Assembly: GCF_012927745.1 (NCBI RefSeq)
Contig: NZ_JABBKX010000012.1
Location: 62,001-126,000 of the forward strand
DNA length: 64,000 bases
Direction: 5' to 3'
Source: Neoroseomonas marina
GTDB lineage: Bacteria; Pseudomonadota; Alphaproteobacteria; Acetobacterales; Acetobacteraceae
Below the pieces are notes generated by a model. The model was not told the DNA's origin. It did not search any database and saw only the letters and a list, made by a program, of their open reading frames with translations. This document shows, in pieces, positions 1 to 64,000 of the stretch. The translations under genes and the position numbers were made by a program. The stretch's first letter is position 1, and each line of letters opens with the position of its first letter.

Positions 1-1008
1 GGAACCGAGCCGCTCGTAGGTCTCCCACGCCGCGATGGCGAGGGGCAGGGCGCGCGGATCGGCCATGCCGACATCCTCGGCCGCGAAGCGCGTCAGGCGG
101 CGGGCGATGTAGCGCGGGTCCTCGCCGCCCGTGAGCATGCGCGCATACCAGTAGAGCGCCGCGTCGGGGTCCGATCCGCGCATCGACTTATGCAACGCGG
201 AGATGAGGTTGTAGTGCTCCTCGCGGTCCTTGTCGTAGAGCGCGGCGCGCTTCGCGAGCAGGTTCGACAGCGCGGCGGTGTCGAGCGGCCTCGTGCGCTC
301 GGGCAGCGCGAACAGCTGCTCGGCCATGTTGAGCAGGTAGCGCCCGTCGCCGTCGCCCATGGCACGCAGCGTGGCGCGCGCGGCAGCATCCAGCGGCAGG
401 GGCCGTCCGGTCAGTGCCTCGGCACGGTCCAGCAGCAATTCGAGCGCGGCATCGTCCAGGCGCTTCAGCACCATCACCTGGCAGCGCGAGAGCAGCGCGC
501 CGTTCAGCGCGAAGGAGGGATTCTCGGTCGTCGCACCGACCAGGGTGACGGTGCCGTCCTCGACCACCGGCAGGAAGCCGTCCTGCTGGGCGCGGTTGAA
601 GCGGTGGATCTCGTCCACGAACAACAGCGTGCCCTGGCCGTTGGACTTGCGCGCGCGCGCCTCGTCGAAGGCGCGCTTGAGGTCGGCGACGCCGGAGAAT
701 ACCGCCGACAGCGCGGTGAAGCGCAGCCCCGCGGCTTCCGCGAGCAGGCGCGCGATCGTCGTCTTGCCGACGCCGGGCGGGCCCCAGAGGATCAGCGAGG
801 CCAGCGAACCGCGCTCCAGCATGCGCGCGATCGCGCCTTCGGGGCCGAGCAGGTGGTCCTGGCCCACCACCTCCGCCAGCGTCTGCGGGCGCAGCCGGTC
901 GGCGAGGGGACGCGCGGCATCGGGCGCCGATGCGGATGCATCCTCCGCAGGGGCGCCAAAGAGATCGGAGGCGGGCGCGGGATTGCCCTGCGGACGGCGA
1001 ACGGCCAT
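1..1008 (-). CDS. rarA: Replication-associated recombination protein A (RarA/MgsA), 3' end outside window
   Basis: AAA+ ATPase of the clamp-loader clade that acts at stalled replication forks. The frame is open from an ATG at 1008 to the window edge, so about 336 codons are visible and the C-terminus is missing. Visible motifs in order are a Walker A (GPPGVGKTT, about residue 64), a Walker B (FVDEIHRFN) and the sensor-1 segment GATTENPSF that is typical of RarA. After these the helical region begins (HKSMRGSDPDAALYW). The N-terminal leader is Pro/Ala-rich. The start is divergent from the Bug receptor gene beginning at 1047. Confident from the motif series; only the C-terminal oligomerisation domain is unseen. 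Confidence 0.93.
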   Translation of the reverse strand, partial: MAVRRPQGNPAPASDLFGAPAEDASASAPDAARPLADRLRPQTLAEVVGQDHLLGPEGAIARMLERGSLASLILWGPPGVGKTTIARLLAEAAGLRFTALSAVFSGVADLKRAFDEARARKSNGQGTLLFVDEIHRFNRAQQDGFLPVVEDGTVTLVGATTENPSFALNGALLSRCQVMVLKRLDDAALELLLDRAEALTGRPLPLDAAARATLRAMGDGDGRYLLNMAEQLFALPERTRPLDTAALSNLLAKRAALYDKDREEHYNLISALHKSMRGSDPDAALYWYARMLTGGEDPRYIARRLTRFAAEDVGMADPRALPLAIAAWETYERLGS

Positions 1009-1046
1009 GACCCGAGGATACAACGCCAATGGGACGGGAGCGACAG

Positions 1047-2021
1047 ATGACGGGCGGAACGATCCTCACGCGGCGGGCGGCGCTGGCCGGGCTTGCGATC
1101 CCCGCGGTCGCGCAGGCCCAGGCGCCGGCCTGGCCGACGCGCCCGGTGCGCATCCTGGTGGCCTGGACGCCGGGTGGGGGCGTCGACGTGCCCGTGCGCC
1201 TGCTGCTGCCCAGGATGCAGGAGGTGCTGGGCCAGCCCGTCGTGGTCGAGAACCGCGGCGGCGCCTCGGGGTCGATCGGTGCGGGCTTCGTCGCGCAACA
1301 GCCGGCGGATGGCTACACGGTGCTCGCCGACGCGGCGGCGCATGTCAGCAACAACAGCCTGATGCGCCTGCCCTTCGACTATGCGCAGGCTTTCGCGCCG
1401 GTGACGCAGGTCTCGGTGCTGCCGCACCTGCTGGTCGTGCGGCCCGACTTCCCGGCGCGGACGCTGGCCGACCTCATTGCGATGGCGAAGCGGGAACCGG
1501 GGCGGCTCACCTATGCCTCCTCGGGCATCGCGGCGGGGCCGCATCTCGCCTCGGCGCTGCTCGCGCGCCAGGCGGGGATCGAGGTGGTCCACGTGCCCTA
1601 TCGCGGCAGCGCGGCGGCGATGGCGGACGTGCTGGCGGGGCAGGTGTCGTTCAACTTCTCGACCATTCCGCAGGCCTCGCCGCTGGTGCGTGAAGGGCGG
1701 CTGCGCGCGCTCGCCGTCTCGACCAAGGAGCGCCTCGCCGCGCTGCCCGACGTGCCGACGGTGGCCGAGCAGGGCTTCCCGGGCTTCGAACTGAACGAGT
1801 GGGTCGCGCTCTGGGTGCCGTCGGGCACGCCGCCCGCGATCATCGCGAGGCTGCACGAGGCCGCCACGGCCGCGCTCGCGGAGGAGTCGGTGCAGCGGCG
1901 CTACGCCGAGATCGGCATCCTGCCGGTCGGCAGCACGCCGGCGCAGCTCGCCGCCTTCGCGGCGGAGCAGCGCGCCCGCCTGACCGAGCTGATCCGGGTG
2001 GAGAACATCCGCCTCGAGTGA
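1047..2021 (+). CDS. Bug-family (TctC-like) solute-binding receptor 1
   Basis: Periplasmic binding protein of the tripartite tricarboxylate receptor family, which binds small carboxylates. The mature part shows the family landmarks: WPTRPVRILVAWTPGGGVD near the N-terminus, then ENRGGASGSIGA, then VPYRGSAAAMADVLAGQ. The precursor starts with a Tat-like leader (LTRRAALAGLAIPAVAQAQ). I chose the ATG at 1047 because GGGAG lies about 8 bases upstream; an in-frame ATG at 1029 has no ribosome site. It is the first of three tandem paralogues on the same strand. No TctA/TctB membrane genes are adjacent, so it probably works with permeases elsewhere or serves as a sensor. The ligand cannot be read from sequence. 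Confidence 0.9.
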   Translation: MTGGTILTRRAALAGLAIPAVAQAQAPAWPTRPVRILVAWTPGGGVDVPVRLLLPRMQEVLGQPVVVENRGGASGSIGAGFVAQQPADGYTVLADAAAHVSNNSLMRLPFDYAQAFAPVTQVSVLPHLLVVRPDFPARTLADLIAMAKREPGRLTYASSGIAAGPHLASALLARQAGIEVVHVPYRGSAAAMADVLAGQVSFNFSTIPQASPLVREGRLRALAVSTKERLAALPDVPTVAEQGFPGFELNEWVALWVPSGTPPAIIARLHEAATAALAEESVQRRYAEIGILPVGSTPAQLAAFAAEQRARLTELIRVENIRLE

Positions 2022-2061
2022 CGCGGTGTCATCGTCGCGTCGCTTGACGGATCCGGCGGGC

Positions 2062-3024
2062 ATGCCCACCCCAGGGGCCATGCTGCGCCGCGCCCTGCTC
2101 GCCCTGACGCTCGCCACCCCGGCCCTGGCCCAGGACCGGCCGGTGCGCCTCGTCATCGCCTTCCCGCCGGGCGGGTCGACCGACATCCTCGGCCGGCTGG
2201 TCGCGCCGCGCATGTCGGAGCTGCTGGGTGCCGTCGTGACGCCGGAGAACCGGTCCGGCGCCTCGGGCGCGGTCGGCGCGGGCTATGTCGCGCAGGCGGC
2301 GCCGGACGGGGCGACGCTGCTGCTCGATTCCGGCGGGCAGAGCGTCAATCCGTTCCTGCTGCGCGGGCTTGCCTTCGACTACGTGCGGGACCTGGCGCCG
2401 GTCACGCTGCTCGCGACGCTGCCGTTGCTGCTGGTGGTGCGGGCGGAGTTCCCCGCGCAGGACCTGCCCGCGCTGCTCGCGCGGCTGCGCGCCGATCCAT
2501 CCCAGGCGCGTTACGGCAGCGTCGGCGTGGGGGCGCGCACGCACCTCGCCATGGCGGCGCTGCTGCGCCGCGCGGGCGTCGCGGGCGAACACGTGCCCTA
2601 TCGCGGCGGCGCCGACCAGATCGCGGGGCTGCTGCGCGGCGACCTGCCGATGGGCTTCACCTCCGTGGCACTCGCCGCGCCGCTGCTGCGGGACGGGCGG
2701 CTCAGGGCGCTCGGCATCTCCTCGGCGGAACGCAGCACGCTGTATCCCGACCTGCCGACGGTCGCGGAACAGGGCTTCGCGGGCTTTGCCATGGGCGACT
2801 GGCTCGGGCTGCTCGCGCCCGCCGCGACGCCGGCGCCGACCATCGCGCGCGTCGCGGCCGCAGCCGCCGATGCGGTGAACCAACCGGCGATGCGCCCTCG
2901 GCTCGATGCGCTCGGCCTGCTGCCGGCGGCGGAGGGGCCGGAGGCTTTCGCCCGCTTCCTCGCGGCCGAGCGCGCCTTCTTCGGCGCCTTGATCCGCGAC
3001 GAAGGCATCCGCCTCGACAGTTGA
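2062..3024 (+). CDS. Bug-family (TctC-like) solute-binding receptor 2
   Basis: Second tandem Bug/TctC-type periplasmic receptor, about 320 residues. It has a classical signal peptide (MLRRALLALTLATPALAQ), the opening fold motif RPVRLVIAFPPGGSTD, the ENRSGASGAVGAG segment and VPYRGGADQIAGLL. The frame extends upstream to a GTG at 2026, but the region before the leader is not signal-peptide-like. The ATG at 2062 or the one at 2080 are both possible starts; neither has a strong ribosome site. Only about 40 bases separate it from the stop of receptor 1, which suggests co-transcription. The paralogues differ enough that distinct ligands are likely, though this is inference. Confidence 0.88.
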   Translation: MPTPGAMLRRALLALTLATPALAQDRPVRLVIAFPPGGSTDILGRLVAPRMSELLGAVVTPENRSGASGAVGAGYVAQAAPDGATLLLDSGGQSVNPFLLRGLAFDYVRDLAPVTLLATLPLLLVVRAEFPAQDLPALLARLRADPSQARYGSVGVGARTHLAMAALLRRAGVAGEHVPYRGGADQIAGLLRGDLPMGFTSVALAAPLLRDGRLRALGISSAERSTLYPDLPTVAEQGFAGFAMGDWLGLLAPAATPAPTIARVAAAAADAVNQPAMRPRLDALGLLPAAEGPEAFARFLAAERAFFGALIRDEGIRLDS

Positions 3025-3064
3025 GCCGCATCGGGCGAGCATCGGCGCAACGGGAGGACCACTG

Positions 3065-4024
3065 ATGCTTCGTCGCGCGCTGCTCGCCACGGCCTTTGCC
3101 ACGCCGGCCCTGGCCCAGGGACCTTGGGCGCCGACGCGGCCGATCCGGCTGATCGCACCCTATCCGCCGGGCGGCGGCGTCGATACGACCTCGAGGCTGC
3201 TCTCGGTGCCGATGGGCGCCTTTCTCGGCCAGCCCGTGGTGGTGGAGAACCGCGGCGGCGCCGGCGGGTCGATCGGCGCGCAGGAACTCGCGCGCAGCGC
3301 ACCGGACGGGCAGACCATCATGGTCGATGCGCTCGCCCATACGGTGAACCCGCATCTGATCCGCGGCCTCGGCTTCGACTACGCCACCGCCTTCGCGCCG
3401 ATCAGCCAGGTGGTGGTGCTGCCGCAGATCCTCGCAGTGAATCCGCAGAAGGTGCCGGCCAGGACGGTGCAGGACTTCATCGCCTGGGCACGGCCGCGGC
3501 AGCGGGAACTCTCCTACGGCTCCTCGGGCAATGCGACGGCGGCGCATCTCGCCGCGGCGCTGTTCCTCAACCGCGCGGGGCTCGACATCACGCATGTGCC
3601 CTATCGCGGCGGCACGCCGGCGCTGCAGGACCTGCTGGGCGGCAACATCGCCTTCGTCTTCGGCACCGTCTCCTCGACGCTGCAACTGGTGCGGGACGGG
3701 CGGCTGGTCGCGCTCGGCGTCACCACCGCCCAGCGCATCCCGCCGCTGCCCGAGGTGCCGACGATCGCCGAGCAGGGTTTCGAGGGCTACGAGCTGAACG
3801 AGTGGAACGGGCTCTATGCGCCGGCCGGCACGCCCGCGCCGGTGGTGCAGCGGCTGTACGAGGCCGCGCAGCATGCGCTGGCCGATGCGACGGTGCGCCA
3901 GCGCCTCGATGCGCTGGGGGCGATTCCGCTCGGCACCGATCCCGCTGTCTTCGCCCGCTACGTCGCCGAGCAGCGCGCCCTGATGGGCCGCATCGTGCGG
4001 GATGCGAGGATCGAGGCCGGCTGA
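3065..4024 (+). CDS. Bug-family (TctC-like) solute-binding receptor 3
   Basis: Third tandem Bug/TctC receptor, 319 residues. It has a short signal peptide (LLATAFATPALAQG), then RPIRLIAPYPPGGGVDTTSRLL, ENRGGAGGSIGAQEL, and VPYRGGTPALQDLLGG, the same order of motifs as in the two genes before it. The start is well fixed: GGGAGG lies at 3052-3057, seven bases before the ATG. It closes the three-gene array and is followed by 80 bases of intergenic sequence carrying an FNR-type box for the next gene. No transporter membrane subunit lies in the neighbourhood. Confidence 0.9.
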   Translation: MLRRALLATAFATPALAQGPWAPTRPIRLIAPYPPGGGVDTTSRLLSVPMGAFLGQPVVVENRGGAGGSIGAQELARSAPDGQTIMVDALAHTVNPHLIRGLGFDYATAFAPISQVVVLPQILAVNPQKVPARTVQDFIAWARPRQRELSYGSSGNATAAHLAAALFLNRAGLDITHVPYRGGTPALQDLLGGNIAFVFGTVSSTLQLVRDGRLVALGVTTAQRIPPLPEVPTIAEQGFEGYELNEWNGLYAPAGTPAPVVQRLYEAAQHALADATVRQRLDALGAIPLGTDPAVFARYVAEQRALMGRIVRDARIEAG

Positions 4025-4036
4025 GCGCCCCAATTC

Positions 4037-4050
4037 TTGATCCGCGTCAA
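4037..4050 (+). promoter_or_regulatory. FNR/FixK-type binding site upstream of the CBS-BON gene
   Basis: The sequence TTGATCCGCGTCAA matches the FNR/Anr/FixK consensus TTGAT-N4-ATCAA at nine of ten defined positions. Its centre lies about 61 bases before the ATG at 4105. This would put a class II site (-41.5) about 20 bases upstream of the start codon, leaving room for the GGAGG ribosome site. The motif is seen directly; low-oxygen control is inferred from the family of regulators known to use it. Confidence 0.6.
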
Positions 4051-4104
4051 GGCGCCGGGCTCGGACGCGGACACATCTTCACCAGCACTCACGGAGGAAT
4101 GCCC

Positions 4105-4800
4105 ATGCGCGCCCGGGACATCATGACCCCCGACCCCGTTTCCGTCCCGCCCGAGACGCCGCTCGAGGTCGTCGCGGCGCTGATGTCGGAACGCCACATC
4201 TCCGGCCTGCCGGTGGTCCAGACCGATGGCCGCCTGGTGGGGCTGGTGACGGATGGCGACCTGATGCGCCGCCTCTCGGCCAAGGAGGACAAGCCGGCGT
4301 CGTTCTTCGCGGCCATCCTCGGCGCCAATGCCGACCAGGCGCTCGCCTATGCGCGCGCCCACGGCCGGCGCGTGCGCGACGTGATGAGCACCAACCTTGC
4401 CACCGTCGGCCCCGACGCCACGGTCGAGGAAGTCGCCCATATCCTCGAGACCAAGCGCATCCGCCGCGTGCCGGTGGTCAGCGACGGGATGCTGGTCGGC
4501 GTCGTCTCGCGCGCCGATCTCCTGCGCGCGGTCATGGCCCCCGTGGCGAGCGGCGCGGAGGAGGAAGCCTCCGACCCGCGCATCCGGCGCGAGCTCTACG
4601 CCGCCATGCAGGCGCAGCCGTGGGTCAGCACGCGCTTCGTCTTCCCCGAGGTGAAGGACGGGACCGTGACCTTCCACGGCTTCATCGCGGGGCAGGAAGC
4701 GAAGACGGCGCTGCGCGTCCTCGCCGAAGGGGTGCCCGGCGTGAAGCAGGTGTCCTTCGACACCTCCGAGCCGCCCGGCATCATGATCGGGGTGCCCTGA
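4105..4800 (+). CDS. CBS-pair plus BON domain protein
   Basis: Cytoplasmic 231-residue protein made of two CBS domains (about residues 5-58 and 90-145) followed by a BON domain (about 155-225). The CBS repeats read DIMTPDPVSVPPETPLEVV... and DVMSTNLATVGPDATVEEV...; each ends with the usual VGLVTDGDL / VGVVSRADL strand. CBS pairs bind adenine nucleotides, and BON domains bind membranes or surfaces. The ATG at 4105 is preferred over 4099 because GGAGG at 4093-4097 sits seven bases upstream of it. An FNR-like box precedes the gene, which fits the frequent oxygen control of such proteins in alphaproteobacteria. The molecular target is unknown. Confidence 0.88.
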   Translation: MRARDIMTPDPVSVPPETPLEVVAALMSERHISGLPVVQTDGRLVGLVTDGDLMRRLSAKEDKPASFFAAILGANADQALAYARAHGRRVRDVMSTNLATVGPDATVEEVAHILETKRIRRVPVVSDGMLVGVVSRADLLRAVMAPVASGAEEEASDPRIRRELYAAMQAQPWVSTRFVFPEVKDGTVTFHGFIAGQEAKTALRVLAEGVPGVKQVSFDTSEPPGIMIGVP

Positions 4801-4818
4801 TCGGCCGGCACGCCGGGG

Positions 4819-5721
4819 TCAGTCGCGATCCCACACCGGCGGGTCGCCGAAGGCCCGCCGCAGATGCGCGACCAGTGCGCGCAGCTTGGCCGAGCTGCGC
4901 CCGCGTTCGGCGTGGACCAGCGCGATGACTTCCGGCTCGGGTTCCGCGCCTGGACGGATCGCGACCAGCCGGCCGGCGCGCAACGCCTCGCCGGCGATGA
5001 AGGAGGGCAGCATCGCGATGCCGAGGCCCGCCTCCGCCGCGTCGCGCATCACGTCGCCATTGTTGACGGCGAGCGCGGCGCGGGCGCGCACCAGGACCGG
5101 TCCTGCCGCGCCCATCAGCCGCCAGTCCGCGACGCCCCGATGGGCGTAGAAGATTCCGGCATGGCGCTCGAGCTCGGCGATGCTGTGCGGCATGCCATGC
5201 CGCGCCAGATAGGCCGGCGAGGCGACCAGGCAGCGCCGGCTGGTGGCCAGGCGCAGCGCGACCAGCCGGCTGTCCTCCACCGATCCATGGCGGATCGCCG
5301 CGTCATACCCTTCCGCGGCGACATCGACGCGACGGTCGTCCAGTTCCAGCGACAGCGCGATGCCCGGATGCGCGGCGAGGAAGGGATACAGTGCGGGGCC
5401 CAGATGCATCCGCCCGAAGGTGACGGGCGCCGATAGCCGCAGCGGCCCGGTCAGGCTTCCCCGCCGCTCGGCGAGCTCCGCGGCCGCGTCCTCCACCTCC
5501 CGCACGATCCGTCCCGCGCGATCGAGGAAGGCGACGCCGTCCTCGGTCAGCGAGAGCCGCCGGGTGGACCGATGCAGCAGCACCGCGCCCAGGCTGCGCT
5601 CCAGCTCGGTCAGCCTTTCGCTCACCACCGATTTGGCGAGGCGCAGGCGGCGCGCCGCCTCGCTGATCGAACCGGCCTCGGCCACCTGGACGAAGGTCGC
5701 GATGGCATCGAGCTTGAGCAT
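4819..5721 (-). CDS. LysR-family transcriptional regulator
   Basis: 300-residue LysR-type regulator: winged helix-turn-helix in residues 1-60 (LDAIATFVQVAEAGSISEAARRL...), then a substrate-binding domain of the CrgA/PBP2 type (LRLSAPVTFGRMHLGPAL..., DAAIRHGSVEDSRLVA). The frame runs upstream to 5838, but the ATG at 5721 gives the standard LysR N-terminus and length. It is divergent from a secreted alpha/beta hydrolase gene at 5837, the classic arrangement of a LysR activator and its target. The effector is unknown. Confidence 0.9.
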   Translation of the reverse strand: MLKLDAIATFVQVAEAGSISEAARRLRLAKSVVSERLTELERSLGAVLLHRSTRRLSLTEDGVAFLDRAGRIVREVEDAAAELAERRGSLTGPLRLSAPVTFGRMHLGPALYPFLAAHPGIALSLELDDRRVDVAAEGYDAAIRHGSVEDSRLVALRLATSRRCLVASPAYLARHGMPHSIAELERHAGIFYAHRGVADWRLMGAAGPVLVRARAALAVNNGDVMRDAAEAGLGIAMLPSFIAGEALRAGRLVAIRPGAEPEPEVIALVHAERGRSSAKLRALVAHLRRAFGDPPVWDRD

Positions 5722-5733
5722 CGTTCTGCTTTT

Positions 5734-5750
5734 CCGAATTTCGATTTCGG
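5734..5750. promoter_or_regulatory. Possible LysR operator half-sites in the divergent intergenic region
   Basis: The 115-base gap between the LysR gene and the hydrolase contains the interrupted inverted repeat CCGAA-N7-TTCGG. A further CCGAA occurs at about 5766. LysR proteins bind interrupted dyads in such gaps, so this is a reasonable operator candidate. It is short and could be chance. Confidence 0.25.
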
Positions 5751-5836
5751 CATTTGCAGTCTGCTCCGAACGATACGAAAGCGCCATCGTCTGCCCACCC
5801 AGGCGGCCGGGCTGGCCGCCTCCCAGGAGACAGATC

Positions 5837-6751
5837 ATGATCCGTTCGCTTGTCGGCGCGGCCTTCGCGCTGGCCTTCGCCCTGCCGGCCGTGGCAGAGG
5901 TGCCCCCTTATCCCAGCGGCTTCCGGACGCAGCAGGTCCAGGTCGACGGCGCCACCCTCCATGTCCGCATCGGCGGGCAGGGCCCTGCGGTGCTGATGAT
6001 CCACGGATACGGCGAGACCGGCGACATGTGGTCGCCGCTCGCCGCCGCGCTGGCCGCCGATCACACCGTGATCGCGCCCGACCTGCGCGGCATGGGCCTC
6101 TCCTCGAAGCCCGAGGGTGGCTACGACAAGCGGACCCAGGGCGTGGACATGGCGCGGATGCTCGATGCGCTTGGCGTCGCGCGCGCCGATCTCGTCACCC
6201 ACGACATCGGCAACATGGTCGGCTACGCCTTCGCCGCGCAGTACCCCGAGCGCGTGACGCGCTTCGTGCTGATGGATGCGCCGATCCCGGGCGTCGGTCC
6301 CTGGGACGAGATCCTCAAGAGCCCGCTGCTGTGGCATTTCCGCTTCGGCGGCCCCGACATGGAACGCCTGGTGGCGGGGCGGGAGCGCATCTACCTCGAC
6401 CGCTTCTGGAACGACTTCTCCGCCAACCCCGCCCGCTTCGACGAGGCCTCCCGCGAGCACTACGCGCGGCTTTACGCCCAGCCGGGTGCGATGCGCGCCG
6501 GCTTCGCGCAGTTCCTCGCCTTCGACCAGGATGCGGTGGACAACCGGGCGCTGCTGGCGCGCGGGCCGCTGACCATGCCGGTGCTCGCGATCGGCGGGGC
6601 GGCGTCGCTGGGCCCGGTGATGGGCGCGGTCGCGCGCGCCGCCGCGACCAATGTGGAGGAACTGATCATTCCCGATTCCGGCCACTGGCTGATGGAGGAG
6701 CAGCCCGAAGCGACCGTCGCGGCCATCCGCGCCTTCCTCGCCCGGCGCTGA
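5837..6751 (+). CDS. Secreted alpha/beta hydrolase, epoxide hydrolase-like
   Basis: 304 residues with a signal peptide (about 1-20, LVGAAFALAFALPAVA). The alpha/beta fold shows the oxyanion motif HGYGETGDMW (residues 56-65). The nucleophile elbow is HDIGNMVG, with Asp at about 123 rather than Ser. The catalytic His is in DSGHWLMEEQP. An Asp nucleophile is characteristic of epoxide hydrolases and haloalkane or fluoroacetate dehalogenases, so this is not a simple esterase. AGGAGA precedes the ATG at 5837 by about 7 bases. The gene is divergent from a LysR regulator that probably controls it. Export to the periplasm is unusual for the family. The substrate is not known. Confidence 0.85.
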   Translation: MIRSLVGAAFALAFALPAVAEVPPYPSGFRTQQVQVDGATLHVRIGGQGPAVLMIHGYGETGDMWSPLAAALAADHTVIAPDLRGMGLSSKPEGGYDKRTQGVDMARMLDALGVARADLVTHDIGNMVGYAFAAQYPERVTRFVLMDAPIPGVGPWDEILKSPLLWHFRFGGPDMERLVAGRERIYLDRFWNDFSANPARFDEASREHYARLYAQPGAMRAGFAQFLAFDQDAVDNRALLARGPLTMPVLAIGGAASLGPVMGAVARAAATNVEELIIPDSGHWLMEEQPEATVAAIRAFLARR

Positions 6752-6785
6752 GGCGCGGGCCGGCCTCCACCGACGGGAGGTCGGC

Positions 6786-8282
6786 CTATTTCGTCCGCTT
6801 CAGCGCGTCCTCGACCATGTCCGCGAGGGTGGAGATGACCTTCACCCGCGCGTGCAGCTTGTTGTCGGCCTCGACCAGCGTCCAGGGCGCCTGGCCGGTC
6901 GAGGTGCGCTCCACCATCTCGCAGACCGCTTCCTCGTAGGCGTCCCACTTCTCGCGGTTGCGCCAGTCTTCCTCGGTGATCTTGTGCTGCTTGAAGGCGG
7001 TCGCCTCGCGTTCCTTGAAGCGGCGGTGCTGCTCGTCCTTGCTGATCGCGAGCCAGAACTTCGCCACCACGGCGCCGTGGGCGACGAGCTGCTCCTCGAA
7101 ATCGTTGATCTCGCCATAGGCGCGGCGCCAGTCGGGTTCGGCCGCGAAGCCTTCCACGCGCTCGACCAGCACGCGGCCGTACCAGGACCGGTCGAAGATG
7201 GTCAGCCGCCCGGGGCGCGGCACGTGGCGCCAGAACCGCCACAGATAGGGCTGGGCGCGTTCCTCCTCGGACGGGGCGGCGACCGGCACGATGCGATAGG
7301 CGCGCGGATCGAGGGCGGCGCCGAGGCGCCGGATCGCGCCGCCCTTGCCGGCGGCGTCGTTGCCCTCGAACACCGCGATGACGCGGATCTTCCCGTAGCG
7401 CTTGTGGCGCGTGGCGCGGGCGAGCCGCCCCTGCGCCTCGGCGAGCGCCTTGTCGTAGTCGTCGCGCGACATCTCCTGCTTCAGCGTCAGGGCGCGGATG
7501 ACGTTCACCTGGTCGGGCGGGGCGGCCTTCGCCTTGAGCTTGGCCGGCGGTTTCGCCGCCGCGGGTGCCGGCGCATCGAGACGCGCGCGCATGGCGGCGA
7601 GCAGATGCCGCCCGACAAAGAGCGCGCGATAGCGGTCATCCGCCGCCGGGACCACGGTCCAGGGCGCGTTGCCGGTCGAGGTCTCGCGCAGGAACGGTTC
7701 GCAGACGTCGATGAAGTCGTCGTAGTGGTCATACAGCTTGCGGTCGTAGCGGGTGACCTTCCAGGAGGTCCCCTTGTCCTTCTCCAGCGCCTTGATGCGC
7801 TTCTTCTGCTGCGCCTTGGACAGGTGGAACCAGTACTTGATCAGCAGCACGCCCTCGTCGGTGAGCATCCGTTCGAGGCGAATGATCTCCTCCATCCGCG
7901 CGGCGAAGCCGTCCGGGGCGAGATGGCCGAGGACACGCTCCAGGATCGGCATGGTCTGCCAGGCGCCGAAGAAGACGCCTATGCGGCCCTTGGCGGGCAG
8001 CGCCTTCCAGAAGCGCCAATTGGGCGGGTGCGCGGCTTCCTCCTCGGTCGGGATGGCGAAGCCGGTCACCTCGACGAAGCGCGGGTCCATCCATTCGTTC
8101 AGGAGGTGGACCGTCTCGCTCTTGCCCGCGCCCTCGACGCCGGCGATGAGGACCAGGACGGGAAAGCGCTTCCGCTCGCCGAGTTCGCGCTGCGCCTGGA
8201 TCAGCGCACGGCGCAGTTCCGCCTCTTCCGCCTTGAAGGCTGCCTTGTCGACCTTGTGGTCGAGTTCCGCCGCTTCGAACAT
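6786..8282 (-). CDS. pap: Polyphosphate:AMP phosphotransferase (two-domain PPK2)
   Basis: 498-residue tandem PPK2 protein that would phosphorylate AMP (or ADP) using polyphosphate. The N-terminal copy (about 10-240) has the P-loop GVEGAGKSE, but where active PPK2 has DRSWYGR it reads FFGAWQTMP. The C-terminal copy (about 265-495) has the P-loop FEGNDAAGKGG and an intact DRSWYGRVLVERV. This asymmetry is known for double-domain enzymes, in which the C-terminal half carries the activity. The ATG at 8282 (MFEAAELDHKV) is chosen over the upstream 8324 because the family begins there and AGGA precedes it. The gene stands alone on its strand. Confidence 0.92.
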   Translation of the reverse strand: MFEAAELDHKVDKAAFKAEEAELRRALIQAQRELGERKRFPVLVLIAGVEGAGKSETVHLLNEWMDPRFVEVTGFAIPTEEEAAHPPNWRFWKALPAKGRIGVFFGAWQTMPILERVLGHLAPDGFAARMEEIIRLERMLTDEGVLLIKYWFHLSKAQQKKRIKALEKDKGTSWKVTRYDRKLYDHYDDFIDVCEPFLRETSTGNAPWTVVPAADDRYRALFVGRHLLAAMRARLDAPAPAAAKPPAKLKAKAAPPDQVNVIRALTLKQEMSRDDYDKALAEAQGRLARATRHKRYGKIRVIAVFEGNDAAGKGGAIRRLGAALDPRAYRIVPVAAPSEEERAQPYLWRFWRHVPRPGRLTIFDRSWYGRVLVERVEGFAAEPDWRRAYGEINDFEEQLVAHGAVVAKFWLAISKDEQHRRFKEREATAFKQHKITEEDWRNREKWDAYEEAVCEMVERTSTGQAPWTLVEADNKLHARVKVISTLADMVEDALKRTK

Positions 8283-8370
8283 CGCGATCCCATCCTGCCG
8301 CGCGCCTCGGGACGGGCGCTTCACGGGATCGCATCATGCATGCCTGCGAACGCATCCGGTAGCGCGGCGA

Positions 8371-9303
8371 TCAGCCGGCGCGGGGATGGGCCTTCTTCCA
8401 GGTCGCGAGCAGCCCCGCCGCGTCGACTGCCGTGTAGCGCTGGGTCGTCGACAGGCTGGCATGGCCGAGCAGGTCCTGGATGGATCGCAGATCCGCCCCG
8501 GCGCCGAGCAGATGCGTGGCGAAGGAATGGCGCAGCGCATGCGGCGTCGCGTGCTCGGGCAGGCCGGCGAGGCGGCGGAATTCCCGCAGCGACTTCTGCG
8601 CCACCGCGGGGTCGAGCCGCTTGCCCCGGGCCCCGATGAAGAGCGGTTCGTCCGCCGCCCCCGGCCCGCGATGCTTCAGGTAGCCGGCGATCGCCGTGCG
8701 GACCGCGGGCAGGACGGGGACGACGCGTTCCTTGTTGCCCTTGCCGCGCACCCGCAGCGCATCGTCGCGCCCCGGCAGCGGGGCATCGCCCAGGTCGAGC
8801 GACAGCGCCTCCGCGATGCGCAGCCCGGCGCCGTAGAGCAGGGTGAAGAGCGCGACGTCGCGCGCGGCCTGCAATTCGGGGCGTTCGTGGCGGCCGAGGG
8901 CGTAGACCTCGCCGGCCTCGGTCGCGACGGCGCGGGCGGCTTCGGGCGTCAGGGCGCGCGGAATGGGTGGCTTCGGCCGCGGGCCGCGCAGCGCGCCGAG
9001 CGGCAGCGCCGCCATGCCGTGATGCCGCGTCAGGTAGCGCAGGAAGCCGCGGATGGCGGCGAGCCGCCGGGCCCGCGTGGCCGGCGAATCGCCCTGCGCC
9101 GCCCGATGCGCGAGGAAGGCGCGCAGATCGGCTGGCGTGAGCGCGCCAAGGGTCGCGAGGTCGGGCTCCCCGCCCATGTGGTGCGTGAGGAAGCCGAGGA
9201 ATTCCGCGGCATCGGCGCCATAGGCCTCGAGCGTATGGGGGCTCGAGCGGCGTTCGCCCGCGAGCCAGGCGAGCCAGGCGGCGCGCGCCTGATCGGCGGT
9301 CAT
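8371..9303 (-). CDS. xerC: Tyrosine recombinase XerC
   Basis: 310-residue site-specific recombinase for chromosome dimer resolution at dif. The N-terminal SAM-like core-binding domain (1-100) is followed by the catalytic domain with all expected residues: Arg in GAGLRIAEAL, Lys in GKGNKERVVP, HxxR in HALRHSF, His in LLGHASLSTTQ, and the nucleophile Tyr in RYTAVD. It is the last gene of a three-gene operon; its ATG lies one base after the stop of the DUF484 gene, an association also known from other proteobacteria. Confidence 0.95.
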   Translation of the reverse strand: MTADQARAAWLAWLAGERRSSPHTLEAYGADAAEFLGFLTHHMGGEPDLATLGALTPADLRAFLAHRAAQGDSPATRARRLAAIRGFLRYLTRHHGMAALPLGALRGPRPKPPIPRALTPEAARAVATEAGEVYALGRHERPELQAARDVALFTLLYGAGLRIAEALSLDLGDAPLPGRDDALRVRGKGNKERVVPVLPAVRTAIAGYLKHRGPGAADEPLFIGARGKRLDPAVAQKSLREFRRLAGLPEHATPHALRHSFATHLLGAGADLRSIQDLLGHASLSTTQRYTAVDAAGLLATWKKAHPRAG

Positions 9304-9304
9304 C

Positions 9305-9991
9305 TCACCGGGACAGCGCCGCGGCGACGGCGCGGCCGAGGAAGGCGAGCACCGCGACGGTCTGGCGCATCGGCAGGGCGGCGGCGTCGCGCGCGCCGAT
9401 CGCGATCAGGGCCGGGTTGTGTCCGGCCAGCGGCACGCGGGCCAGCGCGTCGCGCAGCACCAATGGCGCGGCTTCCCCATGGAGCAGCGTCAGGTCGCCC
9501 GGCGTCTGGCGCACCACGGCGTCACGGCCGCGCCCGATCAGCCGGCCGACCGTGCCGGGCGGCAGGGACCGCACGCCGAGCGGCAGGAAGGCGAAGACCG
9601 GCGCGGGCGCGGCCTCGATGGCGAGCGTGCAGGTCTCGACGCCGAGCAGGGCGGGCAGTTCCTGCGTCACCGCCTCATGCACGTCCTGCGCGCGCATCAG
9701 CGCGAGGACGGCGAGGCGGACGCGGACGGTGAAGCCGGCCCCGGCGCGCCCGGCCTCGAGCGCGGCGCGGACCTCGGCTTCGAGGGCCCGGGTGCGCGTG
9801 CGTTCGGCTTCCAGCATCGCGGCCATGTGGTCGGCGAAGCGTTCGCCATGCAGCCGGCGGGGCGGCTGCAGGCTGCGGTAGATCTCGGGGCGTTCGGCAA
9901 GGAAGCCGGGATTGGCCTCGAGGAACGCGGCCACCTCCTCCGCCGTCGGGCCCGGCGGGATCTCTTCGGCGGGGAGGTGGCGCGTGCTCAC
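9305..9991 (-). CDS. DUF484 family protein
   Basis: 228-residue DUF484 protein. An N-terminal helical part ([22 protein letters not shown], the family signature) leads into a coiled-coil linker (about 55-85) and a GAF-like domain. DUF484 genes commonly sit directly upstream of xerC, as here. The function is not established, but the conserved linkage suggests a role near chromosome segregation or recombination. It begins with GTG at 9991, overlapping the stop of the transaldolase gene by four bases (GTGA), so translation is probably coupled. Confidence 0.88.
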
Positions 9992-10644
9992 AGGATGGTT
10001 TGTCCCGTCTTCTTCCAGTCGGCCAGGAAGGCCTCCAGGCCGCGGTCGGTCAGCGGGTGCTTCAGCAGCATCCGGATGACGTTCGGCGGAAGGGTTGCGA
10101 CATGGGCGCCGAGCTTGGCGGACTCGACGAGGTGGATCGGATGGCGGACCGAGGCGACCAGCACCTCGGTCTTCAGGTTCGGGTAGTTGCGGTAGATCTG
10201 CACGATGTCCGCGATCAGCCGCATGCCGTCGGTGGCGATGTCATCGAGCCGCCCGACGAAGGGAGAAATGAAGGTGGCCCCTGCCTTCGCGGCAAGCAGC
10301 GCCTGCGCCGCGCTGAAGCAGAGCGTGACGTTGACCATCGCACCTTCGCCGGCGAGCGTGCGGCAGGTGACCAGGCCCGCTTCCGTCAGCGGCACCTTCA
10401 CCGCGACGTTCGGCGCGATCGCCCGCAGCACCCGGCCCTCGGCGATCATGCCGGCGGCGTCGGTGGCGGTCACTTCCGCGCTGACGGGCCCTGGCGTGAT
10501 GGCGCAGATCTCCGCAATGACCTCCTTGAAGTCGCGGCCGGATTTCGCGACGAGGGAGGGATTGGTGGTGACGCCGTCCACGAGGCCAGCCTCCGCGAGG
10601 GAGCGTATCTCTGCCACGTCGGCGGTATCGACGAAGAACTTCAT
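9988..10644 (-). CDS. fsa: Transaldolase / fructose-6-phosphate aldolase family
   Basis: 218-residue small transaldolase of the FSA/TalC group. The TIM barrel starts with [14 protein letters not shown]; the signature [13 protein letters not shown] and the Schiff-base Lys in NVAVKVPLT are present. The length matches the FSA subfamily (about 215-220) rather than classical transaldolases (over 300). I chose the ATG at 10644, where the family begins, over 10707. It is the first gene of the fsa-DUF484-xerC operon and is divergent from priA. Whether it acts as a transaldolase in the pentose phosphate pathway or as an aldolase cannot be decided from sequence. Confidence 0.92.
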
Positions 10645-10717
10645 GGTAGGGGACCTTGTGATTCCAGAATGGCGCCGGAAGCCTCGGCCGGCGGTGCCAG
10701 GGGTCACACAATAGGCG

Positions 10718-12940
10718 ATGGCGGCAGGGAAAAGAACGCGTGGCGGCGTGACAGCGGAGCCTGTGGCACCGGCGCCACGGGTGCGCGTGCTGCTGCCGTT
10801 GCCATTAGGACATGCTTACGATTACCGCGTGCCCGACGGGTTTGCGCTCGCACCGGGCGCCTTCGTGGTCGTTCCGCTCGGTGGACGCGAAACGATCGGG
10901 GTGGTGTGGGATGGCGACCCCGATCCTGCCCTGCCCGAACACCGCTTGCGCAACGTGGTCGCGGTGCTCGACGCACCGCCGATGACCGCGGTGCTGCGCC
11001 GCTTCGTCGACTGGGTCGCGGCCTATACGCTGAGCCCGCCCGGGGCGGTGCTGCGCATGGCGATGAGCGCGCCTTCGGCGCTCGAGCCCCCGGCGCCGCA
11101 GGCCGGCTGGCGGCGTGCCGGGATGCCGCGGGACGGCGTCCGCATCACGCCGATGCGCCGCCGGGTGCTGGACGTGCTGGCGGATGGCGCAGCACGGGCG
11201 GGCGGGGAACTGGCCGAGGCGGCGGGGGTCGCGCCGGCCGTCCTGCGCGGCATGGCCGATGCCGGCCTCATCGAACCTGCCCTGATGCCCCGCCGTCCGG
11301 TCTTTGCGCTGCCGGACCCGGAGCACCCCGGCCCCGCGCTGGGGGCCGAGCAGCGCGACGCCGCCGATGCGCTGCGCGCCGCCGTCGCGCGGCATGGCTT
11401 CTCGACCACGCTGCTGACGGGTGTGACGGGGTCGGGCAAGACCGAGGTCTATTTCGAGGCCATCGCGGAATGTCTGCGCCAGGGCCGCCAGGCGCTGGTG
11501 CTGCTGCCGGAGATCGCGCTGTCCGCGCAATGGCTCGACCGCTTCCGCGCCCGCTTCGGCGTCGCGCCGGCCCTGTGGCATTCAGAACTGACGTCGCGGA
11601 CGCGGCGCGAGACCTGGCGGGCTGTCGCCGAGGGCGCGGCACCGGTGCTCGTCGGTGCGCGGTCGGCGCTGTTCCTGCCCTATCCGGACCTCGGCCTCAT
11701 CGTCGTCGACGAGGAGCACGAGACCGCATTCAAGCAGGAGGAGGGCGTCGTCTACCACGCGCGGGACATGGCGGTGGTCCGCGCGCGGTTGTCGGACGCT
11801 GCCTGCGTGCTGGCGAGTGCCACACCCTCGCTCGAGAGCGCGACCAATGCGCAGACCGGCCGCTACGCGATGGTCCATCTGCCGGCGCGTCATGGTGGGG
11901 CGGAGATGCCGGCGGTGGAGGCCGTCGACCTGCGCCGCACGCCGCCCGAGCGCGGACGCTTCCTCTCGCCGCCGCTCGTCGTGGCGGTGGGCGAGACGCT
12001 CGATCGCGGCGAGCAGGCCATGCTGTTCCTGAACCGGCGTGGCTATGCGCCCATGACGCTGTGCCGCACCTGCGGGCACCGGCTGCGCTGCCCGAACTGC
12101 ACGGCCTGGCTGGTCGAGCATCGCGCCCAGCGCCGCCTGCAATGCCACCATTGCGGCCATGTGGAGCCGATCCCGGAAGCCTGCCCCGAATGCGGCAGCG
12201 CCCATTCCACCGTGCCGATCGGTCCGGGCGTGGAGCGGGTGCTCGAGGAAGCGCGGGCGCTGTGGCCCGAGGCGCGCGTGCTGGTCATGGCCTCCGACAC
12301 CATCCCCGGCCCGGCGGCGGCGGCAGCGGCGGCGAAGGCGATCCAGGACCGCGAGGTGGACCTCATCATCGGCACGCAGATCGTCGCCAAGGGCTGGCAT
12401 TTCCCGCACCTGACGCTGGTGGGCGTGGTGGATGCCGATCTGGGCCTGGCCGGCGGCGACCTGCGCGCGGCCGAGCGGACCGTGCAGCTGCTGCACCAGG
12501 TCGCCGGCCGGGCGGGGCGCGAGGAACGCCCCGGCCGTGTCCTGCTGCAGACCTTCGCCCCCGAGCATCCGGTGATGCAGGCGTTGGTGCATGGCGACCT
12601 CGAGGCCTTCATGGAGGCCGAAGCGGATGGGCGGCGGCCGGGCCATTGGCCGCCCTACGGGCGCCTCGCGGCGTTGATCGTCAGTTCGGAGGACGAGCGC
12701 GCCGCCGACCGCACCGCGCGCGACCTCGGCCTCGCCGCGCCGGGCGGGGAGGGGGTGGAGGTGCTGGGGCCGGCGCCGGCGCCGCTCGCCGTCCTGCGCG
12801 GGCGGCACCGCCGGCGGCTGCTGCTCAAGACGCGACGGGACATCGCGGTGCAGCCTCTGCTGGAGGACTGGTTGGCGAAGGTCGACGTGCCGGGGAGTGT
12901 CCGCGTCCAGGTCGACGTGGATCCAGTGGGATTTCTTTAG
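10718..12940 (+). CDS. priA: Primosomal protein N', helicase PriA
   Basis: 740-residue replication-restart helicase. The N-terminal 3'-DNA-binding domain ([18 protein letters not shown]...) is followed by the helicase core: Walker [12 protein letters not shown] (about 240) and the [14 protein letters not shown] box. Next are the eight zinc-binding cysteines ([24 protein letters not shown], about 450-495) and the C-terminal motifs [12 protein letters not shown] and [10 protein letters not shown]. The length is normal. It is divergent from fsa with 73 bases between the start codons. Confidence 0.96.
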
Positions 12941-13133
12941 GCCGGGTGCCGGGCCGGTCCGATCCTGCGGCTGGAACGGAGGGCCTGCGAGCGCAACGGC
13001 GCCGCCTGGTACGACCCGCCGGGCGCGGCATTTGGCTTCGCCTCGGGCGCAACATGGTGCAGCATGCACCGGGACCCCGTCGTCCCTAACCAATGACCGG
13101 CGCCGACCAACACAGGCGCCGTCAGGAGGCCAG

Positions 13134-13865
13134 ATGGGCGAGCCGAAAGACGTTTCCGTGCAGCAGGGAAGCGTTCAGAGCGACCCCTCGATCTCGGTCG
13201 AGATCGTCGAGGATGGACCCTATCGCGTCCGAGGTGCTCTGCCGCTGCACACCCAGGAGATCGTGCGCAACGAGGAGGGACGATCCTGGTCCTACAGGCA
13301 AGGTCGCGCATACCCGGTCAAGGACGGGACGATGCTGTGTCGCTGCGGGCATTCCCGCAAGAAGCCGTTCTGCGACGGATCGCACAAGACGGCCGGAGTC
13401 GATCTGGCGGAGACGGCTTCTTTCGAACCCATGCTGCAGGAGGCGGAGGAGATCGACGGGCCGCGGTACAGCCTGACCGATAACGAGCGCTACTGCGCCT
13501 TCGCGCGCTTCTGCGACAACGGCCAGAGGATCTGGAACGAAGTGCGGATCGAGGGCGAGGAGCATGCGCGGCTGGCCATCTACATGGCCCATCAATGCCC
13601 GGCGGGGCGGTTGCTGGTCTGGGACCGCAGCACGGGCAACCCGGTCGAGGAGCCGCTCACAGCGAGCCTGTCGCTGATCCAGGATCCGGGGGCCGGGGTC
13701 AGTGGTCCGCTGGTTCTGCGCGGAGGCGTTCGCGTCCAGAGCGCCAGCGGCGAAAGCTACGAGGTGCGCAACCGCCAGGCCCTGTGCCGCTGCGGGGCCT
13801 CCTCGAACAAGCCGTTCTGCGACGGCAGCCACGCCTCGACGAAGTTTCGCGACGGCCTCGAATGA
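13134..13865 (+). CDS. Double CDGSH iron-sulphur domain protein
   Basis: 243-residue cytoplasmic protein with two CDGSH [2Fe-2S] motifs of the C-x-C-x8-C-x3-H type. The first has Cys69, Cys71, Cys80 and His84 (LCRCGHSRKKPFCDGSH); the second, at the extreme C-terminus, has Cys218, Cys220, Cys229 and His233. Between them is a region with RYCAFARFCDNGQRIWNEV and a later CPAGRL that may hold additional metal-binding Cys. The N-terminal part (VEDGPYRVRGALPLHTQEIV) is typical of bacterial multi-domain CDGSH proteins. AGGAGG lies at 13124-13129, and the ATG at 13134 is the only well-placed start. It stands alone. The function is presumably redox or Fe-S transfer, not proven. Confidence 0.88.
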   Translation: MGEPKDVSVQQGSVQSDPSISVEIVEDGPYRVRGALPLHTQEIVRNEEGRSWSYRQGRAYPVKDGTMLCRCGHSRKKPFCDGSHKTAGVDLAETASFEPMLQEAEEIDGPRYSLTDNERYCAFARFCDNGQRIWNEVRIEGEEHARLAIYMAHQCPAGRLLVWDRSTGNPVEEPLTASLSLIQDPGAGVSGPLVLRGGVRVQSASGESYEVRNRQALCRCGASSNKPFCDGSHASTKFRDGLE

Positions 13866-13973
13866 CGGCGCCCGGACCCGCCCCGTCGGAAGATGGGGCG
13901 GGATGCGGCTGGGTCTGACCGGTCAGCTCGGATCGCCATACGCCGGCGCCCCGACGCGTGGTGGGCGCCGATC

Positions 13974-14264
13974 CTACTGCCCCGCCCCACGCCCATCGCA
14001 ATCGTCCGCTCATCCATGCGCGGATCGTGCGTGAAGCTGCGCAGTTGTTCACGTACGGGATGACCTGCATGTACGGCCCCCCCGGCGTAGCGGGCCACCG
14101 CCTCGTGTCGGATCGCCTCGCGGCGTTCATCCTCGAGTGTCGCCGACCCGCGCCGAGGACAAGTGGCCGTTGTTGTGTGCGCCAGTCAGGCGCGACCGTC
14201 TGGGTGATGCGCGATCGTTCGGCCAGCAACCCCTTCGCCCCTTCGGCGTCGTAGACAGGCGGGC
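13974..14264 (-). pseudogene. Decayed 3' fragment of a second peptide-binding protein gene
   Basis: The 413 bases between 13866 and 14278 hold no intact gene but a degenerate copy of the end of the neighbouring binding-protein gene. On the minus strand, one frame reads THDPRMDERTIAMGVG, almost identical to the C-terminus of the intact protein. Just upstream it has DERREAIRHEAVARYA, matching DERREAIWHEAVALYA. Further up, LTGAHNNGH matches LTGANNNAR. Alignment then jumps twice (about 14200-14222 to 14715-14740, and 14230-14263 to 14808-14842), so it carries internal deletions. Frame changes occur near 14040-14060 and at the 3' end. Read as a tandem duplication in decay. Confidence 0.75.
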
Positions 14265-14278
14265 GGGTGTCGCGGGCG

Positions 14279-15850
14279 CTACTGCGCCCGCCGGACCCCC
14301 ATCGCGATGGTGCGTTCGTCCATGCGCGGATCGTGCGTCAGGCCGCGGCGCAGCGCCCAGGTGTTCACGTACTGGACCAGCTGAATCAGCGGCTCCTCCT
14401 CGGCATAGAGCGCGACGGCCTCGTGCCAGATCGCTTCCCGCCGTTCGTCGTCGAGCGTGGCCGAGCCGCGCGCGGCCAGTTCGTCGAATACGGGGCCCGA
14501 GAACCGCGCATTGTTGTTCGCCCCGGTCAGGCGCTGGCGGTTGTTGGTCGCGAGCGTGTTGATCAGGAAGTTCGAGCCTTCCCCGGTGCTGCTGCCCCAG
14601 GCGCCGATCTGCATCGCGTATTCGATGCGCGTGCGGCGCGGCACGAAGGCCGTCCAGGGCGCCGCATCGACCTGGGTGCGCACGCCGATGCGAGTCCACA
14701 TCTGCGCGACGGCCTGCGCCAGCCGCGAATCATTCGGCCAGCGGTCGTTGGGCGTGTTGAGCGTGATGCGGAAGCCCTCCGGATAGCCGGCTTCCGCCAG
14801 GAGGCGCTTCGCGCCCTCGGGGTCGTAGGCGCGCGGGCGCACATTCGCATTGTAGCCGAACGCACCTTCGGGCAGCCATTGCGCGGTGGCCGTCGCTGCG
14901 CCTTCCATCACGCGTTCGACCAGCGCCTCGCGGTTGATCGCCATGGACAGGGCGCGACGCACGCGCACGTCCTTGAACGGGTTCACCGGCAGCGGGTTGC
15001 CGGCATTGTCGGTCACCAGGGGCGTGCCGCCGTCCCGCGAGTAGTCGGGGGCCATGTAGACGGTGCGCAGCGAGGGGATCTCGGTGACCGTGATGCGCTG
15101 ATCGCGCCGCAGACGCGCGAGGTCCGAGGTCGGCACCTGTTCGATGATGTCGAGGTCGCCGGCCAGCAGGGCGGCGGTGCGCGCGCCGTCATTGGCGACG
15201 ATGCGGTAGTTCACGCGCGCCCAGGGTTCGGCGCCGCGGAAATACGCGTCGTTGCGCACCATCTCGATGCGGTCGCCGGAACGATAGGCGATGAGGCGAT
15301 AGGGCCCCGTGCCGACCGCCGCGCGGCCGCTGTTGAAGTCCTCCGTGCCGAGGCCTTCGGCGGCATGGCGCGCGACGATCGAGACCGAGGCGAGGTCCAG
15401 CGGCATCAGCGGATGCGGCGTGCGGGTATGCAGGCGCAGGGTGTGCGGATCCACCACCTCGACCCGTTCGATCGCGCGCAGGAAGCCCTGGAACCCGCCG
15501 GGGCTGTTCGGCACGTTCGGCACGCGGGAGAAGGTGAAGACGACGTCGTCGGCCGTGAAAGGCCGGCCGTCATGCCAGGTCACACCCTGCCGCAGCTTGA
15601 ACTCCCAGACGGTCTCCGAGACGACGCGCCAGGATTCCGCCAGCGAGGGATGCGGCCGCGCACGGCTGTCGCGTTCGACCAGGCGATCGAAGATGTGCAT
15701 GGTCAGCGCGTTGTTTGGCCCGACATTGTGGAAATGCGGGTCGATCGTCGTCACCGGTGCGGCGGAACCGAGCGTCAGCGTCTGCGCCCCGACGGCGGGC
15801 GCAACGAGGGCGATGGCGCCGGCAAGCGCGGCGCTGGCAATCCTGGACAT
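14279..15850 (-). CDS. ABC transporter peptide-type substrate-binding protein (SBP_bac_5)
   Basis: 523-residue periplasmic binding protein of the DppA/OppA family. A signal peptide (about 1-22, SAALAGAIALVAPAVGAQ) precedes the family opening TLGSAAPVTTIDPHFHNVGPNN. Other landmarks are LAESWRVVSETVWEFKLRQGVTWHDGRPFTADDVV and the later VRRALSMAINREALVERV. The frame is open upstream to 15940, but the ATG at 15850 begins the signal peptide. No permease or ATPase genes are adjacent. A decayed partial copy lies directly downstream. The ligand could be peptides, glutathione or other small solutes. Confidence 0.9.
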   Translation of the reverse strand: MSRIASAALAGAIALVAPAVGAQTLTLGSAAPVTTIDPHFHNVGPNNALTMHIFDRLVERDSRARPHPSLAESWRVVSETVWEFKLRQGVTWHDGRPFTADDVVFTFSRVPNVPNSPGGFQGFLRAIERVEVVDPHTLRLHTRTPHPLMPLDLASVSIVARHAAEGLGTEDFNSGRAAVGTGPYRLIAYRSGDRIEMVRNDAYFRGAEPWARVNYRIVANDGARTAALLAGDLDIIEQVPTSDLARLRRDQRITVTEIPSLRTVYMAPDYSRDGGTPLVTDNAGNPLPVNPFKDVRVRRALSMAINREALVERVMEGAATATAQWLPEGAFGYNANVRPRAYDPEGAKRLLAEAGYPEGFRITLNTPNDRWPNDSRLAQAVAQMWTRIGVRTQVDAAPWTAFVPRRTRIEYAMQIGAWGSSTGEGSNFLINTLATNNRQRLTGANNNARFSGPVFDELAARGSATLDDERREAIWHEAVALYAEEEPLIQLVQYVNTWALRRGLTHDPRMDERTIAMGVRRAQ

Positions 15851-15920
15851 TGGACAGTCTCCCGGGGTCTTTGCCCGGAAGGCTAGACCCTGCGCGGGAG
15901 GATACGCCACCCCTCGAACG

Positions 15921-15955
15921 GAAAAACGCCGCGGCCCCATCGGGACCGCGGCGTC
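15921..15955 (-). terminator. Rho-independent terminator of the sdh operon
   Basis: Reading the minus strand, 25 bases after the sdhB stop is a hairpin with a 9-bp GC-rich stem (ACGCCGCGG / CCGCGGCGT), one mismatch and three further pairs. It is followed immediately by TTTTT (+ strand 15922-15926). Strong intrinsic terminator geometry. Confidence 0.82.
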
Positions 15956-15979
15956 TCACGTCGTGGCTGGCGCGGCGCG

Positions 15980-16762
15980 TCAGCCCTGGCGTTCGACCAT
16001 CAGCTTCTTGATCTCGCCGATCGCCTGCGCCGGGTTCAGCCCCTTCGGGCAGGTCCGGGTACAGTTCATGATGGTGTGGCAGCGATAGAGCTTGAACGGA
16101 TCCTCGAGCGCGTCGAGACGCTCGCCGGTCGCTTCGTCGCGGCTGTCCGAGATCCAGCGATAGGCCTGCAGCAGCACCGCCGGCCCGAGGTAGCGGTCGC
16201 CGTTCCACCAGTAGGACGGGCAGGCCGTCGAGCAGCAGAAGCAGAGGATGCATTCCCAGAGGCCGTCGAGCTTCGCCCGTTCCTCCTTGGACTGCAGGCG
16301 CTCGCCATCGGGCGGCGGGGGCGTGTCGGCCTTCAGCCAGGGTTCGACCGAGCGCAGCTGCGCGTAGATCTGGGACAGGTCCGGCACCAGGTCCTTCACC
16401 ACCGGCATGTGCGGCAGCGGGGAGATGCGGACGTCGCCCTTCACCTCATCGATCGGCTTGAGGCAGGCGAGCGTGTTCAGCCCGTCGATGTTCATCGCGC
16501 AGGAGCCGCAGATGCCCTCGCGGCACGACCGGCGGAAGGTGAGGGTGGTGTCGACCTCGTTCTTGATCTTGATCAGCGCGTCCAGGACCATCGGGCCGCA
16601 CTGGTCGAGATCGATCTCGTAGGTGTCGGTGCGCGGGTTGGCGCCGCCATCCGGATCCCAGCGGTAGATCTTGAACGACTTGACGTTCTTCGAACCGGCA
16701 GGCGCCGAATAGGTACGGCCCTCGCCGACCGTGGAATTCTTCGGAAGCGTGAAGGTGGCCAT
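15980..16762 (-). CDS. sdhB: Succinate dehydrogenase iron-sulphur subunit
   Basis: 260-residue SdhB, the electron-transfer subunit of complex II. The N-terminal [2Fe-2S] domain shows [15 protein letters not shown] and a later CLKP; the C-terminal domain carries the [4Fe-4S] and [3Fe-4S] motifs [17 protein letters not shown] and [17 protein letters not shown]. All ligand cysteines are present. It is the last gene of sdhCDAB, 12 bases after sdhA, and is followed by a clear terminator. Confidence 0.97.
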
Positions 16763-16774
16763 CGGTCGGTATCC

Positions 16775-18586
16775 TCAGTACACGCGCGGCTTCGGCGGGA
16801 AGACCTGCACTTCGTTCGTCAGCGTGCGCATCTTCACGTCGCGGTAGTCGAGGCTGACGGCGTACTTGTCGTCGACGCGCGCCAGGGTGTGCTTCATCCA
16901 GTTCTGATCGTCGCGCTCGGGGTAGTCCTCCTGCGCGTGGGCGCCGCGGGATTCCTTGCGGGCGTCGGCGCCGTAGACCGTGGTCAGCGCGTTGCCGATC
17001 AGGTTGTCCAGTTCCAGCGCTTCCATCAGGTCGCTGTTCCAGACCAGGGAACGGTCGGCGATCTTGATGTCGCTGTAGCCTGCGGCGACCTTGTCCATCT
17101 TCTCCACGCCCTCCTTCAGCAGTTCGGAGGTGCGGAACACCGCGGCGTGGGTCTGCATGGTGCGCTGCATGTTGAGGCGCAGCTCGGACACCGAGGTCGA
17201 GCCCTTCGCGTTGCGCACGCGGTCGAAGCGATCGAGCGACGCCTCGCCGGCCTTGGGCGGCAGCGGGGCCTGGGTCGCGCCGGGGCGGATCGTCTCGGCG
17301 GCGCGGTGCGCGGCGGCGCGGCCGAACACCACGAGGTCGAGCAGCGAGTTGGTGCCGAGGCGGTTGGCGCCGTGCACCGACACGCAGGCCGCTTCGCCCA
17401 CCGCCATCAGGCCGGGCACCACCTTGTCCTGGTCCTTGCCGGTGGCGGCGAGGACCTCGCAATGGATGTTCGTCGGGATGCCGCCCATGTTGTAGTGGAC
17501 GGTGGGCAGCATCGGGATCGGCTCCTTCGTCACGTCCACGCCGGCGAAGATCTTCGCCGTCTCGGAGATGCCGGGCAGCCGCTCATGCAGGATGTCGGCG
17601 CCGAGATGCTCGAGGTGCAGGTGGATGTGGTCCTTGAGCGGACCGACGCCGCGCCCTTCGCGGATCTCCATCGACATGGCGCGCGAGACGACGTCGCGGG
17701 ACGCCAGGTCCTTCGCCGTCGGTGCGTAGCGCTCCATGAAGCGCTCGCCCTCGGAGTTGGTGAGGTAGCCACCCTCGCCGCGGGCGCCTTCCGTCACGAG
17801 GCAGCCCGAGCCGTAGATGCCGGTCGGGTGGAACTGGACGAACTCGTTGTCCTGCAGCGGCAGGCCGGCGCGCAGCACCATGCCGCCGCCATCGCCCGTG
17901 CAGGTGTGGGCCGAGGTGCAGGAGAAGTAGGCGCGGCCATAGCCGCCGGTCGCGAGCACCGTGGTCTGCGCACGGAAGCGGTGGATCGATCCGTCCTCGA
18001 GGCACCAGGCGATCACGCCGCGGCAGGCGCCTTCCTCATCCATGATGAGGTCGAGGGCGAAATATTCGACGAAGAACTCGCAGTTGTGCTTGAGCGACTG
18101 CTGGTAGAGCGTGTGCAGGATCGCATGGCCCGTGCGGTCGGCCGCGGCGCAGGCCCGCATCGCAGGCTCCTTGCCGTAGTACTTCATGTGGCCGCCGAAG
18201 GGGCGCTGGTAGATCTTGCCGTCTTCCGTGCGGCTGAACGGCACGCCGTAGTGCTCGAGCTCGATGATCGCGGGGATCGCCTCGCGGCACATGTATTCGA
18301 TGGCGTCCTGGTCGCCCAGCCAGTCCGACCCCTTCACGGTGTCGTACATATGCCAGCGCCAGTCGTCCTCGCCCATGTTGCCGAGCGCGGCGCCGACGCC
18401 GCCCTGCGCGGCCACGGTGTGGGAGCGCGTGGGGAAGACCTTGGTGATGCAGGCGGTCTTGAGGCCCGCGGCGCCCATGCCGAAGGTGGCGCGCAGGCCG
18501 GCGCCGCCGGCGCCGACCACCACCACGTCATAGGTGTGGTCGACGATGCGGTAGGCGCCGTTGGAAGGCTTGCTGATCGCGTTCAT
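16775..18586 (-). CDS. sdhA: Succinate dehydrogenase flavoprotein subunit
   Basis: 603-residue SdhA. It has the FAD-binding GxGxxG ([15 protein letters not shown]), the His that carries covalent FAD ([15 protein letters not shown]) and the substrate-site segment [21 protein letters not shown]. The C-terminal capping region ends [13 protein letters not shown]...PPKPRVY. I chose the ATG at 18586, giving the family N-terminus ([17 protein letters not shown]); the frame extends further upstream without homology. It is separated from sdhD by a 104-base gap that contains a perfect palindrome. Confidence 0.97.
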
Positions 18587-18666
18587 CGCTTCCGTCTCGT
18601 TCTTCACCGCGGCGAGGAGAGGATCCCCCGTCCCGCGGTCGTCATCCATGCACCCAAGCTTGTCAT

Positions 18667-18686
18667 CCCTGGCGAATTCGCCAGGG
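18667..18686. promoter_or_regulatory. Perfect 20-base palindrome between sdhD and sdhA
   Basis: The sequence CCCTGGCGAATTCGCCAGGG is a perfect inverted repeat in the 104-base sdhD-sdhA gap, beginning 5 bases before the sdhD stop codon on the + strand coordinate axis. It could form an RNA hairpin that sets processing or relative expression of membrane versus catalytic subunits, or be a protein-binding site. No T-run follows, so it is not a standard terminator. Confidence 0.45.
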
Positions 18687-18690
18687 GTCG

Positions 18691-19083
18691 TCAGATCGCG
18701 ATGCGCAGCACCGCGAGCGTGGCCGACAGCCACAGCAGGAAGCAGGCCCCCTTCAGCGCCAACAGGGCGCCGACCTTGGCGAGCTCGCCGCGCACATAGT
18801 CCTCGACCACTTCCTGCAGGCCATAGGCCATGTGGTGGAAAGCGGCGGCGAGGAAGGCCAGCAGCAGCACCGCGTTGAACGGGCGTCCGATCCACGCCGT
18901 CGCCTGCTGCCAGGTGGCGTCCGGCATGCGCGCCAGCGAGAAGACCAGCCAGATCGTCAGCGGCAGCAGCGCGACCGAGGTCACGCGCTGCAGCCACCAG
19001 TGATGCGTGCCGCCCTTGGCGGCGCCCAGGCCGCGCACGCGGCCGAGCGGGGAGCGGAGGGAGCGTATCGTCGGCGCGGCCAT
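18691..19083 (-). CDS. sdhD: Succinate dehydrogenase membrane anchor subunit
   Basis: 130-residue hydrophobic anchor with three transmembrane helices (about 30-52, 64-85, 105-127). The family motif [20 protein letters not shown] lies at the N-terminus, and the haem-contacting His region is [17 protein letters not shown]. Start ATG at 19083 lies five bases after the sdhC stop, so the two are co-translated. It anchors SdhAB to the membrane and helps form the quinone site. Confidence 0.92.
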
Positions 19084-19088
19084 CGGCG

Positions 19089-19535
19089 TCAGATCCAGGT
19101 GATCAGCATGATGAGCCAGGTCAGCGCCGTCAGCGCCGCGGTGCCGATCAGCACCGCCCGGCCCGTGAGGTAGGTCGTCGGCAGGTCGAAGCCGCGCCCG
19201 CTGTCCCAGTAGAGGTGCCGGACGCCGGCGAGCGTGTGGTACCAGGCGACCGCGGTCAGCCCCATGAGCCCGACGACGCCGAAGAAGGATCCGAAGAACC
19301 ACTGCGCCCCGTTGAAGGACGCTTCCCCGGACGCGGCGGCGACGAGCCACCACACCAGGAACACCAGGCCGATCGACCACAGGGTCCCGGTGATGCGGTG
19401 CGTGATGGAAAGGGCGCTCGTCATCTGCATCATGTCGTAGGCCTGCAGATGCGGCGACAGCGGACGGCGGACGAGGGTGCCGTCCGAGCGGCGGCCGACC
19501 ATGACGGCCTCGCGCGCGTCGGTGATCTTGGACAT
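19089..19535 (-). CDS. sdhC: Succinate dehydrogenase cytochrome b556 subunit
   Basis: 148-residue membrane subunit with three helices. Family signatures are [12 protein letters not shown] at the start, [14 protein letters not shown] at the first helix with the quinone-site Ser/Arg, and [14 protein letters not shown] containing the haem b axial His. The frame is open upstream to 19652, but the ATG at 19535 gives the normal N-terminus. It is the first gene of sdhCDAB. Confidence 0.94.
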
Positions 19536-19744
19536 GGGTCCGAAACTCCAGACGGCCGCTTGCCCCGATCCCCGAGCCGGGGGCCGGCCTTGCGACGTCT
19601 TGTATGGTGCGGCGCCACACAGCGTCAAATCCGCGCGACGGCCGGGGGCCATGCCGAGATCGCACGGCCGCCACGGTCATCGAACCGCGGCCGGACGTCC
19701 GGGACGGGGGATGTGCCGAGTCGGGCGACCGCGGGCGCTTGGGG

Positions 19745-20149
19745 TCAGGAACTCATCGCCGCCGCGTTGATGATGCCGACGGCGATGGCGACGCCGCCCT
19801 TCACGACGGCGCCGGCCGCCTCGTTGCGCTGTTCCATCGCCTCCCGCCAGCCGGGGCCGAGCATCCGCGTCACCCCGAAGAAGCAGCCGAGCTGCGCGAT
19901 CAGGGCAATCAGGCCCCAGACCGCCGCATCGACCAGGTTCGCCGAGTTCGAGACCGAGGCACCGACCGGGATGGCGAGGCCGATCAGCGCGCCGGTGAAG
20001 GCGATGGCGGCCGCGGTGTTCCCCTGGCGGATCAGCGCCACCTCGTCCTGCGGCGTGATGCGGCAATAGATCCAGCCCCCCACCCAGACGAGCGCGATGC
20101 CCGCGATGAAATGGGTCAGGAAGCCGGGCAGGGTGGCGAGGCTCGTCAT
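19745..20149 (-). CDS. DUF350 (YjfL-like) inner-membrane protein
   Basis: 134-residue protein with four predicted transmembrane helices and the DUF350 core NTAAAIAFTGALIGLAIPVGASV. DUF350 proteins of the YjfL type accompany DUF1190 proteins and YjfC/YgiC ATP-grasp ligases in enterobacteria, and the same three families occur together here. The molecular role is unknown. It is last in the DUF1190-ligase-DUF350 set, 16 bases after the ligase stop, so it is probably in the same transcript. Confidence 0.85.
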   Translation of the reverse strand: MTSLATLPGFLTHFIAGIALVWVGGWIYCRITPQDEVALIRQGNTAAAIAFTGALIGLAIPVGASVSNSANLVDAAVWGLIALIAQLGCFFGVTRMLGPGWREAMEQRNEAAGAVVKGGVAIAVGIINAAAMSS

Positions 20150-20165
20150 GGTCTTCCCCCCAGGA

Positions 20166-21284
20166 TCAGTCGAACAGGTGCGGCACGAAGCGGCTGGTGT
20201 CGCGCGTCACCGGCGTCGCATCCTCCCGGATGCCGAGCCCGCGCGGTTCGCCGGCGATGATCCAGGAGCCCAGCACCGGGTAGCGGCCGCCGAAGACGGG
20301 CAACTCGGCATATTCCTGCCAGACCCGCGGCTGGTCGGCGTAGGGGCCGTCGGTCTCGATGCCGGGGGCGGAGATGTTCGACCCCTCCCGGCCCCAGAGC
20401 GGCTTGGCGATCTCGGGCTTGCCGGTCCGGCCGGGCTCGAGGAAGGCCGCGAGCAGGTTCGGATGGTCCGGGTAGAGGTGCCAGAGCAGGGAGAGGAAGG
20501 CCTTGCTCGCCGGGATCAGTCGCCAGGCGGGCTCGATCCAGCGGGTGCGGGCGCGGGGGATGTCGGCGCCGAAGGCCTCCCGCAGCAGCCAGTCCCAGGG
20601 GTAGAGCTTGAACATCGCCTCGATCGGGCGTTCGTCGAGGTCGGTGAAGTCCACGCCGTTCCAGCCGATCTCCTCCATCGCCAGGAAGGGCGCGTCGAAG
20701 CCCGCCTGCATGGCGGTGTCGCGCAGGTAGTCGACGGTGCCGCGGTCCTCGACGCTCTCGGCGTGGCAGCAGAAATGGACGGTCGACGGAAGGCCGAAGC
20801 GCGGCCAGGCTTCGATCAGCGCCTCGTGCAGGCCGTTGAACTGGTCGTGGTTCTCGGCGCCGTGGCCGTCATCGAGACATTGCAGCCATTCCCACTGCAC
20901 CACCGCGGCCTCGAACAGGGCGGTCGGCGTATCGGCGTTGTATTCCAGCAGCTTGGGCGCCCCGGTGCCGTCCCAGCGCAGGTCGATCCGGCCGTAGAGG
21001 GAAGGTTCCCCCCGTTCCCAGGACCGCTTGGCGATCGGCCAGGCGCCGGGCGGGATGCCGAGGGGCTCGTTGAGGTCGTTCGCCACGGCATAGGCCACGG
21101 CCTCGCGGCTGATGCGCTCGATCTCCGCCGTCGCGGCCTCGAGGACGTCCACCTCGTCCTCGGTGAAGCGGTAATAGGCGCTTTCGTCCCAATAGGGCTC
21201 GCCCTCGATGTCGGCGAAGGCGAAGCCCATGCGGCGGGCGCGGTCGCGCCGGTCGGCGCGGGGGTCGAGGCGCCGGCGCTCCAC
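20166..21284 (-). CDS. Glutathionylspermidine synthase-like ATP-grasp protein (YjfC/YgiC family)
   Basis: 372 residues of the preATP-grasp/ATP-grasp synthetase domain found in glutathionylspermidine synthase, without the amidase domain. Motifs are GFAFADIEGEPYWDESAYY near the N-terminus, RIDLRWDGTGAPKLLEYNADTPT (ATP/Mg site), and KPLWGREGSNIS (glycine-rich loop). The GTG at 21284 is preferred because the N-terminus MERRRLDPRADRRDRARRMG aligns with YgiC. A later ATG at 21230 lacks a ribosome site. It probably ligates a peptide to an amine, but no substrate is known for the family members outside true GspS. Confidence 0.88.
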   Translation of the reverse strand: MERRRLDPRADRRDRARRMGFAFADIEGEPYWDESAYYRFTEDEVDVLEAATAEIERISREAVAYAVANDLNEPLGIPPGAWPIAKRSWERGEPSLYGRIDLRWDGTGAPKLLEYNADTPTALFEAAVVQWEWLQCLDDGHGAENHDQFNGLHEALIEAWPRFGLPSTVHFCCHAESVEDRGTVDYLRDTAMQAGFDAPFLAMEEIGWNGVDFTDLDERPIEAMFKLYPWDWLLREAFGADIPRARTRWIEPAWRLIPASKAFLSLLWHLYPDHPNLLAAFLEPGRTGKPEIAKPLWGREGSNISAPGIETDGPYADQPRVWQEYAELPVFGGRYPVLGSWIIAGEPRGLGIREDATPVTRDTSRFVPHLFD

Positions 21285-21288
21285 CCCC

Positions 21289-21651
21289 TCAGGACCCCGA
21301 GGAGGAGAAGCCCCGCGCGGTGGAGCCGAACCCCCCGCGGGAGGAGGTGACCGCGGCGGTGCGGAAGCCGCCCGACCCGACCAGGGCCGAACCGCCGGAG
21401 GTGCTGGTCCCGCTGCCGCTGCGCCCGAAGAACCAGGCGCCGCCGCCGTGATAGCCGCGGCTGGAACTCGCCCCGGCGCAGATCTGCTCGGCGTCGGGGC
21501 GGCCGGCGCCGCGGGCTTCCTGGCAGGCGCGCTGGCGGTCCCGCGCGGCCGGGTTGCTCATCAGCATCGTGGCGCCGCCCAGCACCACGCCGCCGCCCAG
21601 CAGAACGAGGGTGATGGTCCGGGCCATTCTCATGGCCGGAATGTTAGGCAT
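21289..21651 (-). CDS. DUF1190 (YgiB/YjfM-like) secreted Ser/Gly-rich protein
   Basis: 120-residue protein with an N-terminal hydrophobic segment (about 10-30, a lipoprotein-like or anchor signal), a CQEARGAGRPDAEQIC segment with two Cys, and a long low-complexity tail of Gly and Ser (SGSGTSTSGGSALVGSGG...RGFSSSGS). This is the typical DUF1190/YgiB layout. It starts the cluster with the ATP-grasp ligase five bases downstream. The Ser/Gly tail could be the substrate or surface partner of the ligase, which is inference. Confidence 0.8.
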   Translation of the reverse strand: MPNIPAMRMARTITLVLLGGGVVLGGATMLMSNPAARDRQRACQEARGAGRPDAEQICAGASSSRGYHGGGAWFFGRSGSGTSTSGGSALVGSGGFRTAAVTSSRGGFGSTARGFSSSGS

Positions 21652-21715
21652 GGCGGAGATTGACGGGAAAGCGTCCCGCGCCCAGCGTTGTGACGGATTT
21701 CACAGGGCGGACCCG

Positions 21716-22939
21716 ATGAGCGCCGATCCCACCCCCGGCATGGGCCGCGACGCCCGCATCATCACGCTGATCGGCACCGGGCACTTCCTGTCCCACTTCT
21801 ACATGCTGTGCCTGCCGCCGCTGTTCCTGTTCTGGCGGGCGGAATTCGACGTCTCCTTCGCGGAACTGGGCCTGGCCGTCGCGCTGATGTCGGGGACGAC
21901 GGCGCTGCTGCAGACGCCGGTCGGCTTCCTGGTGGACAAGCACGGGGCGCGGCCCTTCCTGGTGGGCGGGACGCTGCTGATGGCGCTCTCGGTCTCGGCC
22001 ATGGCGGCAGCACCCGGGATCTGGGCGATCTGGCTCCTGGCGATCCTCTCGGGCGTGGGCAATTCGGTGATCCACCCGGCGGACTACGCGATCCTCGCCG
22101 GGTCGATCGACAAGGCGCGGATGGGGCGCGCCTTCGCACTGCACACCTTCACCGGCAACCTTGGCTTCGCGCTGGCGCCGCCGGTGATCGCGCTGCTGGC
22201 CGCGACGATGGGCTGGCGCTGGTCGCTGCTGCTGGTCGGGCTGCTCGGCGTGCCGGTGGTCGCGGCGATCGTGGTGCAGAGCCGGATCCTGCACGACCAG
22301 GCCAAGCCGAAGAAGGCCGAGGACGGGCCGACGGGACGCGAGATCCTGCTCTCCCGCCCCATCCTGCTGTTCTTCGGCTTCTTCCTGCTCTCCTCCATGG
22401 CGGGGTCGGGCATCCAGGCCTTCGTCATCACCGTGCTGGGCAAGCTGTGGGGGACGCCGGTCGCCGTCGCCTCGACCGTGCTGACCGGCTACATGATCGG
22501 CGCGACGGCAGGCACGCTGGTGGGCGGCTGGGTGGCCGATACGTCCAAGCGCAACCTGATCGGCTTCGTCGTCGTGCTGACCGGCTTCGCCATGGCGATG
22601 ATCCTCGCGCTCGGCCTGATGCCGATGCCGGAATTCGTGCTGCCGGTGGTCGGCCTGCTCGGCGGGCTCGCCATGGGGGCGTCCCGCACGCCGCGCGACG
22701 TGATGCTGAAGGACGCTTCGCCGCCCGGGCAGATCGGCAAGGTGTTCGGCTTCGTCTCCTCCGGTCTGCCGCTGGGCGGGGCGATCACGCCGGTGCCGCT
22801 CGGCTTCCTGATCGACATGGGATACCCGCAGCTGGTGCTGCCGGTGGTGGCGGCGCTGCTCGGGCTGTCGCTGCTCTGCGCCGGTTCGGCCCAGGCGGAT
22901 GCGCGCAGCCGCCGGGCGGCCGCGATGCCCGCCGAGTGA
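21716..22939 (+). CDS. Major facilitator superfamily transporter
   Basis: 407-residue MFS permease with 12 predicted helices. The A-motif-like loop is GFLVDKHGARPFLVGG between helices 2 and 3, and there is a central cytoplasmic loop around KPKKAEDGPTGRE. The N-terminal GTGHFLSHFYMLCLPPLF resembles fosmidomycin-resistance (Fsr)-type exporters. I chose the ATG at 21716, with AGGG about eight bases upstream, over 21554. The gene is divergent from the DUF1190 cluster. The substrate is unknown. Confidence 0.87.
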   Translation: MSADPTPGMGRDARIITLIGTGHFLSHFYMLCLPPLFLFWRAEFDVSFAELGLAVALMSGTTALLQTPVGFLVDKHGARPFLVGGTLLMALSVSAMAAAPGIWAIWLLAILSGVGNSVIHPADYAILAGSIDKARMGRAFALHTFTGNLGFALAPPVIALLAATMGWRWSLLLVGLLGVPVVAAIVVQSRILHDQAKPKKAEDGPTGREILLSRPILLFFGFFLLSSMAGSGIQAFVITVLGKLWGTPVAVASTVLTGYMIGATAGTLVGGWVADTSKRNLIGFVVVLTGFAMAMILALGLMPMPEFVLPVVGLLGGLAMGASRTPRDVMLKDASPPGQIGKVFGFVSSGLPLGGAITPVPLGFLIDMGYPQLVLPVVAALLGLSLLCAGSAQADARSRRAAAMPAE

Positions 22940-22967
22940 TGCCGGACCTCCGGGGGCCGGGGCCCCG

Positions 22968-23612
22968 GTGACGGCCTTCGACGATCTTCTGCTGGCGCTC
23001 ACCTGGGCGGCGGTCGCGGTGCTGGCGGTCGCCGGGGCGCTGAGCGCGTCGCGCAAGCAGCTCGACCCGGTGGGGTTCATGCTGGTCGCCTGCCTGTGTG
23101 CCTTCGGGGGCGGCACGGTGCGGGACGTGATCCTGAACCAGCCTGTCTTCTGGCTGAACGTGCCGGGGATGGTGGGGCTCGCCGCGGGGCTGGCGCTGCT
23201 GGTCTTCTTCACGGCGCATCTGGTCGAACGGCGCTTCGTGGTGTTGCTGTGGGCGGACGCGGTGGGGCTCGGCCTGTTCGCCGTGCTGGGGGCGGAGGTG
23301 GCGCAGCGCGCCGGGGCGACGCCCTGGGTCGCGGTCCTGATGGGCACCATCACCGCGACGGCGGGCGGCATGCTGCGCGACATCATCTGCGCCGAGATGC
23401 CGCTGATCCTGCGGCGCGAGATCTACGCGACCGCCGCGGCTCTGGGCGCGGCCGTCTTCGTGGTGCTGCAGGACGCGGGCGCCGGGCGCACCGTCGCGGT
23501 GTCCATCGGGATCCTGGTGGGTTTCGGGGCGCGGGCGGCGGCGATCCTGACCGGCTGGTCCCTGCCGACCTACCGGGCGCGGCCGGGCAGGGACTATCCG
23601 GACCAGCGATGA
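22968..23612 (+). CDS. TRIC-type cation channel family protein (UPF0126/YicG)
   Basis: 214-residue membrane protein with seven predicted helices arranged as two repeats. Each repeat carries the family glycine-rich motif: AFGGGTVRDVIL and ATAGGMLRDIIC. Bacterial TRIC proteins form trimeric monovalent cation channels. The GTG at 22968 starts just before the first helix; upstream in-frame codons overlap the MFS gene and look non-membrane. Its stop overlaps the next gene's ATG (ATGA). Confidence 0.88.
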   Translation: MTAFDDLLLALTWAAVAVLAVAGALSASRKQLDPVGFMLVACLCAFGGGTVRDVILNQPVFWLNVPGMVGLAAGLALLVFFTAHLVERRFVVLLWADAVGLGLFAVLGAEVAQRAGATPWVAVLMGTITATAGGMLRDIICAEMPLILRREIYATAAALGAAVFVVLQDAGAGRTVAVSIGILVGFGARAAAILTGWSLPTYRARPGRDYPDQR

Positions 23613-24481
23613 GCCAGCCTGTCCTTGCCGTGGCGCTGACCCTTGGGGCGGGGCTGCTCTACACGCTCGGCTACGCCATCGCGAAGATCCTCGCGGCGAC
23701 GCTCGACCCGGTGCAGATCACCTTCCTGCGCTCGGCGATCGTGCTGGCCGGCGCGGCGGTCTTCGCGCTGCGGCTGCGCGATCCCGCCGCGGCGCTGCGC
23801 CGGCTGGTGGCGCCGCCGCAGGCGAAGGACCAGCGCCTTGCGGCGGTGCTGCTGATCGTCTCCACCACGCTGGCGGTGGTCGGCTATTCGCTCGTGCCGG
23901 TCACCGAGGCCTCGGCGCTGGGCTTCACCGCGCCCATCATCCTCGTGCTGCTCGGCGCGCTGGTGCTGCGGGAGCATGTGACGCCGCGGCGATGGGTGGC
24001 GCTGGCGCTCGGCTTCGCGGGGATGCTCGCGGTGGTGCGGCCGGGGGGTGATCTGTTCACCTGGGCGGCGGCGGTGCCGGTGTCCGCCGCGCTGATGTAC
24101 GCGCTGTACCAGGTGATGACGCGGCGCATCCGCGGCGTGGCCGACGAATGGGATGCGACGCTGCAGGGGGCGTTGGCGGGCGTGGTGATGCTCGCCCCCA
24201 CCATGCCGTTCCTGTGGCGTGCGCCGGATGCGGCGGCGCTCGCTCTCGTCGTGGTCTATGCGGCGGTGCAGACGGCGGCGCTGCTGTGCATCGCCGGCGC
24301 GGTGCGGCGGGCGGAGGTCTCTGGCCTCGCGCCCTGGCATTATTCGCGCATCGTCTTCGCGCTGATCCTCGACGCGATCCTGTTCGCGCGGGTGCCGGGC
24401 GCCTGGGCGCTGGTCGGCTGCGCGCTGATCGCGGCGGGCGGGCTGGTGCTGGCCTGGCCTAGGAAGCCTGCGGCCCGATGA
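23609..24481 (+). CDS. EamA/DMT-family transporter
   Basis: 290-residue drug/metabolite transporter with ten helices in two EamA repeats (about 1-140 and 150-285). The first repeat ends with LVLREHVTPRRWVALALGFAGMLAVVRPG, a hallmark of the family. It overlaps the TRIC-like gene by four bases (ATGA), so the MFS-TRIC-DMT genes may form one operon. Its last 23 bases overlap the 3' end of the convergent asd gene. The substrate is unknown. Confidence 0.88.
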   Translation: MSQPVLAVALTLGAGLLYTLGYAIAKILAATLDPVQITFLRSAIVLAGAAVFALRLRDPAAALRRLVAPPQAKDQRLAAVLLIVSTTLAVVGYSLVPVTEASALGFTAPIILVLLGALVLREHVTPRRWVALALGFAGMLAVVRPGGDLFTWAAAVPVSAALMYALYQVMTRRIRGVADEWDATLQGALAGVVMLAPTMPFLWRAPDAAALALVVVYAAVQTAALLCIAGAVRRAEVSGLAPWHYSRIVFALILDAILFARVPGAWALVGCALIAAGGLVLAWPRKPAAR

Positions 24482-25490
24482 GGCCCTTGCGGTGCAGCTC
24501 CTCCGCGATCTGCACCGCGTTCAGCGCCGCGCCCTTGCGCAGGTTGTCCGCCACGCACCAGAAGGCGAGGCCGTTCGGCACCGTCGGGTCCTTCCGCAGG
24601 CGCGAGACATAGACCGCATCCTCCCCCGCGATCTCGAGCGGCGTCGCATAGCCGCCGTCGTCGCGGGTATCGAGCAGCGTCACGCCGGCCGCGGTGCGCA
24701 GCGCCTCGCGCGCCTGGCGCTCGGTGATCGGCTTCTCGAACTCGACATGCACGGCCTCGGCATGGCCGATCATCACCGGCACGCGCACGCAGGTCGCGAT
24801 CACCTGGATGTCGGGGTCGAGGATCTTCCGCGTCTCGACCGCCATCTTCCATTCCTCCTTCGTCGCGCCGTCGTCCATGAATCGGTCGATATGCGGGATG
24901 ACGTTGAAGGCGATGGGCTTGGTGAACTGCTCCGGCGTCGCCGGGTCGTTGACGAAGACGCCGCGGGTCTGGGACCAGAGCTCGTCCATCGCCTCCTTCC
25001 CCGCGCCCGAGACGGACTGGTAGGTCGCCACCACCACGCGCTTCACCTTCGCGATCTCGTGCAGCGGCTTCAGCGCGACGACCATCTGGATGGTCGAGCA
25101 GTTGGGGTTGGCGATGATGCCCTTCTTCGGCCGCTTCGCGATGGCCTGCGGGTTCACCTCCGGCACCACCAGCGGCACGCCCGGTTCCATCCGGAACTGG
25201 GAGGTGTTGTCGATGACCAAGCACCCTGCCGCCGCCGCGCGCGGCGCATGGACGGCCGAGACCGCCGCCCCCGGCGAGAACAGCGCGAGGTCAGTGCCGC
25301 TGAAATCGTAGCGGTCGAGGTCGCGCACCTTCAGCACCGCATCCTCGCCGAAGGAGACCTCGGCCCCCGCCGAACGGCCCGATGCGAGGGCGACCGCCTC
25401 CCGCACCGGGAAGCGGCGCTCGGACAGCGTCTTCAGGATCTCACGCCCGACCGCGCCGGTGGCTCCGACGACCGCGACCTTGTACGCCAT
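24459..25490 (-). CDS. asd: Aspartate-semialdehyde dehydrogenase
   Basis: 343-residue enzyme that reduces aspartyl phosphate to the semialdehyde for Lys, Met, Thr and diaminopimelate synthesis. The NADP-binding start is YKVAVVGATGAVGREIL, the catalytic Cys is in IIANPNCSTIQM, and the family motif AFWCVADNLRKGAALN closes the protein. The frame is open to 25577, but the ATG at 25490 begins the Rossmann fold. Its 3' end overlaps the convergent DMT gene by 23 bases. Confidence 0.96.
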   Translation of the reverse strand: MAYKVAVVGATGAVGREILKTLSERRFPVREAVALASGRSAGAEVSFGEDAVLKVRDLDRYDFSGTDLALFSPGAAVSAVHAPRAAAAGCLVIDNTSQFRMEPGVPLVVPEVNPQAIAKRPKKGIIANPNCSTIQMVVALKPLHEIAKVKRVVVATYQSVSGAGKEAMDELWSQTRGVFVNDPATPEQFTKPIAFNVIPHIDRFMDDGATKEEWKMAVETRKILDPDIQVIATCVRVPVMIGHAEAVHVEFEKPITERQAREALRTAAGVTLLDTRDDGGYATPLEIAGEDAVYVSRLRKDPTVPNGLAFWCVADNLRKGAALNAVQIAEELHRKGLIGPQAS

Positions 25491-25542
25491 GACACCACTC
25501 CAGCCTGTCGACGGCGGCTGTAGAGCAACTTGGCCTGCAAGG

Positions 25543-25608
25543 GAAAAGGCTGGAGGGGCGTCGCCCCTCCAGACCACCCGACCAAAGGCCGAAAGGCCTT
25601 TGGAAACC
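25543..25608 (-). terminator. Chemoreceptor gene terminator formed by a repeated two-hairpin element
   Basis: Just past the chemoreceptor stop on the minus strand is a 9-bp hairpin with a four-base loop (stem CCAAAGGCC, 25582-25603). Next comes an 11-bp hairpin (CTGGAGGGGCG arm, 25550-25572), then TTTT (+ strand 25544-25547). The second hairpin plus T-run is terminator-like. The whole element recurs at 61476-61536. Confidence 0.6.
25582..25608. repeat. Two-hairpin intergenic repeat, copy 1
   Basis: This 27-base core (inverted repeat CCAAAGGCC / GGCCTTTGG around a four-base loop, then AAACC) is identical to 61510-61536. In both places it sits next to a longer GC-rich hairpin of unrelated sequence but similar design (25550-25572 here), and in both it lies 3' of a minus-strand gene. 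Looks like a REP/BIME-type dispersed element. Confidence 0.7.
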
Positions 25609-25616
25609 GAGACTTG

Positions 25617-27938
25617 TCAGGCGGCGCGGACGGCCTTCAGGAAGCCCTCGGCCCGGGCGCGCAAGGTTTCCGCGTCTCCGCTCAGGGCGCCGGAGGCCTG
25701 CAGGACGGCCCCGGCCGAACCGCCGGTCGCATCGGCGGCGGCCCGGATGCCTTCGATCTTCCGCGCCACCGTCTCGGTCGCCTGGGCCACCTGCGCGGCA
25801 CTGCGGGCGATCTCGCGCGTCGTGGCACCCTGTTCCTCGACCGCGGCGGCGATCGCCGTGGCGATGTCGCTGGTCCGGTCGACCGTCGCACCGATGGCGC
25901 GGATCGCATCCACCGCCTGGTTCGTCGCGCCCTGCATCTCGCCGATCTGCCGGCCGATCTCCTCGGTCGCCTTCGCCGTCTGGCCGGCGAGGTTCTTCAC
26001 CTCGCTCGCCACCACGGCGAAGCCCTTGCCGGCCTCGCCCGCACGCGCCGCCTCGATCGTCGCGTTGAGTGCCAGCAGGTTGGTCTGGCCCGCGATCTCC
26101 CCGATCAACCGCACCACATCCCCGATGCGCGACGCGGCCTCCGCGAGCCCACGCACCGTGGTGTCGGTCGCCTTGGCCTCGGCGACCGCCCGGCGGGCGA
26201 CTTCGGCCGCCTCGGCGACGCGTCGGGTGATCTCCTCGACGGAGGCCGCCATCTCCTCCGCCGCCGCCGCGACCGCCTGCACATCGGCATTGGCCTGGGT
26301 GCCGGCCTCCGAAACCGTCATGGCCTCGCGCCCCGCATCGGCTGCGGCGTCCGTCAGGGTGCGCGCCGCCTGCTGCAATTGCGCGGCGGAGGCCGCGACG
26401 GAATTCACCACCGCGCCGATGTCCTCCTCGAAGGTATCGGCGAGCCGCGCCTGCTCGGTCGTGCGCTGCCAGGCCAGCATCGCGCCGACATACTGCCCGG
26501 ACGGGTCGCGCAAAGCCGAGGCGTTGAGGTCCAGCGTCTCCGTCCCCAGCCGCAGCCGCGTCTTGTGGGGCAGGTTGGCCGGCTCCGACAGCATCGCGCG
26601 GATGCGCGCCGGTCCCTTGTCGAAGATGTCGATGCTCTGCCCGACCAGGTCATCCGCCTTGATGGGCACCAGCGCCTCGAGGGTCCGCAGCAGGTCCTTG
26701 GAGAAGGCGTTGGCGTAGGTGATGCGGAACTCGTTCCGCGGATCGGCGACCAGGACGCCCACCGGCATCTGTTCGATGATCTGGCTGCGCGCGAAGGCAT
26801 CGGCCACGGTCAGGCGAAGGCCTTCCACGGCCTCGGCGATGCGTCCGATCTCGTCGCGACGGCCGCGGTCCGGCACGTTGACGCCCGTCTCGCCGCCCGC
26901 GATGGCGCCGATCGCCGCCGCGAGCCGCCGTAGCGGGGTGCCGATGGTGCGCGCCATGGCCCAGGCGGACAGCAGCAGCACCAGGGCGATGCCGGCGGCG
27001 GTCCCGAGCACGATGTGCGACTGGCGCCGCAGCTCGGCGCCGATCGCGGCCTCGGCCGCCGCGTCGATCTCGGACAGACGCGCATTCGCCGCGGCGAAGG
27101 CGGCCAGCAGCGCTTCCTGGGCCGGCTGTGCCCGTTCCGCGGCCAGTCGCTCGAGCTGCGCACCGGTCTCGATGGTCGCGATGGCGCCCGTCGAGGCCTG
27201 ATCGGCCAGCCCGCCGATGCGTTCGAACTCCTCGCGAACGCGGGCCACCCCCTGGGTGGCGGACACCGCTCCGCGCAGATGCACGCGGGATTGCGCCGCC
27301 GCGCGGCGCACGCGCTGCGCCATCCGCTCGTCGCCGGTGGCGAGGTAGCGCAGCGCGGAGGCGCGGACGTCGTTGAAGCCCTGGTGGAAGGCCATGAAGC
27401 GCGTGCGGGCGTCGCTCTGCGCGTCCCCCGTCAGGTCGAAGTCGATCGCCGCACTCGTGCCCTCGAAGGCCTGGTCGTAGTCCTGGGCGCGCGCGAGGAA
27501 GGTTTCGTCCCGCTGGCGCAGGATCTCGAGCCGCAGCCGCGCCTGTTCATCGAGCAGCAGGGCATAGGCCGCGGCACGCTCGGCGATGGTGGCGACGAGC
27601 GCCGTCGTCGCCGAGTCATCGAGCCGCACGGCGGCCTGCCGCGCCTGCACGGTCGCTCGTTCGAGGGCCTGGACCGCGGCGGCGCGGGCGGCCTCGACGG
27701 CGGCCGGCGTCTGCGCGACGGACAGGGTGCGGGCCTGCGAAGGCGCTTCCGCTGCGCCGACCGCGGCGGCCGACAGGATGCCCCCCGCGGCGCCGCTTTC
27801 GGACTGCCGCCGGATGGTGGTTTCCACCGAATCGCCGGTGATCTGCATCGTCGCGACGATGGCGCCGACCATCAGGAGGGCGACGAGGCCCGAGGCCGCG
27901 ATCTTGGCGGCGACGGGAAGATGGAGGAATGCGCGCAT
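25617..27938 (-). CDS. Methyl-accepting chemotaxis protein with HAMP and PAS domains
   Basis: 773-residue transmembrane chemoreceptor. TM1 is about 12-34, followed by a long helical periplasmic domain (about 35-307), TM2 about 308-330, HAMP about 331-385, and a PAS domain about 388-495 ([26 protein letters not shown]). The MCP signalling coil runs from about 500 to 760 with the hairpin tip [21 protein letters not shown], which contacts CheA/CheW. No C-terminal CheR/CheB pentapeptide is seen. The ATG at 27938 has AGGGTGG upstream; a TTG at 27953 is less likely. No chemotaxis operon lies nearby. The alpha-helical sensor resembles four-helix-bundle or HBM-type domains; the ligand is unknown. Confidence 0.93.
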
Positions 27939-27983
27939 GGGCCACCCTGACAAAGGATCGGCCGCGAGTGTCCCGGACCGGGC

Positions 27984-28652
27984 TTAAGCGCCGGTGAAGC
28001 GCTCCGCCGCGGCGCGCCGTTCCCAGGACCGCCCGAAGGCGAGCAGGATACCCACCACCACGAGCGTCATGCCCGCGTGCCAGACCAGCGCCTCGGCAGC
28101 ACCTTCCAGTTCGTGGAACAGCCACAGCCCCGCCGCCGACAGCGCCGCACCGGCGAGGCCGCCCATCACCGCCACCGGCACCGGCCGGATCGCCACCGCG
28201 TAGCGCAGCATCCACACCAGCGACCCCGCCAGCGGCAGGCCGAGCCCGAGGACGAAGGCCATGCAGCCTGGCGAGAACCCCGGCCACAACGCCGCCGGTC
28301 CGACCTGTCCCGCCTCGGCCAGGCAACCCAGGCCGAGTGTGCCGACCCACACCACCGCCGCGGGCAGCGGCAGCAGGGCCCAGCGCGGCGAGCGGTCGGG
28401 CAGCGAGAGCTGGAACGCGGCGATGGTCGCCAGCACGCCGGTCGCGGCCGAGGCGACCCACTGCGCGACCTCGCTGGCATCGCGCAGGCGCTCGGCGACA
28501 TCGGGCCGCAGGCCGAACACCGCGACCGCGGCCGCGATCAGCAGGGTGGCGAAGCCGAGCCAGCCCGCCGCGCGGCGCATCGGCGGCGCGAGGCGGCGGA
28601 CCGGGCGGAGATCGGCGGACAGGCGCGCGATCAGGTCGTCGGTGGCGGTCAC
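27984..28652 (-). CDS. nrsF: NrsF-type anti-sigma factor (DUF1109)
   Basis: 222-residue membrane protein with six predicted helices and a short cytoplasmic N-terminus (MTATDDLIARLSADLRPVRRLAPP) that matches the DUF1109/NrsF start. NrsF proteins hold SigF-like ECF factors at the membrane. The GTG at 28652 overlaps the stop of the sigma gene by four bases (GTGA), the usual coupling for the pair. The sensed stress in characterised cases is metal or oxidative; here it is inferred only. Confidence 0.85.
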   Translation of the reverse strand: MTATDDLIARLSADLRPVRRLAPPMRRAAGWLGFATLLIAAAVAVFGLRPDVAERLRDASEVAQWVASAATGVLATIAAFQLSLPDRSPRWALLPLPAAVVWVGTLGLGCLAEAGQVGPAALWPGFSPGCMAFVLGLGLPLAGSLVWMLRYAVAIRPVPVAVMGGLAGAALSAAGLWLFHELEGAAEALVWHAGMTLVVVGILLAFGRSWERRAAAERFTGA

Positions 28653-29206
28653 GACTTGTCCTCCGCGCCGAAACGCCGGCGCAGGGTCTTGAGGGCACGG
28701 TGCGTCGCGACCTTCAGCGCCCCGACCGACAGGCCGGACTTCGCGGCGGCGTCGGCGAGCGGCAGGTCCTCGAGCTTGGCGAGGCGCAACGCGGTGCGCT
28801 GGCTTTCGGGCAGCTCCGCGACGGCTTCGCGCAGCTGGCGGCCGGCGATGCGGTCCTCGCCCGTTTCGGTGATCGGGGCGGCGAGGGTCTCGGCGTGGTC
28901 GTCGATCGGCGTCTCCCGCCCCGCGCCGCGGCCGCGGCGGCGCAGGCGGTCGATGCAGCGGCGCTCGGTGATGGCGATGAGCCAGGGGCGCAGCGGCCGG
29001 CCCGGGTCGTAGGTGGCGAGCATGCGATGGATGGTGAGCAGCGTGTCCTGCACCGCGTCCTCGGCCTCGTGCGCATCGGCGATGCGGCGGCGGGCAACGC
29101 CGCGGAGCAAGGGCAGGCAGTCGCGCAGCAACTGGTCGTAGGCCCGCGCGTCGCCGGCCTGCGCCGCGACCATCAGGGCCTCCCAGCGTCCGTCGCCATC
29201 CGCCAC
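28649..29206 (-). CDS. ECF RNA polymerase sigma factor, SigF-like
   Basis: About 185 residues with sigma region 2 (DAVQDTLLTIHRMLATYDPGRPLRPWLIAITERRCIDRLRRR) and region 4 (LPESQRTALRLAKLEDLPLADAAAKSGLSVGALKVATHRALKTLR). The downstream NrsF anti-sigma gene overlaps it, defining the SigF/NrsF type of ECF system. The start is uncertain: GTG at 29206 gives the normal ECF length, but an ATG at 29293 overlaps the opgC stop as ATGA and would add 29 residues (214 in all). Autoregulation is typical, though I cannot identify its promoter. Confidence 0.88.
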   Translation of the reverse strand: MADGDGRWEALMVAAQAGDARAYDQLLRDCLPLLRGVARRRIADAHEAEDAVQDTLLTIHRMLATYDPGRPLRPWLIAITERRCIDRLRRRGRGAGRETPIDDHAETLAAPITETGEDRIAGRQLREAVAELPESQRTALRLAKLEDLPLADAAAKSGLSVGALKVATHRALKTLRRRFGAEDKS

Positions 29207-29289
29207 TACGACCGTGCCGCTCCGTTGCCGTCCCAATCTAGGGGCGCGCGGGCCGTCCGCGAAGACCGGCCCGATGGCGGCGCAGGCGC

Positions 29290-30423
29290 TCATGGGGTGA
29301 CGGGGGCCGTGACGGCGCGGCGGCGTTCGGCGACCAGCGCGAAGCCGACCAGCAGTGCGGCACCGGCCAGGGTCAGCGCGGGATCGACCCACCAATGCGG
29401 CGGCAGCAGCCGCAGGCCGACCGTTACCGCCCAGGACAACAGGATGCCGATGCAGAAGACGTTGAGGCTGTGCCGCCCGACCGCGGCCAGCGCCTGCGCA
29501 CCCGCGCGGTGCATCCAGGCCGCGTCGCGCGGCACCAGCACCGCGACCAGATACGCAAGCGCCAGGCCGTGCAGCAGGTTGAACGGGCCGAGATGCGATT
29601 TGGCGGCGAGGATCCAGATCGTGTCCTCGTTGAGCGCCAGGGGGCTGCCCAGCCGCTCCGCGACGCGCTGGGCGAAGCCCGCCGTCACCACCACGGCCGC
29701 GAGGACCACGCCCCAGCGGCGGTACGTGACCGCCGCGCCGGTCAGCAGCGACCGCCGGCCGAACCAGGCCCCGAGCAGGAAGACGAATTGCCAGGCCAGC
29801 GGGTCGAGCCCGGTCGGCAGCCAGGACCAATATTTCCAGAGCCCCGCCTGCACCCCGGCCCAGACCGCGAAGGAGGGCAGCAACGCCCAGGCCCCCACCC
29901 GCCCGGCCAGCAGCAGGAAGCCGGGCAGCAGCAGCATGGCGAGGACGAAGACCGGCAGGATGTCGACGTAGTTCGGCATGTAGAGCAGCAGCGCCGCGCC
30001 CGGCAGGGCGTGCATTGGGTCGTCCACCAGCATTCGCCAGGCCAGGCGGTCGATCTCGCCGGGCAGGGGCAGGGCCATCTCCGACCAGATCACGGTCGCG
30101 CCGAACATGAAGAACAGGATCAGGTGGACCACCCACAGCCGCCCGGCCCGGCGCAGCATGTCGGTCGTCGCGTCCCAGGCGCCGCGCCGATGTTCCTTCA
30201 GCAGGAAGACCGAGGCCAGCACGAAGCCCGACAGGAAGACGAACTGCCCGGAACTGTCCGAGACCCCCCAGGCGGCATGGATGCCATACGCCCCGAAGGC
30301 CGACCCCACCGCATGGGCGCCGAAGATCGAGATCTGCATCCAGCCCCGGACGATGTCGAGGCGCAGGTCCCGCGCCGGGCGGGCCAGGGGCCGCGGGACG
30401 GGGGCAGGGGCGGGAAGGGACAT
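29290..30423 (-). CDS. opgC: OpgC-family membrane acyltransferase
   Basis: 377-residue integral membrane protein with about ten helices. It opens with RDLRLDIVRGWMQISIFGAHAVGS, the OpgC start with its conserved Arg-Asp and His. The characterised members attach succinyl groups to osmoregulated periplasmic glucans. No glucan synthase (opgGH) gene lies in the window, so the acceptor is uncertain. The stop abuts the sigma-factor region. Start ATG at 30423. Confidence 0.85.
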   Translation of the reverse strand: MSLPAPAPVPRPLARPARDLRLDIVRGWMQISIFGAHAVGSAFGAYGIHAAWGVSDSSGQFVFLSGFVLASVFLLKEHRRGAWDATTDMLRRAGRLWVVHLILFFMFGATVIWSEMALPLPGEIDRLAWRMLVDDPMHALPGAALLLYMPNYVDILPVFVLAMLLLPGFLLLAGRVGAWALLPSFAVWAGVQAGLWKYWSWLPTGLDPLAWQFVFLLGAWFGRRSLLTGAAVTYRRWGVVLAAVVVTAGFAQRVAERLGSPLALNEDTIWILAAKSHLGPFNLLHGLALAYLVAVLVPRDAAWMHRAGAQALAAVGRHSLNVFCIGILLSWAVTVGLRLLPPHWWVDPALTLAGAALLVGFALVAERRRAVTAPVTP

Positions 30424-30548
30424 GCGGCGTCTCCGGGGCGGCCCGAAGGACCGCGCTCACCGGGAATTTCGCCCCCCTGGCCGGGCTGGTTACGGCGCCG
30501 TCGCGCTCGCCCCTTGCCGACTCGGGCCCCGGCGCGAGATGGAAGGGT

Positions 30549-30974
30549 GTGCTGCACCTCATCAAGCTCTCGGTCGGGCCCAAGGACGTCGCCGCGCTCG
30601 TGGCGCTGCAGAAGGAACGGCTGCGCACCGACCCGCCGCTGCGTGCCTGGACCCGCATGTTCCCCAAGCGGATCGCCGAGATCACCGATGGCGGTTCGAT
30701 CTACTGGGTAATCGGCGGCTTCGTGCGGGTCCGCCAACGCATCCTCGAGATCCGCGAGGAAGCCTGGGACGACACCACCCAATGCGCCGCGCTGGTGCTG
30801 GATCCGACGCTGGTCCCGGTCGAGGCACGGCCCACCAAGGCCTTCCAGGGCTGGCGCTACCTGAAGCCCGAGGAAGCGCCGCCCGACATTGCCGCCGACC
30901 GGCCGCCGGCGATCGGGCTGGACCGGCTGCCGCCGCGCCTGCGCAAGGACCTGGCCGAGCTCTGCCTTATCTGA
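30549..30974 (+). CDS. DUF1489 family protein
   Basis: 141-residue soluble protein of DUF1489, a conserved alphaproteobacterial family of unknown role. The N-terminus LHLIKLSVGPKDVAALVALQKERL and the block GGSIYWVIGGFVRVRQRILEIRE are family hallmarks. It starts with GTG at 30549; purine-rich GGAAGGG lies immediately upstream. It is divergent from opgC. Its stop is three bases before a candidate structured RNA. Confidence 0.87.
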   Translation: MLHLIKLSVGPKDVAALVALQKERLRTDPPLRAWTRMFPKRIAEITDGGSIYWVIGGFVRVRQRILEIREEAWDDTTQCAALVLDPTLVPVEARPTKAFQGWRYLKPEEAPPDIAADRPPAIGLDRLPPRLRKDLAELCLI

Positions 30975-30976
30975 CC

Positions 30977-31137
30977 GGCCGGCTTGGTTGCTCAGATGTA
31001 AGGACACTGCCACCGGGAGGAGAGGCCGCACCTGCGAAGGTCCTCTCGTCGCGGCGGCTTATTCCCGGCAGGCCGCCGTCAGACTGGCCCCCCTTCGGGG
31101 TGGGCTTATGGGCCGGCTGGAGCAATCCGGCCGGCCC
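30977..31137 (+). ncRNA. Candidate structured RNA, 6S-like architecture
   Basis: About 160 bases of non-coding sequence whose ends are complementary. The segment 30977-30993 (GGCCGGCTTGGTTGCTC) pairs with 31120-31136 over 17 positions, with a single mismatch and two G-U pairs. Inside are CTGCC...CGGGA with TCCCGGCAG, a GAGAGG/CCTCTC stem topped by ACCT-GCGA-AGGT (a GNRA loop), a 7-bp CGGCGGC/GCCGCCG stem, and CCCC-TTC-GGGG. A long closing stem, central open region and apical hairpin at this size is the layout of 6S RNA. Identity is inferred from shape only; another regulatory RNA is possible. Confidence 0.42.
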
Positions 31138-31675
31138 TATTTTCTTTCCGGGCCGGCTGAGCCTCGGCTTCCAGCAGAGACAGAAGCCCTTCCAGCAATT
31201 GCGTGGGGGAGGGCGGGCAGCCCGGGATCAGCAGGTCCACCGGCAGCACCGCGCCGACGCCGCCATGCACGGCATAGGATCCCTTGAAGACCCCGCCATC
31301 CACCGCGCAATCGCCTGCGGCGACGACCCAGCGGGGTTCGGGCGTGCAGGCCAGCGCGCGTTCCATCGCCTCGGCCATGTTGCGGCAGGCGGGACCGGTC
31401 ACCAGCAGCACGTCGGCATGCCTGGGCGAGGCAACGAAGCGCAGGCCGAATCGCTCGAGGTCGTAGGCGACGTTCTGCAGCGCGTTCACCTCGAGCTCGC
31501 AGCCGTTGCAGGATCCGCTGTCGACCTCCCGGATCGCGAGGCTGCGGCCGAGCCGCGTGCGGGCGGTGGCCGCGAGGCGTTCCGCCAGCGCCTGGACCGT
31601 GTCCTGCGGCACCGGGGGCGCCGGGTCGGTCAGCGGCTTGCCGATCAACGCGCGGGCGAGGCGTGGCCAGAGCAT
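31106..31675 (-). CDS. hyfI: Hydrogenase-4/formate hydrogenlyase small subunit-like protein (HyfI/NuoB fold)
   Basis: 189-residue NuoB/HyfI-type subunit that would hold the terminal [4Fe-4S] cluster. The ligands are in place: Cys56 and Cys59 (DSGSCNGCELE), Cys123 (AAGDCAVDG) and Cys153 (PGCPPSPTQ). A short amphipathic N-terminus precedes them. It lies on the same strand as the hyfB-C-E-F-G genes but is separated from hyfG by an oppositely oriented PH-domain gene. The last ten or so codons overlap the + strand terminator hairpin. The partner large subunit lacks Ni-Fe ligands, so hydrogen chemistry is unlikely. Confidence 0.88.
   Translation of the reverse strand: MLWPRLARALIGKPLTDPAPPVPQDTVQALAERLAATARTRLGRSLAIREVDSGSCNGCELEVNALQNVAYDLERFGLRFVASPRHADVLLVTGPACRNMAEAMERALACTPEPRWVVAAGDCAVDGGVFKGSYAVHGGVGAVLPVDLLIPGCPPSPTQLLEGLLSLLEAEAQPARKENRAGRIAPAGP
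31110..31147 (+). terminator. Rho-independent terminator, overlapping the 3' arm of the candidate RNA
   Basis: GGGCCGGCTGG (31110-31120) pairs with CCGGCCGGCCC (31127-31137) through 11 positions including one G-U, with the six-base loop AGCAAT. TATTTTCTT follows. It would end transcription from DUF1489 or the RNA. Its 3' arm is also the 3' half of the long closing stem, so the two folds exclude each other. Confidence 0.6.
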
Positions 31676-31740
31676 GTCGATATCGCCTATGGCAGGGGGC
31701 GGCCGACGCCCGGCAGTGCCGGGGCGGCGCGGAGGATGGC

Positions 31741-32259
31741 ATGGCCGAGCGGCGCTTCGCCTGCACCCTGGACGGGCTGGCGATCGCGATGACCCTGGTG
31801 TCCTGGGTTACGAGCCTGGGCGCGGCGGCCATCATACTCGTCGTTGTCGGGCTGACGCTGCCGCTCCTTGCGGCACCCTTCCTGCTCATCTTCGTCGGGG
31901 TGCCGGTCTGGACGATGCTCGTCGCCCCGCGCGGCTACCTGGTGGGGCCGACGGGGCTGACGGTCCTGCGCCAGGTCGGCGGGCGCGTGGTTCCTTTCGC
32001 CGCCATCGCCGGGGCGCGGCGCATTGCCAGGTCCGACCTCGGCTGGGTGTGGCGCACCTTCGGTTCGGGCGGGGCGCATGGCTATTTCGGGCGCTATCGT
32101 TCCAGGACGCTCGGCCCGCTCGTCCTCGAGGCGACGCGGCGGGACCGCTGGGTCCTGGTGCAGCGGCGTGACGGACAGCCGGACCTCGTGCTGAGCCCGG
32201 ACGACCCGGACGGCTTCCTGGCGGCGCTGGACGCCGCTCACAGGTCGACCCCGCTGTAG
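31741..32259 (+). CDS. Membrane protein with bacterial PH-like domain
   Basis: 172 residues: two transmembrane helices (about 13-35 and 37-58) in a hairpin, then a bacterial PH-like domain (about 65-165). The latter is recognised from YLVGPTGLTVLRQVGGRVVPF, RTFGSGGAHGYFGRYR and the ending LVLSPDDPDGFLAAL. GGAGG at 31731-31735 fixes the ATG at 31741. It sits on the opposite strand between hyfG and hyfI and overlaps the hyfG 3' end by 22 bases. It is not an expected subunit of hydrogenase-type complexes, so it is either an insertion or an accessory protein. Function unknown. Confidence 0.82.
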   Translation: MAERRFACTLDGLAIAMTLVSWVTSLGAAAIILVVVGLTLPLLAAPFLLIFVGVPVWTMLVAPRGYLVGPTGLTVLRQVGGRVVPFAAIAGARRIARSDLGWVWRTFGSGGAHGYFGRYRSRTLGPLVLEATRRDRWVLVQRRDGQPDLVLSPDDPDGFLAALDAAHRSTPL

Positions 32260-33749
32260 GAGCAGTTGAAGGATTTGTTGCACAGGGGGAAGTCGGCGAC
32301 GATGTTGCCCTCGATCGCGGCCTCCAGCAGCGGCCATTGCAGCCAGGAGGGATCGCGCAGGAAGACGCCGCGGATCAGCCCGCCATCGTCGAGGTGCAGC
32401 CAGGCCAGGCAGTCGCCGCGGAAGCCCTCGACGAGTGCGCAGCCCTCTCCCGCATGGGCGGGCAGGGCGACGAGGATCTCGCCTTCGGGCAGGGCGCCGA
32501 GCAGGCGGCGGACCATGGCGATGGAGGCGCGCAACTCGGCGATCCGGACGCGCACCCGGGCATCGACATCGCCGCCGGCCTCGACCACCACGGGCGGCGC
32601 GAGCAGGTCGTAGGGCGCGTAGCCGGGCGCCATGCGGGCATCGAAGCGCCGCCCGGATCCACGGCCGACGAAGCCGCCGGCGGCATAGGCCCTGGCGAAG
32701 TCCGGATTCAGGAAGCCGGTGCCGACCACCCGGTCCTGCAGGCTGGCATGGCTCTCGTAGATCCTGACCAGTGCCGGGATCTCGGCCTCGACGGCGGCGA
32801 GCACGGCGAGGATCGTCTCGGCCCCGCCCGGCGCGATGTCGGGGCCGACGCCCCCCGGCAGCACGCAATCCATCATCAGCCGGTGGCCGAAGGCGACCGC
32901 GCAGGCGCGCAGCACCTGTTCGCGCAGATAGCCGCAGCGGGCGTGGGGGAAGGCGAAGGCCGCGTCGTTGCAGACGAAGCCCCAGTCGTTGAGGTGGTTG
33001 TGGATGCGTTCGAGCTCGCCCATCACGGCGCGCAGTGCGGTGGCACGTTCCGACACCGTGACGCCCAGTGCGGCCTCGGCCGCGGCGGCGAAGGCCCAGG
33101 CATGGGCCACGGTGGAATCGCCCGACAGCCGTGCGGGGAAGACCGCCGCGGCGCGCGGCGACTTGCCGAGCATCAGCGACAGCGTGCCCTTGTGCTTGTA
33201 GCCGAGCCGTTCCTCGAGCCGGACGACGATCTCGCCCTGGATGTGGAAGCGGAAATGGCCGGGCTCGATGACGCCGGCATGGATGGGGCCGACCGGGATC
33301 TGGTGGATCCCCTCGCCCTCGACCGGAAGGAACGCGGGCTGCGGCGGCTCGGCGCCGCCAAGCGGCGCGGGCTGGCCGGACAGCGGTCCCAGCACCGGCC
33401 AGCGGCCGTGATCGAGCCAGGGGCGGAGATCGACCGCATCCTCCGCGGCCAGGCCCCAGAGGTCGCGGATCATGCGTTCGAAGCGGATGGCGCCGGGACG
33501 CGCGGGGGAAAGGGCGGCGTAGCGGCCGCCCTCCGCCGGGGCGGAGGCGAGCAGCACGCCGCCGGCGACGTCATCCAGGAAGGCGGCATGGACCAGGCCG
33601 GGTTCGGCCCAGAGGGCGAGCAATGCGAGGGTGGGTTCCGCCTGCAGCGCGGCGGGCAGGCGAGCCCAGGCGTCCGCGGACAGCAGGAAGCGCTCGAAGG
33701 GCCGTGCCCCCTGGGGGGCGCCGGCGCGGATCAGGGCGGTGGCGCTCAT
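32238..33749 (-). CDS. hyfG: Hydrogenase-4 large subunit-like protein without Ni-Fe ligands (HyfG/NuoCD fold)
   Basis: 503-residue fusion of a NuoC-like domain (about 1-130) and a NuoD/hydrogenase large-subunit domain (about 145-503). Family blocks are VGPIHAGVIEPGHFRF, LGYKHKGTLSLMLGK and ELERIHNHLNDWGFVCNDAAF. Where active [NiFe] enzymes have the first CxxC (as in RICGICS), this protein has ARLSGDSTVAHAW (206-217). The C-terminus reads CNKSFNCSYSGVDL rather than DPCxxC. The metal site is therefore absent. The ATG at 33749 overlaps the hyfF stop (ATGA). It most resembles Ehr-type or complex-I-like relatives that use another redox reaction. Confidence 0.88.
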   Translation of the reverse strand: MSATALIRAGAPQGARPFERFLLSADAWARLPAALQAEPTLALLALWAEPGLVHAAFLDDVAGGVLLASAPAEGGRYAALSPARPGAIRFERMIRDLWGLAAEDAVDLRPWLDHGRWPVLGPLSGQPAPLGGAEPPQPAFLPVEGEGIHQIPVGPIHAGVIEPGHFRFHIQGEIVVRLEERLGYKHKGTLSLMLGKSPRAAAVFPARLSGDSTVAHAWAFAAAAEAALGVTVSERATALRAVMGELERIHNHLNDWGFVCNDAAFAFPHARCGYLREQVLRACAVAFGHRLMMDCVLPGGVGPDIAPGGAETILAVLAAVEAEIPALVRIYESHASLQDRVVGTGFLNPDFARAYAAGGFVGRGSGRRFDARMAPGYAPYDLLAPPVVVEAGGDVDARVRVRIAELRASIAMVRRLLGALPEGEILVALPAHAGEGCALVEGFRGDCLAWLHLDDGGLIRGVFLRDPSWLQWPLLEAAIEGNIVADFPLCNKSFNCSYSGVDL

Positions 33750-35182
33750 CCGATGATCCTCGCGGCTTCGGCCAGCATGGCGCCGAGCGCGCCCGGCATG
33801 GCGAGGCCGAGCAGCGTCGCGACGGCGAGATGCAGCCAGAGCGGCGCGGCCGCCGCGGCTTCCCGCCAGCCGTCCAGCGCGCCGGCCGCGTCCGGCGTCG
33901 GCGGGCCGAAGCAGAGCGCCTGCAGGACGGTGATCAGCGCGGCGAGCGCCATCACCATGCCGACGACGAGCGCGATCCCGAGCCAGGGCGCCTCCGCCGC
34001 CGCGGCGGTGAGCAGGCGGAATTCGGAGACGAAGAGCAGGAAGGGCGGCATCCCCGCGATGCCCGCGATGGCGAAGGCGAGGCCCCAGCCCAGCGCCGGA
34101 TGCGTCGCGACCAGCCCCGAGATGTCGGCGATCTTCTGGCTGCCCTTGGCCTGCGCGGCGCGGCCGACCCCGAAGAACACGGCGCTCTTGATCACGGAAT
34201 GGCCGAGCAGGTGCAGCAGCCCGGCGAGGTTCGCCGCCGCGCCCCCGAGCCCGAAGGCGAAGGCGACGATGCCCATGTGCTCGATCGAGGACCAGCCGAA
34301 GAAGCGCCGCACATCCCGCCGCCGCCACAGCGAGACGGAGGCGAGCAACACCGAGGCGAGGCCGAGCGCGAGCAGGAAGGGTCCCGGCGCGATGGCGTCG
34401 GGATTGGCGCCGACGATCGACTTGGCCCGCAGCACCGCGAGCATCGCCGCGTTCAGCAGCAGGCCCGACAGCACCGCCGAGATCGGCACCGGCCCCTCGG
34501 CATGGGCGTCCGGCAGCCAGGAATGCAGTGGCACCAGCCCCGCCTTGGTGCCGTAGCCCAGCAGCAGGAAGGCGAAGGCGAGGTTGAGCGTATTCGGGTC
34601 GCACCGCGCGGCCACGCCCATCAGTGCCGCCCAGGACAGGCCGGTTTCCTCATGCAGCAGGGGCTGGGCCGCGAGGTAGAGGACGATGGTGCCGAACAGC
34701 GCCAGCGCGATGCCGACCCCGCAGAGGATGAAGAACTTCCACGCCGCCTCGAAGGCCGCGGGGGTGCGGTGGACACCGACCATGGAGACGGTCGCCAGCG
34801 TGGCGATCTCGATCGCCACCCACATCACGCCGAGGTTGTCGGCGAGCAGCGCAAGGGTCTGCGCCCCCATGAAGACCTGGTAGGCGGCGTGGTAGGCGCG
34901 GATGCGCCAGTGGTCGAAGCCCTCCTGGTCGAGCGTCGCCGCCGAGAAGACCGAGGTGGTCAGCCCGACGAAGGCCGAGACCAGGATGAAGGGCGTGTTC
35001 AGCGCGTCGGTATGCGTCCAGCCGTGCTGCGCGAAGGGCTGCAGGGCAAGGGCCACGGCCAGCAGGAAGAAGACCGCGCTGATCCCGACGTTGAGCATCG
35101 TCGCCGTGCGCAGCCGCGGCACGGCGGCCAGCGCGACGGCGCCGCCCCAGGCGAAGAAGACGATGGCCCATTGCAGGGGCAT
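33746..35182 (-). CDS. hyfF: Hydrogenase-4 membrane subunit-like proton channel (HyfF/NuoN-type)
   Basis: 478-residue antiporter-like subunit with about 14 helices. It carries the conserved complex-I features: Glu in MWVAIEIATLATV, Lys in AAWKFFILCGVG, Lys in GTKAGLVPLHSWLPDAHAEGP and the Lys/His block LLGHSVIKSAVFFGVG. It would translocate protons. The start ATG at 35182 overlaps the hyfE stop by one base; a GTG one codon earlier is possible. Part of the hyfBCEFG operon. Confidence 0.9.
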   Translation of the reverse strand: MPLQWAIVFFAWGGAVALAAVPRLRTATMLNVGISAVFFLLAVALALQPFAQHGWTHTDALNTPFILVSAFVGLTTSVFSAATLDQEGFDHWRIRAYHAAYQVFMGAQTLALLADNLGVMWVAIEIATLATVSMVGVHRTPAAFEAAWKFFILCGVGIALALFGTIVLYLAAQPLLHEETGLSWAALMGVAARCDPNTLNLAFAFLLLGYGTKAGLVPLHSWLPDAHAEGPVPISAVLSGLLLNAAMLAVLRAKSIVGANPDAIAPGPFLLALGLASVLLASVSLWRRRDVRRFFGWSSIEHMGIVAFAFGLGGAAANLAGLLHLLGHSVIKSAVFFGVGRAAQAKGSQKIADISGLVATHPALGWGLAFAIAGIAGMPPFLLFVSEFRLLTAAAAEAPWLGIALVVGMVMALAALITVLQALCFGPPTPDAAGALDGWREAAAAAPLWLHLAVATLLGLAMPGALGAMLAEAARIIG

Positions 35183-35850
35183 CACCGACCCTCCCCGCGA
35201 TGTTCCTCGAGGCTGCCGGTGTCCAGCGTGTCGAAGCGCTCGCGGATCTGGAAGGCGAAGACGCCGGCGACGACCGCGACCATCAGCACCAGCGCCGCCG
35301 TGGACAATTCCACCACCAGCGGCATGCCCGCGACGCCGATGGCGGCCAGGATCAATCCGTTCTCGAGCGACAGCAGCCCGATCACCTGGCTGATGGCGTT
35401 GCGCCGCGTGATCATCATCAGCATGCCGAGCAGCACGACGGACAACGCCAGGGCCACATCTTCCCGTGCCAGGGCGCGCGCACCCTCGGTCGCCGGCAGC
35501 ACCACCAGGATGGACAGGCCCACCAGCGCGACGCCTGCCGTCATCGACAGGCCGACGCCGAGCGCCGTTTCCACGCTGCGGTGCAGGTCGAGCCGCCGGA
35601 CAATGGCGTGCAGCGCCAGCGGGATCAGCACCCCCTTGGCGGCGAAGGCGAGCACGGCCGTGAGGTAGAGCCCCGGCGCCCCCTGCGCATGGGCCTGCCA
35701 GGCCGCGGCGAGGGCGAGCAGCGTGCCCTGGGTCGCGAAGGCGTTGATCACCGCCCCGATGCGCCGCTGGTAGAGCAGCACGAAGGACAGCAGCAGGACG
35801 CCGCCCCCGAGCAGATGCGCGACGTCGTAGCCGAGCTGACCGAAGCTCAT
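35182..35850 (-). CDS. hyfE: Hydrogenase-4 membrane subunit-like protein (HyfE/NuoK-type)
   Basis: 222-residue membrane protein with about six to seven helices. The second half (VVLLGMLMMITRRNAISQVIGLLSLENGLILAA) is the NuoK-like core with the membrane-embedded Glu (SLENG) conserved in HyfE and NuoK. The first half is HyfE-specific. The ATG at 35850 overlaps the hyfC stop (ATGA) and its own stop overlaps hyfF, so expression is tightly coupled. Confidence 0.88.
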   Translation of the reverse strand: MSFGQLGYDVAHLLGGGVLLLSFVLLYQRRIGAVINAFATQGTLLALAAAWQAHAQGAPGLYLTAVLAFAAKGVLIPLALHAIVRRLDLHRSVETALGVGLSMTAGVALVGLSILVVLPATEGARALAREDVALALSVVLLGMLMMITRRNAISQVIGLLSLENGLILAAIGVAGMPLVVELSTAALVLMVAVVAGVFAFQIRERFDTLDTGSLEEHRGEGR

Positions 35851-36806
35851 GTCAGCCCCGTCGAGACGAAGAGCAGCACCGCGCCCAGCAGCCCAAGCAG
35901 CAGTGCAGCGCCAAGGAATTCCGGCACGCGGAAGACACGCATCTTGGCGATGGCGCTTTCGAAGGCGGCCAGCGCCAGCGCCAGCGCGCCCATCTTCGCC
36001 ACCCAGGCCACGAGACCGAGGATCCACAGATGCGGCCCGGCGCCGGCCGGCGCCTGTCCCAGCGGCAGGAAGACCGCCGAAAGCAGCGCGAGCCACAGCG
36101 TCAGCCGCAGCATCGCCGCGAAGTCCCAGAGCGCGAGATGCCGGCCGGAGGCTTCGAGGATCATCGCCTCATGCACCATGGTCAGTTCGAGATGGGTGGC
36201 CGGGTTGTCGACCGGGATGCGGGCGTTCTCGGCGATCGCGACGGCGAGCAGCGCGACGAGGGCGAGGCCGAGCGAGACGCGCAGGCCAAGCCCCCCTTCG
36301 CGGAAGGCACCGGCGATGGCGTCCAGGTTCGTCGTGCCCGCGAGGATCGCGAGCGACAGCGCGGCGACGACGAGGGCCGGTTCGGCGAGTGCGGCGAAGG
36401 ACATCTCCCGCGCCGCGCCGAGCCCGCCGAAGGGCGTGCCGACATCCATCCCCGCCAGCGCCATCGCGACGCGCCCGAGCGCGAGCAGCCCCGCGACGAC
36501 GATGAGGTCCGAGAGCGGTGCGAAAGCCATGCCCCGCGCGAAGGAAGGCACCAGCGCCGCCGCCGCGACCGCCGCCCCGGCCGCGAGGTAGGGCGCGGCG
36601 CGCGAAACGGGCGAGGCGTTCTCCGCCAGCACCGGCGTCTTGCGCAGCAGCTTCAGCAGGTCCCGCAGCGGCTGCAGCGGATGGGCACCGCGCCGGCCCA
36701 TCATCCGCGCCTTGAGCCACCGCAGCACGCCGGTCAGGACGGGTGCCGCGGCGACGATCAGCACGATGTGCAGCGCCTGGGAGAGGATCGACCACACGAT
36801 CGCCAT
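35847..36806 (-). CDS. hyfC: Hydrogenase-4 membrane subunit-like protein (HyfC/NuoH-type)
   Basis: 319-residue NuoH/HyfC-type protein with eight helices, which links the peripheral arm to the membrane arm. Diagnostic blocks are PLQPLRDLLKLLRKTPV after helix 1, AENARIPVDNPATHLELTMVHEAMILEASG, and FESAIAKMRVFRVPEFLGAA near the C-terminus. The ATG at 36806 overlaps the hyfB stop by one base (TGATG). The charged residues of the quinone/coupling loop are kept even though the Ni-Fe site of the partner is lost. Confidence 0.92.
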   Translation of the reverse strand: MAIVWSILSQALHIVLIVAAAPVLTGVLRWLKARMMGRRGAHPLQPLRDLLKLLRKTPVLAENASPVSRAAPYLAAGAAVAAAALVPSFARGMAFAPLSDLIVVAGLLALGRVAMALAGMDVGTPFGGLGAAREMSFAALAEPALVVAALSLAILAGTTNLDAIAGAFREGGLGLRVSLGLALVALLAVAIAENARIPVDNPATHLELTMVHEAMILEASGRHLALWDFAAMLRLTLWLALLSAVFLPLGQAPAGAGPHLWILGLVAWVAKMGALALALAAFESAIAKMRVFRVPEFLGAALLLGLLGAVLLFVSTGLT

Positions 36807-38821
36807 CAACGCGCCTCCAGCCAGGCGAGCAGGGCGAGCATCAGCACCACCGCGCCGAAAGTCAGGCCGAGGCATTGCCGGATCGACAGGTCGCGCAGCC
36901 GTTCCGCCTGCGCCGCGGCCGCGTCCCGCCAGCGCGGCACCGGCCCCTCGAGCGCGACGAGGGCGGGGTCGTCGAAGCCGGAGTGGAGGATGGCGGGCCC
37001 GGTGGCACCGGGCGGCGGCATGGTCACGCCCTCCCGCGCCACCAGCAGGCTCGTGCCGAGCATCCGGCGCAGCGGCTGGCCGAAGCCCGATGCGGTCGGC
37101 TGCGTCGAGGGATCGCCGAAGGGCAGGTGGTGCGGCGCGGCGATGAAGCCGCAATCCCAGATCGGTCCGCGCGCCACGCCCGTCGGCGCGCGCCGGCGCA
37201 CGGCCCAGACCACGGCGCCGATCGCCGCTGCGAGCAGCAGCGCGACCAGCAGCGGCCAATAGCGGGCCCCGCCTTCCGCCGCGCCGATGGCGACGAAGCC
37301 CGCGCGCGGCGCCGCGGCGCGCGTCATGAGCCGCAGCGCCGGTTCCGCGAGGTCGAGCATGAGGCCGGGCAGCAGTCCGAACAGCACGGTCAGCCCGGCC
37401 GGCAGGATCAGCGCGGCCTGGACCAGCCGCCCGCCTTCCTCCGCCCCCGCCGCACGCGGCGTCCGCGGCCTGCCGAGGAAGACCAAGCCCCAGAAGCGGA
37501 CCATCGCCGCGGCCGCGAGGGCGGCGGCCAGCGCGGCCAGCGCCGTCGCCGCCGCGGCACCCATCTGGAAGGCGAGGTCGCCCACCCGCCAGGAGGCCAG
37601 CAGCGCCTGCAGCAGCAGCCATTCGGAGGCGAAGCCCGACAGCGGCGGTAGGGAGGCGGCCGCCGCCACGCCCGCCAGCGCCGCCCAGGCGGTGACCGGC
37701 ATGCGATGGATCAGCCCGCCCAGCCGGTCGATCCGCCGCGACAGCGCCCCATGCAGCACTTCCCCGGCGGCCAGGAACAGCAGGGTCTTGAAGACGGCAT
37801 GGTTCAGCGCGTGCAGCAGCGCCGCCCCGGCCGCGAGGGCCGCCAGCGCCGGCAGGTCCGCGCCGCGGAAGGCCAGTGCGAGCCCGAGGCCGATCGAGAT
37901 CAGCCCGACATTCTCGATGGTCGAACAGGCGAGGAGCGTCTTGATGTCGTCCTCGAGATTGGCGCGCAGCGCGCCGATCACCGCCGAGGCCGCGCCGAGT
38001 GCCACCAGCGGCGCGCCGAGCCAGAGCGGCTGCGCCGTCCCCATCAGGTCGAAGGCGAAACGGGCGAGGACATAGAGCGCGACCTTGGTCATTGCGCCCG
38101 ACATGAGCGCCGAGACATGGCTCGGCGCCGCCGGATGGGCGAGCGGCAGCCACACATGCAGCGGCGCGAGCCCTGCCTTCGATCCGGCCCCGGCGAGCAC
38201 CAGCGCCAGCACCAGCGCGGCACGCCATCCATCGGGCGGCGCTTCGCGCAGCGCGGCGAAGGCCACATCGCCGGCACCGCCGGCCAGCATGCCGAAGGCG
38301 AGGATCAGCGACAGCCCGCCGAAGCCCGCGAAGCCGAGATAGATGCGCGCGGCACGCCGGTTCGCCTCCTCCTCATGGTCGTGCGCGACGAGCACCCATG
38401 AGGCGAGGGACATCGCCTCGAAGCCGAGCAGGAGGGTGAAGCCGTCGGCAGCGAGCAGCGTGACCGCCATGCCGGCCAGGAAGAGCGGGTAGGGGACGAG
38501 GCGGCGCGGCGCTTCCGGCCCGTGCAGGCTGCCCAGGGCGAAGATCGAGGCGGCGGTTCCCGCCAGCCCCAGGATCAGCAGGAACCAGGCGGACAACGCA
38601 TCGATCGCGACCCGCGCCGGGCCCCAGGGCGGGCCGAACGGCAGGTCGGCGGCTTCCGGGCTGCCGAGCAGGCCGCCGATGGCCCCCATCGCGATCAGCA
38701 GGGACGCTGCCGCGCAACCACCGAACACGGCGCGACCGCCGGCCTCGTGGCGGGCCAGCACGGGCGCCGCCACCGCAAGCGCCAATAGGCTCCCGGTGGC
38801 CAGGAGCAGCAGGGTCAGCAT
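36806..38821 (-). CDS. hyfB: Hydrogenase-4 membrane subunit-like proton channel (HyfB/NuoL-type)
   Basis: About 671 residues with roughly 16 helices. NuoL/M core motifs are visible: LLLGFEAMSLASWVLVAHDHEEEANRRAARIY, GSKAGLAPLHVWLPLAHPAAPSHVSALMSGAMTKVALY and LNHAVFKTLLFLAAGEVLHG. It also has the HyfB-specific tail with WDCGF. It heads the operon. The ATG at 38821 starts at the first helix; the frame is open to 38884, and neither candidate has a clear ribosome site. This and HyfF would be the two ion pumps of the complex. Confidence 0.9.
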   Translation of the reverse strand: MLTLLLLATGSLLALAVAAPVLARHEAGGRAVFGGCAAASLLIAMGAIGGLLGSPEAADLPFGPPWGPARVAIDALSAWFLLILGLAGTAASIFALGSLHGPEAPRRLVPYPLFLAGMAVTLLAADGFTLLLGFEAMSLASWVLVAHDHEEEANRRAARIYLGFAGFGGLSLILAFGMLAGGAGDVAFAALREAPPDGWRAALVLALVLAGAGSKAGLAPLHVWLPLAHPAAPSHVSALMSGAMTKVALYVLARFAFDLMGTAQPLWLGAPLVALGAASAVIGALRANLEDDIKTLLACSTIENVGLISIGLGLALAFRGADLPALAALAAGAALLHALNHAVFKTLLFLAAGEVLHGALSRRIDRLGGLIHRMPVTAWAALAGVAAAASLPPLSGFASEWLLLQALLASWRVGDLAFQMGAAAATALAALAAALAAAAMVRFWGLVFLGRPRTPRAAGAEEGGRLVQAALILPAGLTVLFGLLPGLMLDLAEPALRLMTRAAAPRAGFVAIGAAEGGARYWPLLVALLLAAAIGAVVWAVRRRAPTGVARGPIWDCGFIAAPHHLPFGDPSTQPTASGFGQPLRRMLGTSLLVAREGVTMPPPGATGPAILHSGFDDPALVALEGPVPRWRDAAAAQAERLRDLSIRQCLGLTFGAVVLMLALLAWLEAR

Positions 38822-39097
38822 GGCAAGGCGGAGTCGCTGGTCACCGGCAGAGGATACCCCCCATGGCCATTCAGGGAAGCGCATGCTTCAGCGGCACCGG
38901 GGTGGAGAAACCCTCATTTTGTGAATTGTCCCAGGGTATGATACCGCCGCTCCGCTGGCGCGCGGTGGATCGCGCGGCGCCTGCCTGCGAAACGACCAGG
39001 ATCGGGAATCGGACGTGGAACGCCGTCACCTCGTCGCCAGCCCCATGGCCGGGCTCGTCCAAGCCGTGCACGCGGCCCGGGGGCGGGGGAACGGGGC

Positions 39098-39646
39098 ATG
39101 AGGCCGTTGCTCGCCTTCAGCCGCGGCATGGACGCGGTCAGCGCCGCCTTCGGCAGGATCGCGGACTGGATGGTCCTCGCGGCCTGCGCGGTCAGCGCCG
39201 GGAATGCGGTGATCCGGTACGGCTTCTCGATGTCGTCCAACGCCTGGCTCGAGGTGCAGTGGTACCTCTTCGCCGGCGTGGTGATGCTGGGCGCGTCCTA
39301 CACGCTCGAGCGCAACGAGCATGTCCGCGTCGACCTCGTCTATGGCAGCGTCAGCGCGCGGGCACGGCTGTGGATCGACGTCTTCGGCATCATCTTCTTC
39401 CTGCTGCCGGGCATGGCGCTGCTGGCCTGGATGACCTGGCCCTTCTTCTGGGACGCCTGGGTGCGCGGGGAGGGCTCGCCCAATGCCGGCGGCCTCATCC
39501 GCTGGCCCGTCAAGATCGTGATGCCGCTCGGCTTCCTGCTCGTGACGCTGCAGGGCCTGTCCGAACTGGTGAAGCGCATCGCCGCGCTGAAGGGCACCGC
39601 GCCCGAGGCCGCGCATCTCGCCGAATACCACCGACCGGAGCAGTGA
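39098..39646 (+). CDS. dctQ: TRAP transporter small permease (DctQ)
   Basis: 182-residue four-helix membrane protein of the DctQ type. It has the typical NAVIRYGFSMSSNAWLEVQWYLFAGVVMLGASYTLERNEHVRVDLVYGSV block with conserved Glu/Trp. It pairs with DctM to form the membrane part of a TRAP uptake system for organic acids. The ATG at 39098 follows GGGGAACGGGGC. The dctM start is four bases after its stop. No periplasmic DctP gene is adjacent. Confidence 0.9.
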   Translation: MRPLLAFSRGMDAVSAAFGRIADWMVLAACAVSAGNAVIRYGFSMSSNAWLEVQWYLFAGVVMLGASYTLERNEHVRVDLVYGSVSARARLWIDVFGIIFFLLPGMALLAWMTWPFFWDAWVRGEGSPNAGGLIRWPVKIVMPLGFLLVTLQGLSELVKRIAALKGTAPEAAHLAEYHRPEQ

Positions 39647-39650
39647 GATC

Positions 39651-41063
39651 GTGCTGAGCCTGGAAATCATGCCGCCGCTGATGTTCGGCGGCCTGGTGGT
39701 CTTCCTGCTGATGGGCTTCCCGGTGGCGTTCTCGCTGTCCGCGGTCGGGCTGTTCTTCGGCTTCCTGTCGATCGAGATGGGCTTCTTCACCACCGCCTAT
39801 CTCGGCAACCTGCCGCTGCGGGTCTTCGGCATCCTGTCGAACGACCTGCTGCTGTCGATCCCGTTCTTCACGCTGATGGGCGCGATCCTCGAACGCTGCG
39901 GCCTGGCGGAGGACCTGCTCGAGGGCACCGGGCAGCTCTTCGGCAAGATCCCGGGCGGTCTCGCCTATGCGGTCATCCTGGTCGGCGCGGTGCTCGGCGC
40001 CATCACGGGCACGGTCGCGGCCTCGGTCATCGCCATGGGCATGATCTCGCTGCCCATCATGATGCGCTACGGCTATGACATGCGCATCGCGACGGGCGTG
40101 ATCGCCGCGTCCGGCACCATCACGCAGGTGATCCCGCCCTCCCTGGTGCTGATCGTCCTCGGCGACCAGCTGGGGAAGTCGGTCGGCGACATGTATGCCG
40201 GGGCGATCGGCCCGTCCTTCCTGCAGGTGTTGCTCTTCGTGCTGTTCATTGCGGGGGTGTCGATCTTCGCGCCGCACAAGGTGCCGCCCCTGCCGCCCGA
40301 GGCGCTGGCGCCGCGCGGATGGTCGCTCTGGTGGCGCGTGCTGAAGGGCATGGTGCCCTCGATCGTGCTGATCTTCCTCGTGCTCGGGACCATCTTCCTC
40401 GGCCTTGCGACACCCACGGAAGCGGGGGCCATGGGGGCGGTGGGCGCCGTGGCGCTCGCGGTGATGAACGGCCGGTATTCGTGGAAGCTGATGCGGGAGG
40501 CGATGGCGAACACGATGCGGATCACCTCCATGGTGATCTTCATCCTGATCGGCGCGACCGTGTTCAGCCTGGTATTCCAGGGCGTGGACGGCAGCCACTG
40601 GATCGAGCACCTGCTGTCGCACCTGCCGGGCGGTCAGACGGGCTTCCTCGTCTTCGTCAACGTCTTCGTGTTCTTCCTGGCCTTCTTCCTCGACTTCTTC
40701 GAGATCGCCTTCATCATCATCCCGTTGCTGGCGCCGGTGGCGGCCAAGCTCGACATCGACCTGGTGTGGTTCGGCGTCCTGCTCTGCATCAACATGCAGA
40801 CGTCCTTCATGCACCCGCCCTTCGGCTTCGCGCTGTTCTACCTGCGCGGCATCGCGCCCAAGGAAGTGCTGTCGAAGGACATCTACTGGGGCGCCATCCC
40901 CTGGGTGGGGCTGCAGCTGCTGCTGGTCGCGATCGTGATCCTGTGGCCCGAAAGCGTGACCTACTGGCTCGACAGGGGCACCGGCGTCGATCCCTCCACC
41001 GTGCGGATCGAGGTGCCGATGCCGGATACGAGCGAGGAGAACGAGGTGCCGGTCTTTAGGTAA
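39651..41063 (+). CDS. dctM: TRAP transporter large permease (DctM)
   Basis: 470-residue DctM-type protein with about 12-13 helices and the family motifs GGLAYAVILVGAVLGAITGTVAAS and GVIAASGTITQVIPPSLVLIV. The long size matches the DctM subgroup with an extended loop near ALAPRGWSLWWRVLKGM. It begins with GTG at 39651 and is co-transcribed with dctQ. The C-terminal tail (PSTVRIEVPMPDTSEENEVPVFR) is cytoplasmic or periplasmic and non-conserved. The binding protein must be encoded elsewhere. Confidence 0.92.
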   Translation: MLSLEIMPPLMFGGLVVFLLMGFPVAFSLSAVGLFFGFLSIEMGFFTTAYLGNLPLRVFGILSNDLLLSIPFFTLMGAILERCGLAEDLLEGTGQLFGKIPGGLAYAVILVGAVLGAITGTVAASVIAMGMISLPIMMRYGYDMRIATGVIAASGTITQVIPPSLVLIVLGDQLGKSVGDMYAGAIGPSFLQVLLFVLFIAGVSIFAPHKVPPLPPEALAPRGWSLWWRVLKGMVPSIVLIFLVLGTIFLGLATPTEAGAMGAVGAVALAVMNGRYSWKLMREAMANTMRITSMVIFILIGATVFSLVFQGVDGSHWIEHLLSHLPGGQTGFLVFVNVFVFFLAFFLDFFEIAFIIIPLLAPVAAKLDIDLVWFGVLLCINMQTSFMHPPFGFALFYLRGIAPKEVLSKDIYWGAIPWVGLQLLLVAIVILWPESVTYWLDRGTGVDPSTVRIEVPMPDTSEENEVPVFR

Positions 41064-41172
41064 GGCAGATCCCGATCCGGCGGGGCCGCCTGATCGGGTG
41101 AGGATGCTCGCCGGGCGACGACACGGATAGGCCGCCCTGCGCCGGGCCTACGACAGCGGCGCCGGCGGGCGG

Positions 41173-41997
41173 CTACAGCATCGCGAGGCTGCGCTTCCTC
41201 GTCGGCGGCGCGAAGCCCCGGTCCAGCGTCGTGAGGTCCTCCGCGGTCAGCACGATGTCCCGCGCCGTGGCGTTCTGGCGCACATGGGCCGGATCGGAAG
41301 CCTTGGGGATGCTGACGACGTGCGGATGGCGCAGCGTCCAGGCGATGGCGACCTGCGCCGGCGTCACGCCGTGCCGCTGCGCGACCTCGGCCAGCGCCGC
41401 GTTGCGCAGCATCCGCCCGCCCTGGCCGACCGGGGAATAGGCCATCACCGGCATGCGGTGGCCGGCGCAGAAGGGCAGCAGGTCGAACTCCACGCCGCGA
41501 TGCTCGAGGCTGTAGAGCACTTGGTCCGTGGCGCAGTCCGGCAGCGCGGCGCCGAGCTCCTCGAGGTCGTCCACGTCGCAGTTGGACACGCCCCAGTGGC
41601 GGATCTTGCCCGCGGCCTTCAGCGCCTCGAAGGCCGCGACCGTCTCGGCCAGCGGATGCGATCCGCGCCAGTGCAGCAGATAGAGATCGATGGTCTCGAC
41701 CCGCAGGCGCTTGAGGCTGCGCTCGCAGGCGGCGACGGCGCCGCGGCGCGACGCGTTGTGGGGATAGACCTTGGAGACGAGGAAGACGCCGTCCCGGCGG
41801 CCGGCGATCGCCTCGCCCACCACCTCCTCGGCTCCGCCCTCGCCATACATCTCGGCGGTGTCGATCAGGGTCATGCCCAGGTCGAGGCCGAGGCGCAGGG
41901 CATCGACCTCGATCCGGCGCTGGGAGGCGAGTTCCCCCATGTGCCAGGTGCCTTGGCCAAGGGCCGGCACCGGGGTTCCGTCGGGCAGGGTCGGCAT
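41173..41997 (-). CDS. Aldo/keto reductase
   Basis: 274-residue AKR of the TIM-barrel family. The catalytic tetrad is present: Asp and Tyr in [12 protein letters not shown], Lys in LVSKVYP and His in YLLHWRG. NADP-binding residues lie in [15 protein letters not shown] near the C-terminus. It starts [22 protein letters not shown], as expected for the AKR5-like/YeaE-like group. Stand-alone gene, convergent with dctM. Substrate unknown. Confidence 0.92.
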
Positions 41998-42062
41998 GGC
42001 GGCGTCTCCGCGGTCGTTCCGCGAAGACTATGCCGCCTTGCCGGTCGGCGCGACCCGGCGGG

Positions 42063-42773
42063 TCAGTCCGCCGCGACCTCGACCATCACCAACTCGGCAT
42101 CCTCGGTCGCCGTGATGGTGAATTCCGTCTCGTCGCGGATGGCGATGCCGTCGCGCGCCGAGGCGGGGGTGCCGTTAACGGTCACCGCGCCGCGGGCCGG
42201 CACGATGTAGGCCGCGCGGCCCGGGGCGAGCGCCTGCACGAGGCTCTGCCCCTTCTTCATCGTGGTCGCGAGCACCGCACCGTCGACGTTGATCGGCAGG
42301 GCGCCGTTGCCGCCATCCTGCGGACGGCCGGAGGCGAGCACCTCGAAGCCGGCCTCGCGCTGTTCCTTCGGGAACTGCTTCGCCCCCCAGGCGGGCTTCA
42401 CGCCGCGGCGGTCGGGCATGATCCAGATCTGGAAGATGCGCGTGGTCGTGGGCTCGAGGTTGTATTCGGCATGCACCACCCCGCTGCCGGCGGACATGAT
42501 CTGCACGTCGCCGGCCTCGGTGCGGCCCTCGTTGCCCATGTTGTCGCGGTGCGTGATCGCCCCTTCGCGGACATAGGTGATGATCTCCATGTCGCGGTGC
42601 GGGTGCGGGTCGAAGCCGGTGCCGGGCGCGATCTCGTCGTCGTTCCAGACGCGCAGCCGGCCCCAGGCCATGCGCTGCGGGTCCATGTAGTGGCCGAAGG
42701 AGAAGTGGTGGTTGGCGTTCAGCCAGCCGAAATTGGCCTTGCCGAGGCTCGAGAAGGGGCGGATGTCGATCAT
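42063..42773 (-). CDS. Pirin family protein (YhhW-like bicupin)
   Basis: 236-residue pirin with two cupin domains. The N-terminal metal site is GFDPHPHRDMEIITYVREG...HRDNMG...GDVQIMSAGSGVVHAEYN, giving the His-His-His-Glu set of YhhW-type quercetinase-like pirins. The C-terminal cupin is degenerate. GGAG lies upstream of the ATG at 42773. It is divergent from the OmpA lipoprotein gene, with a 217-base gap rich in inverted repeats. Confidence 0.92.
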   Translation of the reverse strand: MIDIRPFSSLGKANFGWLNANHHFSFGHYMDPQRMAWGRLRVWNDDEIAPGTGFDPHPHRDMEIITYVREGAITHRDNMGNEGRTEAGDVQIMSAGSGVVHAEYNLEPTTTRIFQIWIMPDRRGVKPAWGAKQFPKEQREAGFEVLASGRPQDGGNGALPINVDGAVLATTMKKGQSLVQALAPGRAAYIVPARGAVTVNGTPASARDGIAIRDETEFTITATEDAELVMVEVAAD

Positions 42774-42841
42774 CGTCGTGATCTCCGTTTCGGGGCGGGC
42801 CGCGCCCGCCGTTCGGCATCCGAGATAGGCCTCGGCCCGCG

Positions 42842-42892
42842 CCCCCGCCACGCCGGGGGTGCAATCGCCCCCATTCATGCCCTGAATGGGGG
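42842..42892. promoter_or_regulatory. Two inverted repeats in the pirin-ompA divergent region
   Basis: CCCCCG (42842-42847) pairs with CGGGGG (42854-42859). A perfect 10-bp repeat, CCCCCATTCA (42868-42877) and TGAATGGGGG (42883-42892), flanks a five-base loop. Because the flanking genes point away from each other, these cannot be end-of-gene terminators; an operator or a 5'-leader hairpin is more likely. Confidence 0.4.
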
Positions 42893-42990
42893 AAGGGCTT
42901 GCACCCTGCCGAAAACGGATCGCGTTTCGCTCCTGCCGCCGCCCTCCGGACGCGCCACAATGGCGGTCCCGTCCGACGAGGAGGAAAGAG

Positions 42991-43533
42991 ATGCGTCGCA
43001 CCTTCCTAAAGCTTGCCGTGGCGCCGGCGGCGCTCGGGCTGCTCGGCCTGACCGGCTGCGTGTCCATGGAGCGCTACGAGGAACTCGAGCGCGCCTACCA
43101 GCAGCTGCAGGGCCGCTACACCGCGGACGAGGCCGAGATCCGCATGCTGCAGGGCCGGCTGCGGGTGACCATGACGGACCGCATCCTGTTCCCCTCCGGC
43201 GGCTATCGCATCGAGGAAGCGGCGCGGCAGCAGCTGCGCAAGATGGTGCCGACCCTGCAGGGCCTGGTGCAGACCCGCGTCATCGTCGAGGGCTACACCG
43301 ACAACACGCCGGTCGGGCCGGAGCTCCGCCGGATGGGGATCAGCTCGAACCTCGATTTGTCCTCGCGCCGCGCCGACACGGTGGCGGACACGCTGATCCG
43401 CGAAGGCGCGCCGCGGAACCTGATCTCGGCCGACGGGCGTGGCGAGTCGAACCCGATCGCCTCCAACGACACACCGCAGGGGCGGGCGCAGAACCGGCGC
43501 ATCGAGATCACGCTGGTCGGTCCCGGCAACTGA
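42991..43533 (+). CDS. OmpA-family outer-membrane lipoprotein
   Basis: 180-residue lipoprotein. The lipobox is LGLTGC with lipidated Cys at about 24, then a short coiled coil (MERYEELERAYQQLQGRYTADEAEIRML, about 27-56). A C-terminal OmpA peptidoglycan-binding domain (about 65-175) contains VEGYTDNTPVGPEL and NRRIEITL. The start ATG at 42991 has GGAGGA about six bases upstream. It would tether the outer membrane to peptidoglycan, resembling the MotB-like/YiaD group. Confidence 0.9.
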   Translation: MRRTFLKLAVAPAALGLLGLTGCVSMERYEELERAYQQLQGRYTADEAEIRMLQGRLRVTMTDRILFPSGGYRIEEAARQQLRKMVPTLQGLVQTRVIVEGYTDNTPVGPELRRMGISSNLDLSSRRADTVADTLIREGAPRNLISADGRGESNPIASNDTPQGRAQNRRIEITLVGPGN

Positions 43534-43587
43534 CCGGCGCGGCGCGCGGCGGCGGTACCGGGGGGCCGGCCGCTGCCGCGTTGCGCC

Positions 43588-44466
43588 TCAGCGGCACATC
43601 AGGACGGGGATCTCGGCGTTCTCGAGCACGTGCCGCGTCACGCCGCCGAGGATGAGCTGGCGCAGGCGCGAATGGGAATAGGCGCCCATGCAGAGCAGGT
43701 CCGCCCCGAAATCCCGCACCGCCCCGAGCAGCCCGGCGCCCACTTCGCGCGTCGTCGGCTTGAAGGGGACGATCTCGGCATCGATGGAGTGCCAGCGCAG
43801 ATAGGCCTGGATCCCTTCGGCCTTCGGGCCCCGGCGCTGGTATTCGTCGGCGCAGAGGATCCGCACCGCGGTCGCCTTGTGCAGCCAGGGCAGGGCGGCG
43901 GCGACCGCGGCGGCACTTTCCGCGGTGCCGTTCCAGGCGACGCAGACGCGGTTGCCGATATCGGGCGGGGCGACGCGCGGGGCGATCAGCACCGGGCGAC
44001 CCGAGTCGAACAGGATCGCGTGCAGCGCGTCGGAGGACGAGACGTCCTCCCCCGCTTCCGGATGCGGCACCACGGCGAGGTCATAGAGGCGGGACTGCTG
44101 TGCGACGATGTCCTCCTCGCGCCCCGCGATGGATTCGAAGGACAGCGTCGGGCCGCCCGACTTGGCCGCGGTGTCCGGATTGTCGGCGAGCGTCACGCCG
44201 CCGAGGCCGGAGGTGAACTTCTCGAACAGCGTGCGCACGCGCTCCGCGCGTTCGCCGCTTTCGCGTTCGGTCGCGGCCATCATCTCCTCGATCATCGCGC
44301 CCGACAGGCCTTCGCCGGCGAGCGGCGCGACGTCGCGCGCATCGACGCGGACATGGAGGCAATGGACATGCGCGCCCCAGGCGCGCGCGGTGATCAGCGC
44401 AGTGGCGAGGGCCGCCTCGCCAGCGGCGGTCCCGGTCAGCGGCAGCAGCAGCCGGCGATAGGCCAT
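43588..44466 (-). CDS. Double universal stress protein (UspA family)
   Basis: 292-residue tandem Usp protein. The N-terminal copy starts YRRLLLPLTGTAAGEAALATAL. The C-terminal copy starts NRVCVAWNGTAESAAAVAAAL and ends with MGAYSHSRLRQLILGGVTRHVLENAEIPVLMCR, in which the G-x2-x-G-type ATP-binding stretch is partly changed. Cytoplasmic and stress-linked. The gene stands alone. I see no FNR box upstream, unlike the CBS-BON gene. Confidence 0.9.
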   Translation of the reverse strand: MAYRRLLLPLTGTAAGEAALATALITARAWGAHVHCLHVRVDARDVAPLAGEGLSGAMIEEMMAATERESGERAERVRTLFEKFTSGLGGVTLADNPDTAAKSGGPTLSFESIAGREEDIVAQQSRLYDLAVVPHPEAGEDVSSSDALHAILFDSGRPVLIAPRVAPPDIGNRVCVAWNGTAESAAAVAAALPWLHKATAVRILCADEYQRRGPKAEGIQAYLRWHSIDAEIVPFKPTTREVGAGLLGAVRDFGADLLCMGAYSHSRLRQLILGGVTRHVLENAEIPVLMCR

Positions 44467-44517
44467 GATGAGAAGCTCCCCTTCCTCGCTGCGTTCTGCG
44501 TCAGTCGATCACGCACA

Positions 44518-45984
44518 CTAGCACACGGAATGGCGTTCCATGCCAAGTGCTACAAGTGCGGCCGTGCAGGCGGCCTCATCGGCGGGGATGCGATGCCAGG
44601 CGATGGGGCCGGGATCGACGGCGGCGGCGCGCAGCAGGACCGCCTCGTTGGCATCGGAGGCATCGCCGCGCCGCGCCGCGAGGCGCGCGCGCAGCACGTC
44701 GAGCGGCGCCTCGAGCCACAGGCCGTCGAAGGGCACGCCCGCGTCGCGCGCAGCCGCTTCGGCGGCGTCGCGCTGCGCCAGGTCGAGGAAGACGGCATCG
44801 GCGATCACCGCCTGGCCACCCGCGAGCGCGGCGCGCGCCATGGCAAAGACCTCGGCATGGACGGCGCGGCTCACCTCCTTGGCATAGGCTTCCGAGGGGA
44901 GACGTTGTTCGGGGGTGAGGCCGAAGCGACGCTTGCGGACCTCATCCGTGCGCAGCACCAGGGCGCCGGGACACCGCCCGAGCAGCGGCGCGATGGCGCG
45001 GGCGAGCGTGGATTTCCCGGTCCCCTGGAGCCCGCCCACCGCCACCATGCGCGTCGGCGCGGGCACGAGATGCCGTTCCGCCGCCGCAAGCAGTGCGTGC
45101 CAGTCGCGCCCGCGCGCCGCTTCGACATGGGCGCGGATCATGGCCCGCATCGACAGCCAGAAGGGCAGGCCGGCGACGATGCCGGCATCGCCGGTGCGCG
45201 CGACGTAACGGTTCAGCACCCGGTTCGCCGCCGCGCGGCCATGCCGCAGGTCGAGGTCCATCAGCAGGAAGGCCAGGTCGTAGCCGACGTCGATTCGCGC
45301 CAGCGTCTCGTCGAATTCCAGCGCGTCGAACAGCGTGGGCCGACCGTTCCACAGGCAGAGATTCCCGAGGTGGAGGTCGCCATGGCAGCGGCGTGTGAAG
45401 CCTGCGCCCGAACGCGCCGCGAGACCCGGCGCGATGCGCGCGAGCTCGGCGCGCGCGGCGGCAGCCCAGGCATCGACGCGCGGCGCATCGAGGCCCGCGC
45501 GGCGCGCCGAGGGCACGTTGCCCTCGAGGATCGCGCCCATCGTGCCCGGCGCGTCGACCGGGGTCCGTTCGGCGGCGCCATGCATCGCCGCGACCGCGTC
45601 GGCCATCGCATCGAGCAGCCCCGGCGTCGGCGTGACCCGGTCGAGGAAGTCCCCGGCGGGAATCGGGGCCATGCGCAGCACCCATTCCACCACCGGACCG
45701 TCCCCGCCGTCCTGCAACGCACCATCCGGGCCGCGGGTGAGGGGGATCACATCGCGATAGATGCCCGGGGCGTGGGGCCGGTTGAGGTCCAGTTCGCGCC
45801 GGCAGAAGCGCGCCCGGTCCTCGAGCCGGGTGAAGTCGAGGAAGCCGAGCGCGACCGCCTTCTTCATCTTCCAGGCGGTGTCGCGGCCGACATAGACGGC
45901 CGAGATGTGCGTCTCGACCGGCGCGGCACCGGAGAGGCGGGCGAGGAATTCCGCCGCCTCGGCCTGCGCCGCGGGGATGGTCAC
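44518..45984 (-). CDS. Fusion of APH-like kinase and P-loop AAA domain
   Basis: 488-residue protein with an aminoglycoside-phosphotransferase-like domain (about 20-300) carrying HGDLHLGN at 201-208. A P-loop ATPase/gluconate-kinase-like domain (about 310-488) follows, with the Walker [11 protein letters not shown] at 317-326. Such two-domain proteins are widespread in proteobacteria but of unknown substrate. The GTG at 45984 overlaps the pdxH stop by four bases (GTGA), so the two are translationally coupled. A small-molecule kinase role is inferred, but resistance to aminoglycosides should not be assumed. Confidence 0.85.
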
Positions 45985-46574
45985 GGGTAGAGCGTCTCGA
46001 TCCGCCAGCCTGTGCCCTCGCGATGGAAGACGCGGCGTTCGTGCAGTCGGAAGGGCATGTCGCGCCACAGCTCGATCCGCCGCGGCAACACGCGGAAGCC
46101 GGACCAGTGGGGCGGGCGCGGGATCTCGCCCACCGCATATTTCAGCCCGTACTCGGCGACGGCCTTTTCCAGGGCGAAGCGGGATTCCAGCGGACGCGAC
46201 TGCTTCGACGCCCAGGCGCCGAGGCGCGAGGTCCGTGCGCGGGAGGCGTAATAGGCGTCTGCCTCCGCGTCGGTCACGCGCTCGACCGCGCCCTCGACGC
46301 GGACGGACCGGGCGAGGGTCTTCCAGTGGAAGCACAGGGCGGCATTGGGGTTGGCCGCGAGTTCGGCGCCCTTGCGGCTTTCGAGGTTGGTGTAGAAGAC
46401 GAAGCCCCGCGCATCGACGCCCTTGAGCAGGACCATCCGTGCCGACGGAACGCCGTCCGGCGTCGCGGTGGCCAGGCAGACGGCGTTGGCGTCGTTCGGT
46501 TCGGTCTTCGCCGCCTCGGCCATCCAGGCCTCGAAGATGGCGATCGGATCCTCGGTGGTGGGGGTGCCGTCCAT
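45981..46574 (-). CDS. pdxH: Pyridoxamine 5'-phosphate oxidase
   Basis: 197-residue FMN enzyme that makes pyridoxal 5'-phosphate. Characteristic segments are [44 protein letters not shown], and the C-terminal [14 protein letters not shown]...RLHERRVF. The frame is open to 46661; GAGGAG eight bases upstream selects the ATG at 46574. It is divergent from fabI and upstream of a coupled kinase-like gene. Confidence 0.95.
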
Positions 46575-46705
46575 GCGCTGTACTCCTCGTGCCGCCTGTA
46601 TCGGGGCGGGGGGCGGGGGCGACAAGGGGGCCGGAACCTCTTGCCCGGCGGACCCCGCCATGGCACCACCCCAGCCCTGCCAGTCAAAAACGGGTCCTGC
46701 CAGTG

Positions 46706-47548
46706 ATGAACGACTCTGCGCCTGAGCCCCGGATCGCCTCCGGAAACCTGATGCAGGGCAAGCGCGGGGTGATCATGGGCGTGGCCAACGACCGGTCGAT
46801 CGCCTGGGGCATCGCGCAGGCCGTGGCCGCCCAGGGCGGCGAGATCGCCTTCACCTATCAAGGCGAGGCGCTGGAGAAGCGCGTCCGGCCGCTGGCCGAG
46901 AGCGTGGGGTCGCGCCTGGTGCTGCCTTGCGACGTCGCCGACGACGCCAGCATGGACGAGGCCTTCGCGGCCATCGGCAAGGCGTGGGGCAAGATCGACT
47001 TCCTGGTCCATGCCATCGGCTATGCCGACAAGCAGTTCCTGCGCGGGCGCTACCTCGACACGCCGCGGGCGGCCTTCCTGCAGGCGATGGACATCTCCTG
47101 CTTCTCCTTCGTCGCGGTCGGCCAGCGGGCGGCGGCGCTGATGGAGGGCGGCGGGTCGCTTCTCACGCTGTCCTACCTCGGCGCAGAGCGCGTCACGCCC
47201 CACTACAACGTCATGGGCGTGGCCAAGGCGGCGCTCGAGGCCTCGGTGCGCTACATGGCGACCGACCTCGGCGAGCGGGGGATCCGGGTGAACGCGATCT
47301 CGGCCGGGCCGATCAAGACCCTGGCGGCGAGCGGCATCGGCGACTTCCGCTACATCCTGAAGTGGAACCAGTACAATTCGCCGCTGCGCCGGAACGTGAC
47401 GATCGAGGAAGTGGGCGGCTCGGGCCTCTATCTGCTGTCGGACCTTGCCCAGGGCGTGACCGGCGAGATCCACCACGTCGATTCCGGTTACCACATCGTC
47501 GGGATGAAGAATCCGGACGCCCCGGACATCACCGTCGAGAAGGGCTGA
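46706..47548 (+). CDS. fabI: Enoyl-[acyl-carrier-protein] reductase (NADH), FabI
   Basis: 280-residue short-chain dehydrogenase that completes each fatty-acid elongation cycle. The NAD-binding start is [19 protein letters not shown]. The FabI-type catalytic Tyr-x6-Lys is in [12 protein letters not shown], preceded by [24 protein letters not shown] is the substrate-binding loop. Start ATG at 46706; a second ATG at residue 16 is possible. It lies upstream of aroC on the same strand, with a small secreted protein gene between. Confidence 0.95.
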
Positions 47549-47601
47549 GGCCCCTGCGCGGCCATTGAGCCGCGGCCCCGTACAGGCTAACCCAACGGGC
47601 G

Positions 47602-47997
47602 ATGAGACCCCCGTCCTGCCGCGCCTTGCTGCGCCTTGCCGTCCTGGCCGCCCTGCCGGCGGCCGGTGCTGTCCTGCCGGCCCGGGCGCAGTTGCCCGAC
47701 GAGGGACGCTGCTGGGTCGCCATCCGCGTCACCGGCCCGGAAAGCCAGCGCGTCAGCGAGGAGGAGGCGCATTCCCGCCTGCGCCTGCGCTGCCGCGCGG
47801 GGGACGCGATGGTGTTCCTCAGCGATGCCGGCCAGCCGCTCGGGGCCGTCGCCGCGCGGTATTGCGACCTGACCAGGTCCATGGTCATCGAGCGGACCTC
47901 CGAGGAAAGCATCGACGGGGCCGGCAACCAGGAAATCCGGGTGCCGGTCAGCATGTTGACTTGCGTCTATCGCGGCGCGCCGCGCCCCGACCGCTGA
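47602..47997 (+). CDS. Small secreted hypothetical protein
   Basis: 131 residues with a signal peptide (about 1-29, ending AVLPARAQ) and four Cys in the mature part (CWVAIRV, LRCRAG, YCDL, TCVY), which could form two disulphides in the periplasm. I do not recognise the family. It lies 53 bases after fabI and 71 before aroC on the same strand, so it may be co-transcribed. The reading frame has normal codon use for this genome, supporting a real gene, though no ribosome site is strong. Confidence 0.65.
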   Translation: MRPPSCRALLRLAVLAALPAAGAVLPARAQLPDEGRCWVAIRVTGPESQRVSEEEAHSRLRLRCRAGDAMVFLSDAGQPLGAVAARYCDLTRSMVIERTSEESIDGAGNQEIRVPVSMLTCVYRGAPRPDR

Positions 47998-48068
47998 CGG
48001 CGATGGAAGGAGCCTTCCGCGAGGCTTCCGTTGCCGCTCCGATTCACCCTGCCGATTGTTGACCGCCC

Positions 48069-49175
48069 ATGTCCCACAATTCCTTCGGCCACCTGTTCCG
48101 CGTCACCACCTGGGGCGAATCCCACGGGCCGGCCATCGGCTGCGTGGTGGACGGCGTGCCGCCGCGCATCGCGCTGAGCGAGGGTGACATCCAGCCCTGG
48201 CTCGACAAGCGTCGGCCGGGGCAGTCGAAGTTCGTGACGCAGCGGCAGGAACCGGACCAGGTCCGCATCCTGTCGGGTGTCTTCGAGGGGCTGACCACCG
48301 GCACGCCCATCGCCCTGCACATCGAGAACACCGACCAGCGATCCAAGGATTACTCGGAGATCGCCGAGCGGTTCCGGCCGGGGCATGCGGACGTCACCTA
48401 CGAACTGAAGTACGGCATCCGCGACTATCGCGGCGGCGGCCGGTCCAGCGCACGCGAGACGGCGATGCGGGTCGCCGCCGGCGCGGTGGCGCGCAAGGTG
48501 CTGGGGCCCGATGTGCGCATCCGCGGCGCGCTGGTGTCGATCGGCGGGGACTGGGTCGATCCTGCCGCCTGGGACTGGGCGGCGGTGGAGGAGAACGCCT
48601 TTTTCTGTCCCGACCGTGCGGCCGCCGCGCGCTGGGAGGAAAGGCTGCTGGAACTCCGCAAGGCGGGGGATTCGGTTGGCGCGGTGATCGAGGTGGTGGC
48701 CGACGGCGTCCCGCCGGGGCTTGGCGCGCCGATCTACGGCAAGCTGGATTCCGACCTGGCGGCGGGGCTGATGTCGATCAACGCGGTGAAGGGGGTCGAG
48801 ATCGGCGATGGCTTCGGTGCCGCGGCACTGACCGGGTCGGCCAATGCCGACGAGATGCGGATGAACCCGGACGGCACGGTGGCGTACCAGTCGAACCACG
48901 CCGGCGGGATCCTGGGCGGCATCAGCACCGGCCAGCCGATCGTCGCGCGCTTCGCGGTGAAGCCGACGAGCTCGATCCTGACGCCGCGCGCCGCGGTGGA
49001 TCGCCAGGGGCGGGAGGTCGAGGTGCAGACCAAGGGCCGCCATGACCCCTGCGTCGGTATCCGCGCGGTGCCGGTGGGCGAGGCGATGCTGGCGATCGTT
49101 CTGGCGGACCACCTGCTGCGGCATCGGGCGCAGAACCCGGATGCGCCGAGCATCGCGCGGCTGCCGCGCAACTGA
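48069..49175 (+). CDS. aroC: Chorismate synthase
   Basis: 368-residue FMN-dependent enzyme for the last shikimate-pathway step. All three signatures are visible: [16 protein letters not shown] near the start, [22 protein letters not shown] in the middle and [24 protein letters not shown] near the C-terminus. Start ATG at 48069. It is convergent with the nano-RNase gene; the 263-base gap between them holds a tandem repeat and a hairpin. Confidence 0.97.
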
Positions 49176-49205
49176 AGCGGCGCCACAGGCGCAGAGAAGA
49201 CGCGA

Positions 49206-49410
49206 CCCGAAGGGTCGAGCGCCCGAATGGGCGCCGCGGCGAGTGCCGCGAAGCCAAGCCGCGCGGATGCGCGGCGCCCGGCGTCTGAGGGGCGTGACAG
49301 CGTCACGCACGAACGAACGCGGCCCGAAGGGTCGAGGCCCGAATGGGCGCCGCGGCGAGTGCCGCGAAGCCAAGCCGCGCGGATGCGCGGCGCCCGGCGT
49401 CTGAGGGGCG
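49206..49410. repeat. Tandem 117-base palindromic repeat, two copies
   Basis: Two near-identical copies of about 88 bases (49206-49294 and 49323-49410) are spaced by 28 bases. They differ by one base near the left end. Each contains the inverted repeat GGGCGCCGCG ... CGCGGCGCCC and an inner CCGCG-N6-CGCGG, so each can fold into a long hairpin. Copy 1 begins with the small dyad CGACCC-GAA-GGGTCG. It lies between convergent aroC and nrnC, typical of REP-like elements. Confidence 0.75.
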
Positions 49411-49430
49411 CGACGGCCCTGCCGTCGCGC
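49408..49430. terminator. Hairpin between convergent aroC and nrnC
   Basis: Perfect 10-bp stem GCGCGACGGC / GCCGTCGCGC around a three-base loop, eight bases after the nrnC stop on the minus strand. No T-run on either side, so it may be a bidirectional or Rho-assisted end signal. Confidence 0.45.
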
Positions 49431-49438
49431 GCACCAGA

Positions 49439-50095
49439 TCAGTGGCTCAGGATGTCCGGGTCCTCGTAGCCCAGCAGGTCGAGCTTCCCTCGCGTGGGCA
49501 GGAAGCGGAAGCAGCCCTCGGCGATATCGAGGCGCCCCTCGCGCTTCAAAAGTCCCTCGAGCTTCGCCCAGAGCGCATGCAGATGCAGCACGTCCGATGC
49601 GGCGTAGGCGAGCTGCTCGGGCGACAATTCCGGCGCGCCCCAGTCGGAGGATTGCTGCTGCTTCGACAGGTCGACGCCGAGCAATTCCTTGCAGAGATCC
49701 TTCAACCCATGCCGATCGGTGAAGGTGCGCACCAGCTTGGCGGCGACCTTGGTGCAGACCACCGGCGCCGTGGTGACGCCGAGGTACCGGTACAGCACCG
49801 CGACGTCGAAGCGCGCGAAGTGGAACAGCTTCGTCACCGCCGGATCGGCCAGCATGCGCCTGAGGTTCGGCGCGCCGTAGCCCTGGCCGCCGAGGCTCTC
49901 GGGGATGAGCTGCACGAGATGCGCCGTGCCGTCGCCGGAGGAGAGCTGCACCAGGCAGAGCCGGTCGCGATGGGGGTTGAGGCCCATCGTCTCGGTGTCG
50001 ATGGCGACGACGCGGCCGAGGTCGAGCCCATCCGGCAGGTCGTTGCGGTGCAACCGGATGGTCACGCCGGCATGGGTGAAAAGGGTGGTGCCCAC
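49439..50095 (-). CDS. nrnC: Nano-RNase C (short RNase D-family 3'-5' exonuclease)
   Basis: 218-residue DEDDy exonuclease. The catalytic blocks are AIDTETMGL (Asp, Glu), HFARFDVAVL (Asp) and YAASDVLHLH (Tyr, Asp). It lacks the HRDC domains of RNase D. The stretches TDRHGLKDLCKELLGVDLSKQQQSSDW and FLPTRGKLDLLGYEDPDIL match NrnC of Bartonella and Caulobacter, which degrades 2-5-nt RNAs and is the alphaproteobacterial substitute for Orn. Often mislabelled as rnd. Start ATG at 50095. Confidence 0.9.
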   Translation of the reverse strand: MGTTLFTHAGVTIRLHRNDLPDGLDLGRVVAIDTETMGLNPHRDRLCLVQLSSGDGTAHLVQLIPESLGGQGYGAPNLRRMLADPAVTKLFHFARFDVAVLYRYLGVTTAPVVCTKVAAKLVRTFTDRHGLKDLCKELLGVDLSKQQQSSDWGAPELSPEQLAYAASDVLHLHALWAKLEGLLKREGRLDIAEGCFRFLPTRGKLDLLGYEDPDILSH

Positions 50096-50182
50096 GATCG
50101 CGCCGAACCTCTCAGACAGGGGCCGCGCCGCCCCGCCCCGGTCCCGGGGGAGGCTGGCTTGCGCCTACTGTCTCTCGGGGAG

Positions 50183-50269
50183 TGGTGCCCAGGAAAGGAC
50201 TCGAACCTTCACAGCCTTGCGGCCACAGGTACCTGAAACCTGCGCGTCTACCAATTCCGCCACCTGGGC
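50183..50269 (-). tRNA. tRNA-Leu (anticodon CAG)
   Basis: The minus strand shows a complete class II tRNA of 87 nt including encoded CCA. The acceptor is GCCCAGG / CCTGGGC. A D-loop is followed by the anticodon stem CAGGT / ACCTG with loop TTCAGGT (anticodon CAG). A variable arm and the T arm with GGTTCGAGTCC come next. It reads leucine CUG codons. It lies between nrnC and the NDUFA9-like gene. Confidence 0.95.
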
Positions 50270-50400
50270 AAGGGGGTCGGCGCCTTGCGGCGAGGGCGGC
50301 GATTTACGCGGGGGCGGAGAGGCCGTCAAGCCATGCCCGCACTTTCATGCAGCGTGACGCGTGCCATATCGTCGGAACAAGGAAATCAGGGGTGCTGGCG

Positions 50401-51351
50401 ATGGCGGGACGTCGTGTCGCGACGGTCTTCGGTGGTGCGGGATTCATCGGGCGGCACGTCGTGCAGCGATTCGCGCGCGCCGGCTTCATCGTGCGGGTCG
50501 CAGGGCGCGACACGGAGAAGGCGGCGCGACTGCGCACGCTCGGCGATGTCGGCCAGGTGGTGCCGGTGTCGGCCTCGGTGACGGACGAGGCCTCGGCCGC
50601 CCGCGCCGTCGTCGGCGCCGAGGTGGTCGTGAACCTGGTCGGCATCCTGTTCGAGAAGAAGCCTGGCGACTTCACGCGCATCCAGGCCGAGGGCGCGGGG
50701 CGCGTCGCGCGCCTTGCCGCGGCAGCGGGGGCGTCGCGGCTGGTGCATGTCTCGGCGATCGGCGCGGATGCCGGCAGCGAGAGCCTCTATGCCCGCAGCA
50801 AGGCGGAAGGGGAGGACGCGGTGCGCGCTGCCTTCCCGGCGGCGACGATCCTGCGGCCCTCGGTGGTGTTCGGGCCCGAGGACCAGTTCTTCAATCGCTT
50901 CGCGGCACTCGCCGCAATGCTGCCGGTGATGCCGGTGGTCGCCGGCGAGACCCGCTTCCAGCCGGTCTATGTCGGCGACGTCGCCGATGCCGTCTTCGCC
51001 GCAGCGACGCGCGCCGACACGATGGGCAGGACCTACGAACTGGGCGGCCCGCGGGCGATGAGCATGCGGGACGTGCTGCGTTTCGTGTGCGAGCACGCGC
51101 ATCGGGACCGCTTCATGGTCGACCTGCCGCACGGTTTCGTCGCGCTGCAGGCACGGCTGGGCGAGATGCTGCCGACGCCGCCCCTGACGCGGGACCAGCT
51201 GATCCTGCTCGGCCGGGACAATCTGGTGGGGGAGGGGGCGCTGGGCCTGGCGGACCTTGGCATCGAGGCGAAGGCGGCGGAGGCGATCGCGCCTGCTTAT
51301 CTGGCACGATACCGGCCAGGAGGCCAGCGACAACAAGGACTTGCAGGATAA
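50401..51351 (+). CDS. NDUFA9-like NAD(P)-binding epimerase/reductase family protein
   Basis: 316-residue atypical SDR of the complex I NDUFA9 family. The Rossmann motif VATVFGGAGFIGRHVVQRF is at the start, followed by VVNLVGILFEKKPGDFTRIQAEG, VHVSAIGADAGSESLYARSKAEGED and PSVVFGPEDQFFNRFA. Mitochondrial NDUFA9 derives from this alphaproteobacterial family, but no nuo operon is in the window. ATG at 50401; a GTG at 50392 in the same frame is a rival start. AGGGG lies upstream of both. Confidence 0.87.
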   Translation: MAGRRVATVFGGAGFIGRHVVQRFARAGFIVRVAGRDTEKAARLRTLGDVGQVVPVSASVTDEASAARAVVGAEVVVNLVGILFEKKPGDFTRIQAEGAGRVARLAAAAGASRLVHVSAIGADAGSESLYARSKAEGEDAVRAAFPAATILRPSVVFGPEDQFFNRFAALAAMLPVMPVVAGETRFQPVYVGDVADAVFAAATRADTMGRTYELGGPRAMSMRDVLRFVCEHAHRDRFMVDLPHGFVALQARLGEMLPTPPLTRDQLILLGRDNLVGEGALGLADLGIEAKAAEAIAPAYLARYRPGGQRQQGLAG

Positions 51352-51569
51352 AATAACCGAATCGGACATAAATACCGATGCCCCCATGCCGAAACCCAGG
51401 TCGGGACGGAGGTGGATCAGAAAATAGGGCAAAAAAACTGACCTATTGGTGCAGAAAGGACTCGCGCTGCCGAATTTGTTGCCTTATCTGACCCTCCGCC
51501 CCTGATGCAGCGCAGCATCCTTCGTGCCTGCGCCCCGCCGGGGTCGACACAGTCCCGCGGGGGTTTCGC
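51352..51569. promoter_or_regulatory. AT-rich leader/promoter region of gltDB
   Basis: 218 bases without a gene and visibly richer in A/T than its surroundings (for example 51345-51375 and 51420-51450). It includes the inverted repeats ATCGG-N9-CCGAT (near 51361-51379) and AATAGG-N13-CCTATT (51423-51447). It must contain the gltD promoter. I could not pick confident -35/-10 or sigma-54 elements. Confidence 0.4.
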
Positions 51570-53009
51570 ATGGCCGAGAAGATGCTTCAGTTCGTCCGCC
51601 TGCAGCAGCGGCAGCCGGACAAGCGCGATGCGTCGGAACGCCGCGCCGACTGGGGCGAGGTCTATCAGGCCTTCGCCGCCGATGCCGCGTCCCAGCAGGC
51701 CTCGCGCTGCTCGCAATGCGGCGTGCCCTTCTGCCAGGTGCACTGCCCGCTCAACAACAACATCCCCGACTGGCTGAAGCTGACGGCGGAAGGCCGGCTC
51801 GAGGAGGCCTACGAGGTCGCCGCCGGCACCAACACCTTCCCCGAGATCTGCGGCCGCGTCTGCCCGCAGGACCGGCTCTGCGAGGGCAACTGCGTCATCG
51901 AGAAGGGCTTCGACAGCGTCACCATCGGCGCCGTCGAGAAGTACATCACCGACACGGCCTGGGAGAAAGGCTGGATCAAGCCGCCCATGCCGGTGCGCGA
52001 GCGCCAGCAATCCGTCGGCATCGTCGGCGCGGGCCCCGCTGGCATGGCCGCGGCCGAACGCCTGCGCACGATGGGCTACCAGGTCACGATCTACGACCGC
52101 CACGACCGCGCCGGCGGGCTGATGATCTACGGCATCCCGAACTTCAAGCTGGAGAAGGACATCGTCGTCCGCCGCTGGAAGCAGTACGTGATGGGCGGCA
52201 TCCAGTTCCGCCTGAACACCACGATCGGCCGGGACGTCACGCTGGGCGAACTGCGCCAGCGGCATGACGCGCTGCTGGTCGCGACGGGCGTCTATAAGGC
52301 GCGCGACATCGACAACGCCGGCGCAGGGCTGCCCGGCGTCGTCGCGGCGCTCGACTACCTGATCGCCTCGAACCGCAAGGGCCTCGGCGACGACGTGCCG
52401 GATTTCGAGAGCGGCGCGCTGAACGCCGAGGGCAAGCATGTCGTCGTGGTCGGCGGCGGCGACACCGCGATGGACTGCGTACGCACCGCGGTGCGCCAGG
52501 GCGCGGCCTCGGTCACTTGCCTCTATCGCCGCGACAAGGCGAACATGCCGGGCTCGATGCGCGAGGTGAAGAACGCCGAGGAAGAGGGCGTGCGCTTCGA
52601 ATGGCTCGCGGCCCCCGAGGCCTTCTTCGGTGAGGGCAAGGTCGAGGGCGTGCGCGCGCAGCGGATGCATCTCGGCCTGCCGGACGCGACCGGCCGCCAG
52701 CAGGTGGAACCGATCGCCGGGGCGCATTTCAACCTGCGCGCCGACCTGGTCATCAAGGCGCTCGGCTTCGACCCCGAGGACCTGCCCGCCGCCTTCGGCG
52801 AGCCCGAGCTCACGGTGACGCGCTGGGGCACGCTGAAGATCGACTACCGCACCATGATGACCGCGCTGCCCGGCGTGTTCGCCGCCGGCGACATCGTGCG
52901 CGGCGCCTCGCTCGTCGTCTGGGGCATCCGGGACGGGCGCGACGTCGCCGAGCAGATCCACCAGTTCATCCAGGCACGGGGCGCGGCCCCGGCCATGGCC
53001 GCGGAGTGA
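51570..53009 (+). CDS. gltD: Glutamate synthase (NADPH) small subunit
   Basis: 479-residue beta subunit that passes electrons from NADPH to the large subunit. The N-terminal [4Fe-4S] Cys series is CSQCGVPFCQVHCPL and CGRVCPQDRLCEGNC. Two Rossmann motifs are present, for FAD (VGIVGAGPAGMAAAERL) and NADPH (VVVVGGGDTAMDCVRTA). ATG at 51570 follows GCGGGGG. Its stop lies five bases before the gltB ATG, so the genes form a gltD-gltB operon, the reverse of the enteric order. Confidence 0.96.
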   Translation: MAEKMLQFVRLQQRQPDKRDASERRADWGEVYQAFAADAASQQASRCSQCGVPFCQVHCPLNNNIPDWLKLTAEGRLEEAYEVAAGTNTFPEICGRVCPQDRLCEGNCVIEKGFDSVTIGAVEKYITDTAWEKGWIKPPMPVRERQQSVGIVGAGPAGMAAAERLRTMGYQVTIYDRHDRAGGLMIYGIPNFKLEKDIVVRRWKQYVMGGIQFRLNTTIGRDVTLGELRQRHDALLVATGVYKARDIDNAGAGLPGVVAALDYLIASNRKGLGDDVPDFESGALNAEGKHVVVVGGGDTAMDCVRTAVRQGAASVTCLYRRDKANMPGSMREVKNAEEEGVRFEWLAAPEAFFGEGKVEGVRAQRMHLGLPDATGRQQVEPIAGAHFNLRADLVIKALGFDPEDLPAAFGEPELTVTRWGTLKIDYRTMMTALPGVFAAGDIVRGASLVVWGIRDGRDVAEQIHQFIQARGAAPAMAAE

Positions 53010-53014
53010 CCGCC

Positions 53015-56000
53015 ATGACGCAGCACGAGACCGGTTCCGCCTATGTCGAATCCTACGCGCGCGGCCGCGACCTCCTCGCCTCCGCGGCGCATATCGACCT
53101 GACCGAGCACGATGCCTGCGGCGTCGGCCTGGTCGCGGCCCTGAACGGCAAGCCGAGCCGCGAGGTGGTGCAGGCCGGCATCGACGCGCTGAAGGCGGTC
53201 TGGCACCGCGGCGCCGTCGATGCGGACGGCAAGACCGGCGACGGCGCCGGCATCCATGTCGAGATCCCGCAGGACTTCTTCGCGGAGGTCGTCGAGCGCG
53301 GCGGCGACAGGCTCCGCCCGGGTCGCATCGCCGTCGGCATGGTCTTCCTGCCCAAGACCGACCTGGGCGCGCAGGAACGCTGCCGCCAGATCATCGAGAC
53401 CGAGATCCTCAACGCCGGCTACAACATCTATGGCTGGCGCCAGGTGCCGATCAACGTCGCCTGCATCGGCGAGAAGGCGAACGCGACGCGCCCCGAGATC
53501 GAGCAGATCCTGATCTGGGATCCCGAGTTGCGCGAGATCGCGACCGCCGAGCGCGACATGTACGTGATCCGCCGGCGCATCGAGAAGCAGGCGATCGCCG
53601 CGCAGATCCCCGAGCTGTACCTGTGCTCGCTGTCGGCGCGCTCGGTCATCTACAAGGGGATGTTCCTCGCCGAGAGCCTGACCGAGTTCTACCCGGACCT
53701 GCTCGACACGCGCTTCGTCAGCCGGTTCGCGATCTACCACCAGCGCTACAGCACCAACACCTTCCCGACCTGGCGCCTGGCGCAGCCCTTCCGCATGCTC
53801 GCGCACAACGGCGAGATCAACACGCTGCACGGCAACGCCAACTGGATGAAGAGCCACGAGACGCGGCTCTCCCATCCGCTGCTCGATCCCTTCATGGACG
53901 ACCTCAAGCCGATCGTGCAGGCGGGCGGCTCCGACACCGCGACGCTCGACAACGTCTTCGAACTGCTGGTCCGTGGCGGGCGCGACGCGCCCATGGCCAA
54001 GGCCATGCTGATCCCCGAGAGCACCGGCAACAACGCGACCATGCCGGAGAACCACCGCGAGCTGTTCATGTATTGCAACGCGGTGATGGAACCCTGGGAC
54101 GGCCCGGCGGCGATCGCCGCCACCGACGGGCGCTGGGTGGTCGCGGGCCTGGACCGCAACGGCCTGCGCCCGATGCGCTTCACCATCACCGATGGCGGGC
54201 TGCTGATCGTCGGCTCCGAGACCGGCATGGTGAAGGTCGCCGAGGACCGCGTGGTCCAGAAGGGCCGCGTCGGCCCGGGCCAGTGCATCGGCGTCGACCT
54301 CGAGGAAGGCGTCTTCTACGAGGACCGTGCGCTGAAGGACCTGCTCGCCGGCCGCAAGCCCTTCGGCAAGTGGACCGCGCGCACCACGCGCATCGACGAG
54401 ATCGTGAAGGCCGAGGGCGACGAGCGCGCCCATTTCGCGGTCGAGGAACTGCGCCGCCGCCAGCTCGCCATGGGCTACACGCTCGAGGAGCTCGAGCAGA
54501 TCCTCCATCCCATGGCCGAGGACGCGAACGAGGCGGTCGGCTCGATGGGCGACGACACGCCGATCGCCGTACTGTCCACGCAGTATCGCGGCCTGCACCA
54601 CTATTTCCGCCAGACCTTCAGCCAGGTGACCAACCCGCCGATCGACTCGCTGCGCGAGACGCGGGTGATGACGCTGAAGACGCGCCTCGGGAATCTCGGG
54701 AACATCCTCGACGAGGACCCGACCCAGTGCGACATGCTGATGCTGGACAGCCCGGTGCTGTCGAACGCGCAGTTCGAGGCGATGCGCGCCTACATGGGCG
54801 CGACGGTCTGCACGGTGGACTGCACCTGGCCGGTCGAGGACGGCGAGACGGGCCTGCGCCGCGCCATCGAGCGCATCCGCCGCGAGGCGGAGGAAGGCGT
54901 TCGGTCCGGCTGCGCCCACGTCATCCTGACCGATGAGGCGCAGGGTCGGGAACGTGCGGCCATCCCGATGATCCTCGCGGTCGGCGCGGTGCAGACGCAT
55001 CTCGTGAAGCACGGGCTGCGCACCTTCACCTCGCTCAATGTCCGCGCGGCCGAGTGCATGGACGTGCACTACTTCGCCGTGCTGATCGGCGCGGGCGCGA
55101 CGACGGTCAACGCCTACCTCGCGCAGGAGAGCATCGCCGACCGGCACCGCCGCGGGCTGTTCGGCAATGTCGGCCTCGGCGACGCCGTCGCGAAGTACAA
55201 GAAGGCGGTCGACAAGGGCCTGCTGAAGGTCATGTCCAAGATGGGCATCGGCGTGCTGTCCTCCTACCGCGGCGGCATGAACTTCGAGGCGATCGGCCTG
55301 TCGCGCGCGCTGGTGGCGGAATTCTTCCCCGGCACGCCGTCGCGCATTTCGGGCATCGGCCTGTCGGGCATCGCGCGGCGCCTCCTCGCGCTGCACGACA
55401 AGGCCTGGCAGGAAGGTGCGATCACCCTGCCGGTCGGCGGCCTGTACAAGCTGCGCCGGCGCGGCGAGGTGCACGCCTTCGACGGCAGCCTGATCCATAC
55501 GCTGCAGAAGGCGGTCGAGACCGACAGCTACCAGACCTTCAAGCGTTATTCCGACGCGGTGCGGAAGCTGCCGCCCGTCGCGCTGCGCGACCTGCTCGAC
55601 TTCCGCATGGAAGGGCGCACGCCGGTCACGCTCGAGGAAGTCGAGAGCATCACGGAGATCCGCAAGCGCCTCGTCGCGCCCGGCATCTCCCTCGGCGCGC
55701 TGTCGCCCGAGGCGCATGAGACGCTGTCCATCGCCATGAACCGCATCGGCGCGAAGTCCGACAGCGGCGAGGGCGGCGAGGATCCGTCCCGCGCCAAGCC
55801 GCGGTCGAACGGCGACAACGCCAATTCCGCCATCAAGCAGATCGCCTCGGGCCGCTTCGGCGTCACCGCGGAGTACCTGAACAACTGCCGCGAGATCGAG
55901 ATCAAGGTCGCCCAGGGTGCCAAGCCCGGCGAGGGCGGGCAGCTGCCCGGCTTCAAGGTGACCGGGCTGATCGCGAAGCTGCGCCATTCGACGCCGGGCG

Positions 56001-57553
56001 TGACGCTGATCTCGCCGCCGCCGCACCACGACATCTACTCGATCGAGGACCTGGCGCAGCTCATCTACGATCTCAAGCAGATCAACCCGGATGCGACGGT
56101 TTGCGTGAAGCTCGTGTCGCGCTCGGGCATCGGCACCATCGCCGCCGGCGTCGCCAAGGCGAAGGCCGATGCCATCCTGGTGTCGGGCCATTCGGGCGGC
56201 ACCGGCGCCTCGCCGCAATCCTCGATCAAGTATGCCGGGCTGCCGTGGGAGATGGGGCTGTCCGAGACCCATCAGGTGCTGCTGCTGAACCGGCTGCGCC
56301 ACCGCGTGAAGCTGCGCACCGATGGCGGCATCAAGACCGGGCGCGACGTCGTGATCGCGGCGATGCTCGGTGCGGAGGAGTTCGGCATCGGCACGGCGTC
56401 GCTGGTGGCGATGGGCTGCATCATGGTCCGCCAGTGCCACTCCAACACCTGCCCCGTGGGCGTCTGCGTGCAGGACGAGGCCCTGCGCCAGAAGTTCACC
56501 GGTACGCCGGAGAAGGTGATCAACCTCTTCTCCTTCGTGGCGGAGGAGGTGCGCGAGATCCTCGCCTCGCTCGGCTTCCGGAAGCTCACGGACATCATCG
56601 GGCGCACCGATCTGCTGCAGCAGGTCAGCCGCGGGTCGGAGGATCTCGACGACCTCGACCTCAACCCGCTGCTGGTGCAGGCCGATGCCGGCCCGCATGC
56701 CGCCTACTGCACGCTCGAAGGCCGCAACGAGGTGCCCGAGACGCTGGACGCGGAGATGATCCGCGACGCCGACGCGCTGTTCCGCCACGGCGAGAAGATG
56801 CAGCTGCAGTACAACATCCGGAACACGCATCGTGCGATCGGCACCAAGGTGTCGTCCCGCATCACGCGCCAGTTCGGGATGAGCGGCCTGCAGCCCGGCC
56901 ATCTCAGCGTCCGGCTGCGCGGGTCGGCGGGTCAGTCGCTCGGCGCCTTCGGCGTGCGGGGCCTCAAGCTCGAGGTATTCGGCGACGCCAACGACTATGT
57001 CGGCAAGGGCCTGTCGGGGGCGACCATCGTGGTGCGCCCGGCGCCGTCCTCGCCGCTGGTGTGGAACGAGAACACGATCATCGGCAACACCTGCCTCTAT
57101 GGCGCGACGGCGGGCGAGCTGTTCGCGGCGGGCCAGGCGGGCGAGCGCTTCGCGGTGCGCAATTCGGGCGCCACCGCGGTGGTCGAAGGCTGCGGCGCCA
57201 ATGGCTGCGAGTACATGACCGGCGGCACCGTCGTGATCCTCGGCGCCGTGGGCGACAATTTCGGCGCCGGCTTCACCGGCGGCCATGCCTTCGTCTACGA
57301 CGCCGACGACAACTTCGAACTGCGCGTCAATCCCGACACGCTGCTCTGGAACCGCGTCTCCCACCCGCATTGGGAAGGCGTGCTGTGCGACCTGATCGCC
57401 CGGCATGTCGCGGAGACCGGCAGCCGCTTCGCCGCCCGCCTGCTGAACGAATGGGCGACCGAACGCGGCCGCTTCTGGCACGTGGTGCCGAAGGAGTACG
57501 TGAAGTACCTGCCGGTGCCGATGGCCAAGACCGACGCCGTCGCCGCCGAGTAA
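53015..57553 (+). CDS. gltB: Glutamate synthase (NADPH) large subunit
   Basis: 1512-residue alpha subunit. A short propeptide is cut before the catalytic Cys of the class II glutaminase domain (HDACGVGLVAALNG, Cys about 35). Next are the central domain and the FMN-binding synthase domain, with HSGGTGASP and the [3Fe-4S] cluster Cys in CIMVRQCHSNTCPVGVC. The C-terminal beta-helix domain contains GANGCEYMTGGTVVILG. The ATG at 53015 has GGAG eight bases upstream; a GTG at 53006 overlaps the gltD stop. Full length for the family. Confidence 0.97.
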   Translation: MTQHETGSAYVESYARGRDLLASAAHIDLTEHDACGVGLVAALNGKPSREVVQAGIDALKAVWHRGAVDADGKTGDGAGIHVEIPQDFFAEVVERGGDRLRPGRIAVGMVFLPKTDLGAQERCRQIIETEILNAGYNIYGWRQVPINVACIGEKANATRPEIEQILIWDPELREIATAERDMYVIRRRIEKQAIAAQIPELYLCSLSARSVIYKGMFLAESLTEFYPDLLDTRFVSRFAIYHQRYSTNTFPTWRLAQPFRMLAHNGEINTLHGNANWMKSHETRLSHPLLDPFMDDLKPIVQAGGSDTATLDNVFELLVRGGRDAPMAKAMLIPESTGNNATMPENHRELFMYCNAVMEPWDGPAAIAATDGRWVVAGLDRNGLRPMRFTITDGGLLIVGSETGMVKVAEDRVVQKGRVGPGQCIGVDLEEGVFYEDRALKDLLAGRKPFGKWTARTTRIDEIVKAEGDERAHFAVEELRRRQLAMGYTLEELEQILHPMAEDANEAVGSMGDDTPIAVLSTQYRGLHHYFRQTFSQVTNPPIDSLRETRVMTLKTRLGNLGNILDEDPTQCDMLMLDSPVLSNAQFEAMRAYMGATVCTVDCTWPVEDGETGLRRAIERIRREAEEGVRSGCAHVILTDEAQGRERAAIPMILAVGAVQTHLVKHGLRTFTSLNVRAAECMDVHYFAVLIGAGATTVNAYLAQESIADRHRRGLFGNVGLGDAVAKYKKAVDKGLLKVMSKMGIGVLSSYRGGMNFEAIGLSRALVAEFFPGTPSRISGIGLSGIARRLLALHDKAWQEGAITLPVGGLYKLRRRGEVHAFDGSLIHTLQKAVETDSYQTFKRYSDAVRKLPPVALRDLLDFRMEGRTPVTLEEVESITEIRKRLVAPGISLGALSPEAHETLSIAMNRIGAKSDSGEGGEDPSRAKPRSNGDNANSAIKQIASGRFGVTAEYLNNCREIEIKVAQGAKPGEGGQLPGFKVTGLIAKLRHSTPGVTLISPPPHHDIYSIEDLAQLIYDLKQINPDATVCVKLVSRSGIGTIAAGVAKAKADAILVSGHSGGTGASPQSSIKYAGLPWEMGLSETHQVLLLNRLRHRVKLRTDGGIKTGRDVVIAAMLGAEEFGIGTASLVAMGCIMVRQCHSNTCPVGVCVQDEALRQKFTGTPEKVINLFSFVAEEVREILASLGFRKLTDIIGRTDLLQQVSRGSEDLDDLDLNPLLVQADAGPHAAYCTLEGRNEVPETLDAEMIRDADALFRHGEKMQLQYNIRNTHRAIGTKVSSRITRQFGMSGLQPGHLSVRLRGSAGQSLGAFGVRGLKLEVFGDANDYVGKGLSGATIVVRPAPSSPLVWNENTIIGNTCLYGATAGELFAAGQAGERFAVRNSGATAVVEGCGANGCEYMTGGTVVILGAVGDNFGAGFTGGHAFVYDADDNFELRVNPDTLLWNRVSHPHWEGVLCDLIARHVAETGSRFAARLLNEWATERGRFWHVVPKEYVKYLPVPMAKTDAVAAE

Positions 57554-57563
57554 CCCCGCGCAC

Positions 57564-57593
57564 GTCGCCCGGTGAAGCGCTTCACCGGGCGAC
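57564..57593. repeat. Perfect 30-base palindrome downstream of gltB
   Basis: Left half GTCGCCCGGTGAAGC (57564-57578) is the exact reverse complement of the right half, ten bases after the gltB stop. As RNA it forms a stem of 13 bp with a four-base loop. No T-run follows. It may act as a 3'-end stabilising or Rho-related hairpin. Confidence 0.55.
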
Positions 57594-57678
57594 CGTGCCC
57601 GCTCTTCCGCTCGCATGTCCTGCCTGTCATGATTCGTCCGCGAAGCCGGCGCCCCCGGACGGACGAAAGGAGCAGCGC

Positions 57679-58185
57679 GTGCGTATTCTGGCCCTGGCCC
57701 TTGCGGCCGTTCTCGTCCTTGCCGTGCCGGCCTCGGCGCAGGTCCGCGACATCGCGGCGGTGAATGGCTGGCGCGCCTATGTCGCGCAGACGGACAACGG
57801 GCCGCTTTGCGGCATGGGGACGGATGCCAACCGGCTTGGCCGGTTCTTCTGGATCAAGGTGGAGCGGATGCAGGGCAACCTGCACGGCTTCGTGCAGGTC
57901 GGCGACCGGAGTTGGAACGTGCGCCAGGCCGCGACGGGGCGCATCGTCATCGCGATCGACAGCCGCCGGGCGGAACTCAACTACCACGGCACCAGCCGCG
58001 CCGACATGATCGAGGCGTCCTACCAGGGCGCCTTCCAGAACTTCCTGAACTTCGTCGAGGCCTTCGCCCTCGGCCTGCGGATGCAGGTGCTGTTCCCCGG
58101 CGAGAATGTGTCGCCCTGGTCGGCGGACCTGCGGGGAACGCGCGCGGTGACCGAGGCCTTCCTGGCCTGCGCCCGGCGCATCTGA
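57679..58185 (+). CDS. Secreted hypothetical protein
   Basis: 168 residues with a signal peptide (about 1-21, ALALAAVLVLAVPASAQ). The mature domain of about 145 residues has two Cys (PLCGMG and LACARRI) that could form a disulphide. The core segments GRFFWIKVERMQGNLHGFVQVGD and RIVIAIDSRRAELNYHG look like a compact beta domain. I do not recognise the family. GTG at 57679 has AAGGAG six bases upstream, a good match. Single gene after gltB. Confidence 0.72.
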   Translation: MRILALALAAVLVLAVPASAQVRDIAAVNGWRAYVAQTDNGPLCGMGTDANRLGRFFWIKVERMQGNLHGFVQVGDRSWNVRQAATGRIVIAIDSRRAELNYHGTSRADMIEASYQGAFQNFLNFVEAFALGLRMQVLFPGENVSPWSADLRGTRAVTEAFLACARRI

Positions 58186-58320
58186 GCCCCAGGCGGCCGG
58201 AGGGTCGGCCGCAGGCCCGGTCGCCGGTGCGTCGCCGGCTCGATGCGGGGGCGGCAGGGTCGCGAAAGATCGGGCCAAGCCCTGGCCTCACGACGGTCCG
58301 GATGGCATAAGCCCCGCATC

Positions 58321-58989
58321 GTGAGGCTGCTGTTCCACCTTCCCCTCTCGCCCTTCTCCCGCAAGGTCCGTCTCGCCCTGGCGGAGAAGCGCATTCCCTT
58401 CGACCTGCGCATCGAGCGCGTGTGGGAACGGCGGGACGACTTCCTCGCCATGAATCCCGCCTGCACCGTGCCCGTGCTGCAGGAGGACAACGGCCTCACC
58501 ATCCCGGATTCCTACGCGATCTGCGAATACCTGGATGAGGCCTATCCGGACACGCCGCTGCTCGGCCGGACGCTGGCCGAACGTGTCGAGGTGCGACGCC
58601 TGGTCGCCTGGTTCGACGGCAAGTTCCACGCCGAGGTCGGCATGAATCTGCTCTATGAAAAGCAGTTCAAGCGGGCCATGGGGCGCGGCAACCCGGATGC
58701 GTCCTCGATCCGCGCGGGATACGCGAACCTCAAGCCGCACCTCGCCTATCTCGGCTGGCTGGCCGAGACGCGGCCGTGGCTGGCAGGCCCGATGCTCTCG
58801 CTCGCGGATCTCGCGGCGGCGGCGCATCTCTCGGCCCTCGACTACATCGGCGACATCGACTGGTCGCTGAGCGACGGGGCGAAGGACTGGTACGCGCGGG
58901 TGAAGTCGCGCCCGTCCTTCCGGCCGTTGCTCGCGGACCGCGTCAGCGGGCTCGAGCCGCCCGACCACTACGCCAACCTCGATTTCTGA
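58321..58989 (+). CDS. Glutathione S-transferase family protein
   Basis: 222-residue GST-fold protein. The thioredoxin-like N-terminal domain (about 1-80) contains PLSPFSRKVRLALAEKRIPF, a candidate catalytic Ser, the cis-Pro region TVPVLQEDNGLTIPDSYAICEYLDE, and then the helical C-terminal domain with PMLSLADLAAAAHLSAL. It starts with GTG at 58321. The class is uncertain, closest to bacterial zeta- or beta-like GSTs. Substrate unknown. Confidence 0.9.
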   Translation: MRLLFHLPLSPFSRKVRLALAEKRIPFDLRIERVWERRDDFLAMNPACTVPVLQEDNGLTIPDSYAICEYLDEAYPDTPLLGRTLAERVEVRRLVAWFDGKFHAEVGMNLLYEKQFKRAMGRGNPDASSIRAGYANLKPHLAYLGWLAETRPWLAGPMLSLADLAAAAHLSALDYIGDIDWSLSDGAKDWYARVKSRPSFRPLLADRVSGLEPPDHYANLDF

Positions 58990-59003
58990 TCCCCCTGCGG
59001 GCC

Positions 59004-59825
59004 TCAGCGCTGCGCCGGGCCCGCTTCGATCAGCGCCATGTTCTGCGCGGCCAGGTCGGCGGTCGGGCCGTCGGGCGCGAGTTCGATCACCCGTTCCCAG
59101 TCCGAGCGTGCGCCGCTCGCATCGCCCTGGATCTGGCGGATCACCCCGCGCTCGAGCAGCGCTTCCACATTCTCGGGCTCGAGGCGCAGGGCCTGGGCCA
59201 CGCTTTCCGCGGCGGGCGCGATGCGGTCCAGCCGCCGCAGGGCGGATGCGCGCAGCACCCAGGATTCCGCATTCGAGCCATCGGCCGCGACGGCGTGGTC
59301 GAGGTCGTCGAGCGCCTCGGACGGCCGGTTGAGCGCCAGCAGGGCCACCGCGCGCGCGGTCAGCAGGCCCGGATCGGCCGGCACCAGCGCCAGTGCCAGC
59401 GTCAGCGCCGCCTGGGCGCGGTGCGGCTTGCCGGCGGCGGTCCAGGCTTCGCCGGCCTGACCGAAGACGGCGGCGCGTGCGGCGATGCCGGCCTGGCTGC
59501 GCGCGGCGATGCGTTCCAGGGCTTCGGCGGCGCGTTCGGCCTCCCCGAGCGAGAGGGTGGCGAGCGCCGCGCAATGCGCGGCCGATTCGCCGCCGCCTTC
59601 CATGCCCCAGGAATCGGCGAAGCGACGCGCGCCCTCCGGGTCGTCCTCGAGCATGTCGAGGCAGCGTTCGTATTCCGGCGCGTCCGACAGGCGCGGCGGT
59701 TCCGGCGGGGTTGGCAGGATTTCGGGCGTGCCGGCGCCGGACAGCCACCACCATGCGCCGCCCGCGCCGGCGACGAGCACCAGCGCCGCGGCACCTGCAA
59801 GCAGGAGGCGTGTGAGGGGGGGCAT
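59004..59825 (-). CDS. Membrane-anchored tetratricopeptide repeat protein
   Basis: 273 residues. One N-terminal membrane helix (about 6-28) and a Pro-rich linker (PEILPTPPEPPRLSD) precede TPR-like repeats from about 45 to 265. The clearest are in AALTLALALVPADPGLLTARAVALLAL, ALDDLDHAVAADGSNAESWVLRASALRRL and ESVAQALRLEPENVEALLERGVIRQI. It is probably a periplasmic protein-interaction scaffold. Convergent with the GST gene. No specific partner is evident. Confidence 0.82.
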   Translation of the reverse strand: MPPLTRLLLAGAAALVLVAGAGGAWWWLSGAGTPEILPTPPEPPRLSDAPEYERCLDMLEDDPEGARRFADSWGMEGGGESAAHCAALATLSLGEAERAAEALERIAARSQAGIAARAAVFGQAGEAWTAAGKPHRAQAALTLALALVPADPGLLTARAVALLALNRPSEALDDLDHAVAADGSNAESWVLRASALRRLDRIAPAAESVAQALRLEPENVEALLERGVIRQIQGDASGARSDWERVIELAPDGPTADLAAQNMALIEAGPAQR

Positions 59826-59881
59826 GCGCGCAATCTAGCCGTGCAGCGATGTGCATGCCAGATGAGCAGGGGAGGGACCGG

Positions 59882-60757
59882 ATGCTTCTCGTTGCTGGAC
59901 TGGGATATGCGGGCCGTGCCGTTGCCCGGGCAGCGGCGGACGCGGGCTGGCAGGCGGGGGGCACGGCACGGGACCCGGGGTCCGCCGCTCCCTTGCCGGG
60001 CGTGTCCGTGTTGCCTTTCGCGGGCGCCGGCGAGGCGATCGGGCGCGCAAGTCATCTTCTCGTCACCGCCGCGCCGGGGGAGGGCGGGGACCCTGTCCTC
60101 GCCGCGCACGGACCCTCGATCGAACGGGCCCTTGTCGCGGGGACGCTGCGCTGGGTCGGCTATCTCTCGACGACGGGCGTCTATGGCGATCGCGACGGCG
60201 GGGCGGTGGATGAGGCGACGCCGCCGGCGCCCGGCCAGCCGCGATCCATCCGCCGCCTCGAGGCTGAGAACGCCTGGCGAGACTGCGTCGCCGGCCGCGT
60301 CGCGCTCGACATCTTCCGCGTCGGCGGGATCTACGGGCCGGGGCGTTCGGCCTTCGATGACCTGCGCGCCGGCACGGCCCGCTGCGTCGTGAAGCCGGGC
60401 CACGCCTTCTCCCGCATCCATCGCGACGACATCGCGCGGGCGGTCTGCGCCGCGATCCGCCAGGACCTGCCGCCGGCCGTCCGCGTGCTGCACCTCGTGG
60501 ACGACGAGGCGGCGGAGAGCGCCGTCGTCACCGCCCACGCGGCGGAACTGCTGGGTGTCGCGGCGCCGCCGGCAATCCCGTTCGAGGAAGCGCGGTCGCG
60601 CATGTCGCCCATGGCGCTGTCCTTCTGGGCGGAGAACCGGCGCGTGACGAACACGGCCACCAAGGCCGCGCTCGGCATCGCCTGGCGCTATCCGACTTAT
60701 TGGGAGGGCCTAGCGGCCATCCTCGCGGAGGAGGGGCGCGAGGGTCTCGCCCAGTAG
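59882..60757 (+). CDS. NAD(P)-dependent epimerase/dehydratase family protein (YeeZ-like)
   Basis: 291-residue atypical SDR. The glycine motif is LLVAGLGYAGRAVARAA (one Gly spacing as in YeeZ), followed by LRWVGYLSTTGVYGDRDGGAVDEATPPAP and FRVGGIYGPGRSAFDDLRAG. The catalytic YxxxK is not obvious, as usual for this subgroup. I chose the ATG at 59882, with GGAGGG five bases upstream, over a GTG at 59849. Its last 48 bases overlap the convergent hydrolase gene. Confidence 0.87.
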   Translation: MLLVAGLGYAGRAVARAAADAGWQAGGTARDPGSAAPLPGVSVLPFAGAGEAIGRASHLLVTAAPGEGGDPVLAAHGPSIERALVAGTLRWVGYLSTTGVYGDRDGGAVDEATPPAPGQPRSIRRLEAENAWRDCVAGRVALDIFRVGGIYGPGRSAFDDLRAGTARCVVKPGHAFSRIHRDDIARAVCAAIRQDLPPAVRVLHLVDDEAAESAVVTAHAAELLGVAAPPAIPFEEARSRMSPMALSFWAENRRVTNTATKAALGIAWRYPTYWEGLAAILAEEGREGLAQ

Positions 60758-61462
60758 CGCGAGGTCCTGCGGGCGGGAGAGGCGGTGGTCCCCGTGCTTG
60801 ATCAGGTGAACGCGCACGTCGCCACCCGTCACCGCCTCGGCGATACGCAGCGCGTGCCGCCACGGCACGTCGGGGTCCTGCTGGCCCTGCAGGATGCGCA
60901 CGGAAACGTCCAACGCGATCGGCGCGCGCAGCAGCAGGTGGTTGCGGCCATCCTCGATCAGCGCGCGGGTGATGGGGTAGGGGTCGCCATACGCGCTCGG
61001 ACGGTGCCAGACGCCGTCGCGCTCGATCGTCGCGCGCTGCTCGGGCGTGAACCCGGCCCACATCAGGTCCTCGGTGAAGTCGGGCGCCGGCGCGATGCCG
61101 ACCAGCGCGCGGATCGCCATGCGCCGCGCCAGCAGCAGCGCGATCCAGCCGCCCATCGAGGATCCCACCAGCACCTGCGGGCCGTCGGTCAGCGCCGCGA
61201 CGACGCGCGCGGCGTCCTCGGCCCAGCGGCCGATGGTGCCGTCCACGAAGCGGCCGCCGGAGGCGCCGTGGCCGGAATAGTCGAAGCGCAGGAAAGGCGT
61301 GCCGCGGGCCTCGCACCAGCCGGCAAGGAATTCCGCCTTGCTGCCGGTCATGTCGGAGTTGAAGCCGCCGAGGAAGACCACGCCGGGTCCGCGGCCGGAC
61401 AGGCGCCGCCAGGCGAGGGCGACCCCATCGCCGCGGTCGATCGTGCCGTGTTCTTCCTTCAT
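60710..61462 (-). CDS. Alpha/beta hydrolase (ABHD10/palmitoyl-thioesterase-like)
   Basis: 250-residue serine hydrolase. The nucleophile elbow is GSSMGGW (Ser102), the acid is in LQGQQDPDVPW, and the catalytic His is in KHGDHRLSRP. FLGGFNSDMTGSKAEFL supplies the oxyanion region. The sequence style resembles ABHD10-type thioesterases. The ATG at 61462 is selected because the frame upstream runs through a repeat element and is not conserved. The 3' end overlaps the convergent epimerase gene by 48 bases. Confidence 0.88.
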   Translation of the reverse strand: MKEEHGTIDRGDGVALAWRRLSGRGPGVVFLGGFNSDMTGSKAEFLAGWCEARGTPFLRFDYSGHGASGGRFVDGTIGRWAEDAARVVAALTDGPQVLVGSSMGGWIALLLARRMAIRALVGIAPAPDFTEDLMWAGFTPEQRATIERDGVWHRPSAYGDPYPITRALIEDGRNHLLLRAPIALDVSVRILQGQQDPDVPWRHALRIAEAVTGGDVRVHLIKHGDHRLSRPQDLALLGETLAPLLREDGR

Positions 61463-61475
61463 CGCGTCGGACTCC

Positions 61476-61536
61476 TGGGGAGGGCTTCGCCCTCCCCATA
61501 CCCCACCCACCAAAGGCCGAAAGGCCTTTGGAAACC
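61476..61536. repeat. Two-hairpin intergenic repeat, copy 2
   Basis: TGGGGAGGGC-TTC-GCCCTCCCCA (61476-61498) forms a 10-bp hairpin with a three-base loop. Twelve bases on comes the 27-base core (61510-61536) identical to 25582-25608, with a nine-base stem and four-base loop. As in copy 1, it lies 3' of a minus-strand gene (the FAH-family gene). Confidence 0.7.
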
Positions 61537-61601
61537 AGTACCGGGTGCCGGCGCCAAGGGGCGTGCCGGGGGGAGGTGCGGAAGGGCGGCGCCCGGCCAC
61601 C

Positions 61602-62768
61602 TCACGGCCGCGGTAGGCCCCGCCGCATCAGGGATGCGAACAACGCCCCGGTCCCGAAGGCCCAGGGCGGGCACTCGTCGGTCCGGTCCACCTCGTTCAC
61701 CAAGGCGCCAAGCCGCGGCGAGGCGATCCGCACCATGTCGCCCTCCTTGTGCGTGAAGCCCATCCCCGGCGCGCCACGGTCCTTCGAGGGCGAGAAGGGC
61801 GTGCCGAGATACAGCACCGCCCCGTCCGGATACTGGTGGTGCGCGCCGATCATCTGCGCCACCAGGTCGGTGGGATCGCGGCTGATCGAACCGACCGCGC
61901 CGCGTTCGTCCAGCGTGAAGCCGTCGCGGCCCGAGATGGTCAGCGCGATCTCGGCGCGACGGATGTCCTCGAGCGAGAAGCCGTCGTCGAACAGCCGGAC
62001 CATCGGGCCCAGCGCGGCCGAGGCGTTGTTGTCCTTCGCCCGGCCGAGCAGCAGCGCCGATCGCCCTTCCACGTCGCGCAGGTTGACGTCGTTGCCGAGC
62101 GTCGCCCCCTGGATGCGGCCGCGGCTGTTCACCACCATCACCGCCTCGGGCTCCGGGTTCGACCAGGCGGAGTTCGGATGCACGCCGATCTTCGATCCGA
62201 GGCCGACCGGGGCCATGGGCGGGCATTTGGTGAAGATCTCGGCATCGGCGCCGATGCCGACCTCGAGGTACTGGCTCCACCAGCCCTTGGCGACGAGGGC
62301 TTCCTTGACGCGCATCGCCTCGGCGCTGCCGGGGACGAGGTTGGCGAGGTCGTCGCCGATGATGCCGCGCACTTCGACCCGCACCGCGGCAGCGAGGGAG
62401 GCGTCGCCGCGGCAGCGCTCCTCGATCACCCGTTCGAGCATGGATCGCACATAGGTCACGCCGGCGGCCTTCACCGCCTGCAGGTCGATCGGCGCCAGCA
62501 GCCAGGGCTTGGACGGATCGCGCGCGTCATGCGCCGAATTCGCGAGCAGCGCGTCGAGGTCGATGGCGAGCGGCGCGCCGCGCTGGCGGATCGCCGCGAC
62601 CGGGCGCTCCTCCTCCATCCAGCGGGACATGGTGCCGAAGGCGCAGGTCATGTCGAAGGCCGCGCCGCCGAGGAAGCCGACGATGCACGGCCCGTCGGCC
62701 GTCATGATGCGCGCCGCGAAGGCGCCCTTGGCGAAATCCTCCGGCAGGCAGGAACGGTCCAGCCGCAT
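61602..62768 (-). CDS. Fumarylacetoacetate hydrolase family protein
   Basis: 388-residue FAH-fold enzyme. The C-terminal catalytic domain shows GLGSKIGVHPNSAWSNPEPEAVMVVNSRGRIQGATLGNDVNLRD with metal-binding acidic residues, then LGRAKDNNASAALGP. The long N-terminal extension (about 1-110) sets it apart from the 220-280-residue members and matches the ~390-residue subgroup that includes 2-keto-3-deoxy-sugar-acid dehydratases. Hydrolase or dehydratase chemistry on a keto acid is likely; the substrate is not clear. The ATG at 62768 is chosen as the family start. Confidence 0.87.
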   Translation of the reverse strand: MRLDRSCLPEDFAKGAFAARIMTADGPCIVGFLGGAAFDMTCAFGTMSRWMEEERPVAAIRQRGAPLAIDLDALLANSAHDARDPSKPWLLAPIDLQAVKAAGVTYVRSMLERVIEERCRGDASLAAAVRVEVRGIIGDDLANLVPGSAEAMRVKEALVAKGWWSQYLEVGIGADAEIFTKCPPMAPVGLGSKIGVHPNSAWSNPEPEAVMVVNSRGRIQGATLGNDVNLRDVEGRSALLLGRAKDNNASAALGPMVRLFDDGFSLEDIRRAEIALTISGRDGFTLDERGAVGSISRDPTDLVAQMIGAHHQYPDGAVLYLGTPFSPSKDRGAPGMGFTHKEGDMVRIASPRLGALVNEVDRTDECPPWAFGTGALFASLMRRGLPRP

Positions 62769-62830
62769 GCGTTTCTCTCCCCGTTGTCGGCCCACAGGCT
62801 GGCCGGGCCGGGGGAGGCTGCCAAGGGGGG

Positions 62831-63316
62831 TCAGCAGGCCGGGCGCATGGTGGTCTCGTGCCGCTCCAGGCCGCGGGCATGCCGCCAGGCCTCGTGGCGG
62901 CGCCGGATGGCGCGGGCGAGCAAGGCGGGCTCGCGTGCCGCCGCGGTGGCGACGGTCGCGGCGTCGGGGGCGCCGGTGGGCGCGACCCCGAGTTCCATCT
63001 GCAGGTCGGTCAGCGCCTGCATGGTCCCGGCCTCGGCGGCATAGGCGAAGAGGGCAAGGTCGGGCCCGGCCGCGAGATGGTCGGCGTCGAGCGGTGCCCA
63101 GACCATCTGTCGAAGGATCCGCGCTGCGCCGTCGGCTCCGAGGCGGCGCAGCGCGGTCTCGTCGGCGGGCCCCCCGACCCAGACCGAGAGAAGGCCGAGT
63201 CCGATGCCGTGGGCCGAAGGCCCTTCGAACACCGGGTCGTGGGGAAGGAAGGGTCCGCGCGCGGCGATGACCGCGGCGGCACAGGCGTCGAAGCGATCCG
63301 GGGCGGCGGGCGTCAT
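62831..63316 (-). CDS. GH108-like protein, apparently without the catalytic Glu
   Basis: 161 residues. The region RILRQMVWAPLDADHLAAGPDLALFAYAAEAGTMQALTDLQMELGVAPTGAPDAATVATA resembles the second half of glycosyl hydrolase 108 (secretion-activator or lysozyme-like) proteins, including the peptidoglycan-binding helix pattern. Where GH108 enzymes have the EGG(Y) motif with the catalytic Glu, this protein reads AARGPFLPHDP. No signal peptide is evident. It is therefore likely to be inactive as a muramidase, or another protein of similar fold. Neighbours are the FAH-family gene and a patatin gene. Confidence 0.6.
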   Translation of the reverse strand: MTPAAPDRFDACAAAVIAARGPFLPHDPVFEGPSAHGIGLGLLSVWVGGPADETALRRLGADGAARILRQMVWAPLDADHLAAGPDLALFAYAAEAGTMQALTDLQMELGVAPTGAPDAATVATAAAREPALLARAIRRRHEAWRHARGLERHETTMRPAC

Positions 63317-63361
63317 GCGGCACTCTGACGCAGGGAGGCTGAAGGAAGGGTTAGCGCGGCC

Positions 63362-64000
63362 TCAGGCGGGCAGCGTGACCTTCCACGGGTAGCCCGCCTC
63401 CGCCTTGGCGAAGCCGTAGCCGAACAGGGCCCGGAGGTAGGCGGGGTCGAAGGGCTCGGTCTCCTCGGCGGTGAAGTCGTCCTCGATGTTCGCGAGCCGG
63501 AAGCCGATGCCGTGCCGCATCGCCGAGACCTGGATGCGGTAGATGTCGTTGACCCCCGCCGCCCCGATCAGCGTCGAGATGGCGCGCTCGGCGATCGAGA
63601 CGGCGCGGCGGCGCACCGGTCCGCCGCTTTGCGTCAGCCGCGCGTTGCGCACGATGTAGGCGGTGACGGAGGGCGGGGTCAGCCCGAGGCGGATGCGCTC
63701 CACCCGTGTGTCCCCGAGCGCCGGCGGGTAGAGATAGGCCTGCGCATAGGTGCCGCCGTCGACATGCATCTCCTGGTAGGGGCGGCCGTCCACCGTCACG
63801 TCGATCATCACCGGCGGGAAGATGCCGGGGATGGAGGCGGAGGCGAGCAGGATCTGGCGCACCAGGTCGAGCGCTCGGGGATGGCCGCTGTCGGCGATGG
63901 CGCCGATGTTCCAGCCGACCGGGCGCTGCGCGTCGAGATTCGTCGTCCCGATCACGAGCTGCGCGCCGTTGCGGTAGCGCTGGGCGATCTCGGCGAGCAG
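63362..64000 (-). CDS. Patatin-like phospholipase, 5' end outside window
   Basis: The C-terminal 212 codons of a patatin-fold lipid acyl hydrolase. Visible are GTTNLDAQRPVGWNIGAIA, the segment LLASASIPGIFPPV and the catalytic-dyad Asp in HVDGGTYAQ, both typical of patatins. The Ser elbow (GxSxG) lies beyond the right edge. The tail (PFDPAYLRALFGYGFAKAEAGYPW) is a well-formed C-terminus. The frame is open to the last base of the window. Confidence 0.85.
   Translation of the reverse strand: MLAEIAQRYRNGAQLVIGTTNLDAQRPVGWNIGAIADSGHPRALDLVRQILLASASIPGIFPPVMIDVTVDGRPYQEMHVDGGTYAQAYLYPPALGDTRVERIRLGLTPPSVTAYIVRNARLTQSGGPVRRRAVSIAERAISTLIGAAGVNDIYRIQVSAMRHGIGFRLANIEDDFTAEETEPFDPAYLRALFGYGFAKAEAGYPWKVTLPA

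Follow-up and report, generated by a model that had tools for sequence, protein, structure and literature searches.

A six-gene operon of Neoroseomonas marina, judged by its sequence, encodes a core-type energy-converting hydrogenase-related (Ehr) complex, in whose large subunit HyfG the lost Ni-Fe site has not decayed and reads as a different, highly conserved pocket. Ehr complexes are widespread and, as far as the cited sections of the published accounts go, have group 4 hydrogenase-like subunits, a large subunit without CxxC or metal-binding residues, and no known function (PMC12342949, PMC10284858, PMC6349859, PMC7304191). The novelty implied by a first-pass annotation of this DNA is therefore forestalled, CxxC-less Ehr complexes being already in print; what the present analysis shows is the highly conserved, different pocket at the place of the metal site. 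In the parts cited, the described Ehr complexes have antiporter-like subunits, for some of them a formate dehydrogenase was put forward as the partner (PMC6349859), and redox-driven ion translocation by Ehr has been suspected in the literature. The Ehr-type assignment made at first pass holds, with published Ehr references standing outside both alignment and tree; it is based on the missing Ni-Fe ligands, the kept cluster cysteines, the retention of most antiporter-like charged residues and the separation of the large subunit in the tree.

Operon layout and known relatives

The window, that is, the whole 64,000-nucleotide stretch of N. marina DNA that was analysed, carries hyfB-C-E-F-G-I as a minus-strand operon at 31106-38821 (Table 1). 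In this genome hyfG and hyfI are split by an opposite-strand PH-domain gene, which the first-pass annotation had overlooked; it found no match in 40 family loci and, among 39 genomes searched, matched only in the N. marina genome itself, and it is not thought to be part of the complex.

Table 1. Features of the hyf operon in window coordinates; the family-model queries for hyfC, hyfE and hyfG began a few residues short.
Feature	Position	Strand	Description and evidence
hyfB	36806-38821 (alternative in-frame start 38884)	-	antiporter-like membrane subunit; PF00361 1.5e-45; NCBIfam hydrogenase 4 subunit B 2e-179, under its cut-off
hyfC	35847-36806	-	NuoH/HycD-like membrane anchor with E-channel acids; PF00146 1.2e-33 (slightly shorter query)
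hyfE	35182-35850	-	small membrane subunit, NuoK-like C-terminal part; PRK11492 9.7e-20 and PF00420 6.8e-5, both under cut-off (slightly shorter query)
hyfF	33746-35185	-	second antiporter-like membrane subunit; PF00361 3.1e-47; NCBIfam hydrogenase 4 subunit F 5.9e-164, above cut-off
hyfG	32238-33749	-	fused NuoC-NuoD/HycE-like large subunit without Ni-Fe ligands; PF00346 6.5e-31, PF00374 2.7e-6
L1-equivalent motif RLSGDSTVAHA, hyfG residues 207-217	33099-33131	-	alignment to HycE RVCGICGFAHS
L2-equivalent motif SFNCSYSGVDL, hyfG residues 493-503	32241-32273	-	alignment to HycE SLDPCYSCTDR
PH-domain (bPH_5) gene between hyfG and hyfI	31741-32259	+	PF10882 9.9e-10; overlaps hyfG 3' end
hyfI	31106-31675	-	NuoB/HycG-like small subunit, four cluster cysteines; PF01058 5.8e-32

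Of 121 homologous loci, 84 have calls for the whole six-gene set, and contig ends truncate several of the remainder; given this count, the set is far beyond chance. Rhizobium johnstonii 3841 and Rhodopseudomonas palustris are among the other carriers of the operon. In a midpoint-rooted tree, a branch (100/99) separated 34 ligand-less rows from 7 HycE-type and 2 NuoD rows. Clustering of the large subunit with Ni-Fe enzymes, which had been raised at first pass as a test, was thus not found among the HycE-type enzymes sampled, with Ech, Mbh, CooH and the published Ehr references outside the sample.

The complex resembles the described Ehr in its CxxC-less large subunit, in the cluster cysteines of its small subunit and in having Mrp/NuoLMN-like and NuoH-like subunits in one operon; unlike the pairing that the cited part of one account proposes for some Ehr (PMC6349859), no formate dehydrogenase is encoded in this operon, as had been read at first pass. 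The genome carries a formate dehydrogenase elsewhere, at C12:289830-291881. With E. coli hydrogenases 3 and 4 (7z0s) the complex shares a fused NuoC-NuoD-like large subunit, a CNGC/CNAC-type small subunit, a HycD-like anchor, a HyfB/HyfE/HyfF-like arm, the proton-relay Glu and the canopy Arg, but here the Ni-Fe cysteines and the C-terminal tail are missing, the canopy Asp is Asn, the operon has no counterpart of HyfA, HyfD or HyfH of hydrogenase 4, and the genome is without HypD. The six genes had been read as a complete membrane arm plus a NuoCD/NuoB-like pair; all were found, but because HyfD is absent the arm is complete only in the sense of having two antiporter-like subunits. Complex I offers a homologous Q-module and arm, E-channel acids and an Asp in NuoD that corresponds to Asp262, whereas here NuoE, NuoF, NuoG and NuoI are absent from the operon, the quinone His and Tyr are missing and CNGC takes the place of the adjacent Cys pair. 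One NuoI above the cut-off occurs in the genome; it lies roughly 5 kb from the complex I NuoD match, on contig C26.

HyfG pocket, HyfI cluster and membrane arm

Alignment to HycE bears out the motif readings of the first-pass annotation, as both CxxC motifs of HyfG are gone (RVCGIC is RLSGDS and DPCYSC is NCSYSG; Table 1). HyfG stops at the L2-equivalent motif, where HycE and the HyfG of E. coli run on, and so has no cleavable C-terminal tail of the group 4 hydrogenase kind. A C..C pair at the L1 or L2 position was found in 0 of 121 aligned homologues (119 distinct sequences). The single L2 Cys was considered as a metal ligand and rejected, because its column holds the Pro of DPC and Ala, Gly or Pro in several relatives. 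HypD (PF01924), the hyp gene searched, had zero matches in the genome, and the same search gave matches in 4 of 14 control genomes, E. coli included; the lack of a maturation gene noted near the operon therefore extends, for HypD, to the whole genome, and, as far as HypD represents them, the hyp genes that had been named as evidence against the first reading do not refute it.

Conservation was followed in a core set of 86 sequences (84 distinct), which were picked by the presence of (S/N)GDSTVA, so that the conservation of this motif within the set is by construction. All 86 have the canopy Asp common to HycE and NuoD replaced by Asn495, and all keep Glu162, the hydrogenase-type proton-relay Glu, and Arg444; the complex I-type Asp262 is present in 85. 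The 35 sequences outside the core have a looser pocket (Glu162 in 26, the canopy Asn in 19 and Asp262 in 19). In a further set (A3), which comprises the window and 52 of 75 loci that had been filtered by length and was not picked by the L1 motif, G210, D211, N491, K492, N495, Y498 and G500 are invariant over 53 rows; its loci were collected by searching with the peptides PVHAG[IV]IE and FGHRLMMD, and the set is therefore biased to Glu162 and His289. In the alignment, the quinone-headgroup ligands of complex I, a His of the beta1-beta2 loop and a Tyr, are both missing in HyfG: the Tyr column holds Gly210, and the loop has a hydrogenase-like sequence, IEPGHFR, which lacks the second His of HPSAHG in complex I. 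Asn251 matches the genome's own NuoD. The AlphaFold2 model of HyfG (pLDDT 86.2, pTM 0.89; pLDDT <50 at residues 137-186 and in the beta1-beta2 region) has HycE (7z0s_E) as its top PDB fold match, which is also the nearest solved relative by sequence (6.7e-49), while MbsL (6u8y_L) is a weak sequence match (3.8e-9).

In the small subunit, Cys 56, 59, 123 and 153 align with cysteines of HycG and NuoB, which confirms the four cluster cysteines claimed earlier; they are kept, in this order, in 103, 103, 107 and 106 of 108 sequences, and at each of the first two positions the five exceptions are gaps. Where NuoB has two neighbouring cysteines for cluster N2, HyfI has the hydrogenase-type CNGC. Around CNGC its alignment to HycG is ungapped, with no deletion; four cluster ligands are therefore expected, and a single [4Fe-4S] cluster is predicted for HyfI.

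Most pump residues of HyfB, HyfF and HyfC are retained, and the pump looks intact at the residue level. Counted over full-length rows only (94 of 101 for HyfB and 100 of 105 for HyfF), the NuoM E144 position is kept in 86/94 HyfB and 100/100 HyfF, K234 in 85/94 and 99/100, and E407 in 84/94 and 97/100, respectively; the K265 position is Lys in 85/94 HyfB and Asn in 99/100 HyfF, as in E. coli HyfF. The hyfB of the window keeps all four letters, and its hyfF keeps E144, K234 and E407, with the same Asn at K265. Acids at NuoH E157, D213, E220 and E228 are present in 92-95 of 97 HyfC rows, 10 divergent rows of 107 being excluded, and the hyfC of the window keeps all four.

Proposed mechanism and rival explanations

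For a complex in which HyfB, HyfC, HyfE and HyfF form a membrane arm joined to the HycE/NuoCD-like HyfG and the HycG/NuoB-like HyfI, we see about an even chance that a soluble low-potential carrier exchanges electrons at the HyfI cluster, that a small molecule reacts in the remodelled HyfG pocket and that the complex pumps ions; the donor, the substrate and the pumping itself are all inferred. The carrier, ferredoxin or similar, would dock at the site that HycF or NuoI would otherwise occupy on HyfI, whose cluster is left uncovered, and electrons would run via this cluster to a small substrate in the Ser/Asp/Asn/Lys/Tyr pocket. Protonation via the kept Glu162 and loops facing HyfC might in turn move ions through HyfF and HyfB; alternatively, the reaction might run in reverse, powered by the ion gradient. 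Against this mechanism weigh the looser pocket of the sequences outside the core, the aldo/keto reductase as the one recurrent redox neighbour, co-occurrence counts that do not single out ferredoxin enzymes, and the low pLDDT of part of the HyfG model. A broader and more tentative proposal adds core Ehr to hydrogenase and quinone reductase as a third catalytic type of the complex I superfamily, one that also differs from MBS. In many Alphaproteobacteria and in bacteria of other groups, a metal-free pocket of S-G-D-S, N-K-S-x-N and the hydrogenase-type Glu, with the canopy Asp turned to Asn, would work with a single uncovered [4Fe-4S] cluster to exchange low-potential electrons, in soluble form, with an undescribed small molecule, a reaction that would be coupled in both directions to the pumping of ions.

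A stripped complex I, acting as a carrier:quinone oxidoreductase in which the HyfI cluster passes electrons to quinone in the HyfG/HyfC chamber, with complex I-like pumping as the result, seems unlikely. Asp262 does lie in the NuoD Asp column, which is Phe in E. coli HycE and HyfG, Asn251 is shared with NuoD, PF00346 is the best Pfam match of HyfG and the E-channel acids are retained; however, Gly210 and the IEPGHFR loop, the canopy Asn of all core sequences and the CNGC of HyfI speak against it. Quinone coupling, one of the options of the first-pass annotation, loses ground with the replacement of the His and Tyr that bind the headgroup in complex I. CO2 hydration has been proposed for other complex I relatives, and non-redox chemistry of this kind in the pocket, coupled to ion flow and leaving the cluster a structural role, would agree with the conserved polar pocket and with operons that, where examined, had no electron-entry subunit. 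At one locus (L191) a hexapeptide protein, which we take to be gamma-carbonic-anhydrase-like although Pfam gives Hexapep only, and a transporter lie directly upstream of hyfB. The hexapeptide gene, however, is unmatched in the other loci compared, RuBisCO is rarer with core Ehr (35/120 genomes) than without Ehr (19/39), and the four kept cluster cysteines have no obvious need in a non-redox role, which makes this reading, also one of the first-pass options for coupling, improbable.

An even smaller probability is given to a reductase like MBS, with a metal-free chamber where a sulfur compound (sulfane sulfur or polysulfide) would be reduced directly by the proximal [4Fe-4S] cluster. MBS, the sulfane sulfur reductase of Pyrococcus furiosus (6u8y), is a precedent, since the cited part of its description presents a Ni-Fe-less member of the superfamily without the quinone His and Tyr that uses its proximal cluster (PMC7684303), and MbsL is detectably, if weakly, similar to HyfG. 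The same part describes a three-cysteine cluster arising from a shortened loop, a missing proton-relay Glu and two further clusters in MbsN (PMC7684303), whereas HyfI has no loop deletion against HycG (MbsJ standing outside the alignment) and is expected to have four ligands, Glu162 is kept throughout the core, and MbsN has no counterpart in the operon. A [NiFe] hydrogenase with shifted ligands was rejected and is close to refuted: HycE is the closest solved relative and the proton-relay Glu is kept, but none of the 121 aligned homologues has C..C at either motif, HypD and the C-terminal tail are missing, and the lone L2 Cys faces the Pro of DPC. The analysis provides residue-level targets in Glu162, Asp262, Asn491, Lys492, Asn495, Tyr498 and the HyfI cysteines, and a substrate, if found, would permit a test of redox-to-pumping coupling in the complex I architecture without quinone or H2.

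Neighbouring genes and candidate redox partners

The operon is without a ferredoxin-type gene, in agreement with the first-pass annotation. E. coli HyfA, HyfH and NuoI gave no entry among the non-overlapping tblastn matches (1e-5) in 40 family loci and the window. A scan for CX2CX2CX3C gave 12 six-frame segments over 121 operon spans, where the E. coli hyf, hyc and nuo regions, as positive controls, gave 2, 2 and 1. Among the genes called in these loci the motif occurs in just 5, all outside the operon, and the closest of them begins 3.7 kb away from hyfG. A hidden ferredoxin subunit was therefore rejected for these operons. Ferredoxin-like genes, Rnf-type by Pfam, lie downstream in 1 of 20 further loci (L201).

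Co-occurrence was counted in 200 family genomes, which E-value thresholds of our own choice divided into 120 with core Ehr, 41 with divergent Ehr and 39 with none (borderline G180 was placed with the divergent and G149 with none), and in a one-genome-per-genus subset of 56 core and 25 none. 2-Oxoacid:acceptor oxidoreductase was found in 80/120 core against 6/39 none (per genus 36/56 against 5/25), and formate dehydrogenase in 84/120 against 20/39 (39/56 against 13/25), while for RuBisCO the per-genus counts were 16/56 against 14/25. A control, a broad CO-dehydrogenase-like family (E 1e-150), was equally strongly associated (112/120 against 19/39; per genus 54/56 against 13/25), so that co-occurrence singles out neither a partner nor ferredoxin enzymes; coupling to ferredoxin, as had been suggested at first pass, is possible, but gains no specific support from these counts.

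Pfam searches of 30 proteins, mostly neighbours, returned housekeeping genes, transporters, regulators and unrelated enzymes. Recurrent neighbours among the 121 loci were DctM (21), DctQ (17), an aldo/keto reductase (16) and DUF1489 (14). The aldo/keto reductase, which is the first upstream gene on the same strand in 9 of its 16 loci, is the only redox enzyme seen recurring near the operon, in some family members. To our knowledge its family has no iron-sulfur cluster, and it is therefore ill-suited to a ferredoxin donor. In the window, an aldo/keto reductase gene lies at 41173-41997, beyond TRAP genes.

The large subunit and its altered metal site

The operon is a further member of the energy-converting hydrogenase-related (Ehr) family, of which forms without metal ligands and without a known function are already in print, as stated in sections of PMC12342949, PMC10284858, PMC6349859 and PMC7304191. 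These sections place Ehr in roughly half of the Nitrospirales genomes examined there (PMC12342949), in hot-spring comammox Nitrospira (PMC10284858), in lineages sibling to Cyanobacteria, for which a formate dehydrogenase partner was proposed (PMC6349859), and in candidate phyla (PMC7304191). No experimentally shown Ehr function was found in the literature searched.

In the window HyfG, RLSGDS and NCSYSG are aligned with the Ni-Fe motifs RVCGIC (L1) and DPCYSC (L2) of E. coli HycE/HyfG, and the protein stops right at L2, whereas HycE continues into a C-terminal tail. The first-pass annotation had described a large subunit without Ni-Fe ligands, and this held across the alignment: C..C was absent at L1 and L2 from all 121 aligned HyfG homologues, the pair being S..S at L1 in 95 and S..G at L2 in 110. 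The window, 40 loci of family genomes and 80 loci of a named genome collection make up this set; 119 of the sequences are distinct, since the last 350 residues are the same in two pairs, each apparently from one contig. In a HycE search covering 299 genomes of the phylum, the best 30 loci of a longer list, which also contained complex I subunits, included 7 that were true HycE-type with both motifs; all other 23 carried a C-terminal NKSFNCSY[SA]G, and a script detected the S-G-D L1 motif in 21 of them. As for hyp maturation genes, which the first-pass annotation had named as a sign against its reading, HypD had no match in the window's genome. In a 43-row tree, midpoint-rooted only and leaving out Ech, Mbh and published Ehr references, a branch (100/99) separates the 34 ligand-less rows from 7 HycE-type and 2 NuoD rows. 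Modelled with AlphaFold2, HyfG (mean pLDDT 86.2, pTM 0.89; residues 137-186 below 50) retrieved HycE (7z0s_E) first in Foldseek (TMq 0.85) and E. coli NuoCD next.

Judging from residue conservation, the lost metal site is a pocket rather than a ruin. Among the 86 core HyfG sequences, picked by (S/N)GDSTVA, the beta1-beta2 Glu (Glu162; E193 in HycE), the canopy Arg (Arg444), His252, Glu405 and Arg363 are each kept in 86/86, the canopy Asp is replaced by Asn495 in all 86, and Asp262, a letter shared with NuoD, unlike HycE, is found in 85. A structural study of E. coli formate hydrogenlyase, which traces the proton path for both hydrogenase and complex I, describes the canopy Asp as apparently strictly conserved (PMC9474812); no description of the Asp-to-Asn change was met in the Ehr literature, in searches not directed at that change. 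The 35 non-core sequences are looser, with the beta1-beta2 Glu in 26, Asp262 in 19, and Asn (19) or Gly (13) at the canopy position. Conservation in the core set reaches at least 98% at 26 positions whose letters differ from those of the two E. coli hydrogenases and two NuoD compared; for L1 residues it is by construction, because of the motif used for picking. In a 53-row set independent of that motif (the window plus 52 of 75 length-filtered loci, from a scan with two peptides favouring Glu162 and His289), G210, D211, N491, K492, N495, Y498 and G500 do not vary, and conservation at S209, S212, T213 and V214 is 90% or more.

Operon, pump arm and electron entry

The six genes occupy minus-strand positions 38821 (or 38884) to 31106 in the order hyfB, hyfC, hyfE, hyfF, hyfG, hyfI, the first five abutting or overlapping by a few bases. 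The genome (5.15 Mb, 99.7% complete) also carries, on a separate contig, genes for an ordinary NuoD and NuoI separated by about 5 kb. The closest named relative found, in a collection that may omit very near records, is a Roseomonas sp. (HyfG 83% identical), which makes a host of Acetobacteraceae type likely. The PH-domain gene matched only the window's own genome among the 39 searched, and the splitting of the operon in this genome therefore seems recent; hyfI looks intact despite it and is 92% identical to that of a sister locus (L036).

Features of the operon and its surroundings in the window
Feature	Position	Strand	Identity or placement
hyfB		minus	antiporter-like subunit B (Pfam, NCBIfam)
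hyfC		minus	NuoH-like anchor (Pfam, NCBIfam)
hyfE		minus	HyfE-like subunit (Pfam, NCBIfam; weak, below cut-offs)
hyfF		minus	antiporter-like subunit F (Pfam, NCBIfam)
hyfG		minus	homologue of 49-kDa/Ni-Fe large subunit (Pfam, NCBIfam)
hyfI		minus	NuoB-like small subunit (Pfam, NCBIfam)
PH-domain gene	31741-32259	plus	between hyfG and hyfI; overlaps hyfG end
DctQ-DctM pair	39098-41063		divergent from hyfB
aldo/keto reductase	41173-41997		beyond DctQM

The four cluster cysteines already recognized in the small subunit at first pass (HyfI Cys 56, 59, 123 and 153) are kept in 103, 103, 107 and 106 of 108 sequences, and their spacing is hydrogenase-type, aligning with HycG without a gap. Only full-length rows were counted for HyfB (94 of 101) and HyfF (100 of 105), and most of them retain the letters of NuoM E144, K234 and E407; K265 is kept in HyfB, and 99 of the 100 HyfF have Asn there, as does E. 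coli HyfF. The acids at NuoH E157, D213, E220 and E228 are kept by HyfC in 92-95 of 97 rows (10 divergent of 107 left out). HyfC His 205, 212 and 223, which are near the E-channel acids, are conserved in 91, 92 and 91 of these rows, whereas E. coli HycD, HyfC and NuoH have other residues.

When 40 family loci and the window were searched, E. coli HyfA, HyfH and NuoI were absent from the non-overlapping hits, and no called gene with CX2CX2CX3C lies inside the operon in 121 loci, in agreement with the earlier remark that a ferredoxin-like subunit is missing. The sole NuoI over the cut-off in the genome lies near the complex I NuoD; of two weaker hits, one is beside a 2-oxoacid:acceptor oxidoreductase and one within a formate dehydrogenase. 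In one other genome, RnfB-like and RnfC-like genes (Pfam; L201:14156-16271) lie about 3 kb downstream of the Ehr operon, a possible ferredoxin link.

Coupling and candidate partners

On the best reading, the complex would be an ion pump: a soluble carrier might meet the uncovered HyfI cluster, a small substrate might sit in the remodelled HyfG pocket, and ion pumping would be coupled, driven by redox or by a gradient. The coupling to quinone suggested at first pass has become less likely, since HyfG lacks the His and Tyr ligands of quinone and has Asn in place of the canopy Asp. Catalysis by the cluster in the manner of MBS is also less likely, because the HyfI cluster loop is as long as that of HycG and the Glu is kept.

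For partners of such a pump, co-occurrence in 200 family genomes (core Ehr, n=120; none, n=39) yielded no specific candidate. A 2-oxoacid:acceptor oxidoreductase is present in 80/120 with core Ehr versus 6/39 without, and a control family in 112/120 versus 19/39; as the control matches the association, which probably reflects lineage and genome size, no partner was drawn from it. Formate dehydrogenase was weakly associated with core Ehr, and RuBisCO negatively. The one recurrent redox enzyme seen near the operon is an aldo/keto reductase, identified by Pfam on the member at locus L058 and found within the family in 16/121 loci (9 as first upstream gene, same strand). Among loci named from other families it was seen only in L139, there downstream, and so was not taken as a partner; for the window's copy, partnership or just shared synteny is possible.

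Distribution and neighbouring genes

The B-C-E-F-G-I order recurs in loci named Acetobacteraceae, Bradyrhizobium, Rhizobium, Mesorhizobium, Azospirillum, Rhodopseudomonas and others, with all six genes called in 84/121 loci. Divergent Ehr-like operons of the same family (L056-L064, L066, L068) give the impression of a lineage in decay or put to a new use; eight divergent loci in the tree nest within core Acetobacteraceae rows, mostly on long branches. The proteins at the HyfE and HyfF places of L058 had no Pfam family match, and that at the HyfF place of L056 is a borderline one.

Of the 94 hyfB genes for which an upstream gene was called, 30 have a short HTH gene immediately 5' in the same orientation, and in 13 of these 30 the two genes overlap by 4 bases; this HTH gene had no match in the window. 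The annotated example is RL_RS31260 of Rhizobium johnstonii 3841, after which come the six hyf genes, ending with RL_RS31230. Close relatives have a DctQM transporter upstream that faces away from the operon. No DctP solute-binding gene lies between the window's DctQ-DctM and hyfB, unlike in L041. Five loci (L041, L044, L048, L080, L082) have a small same-strand gene between hyfG and hyfI, which in L041 is Glyoxalase_7 (Pfam). Directly 5' of hyfB in one genome are a CitMHS/TrkA_C transporter and a hexapeptide-repeat gene (L191:16302-16862), whose product reads as gamma-carbonic-anhydrase-like and which had no counterpart around the other Ehr loci compared. In addition, four loci from another family of the phylum (L204, L205, L206, L209) carry a tandem pair of hyfB-like genes, preceded by an HTH plus cupin protein (Pfam, L205 only).
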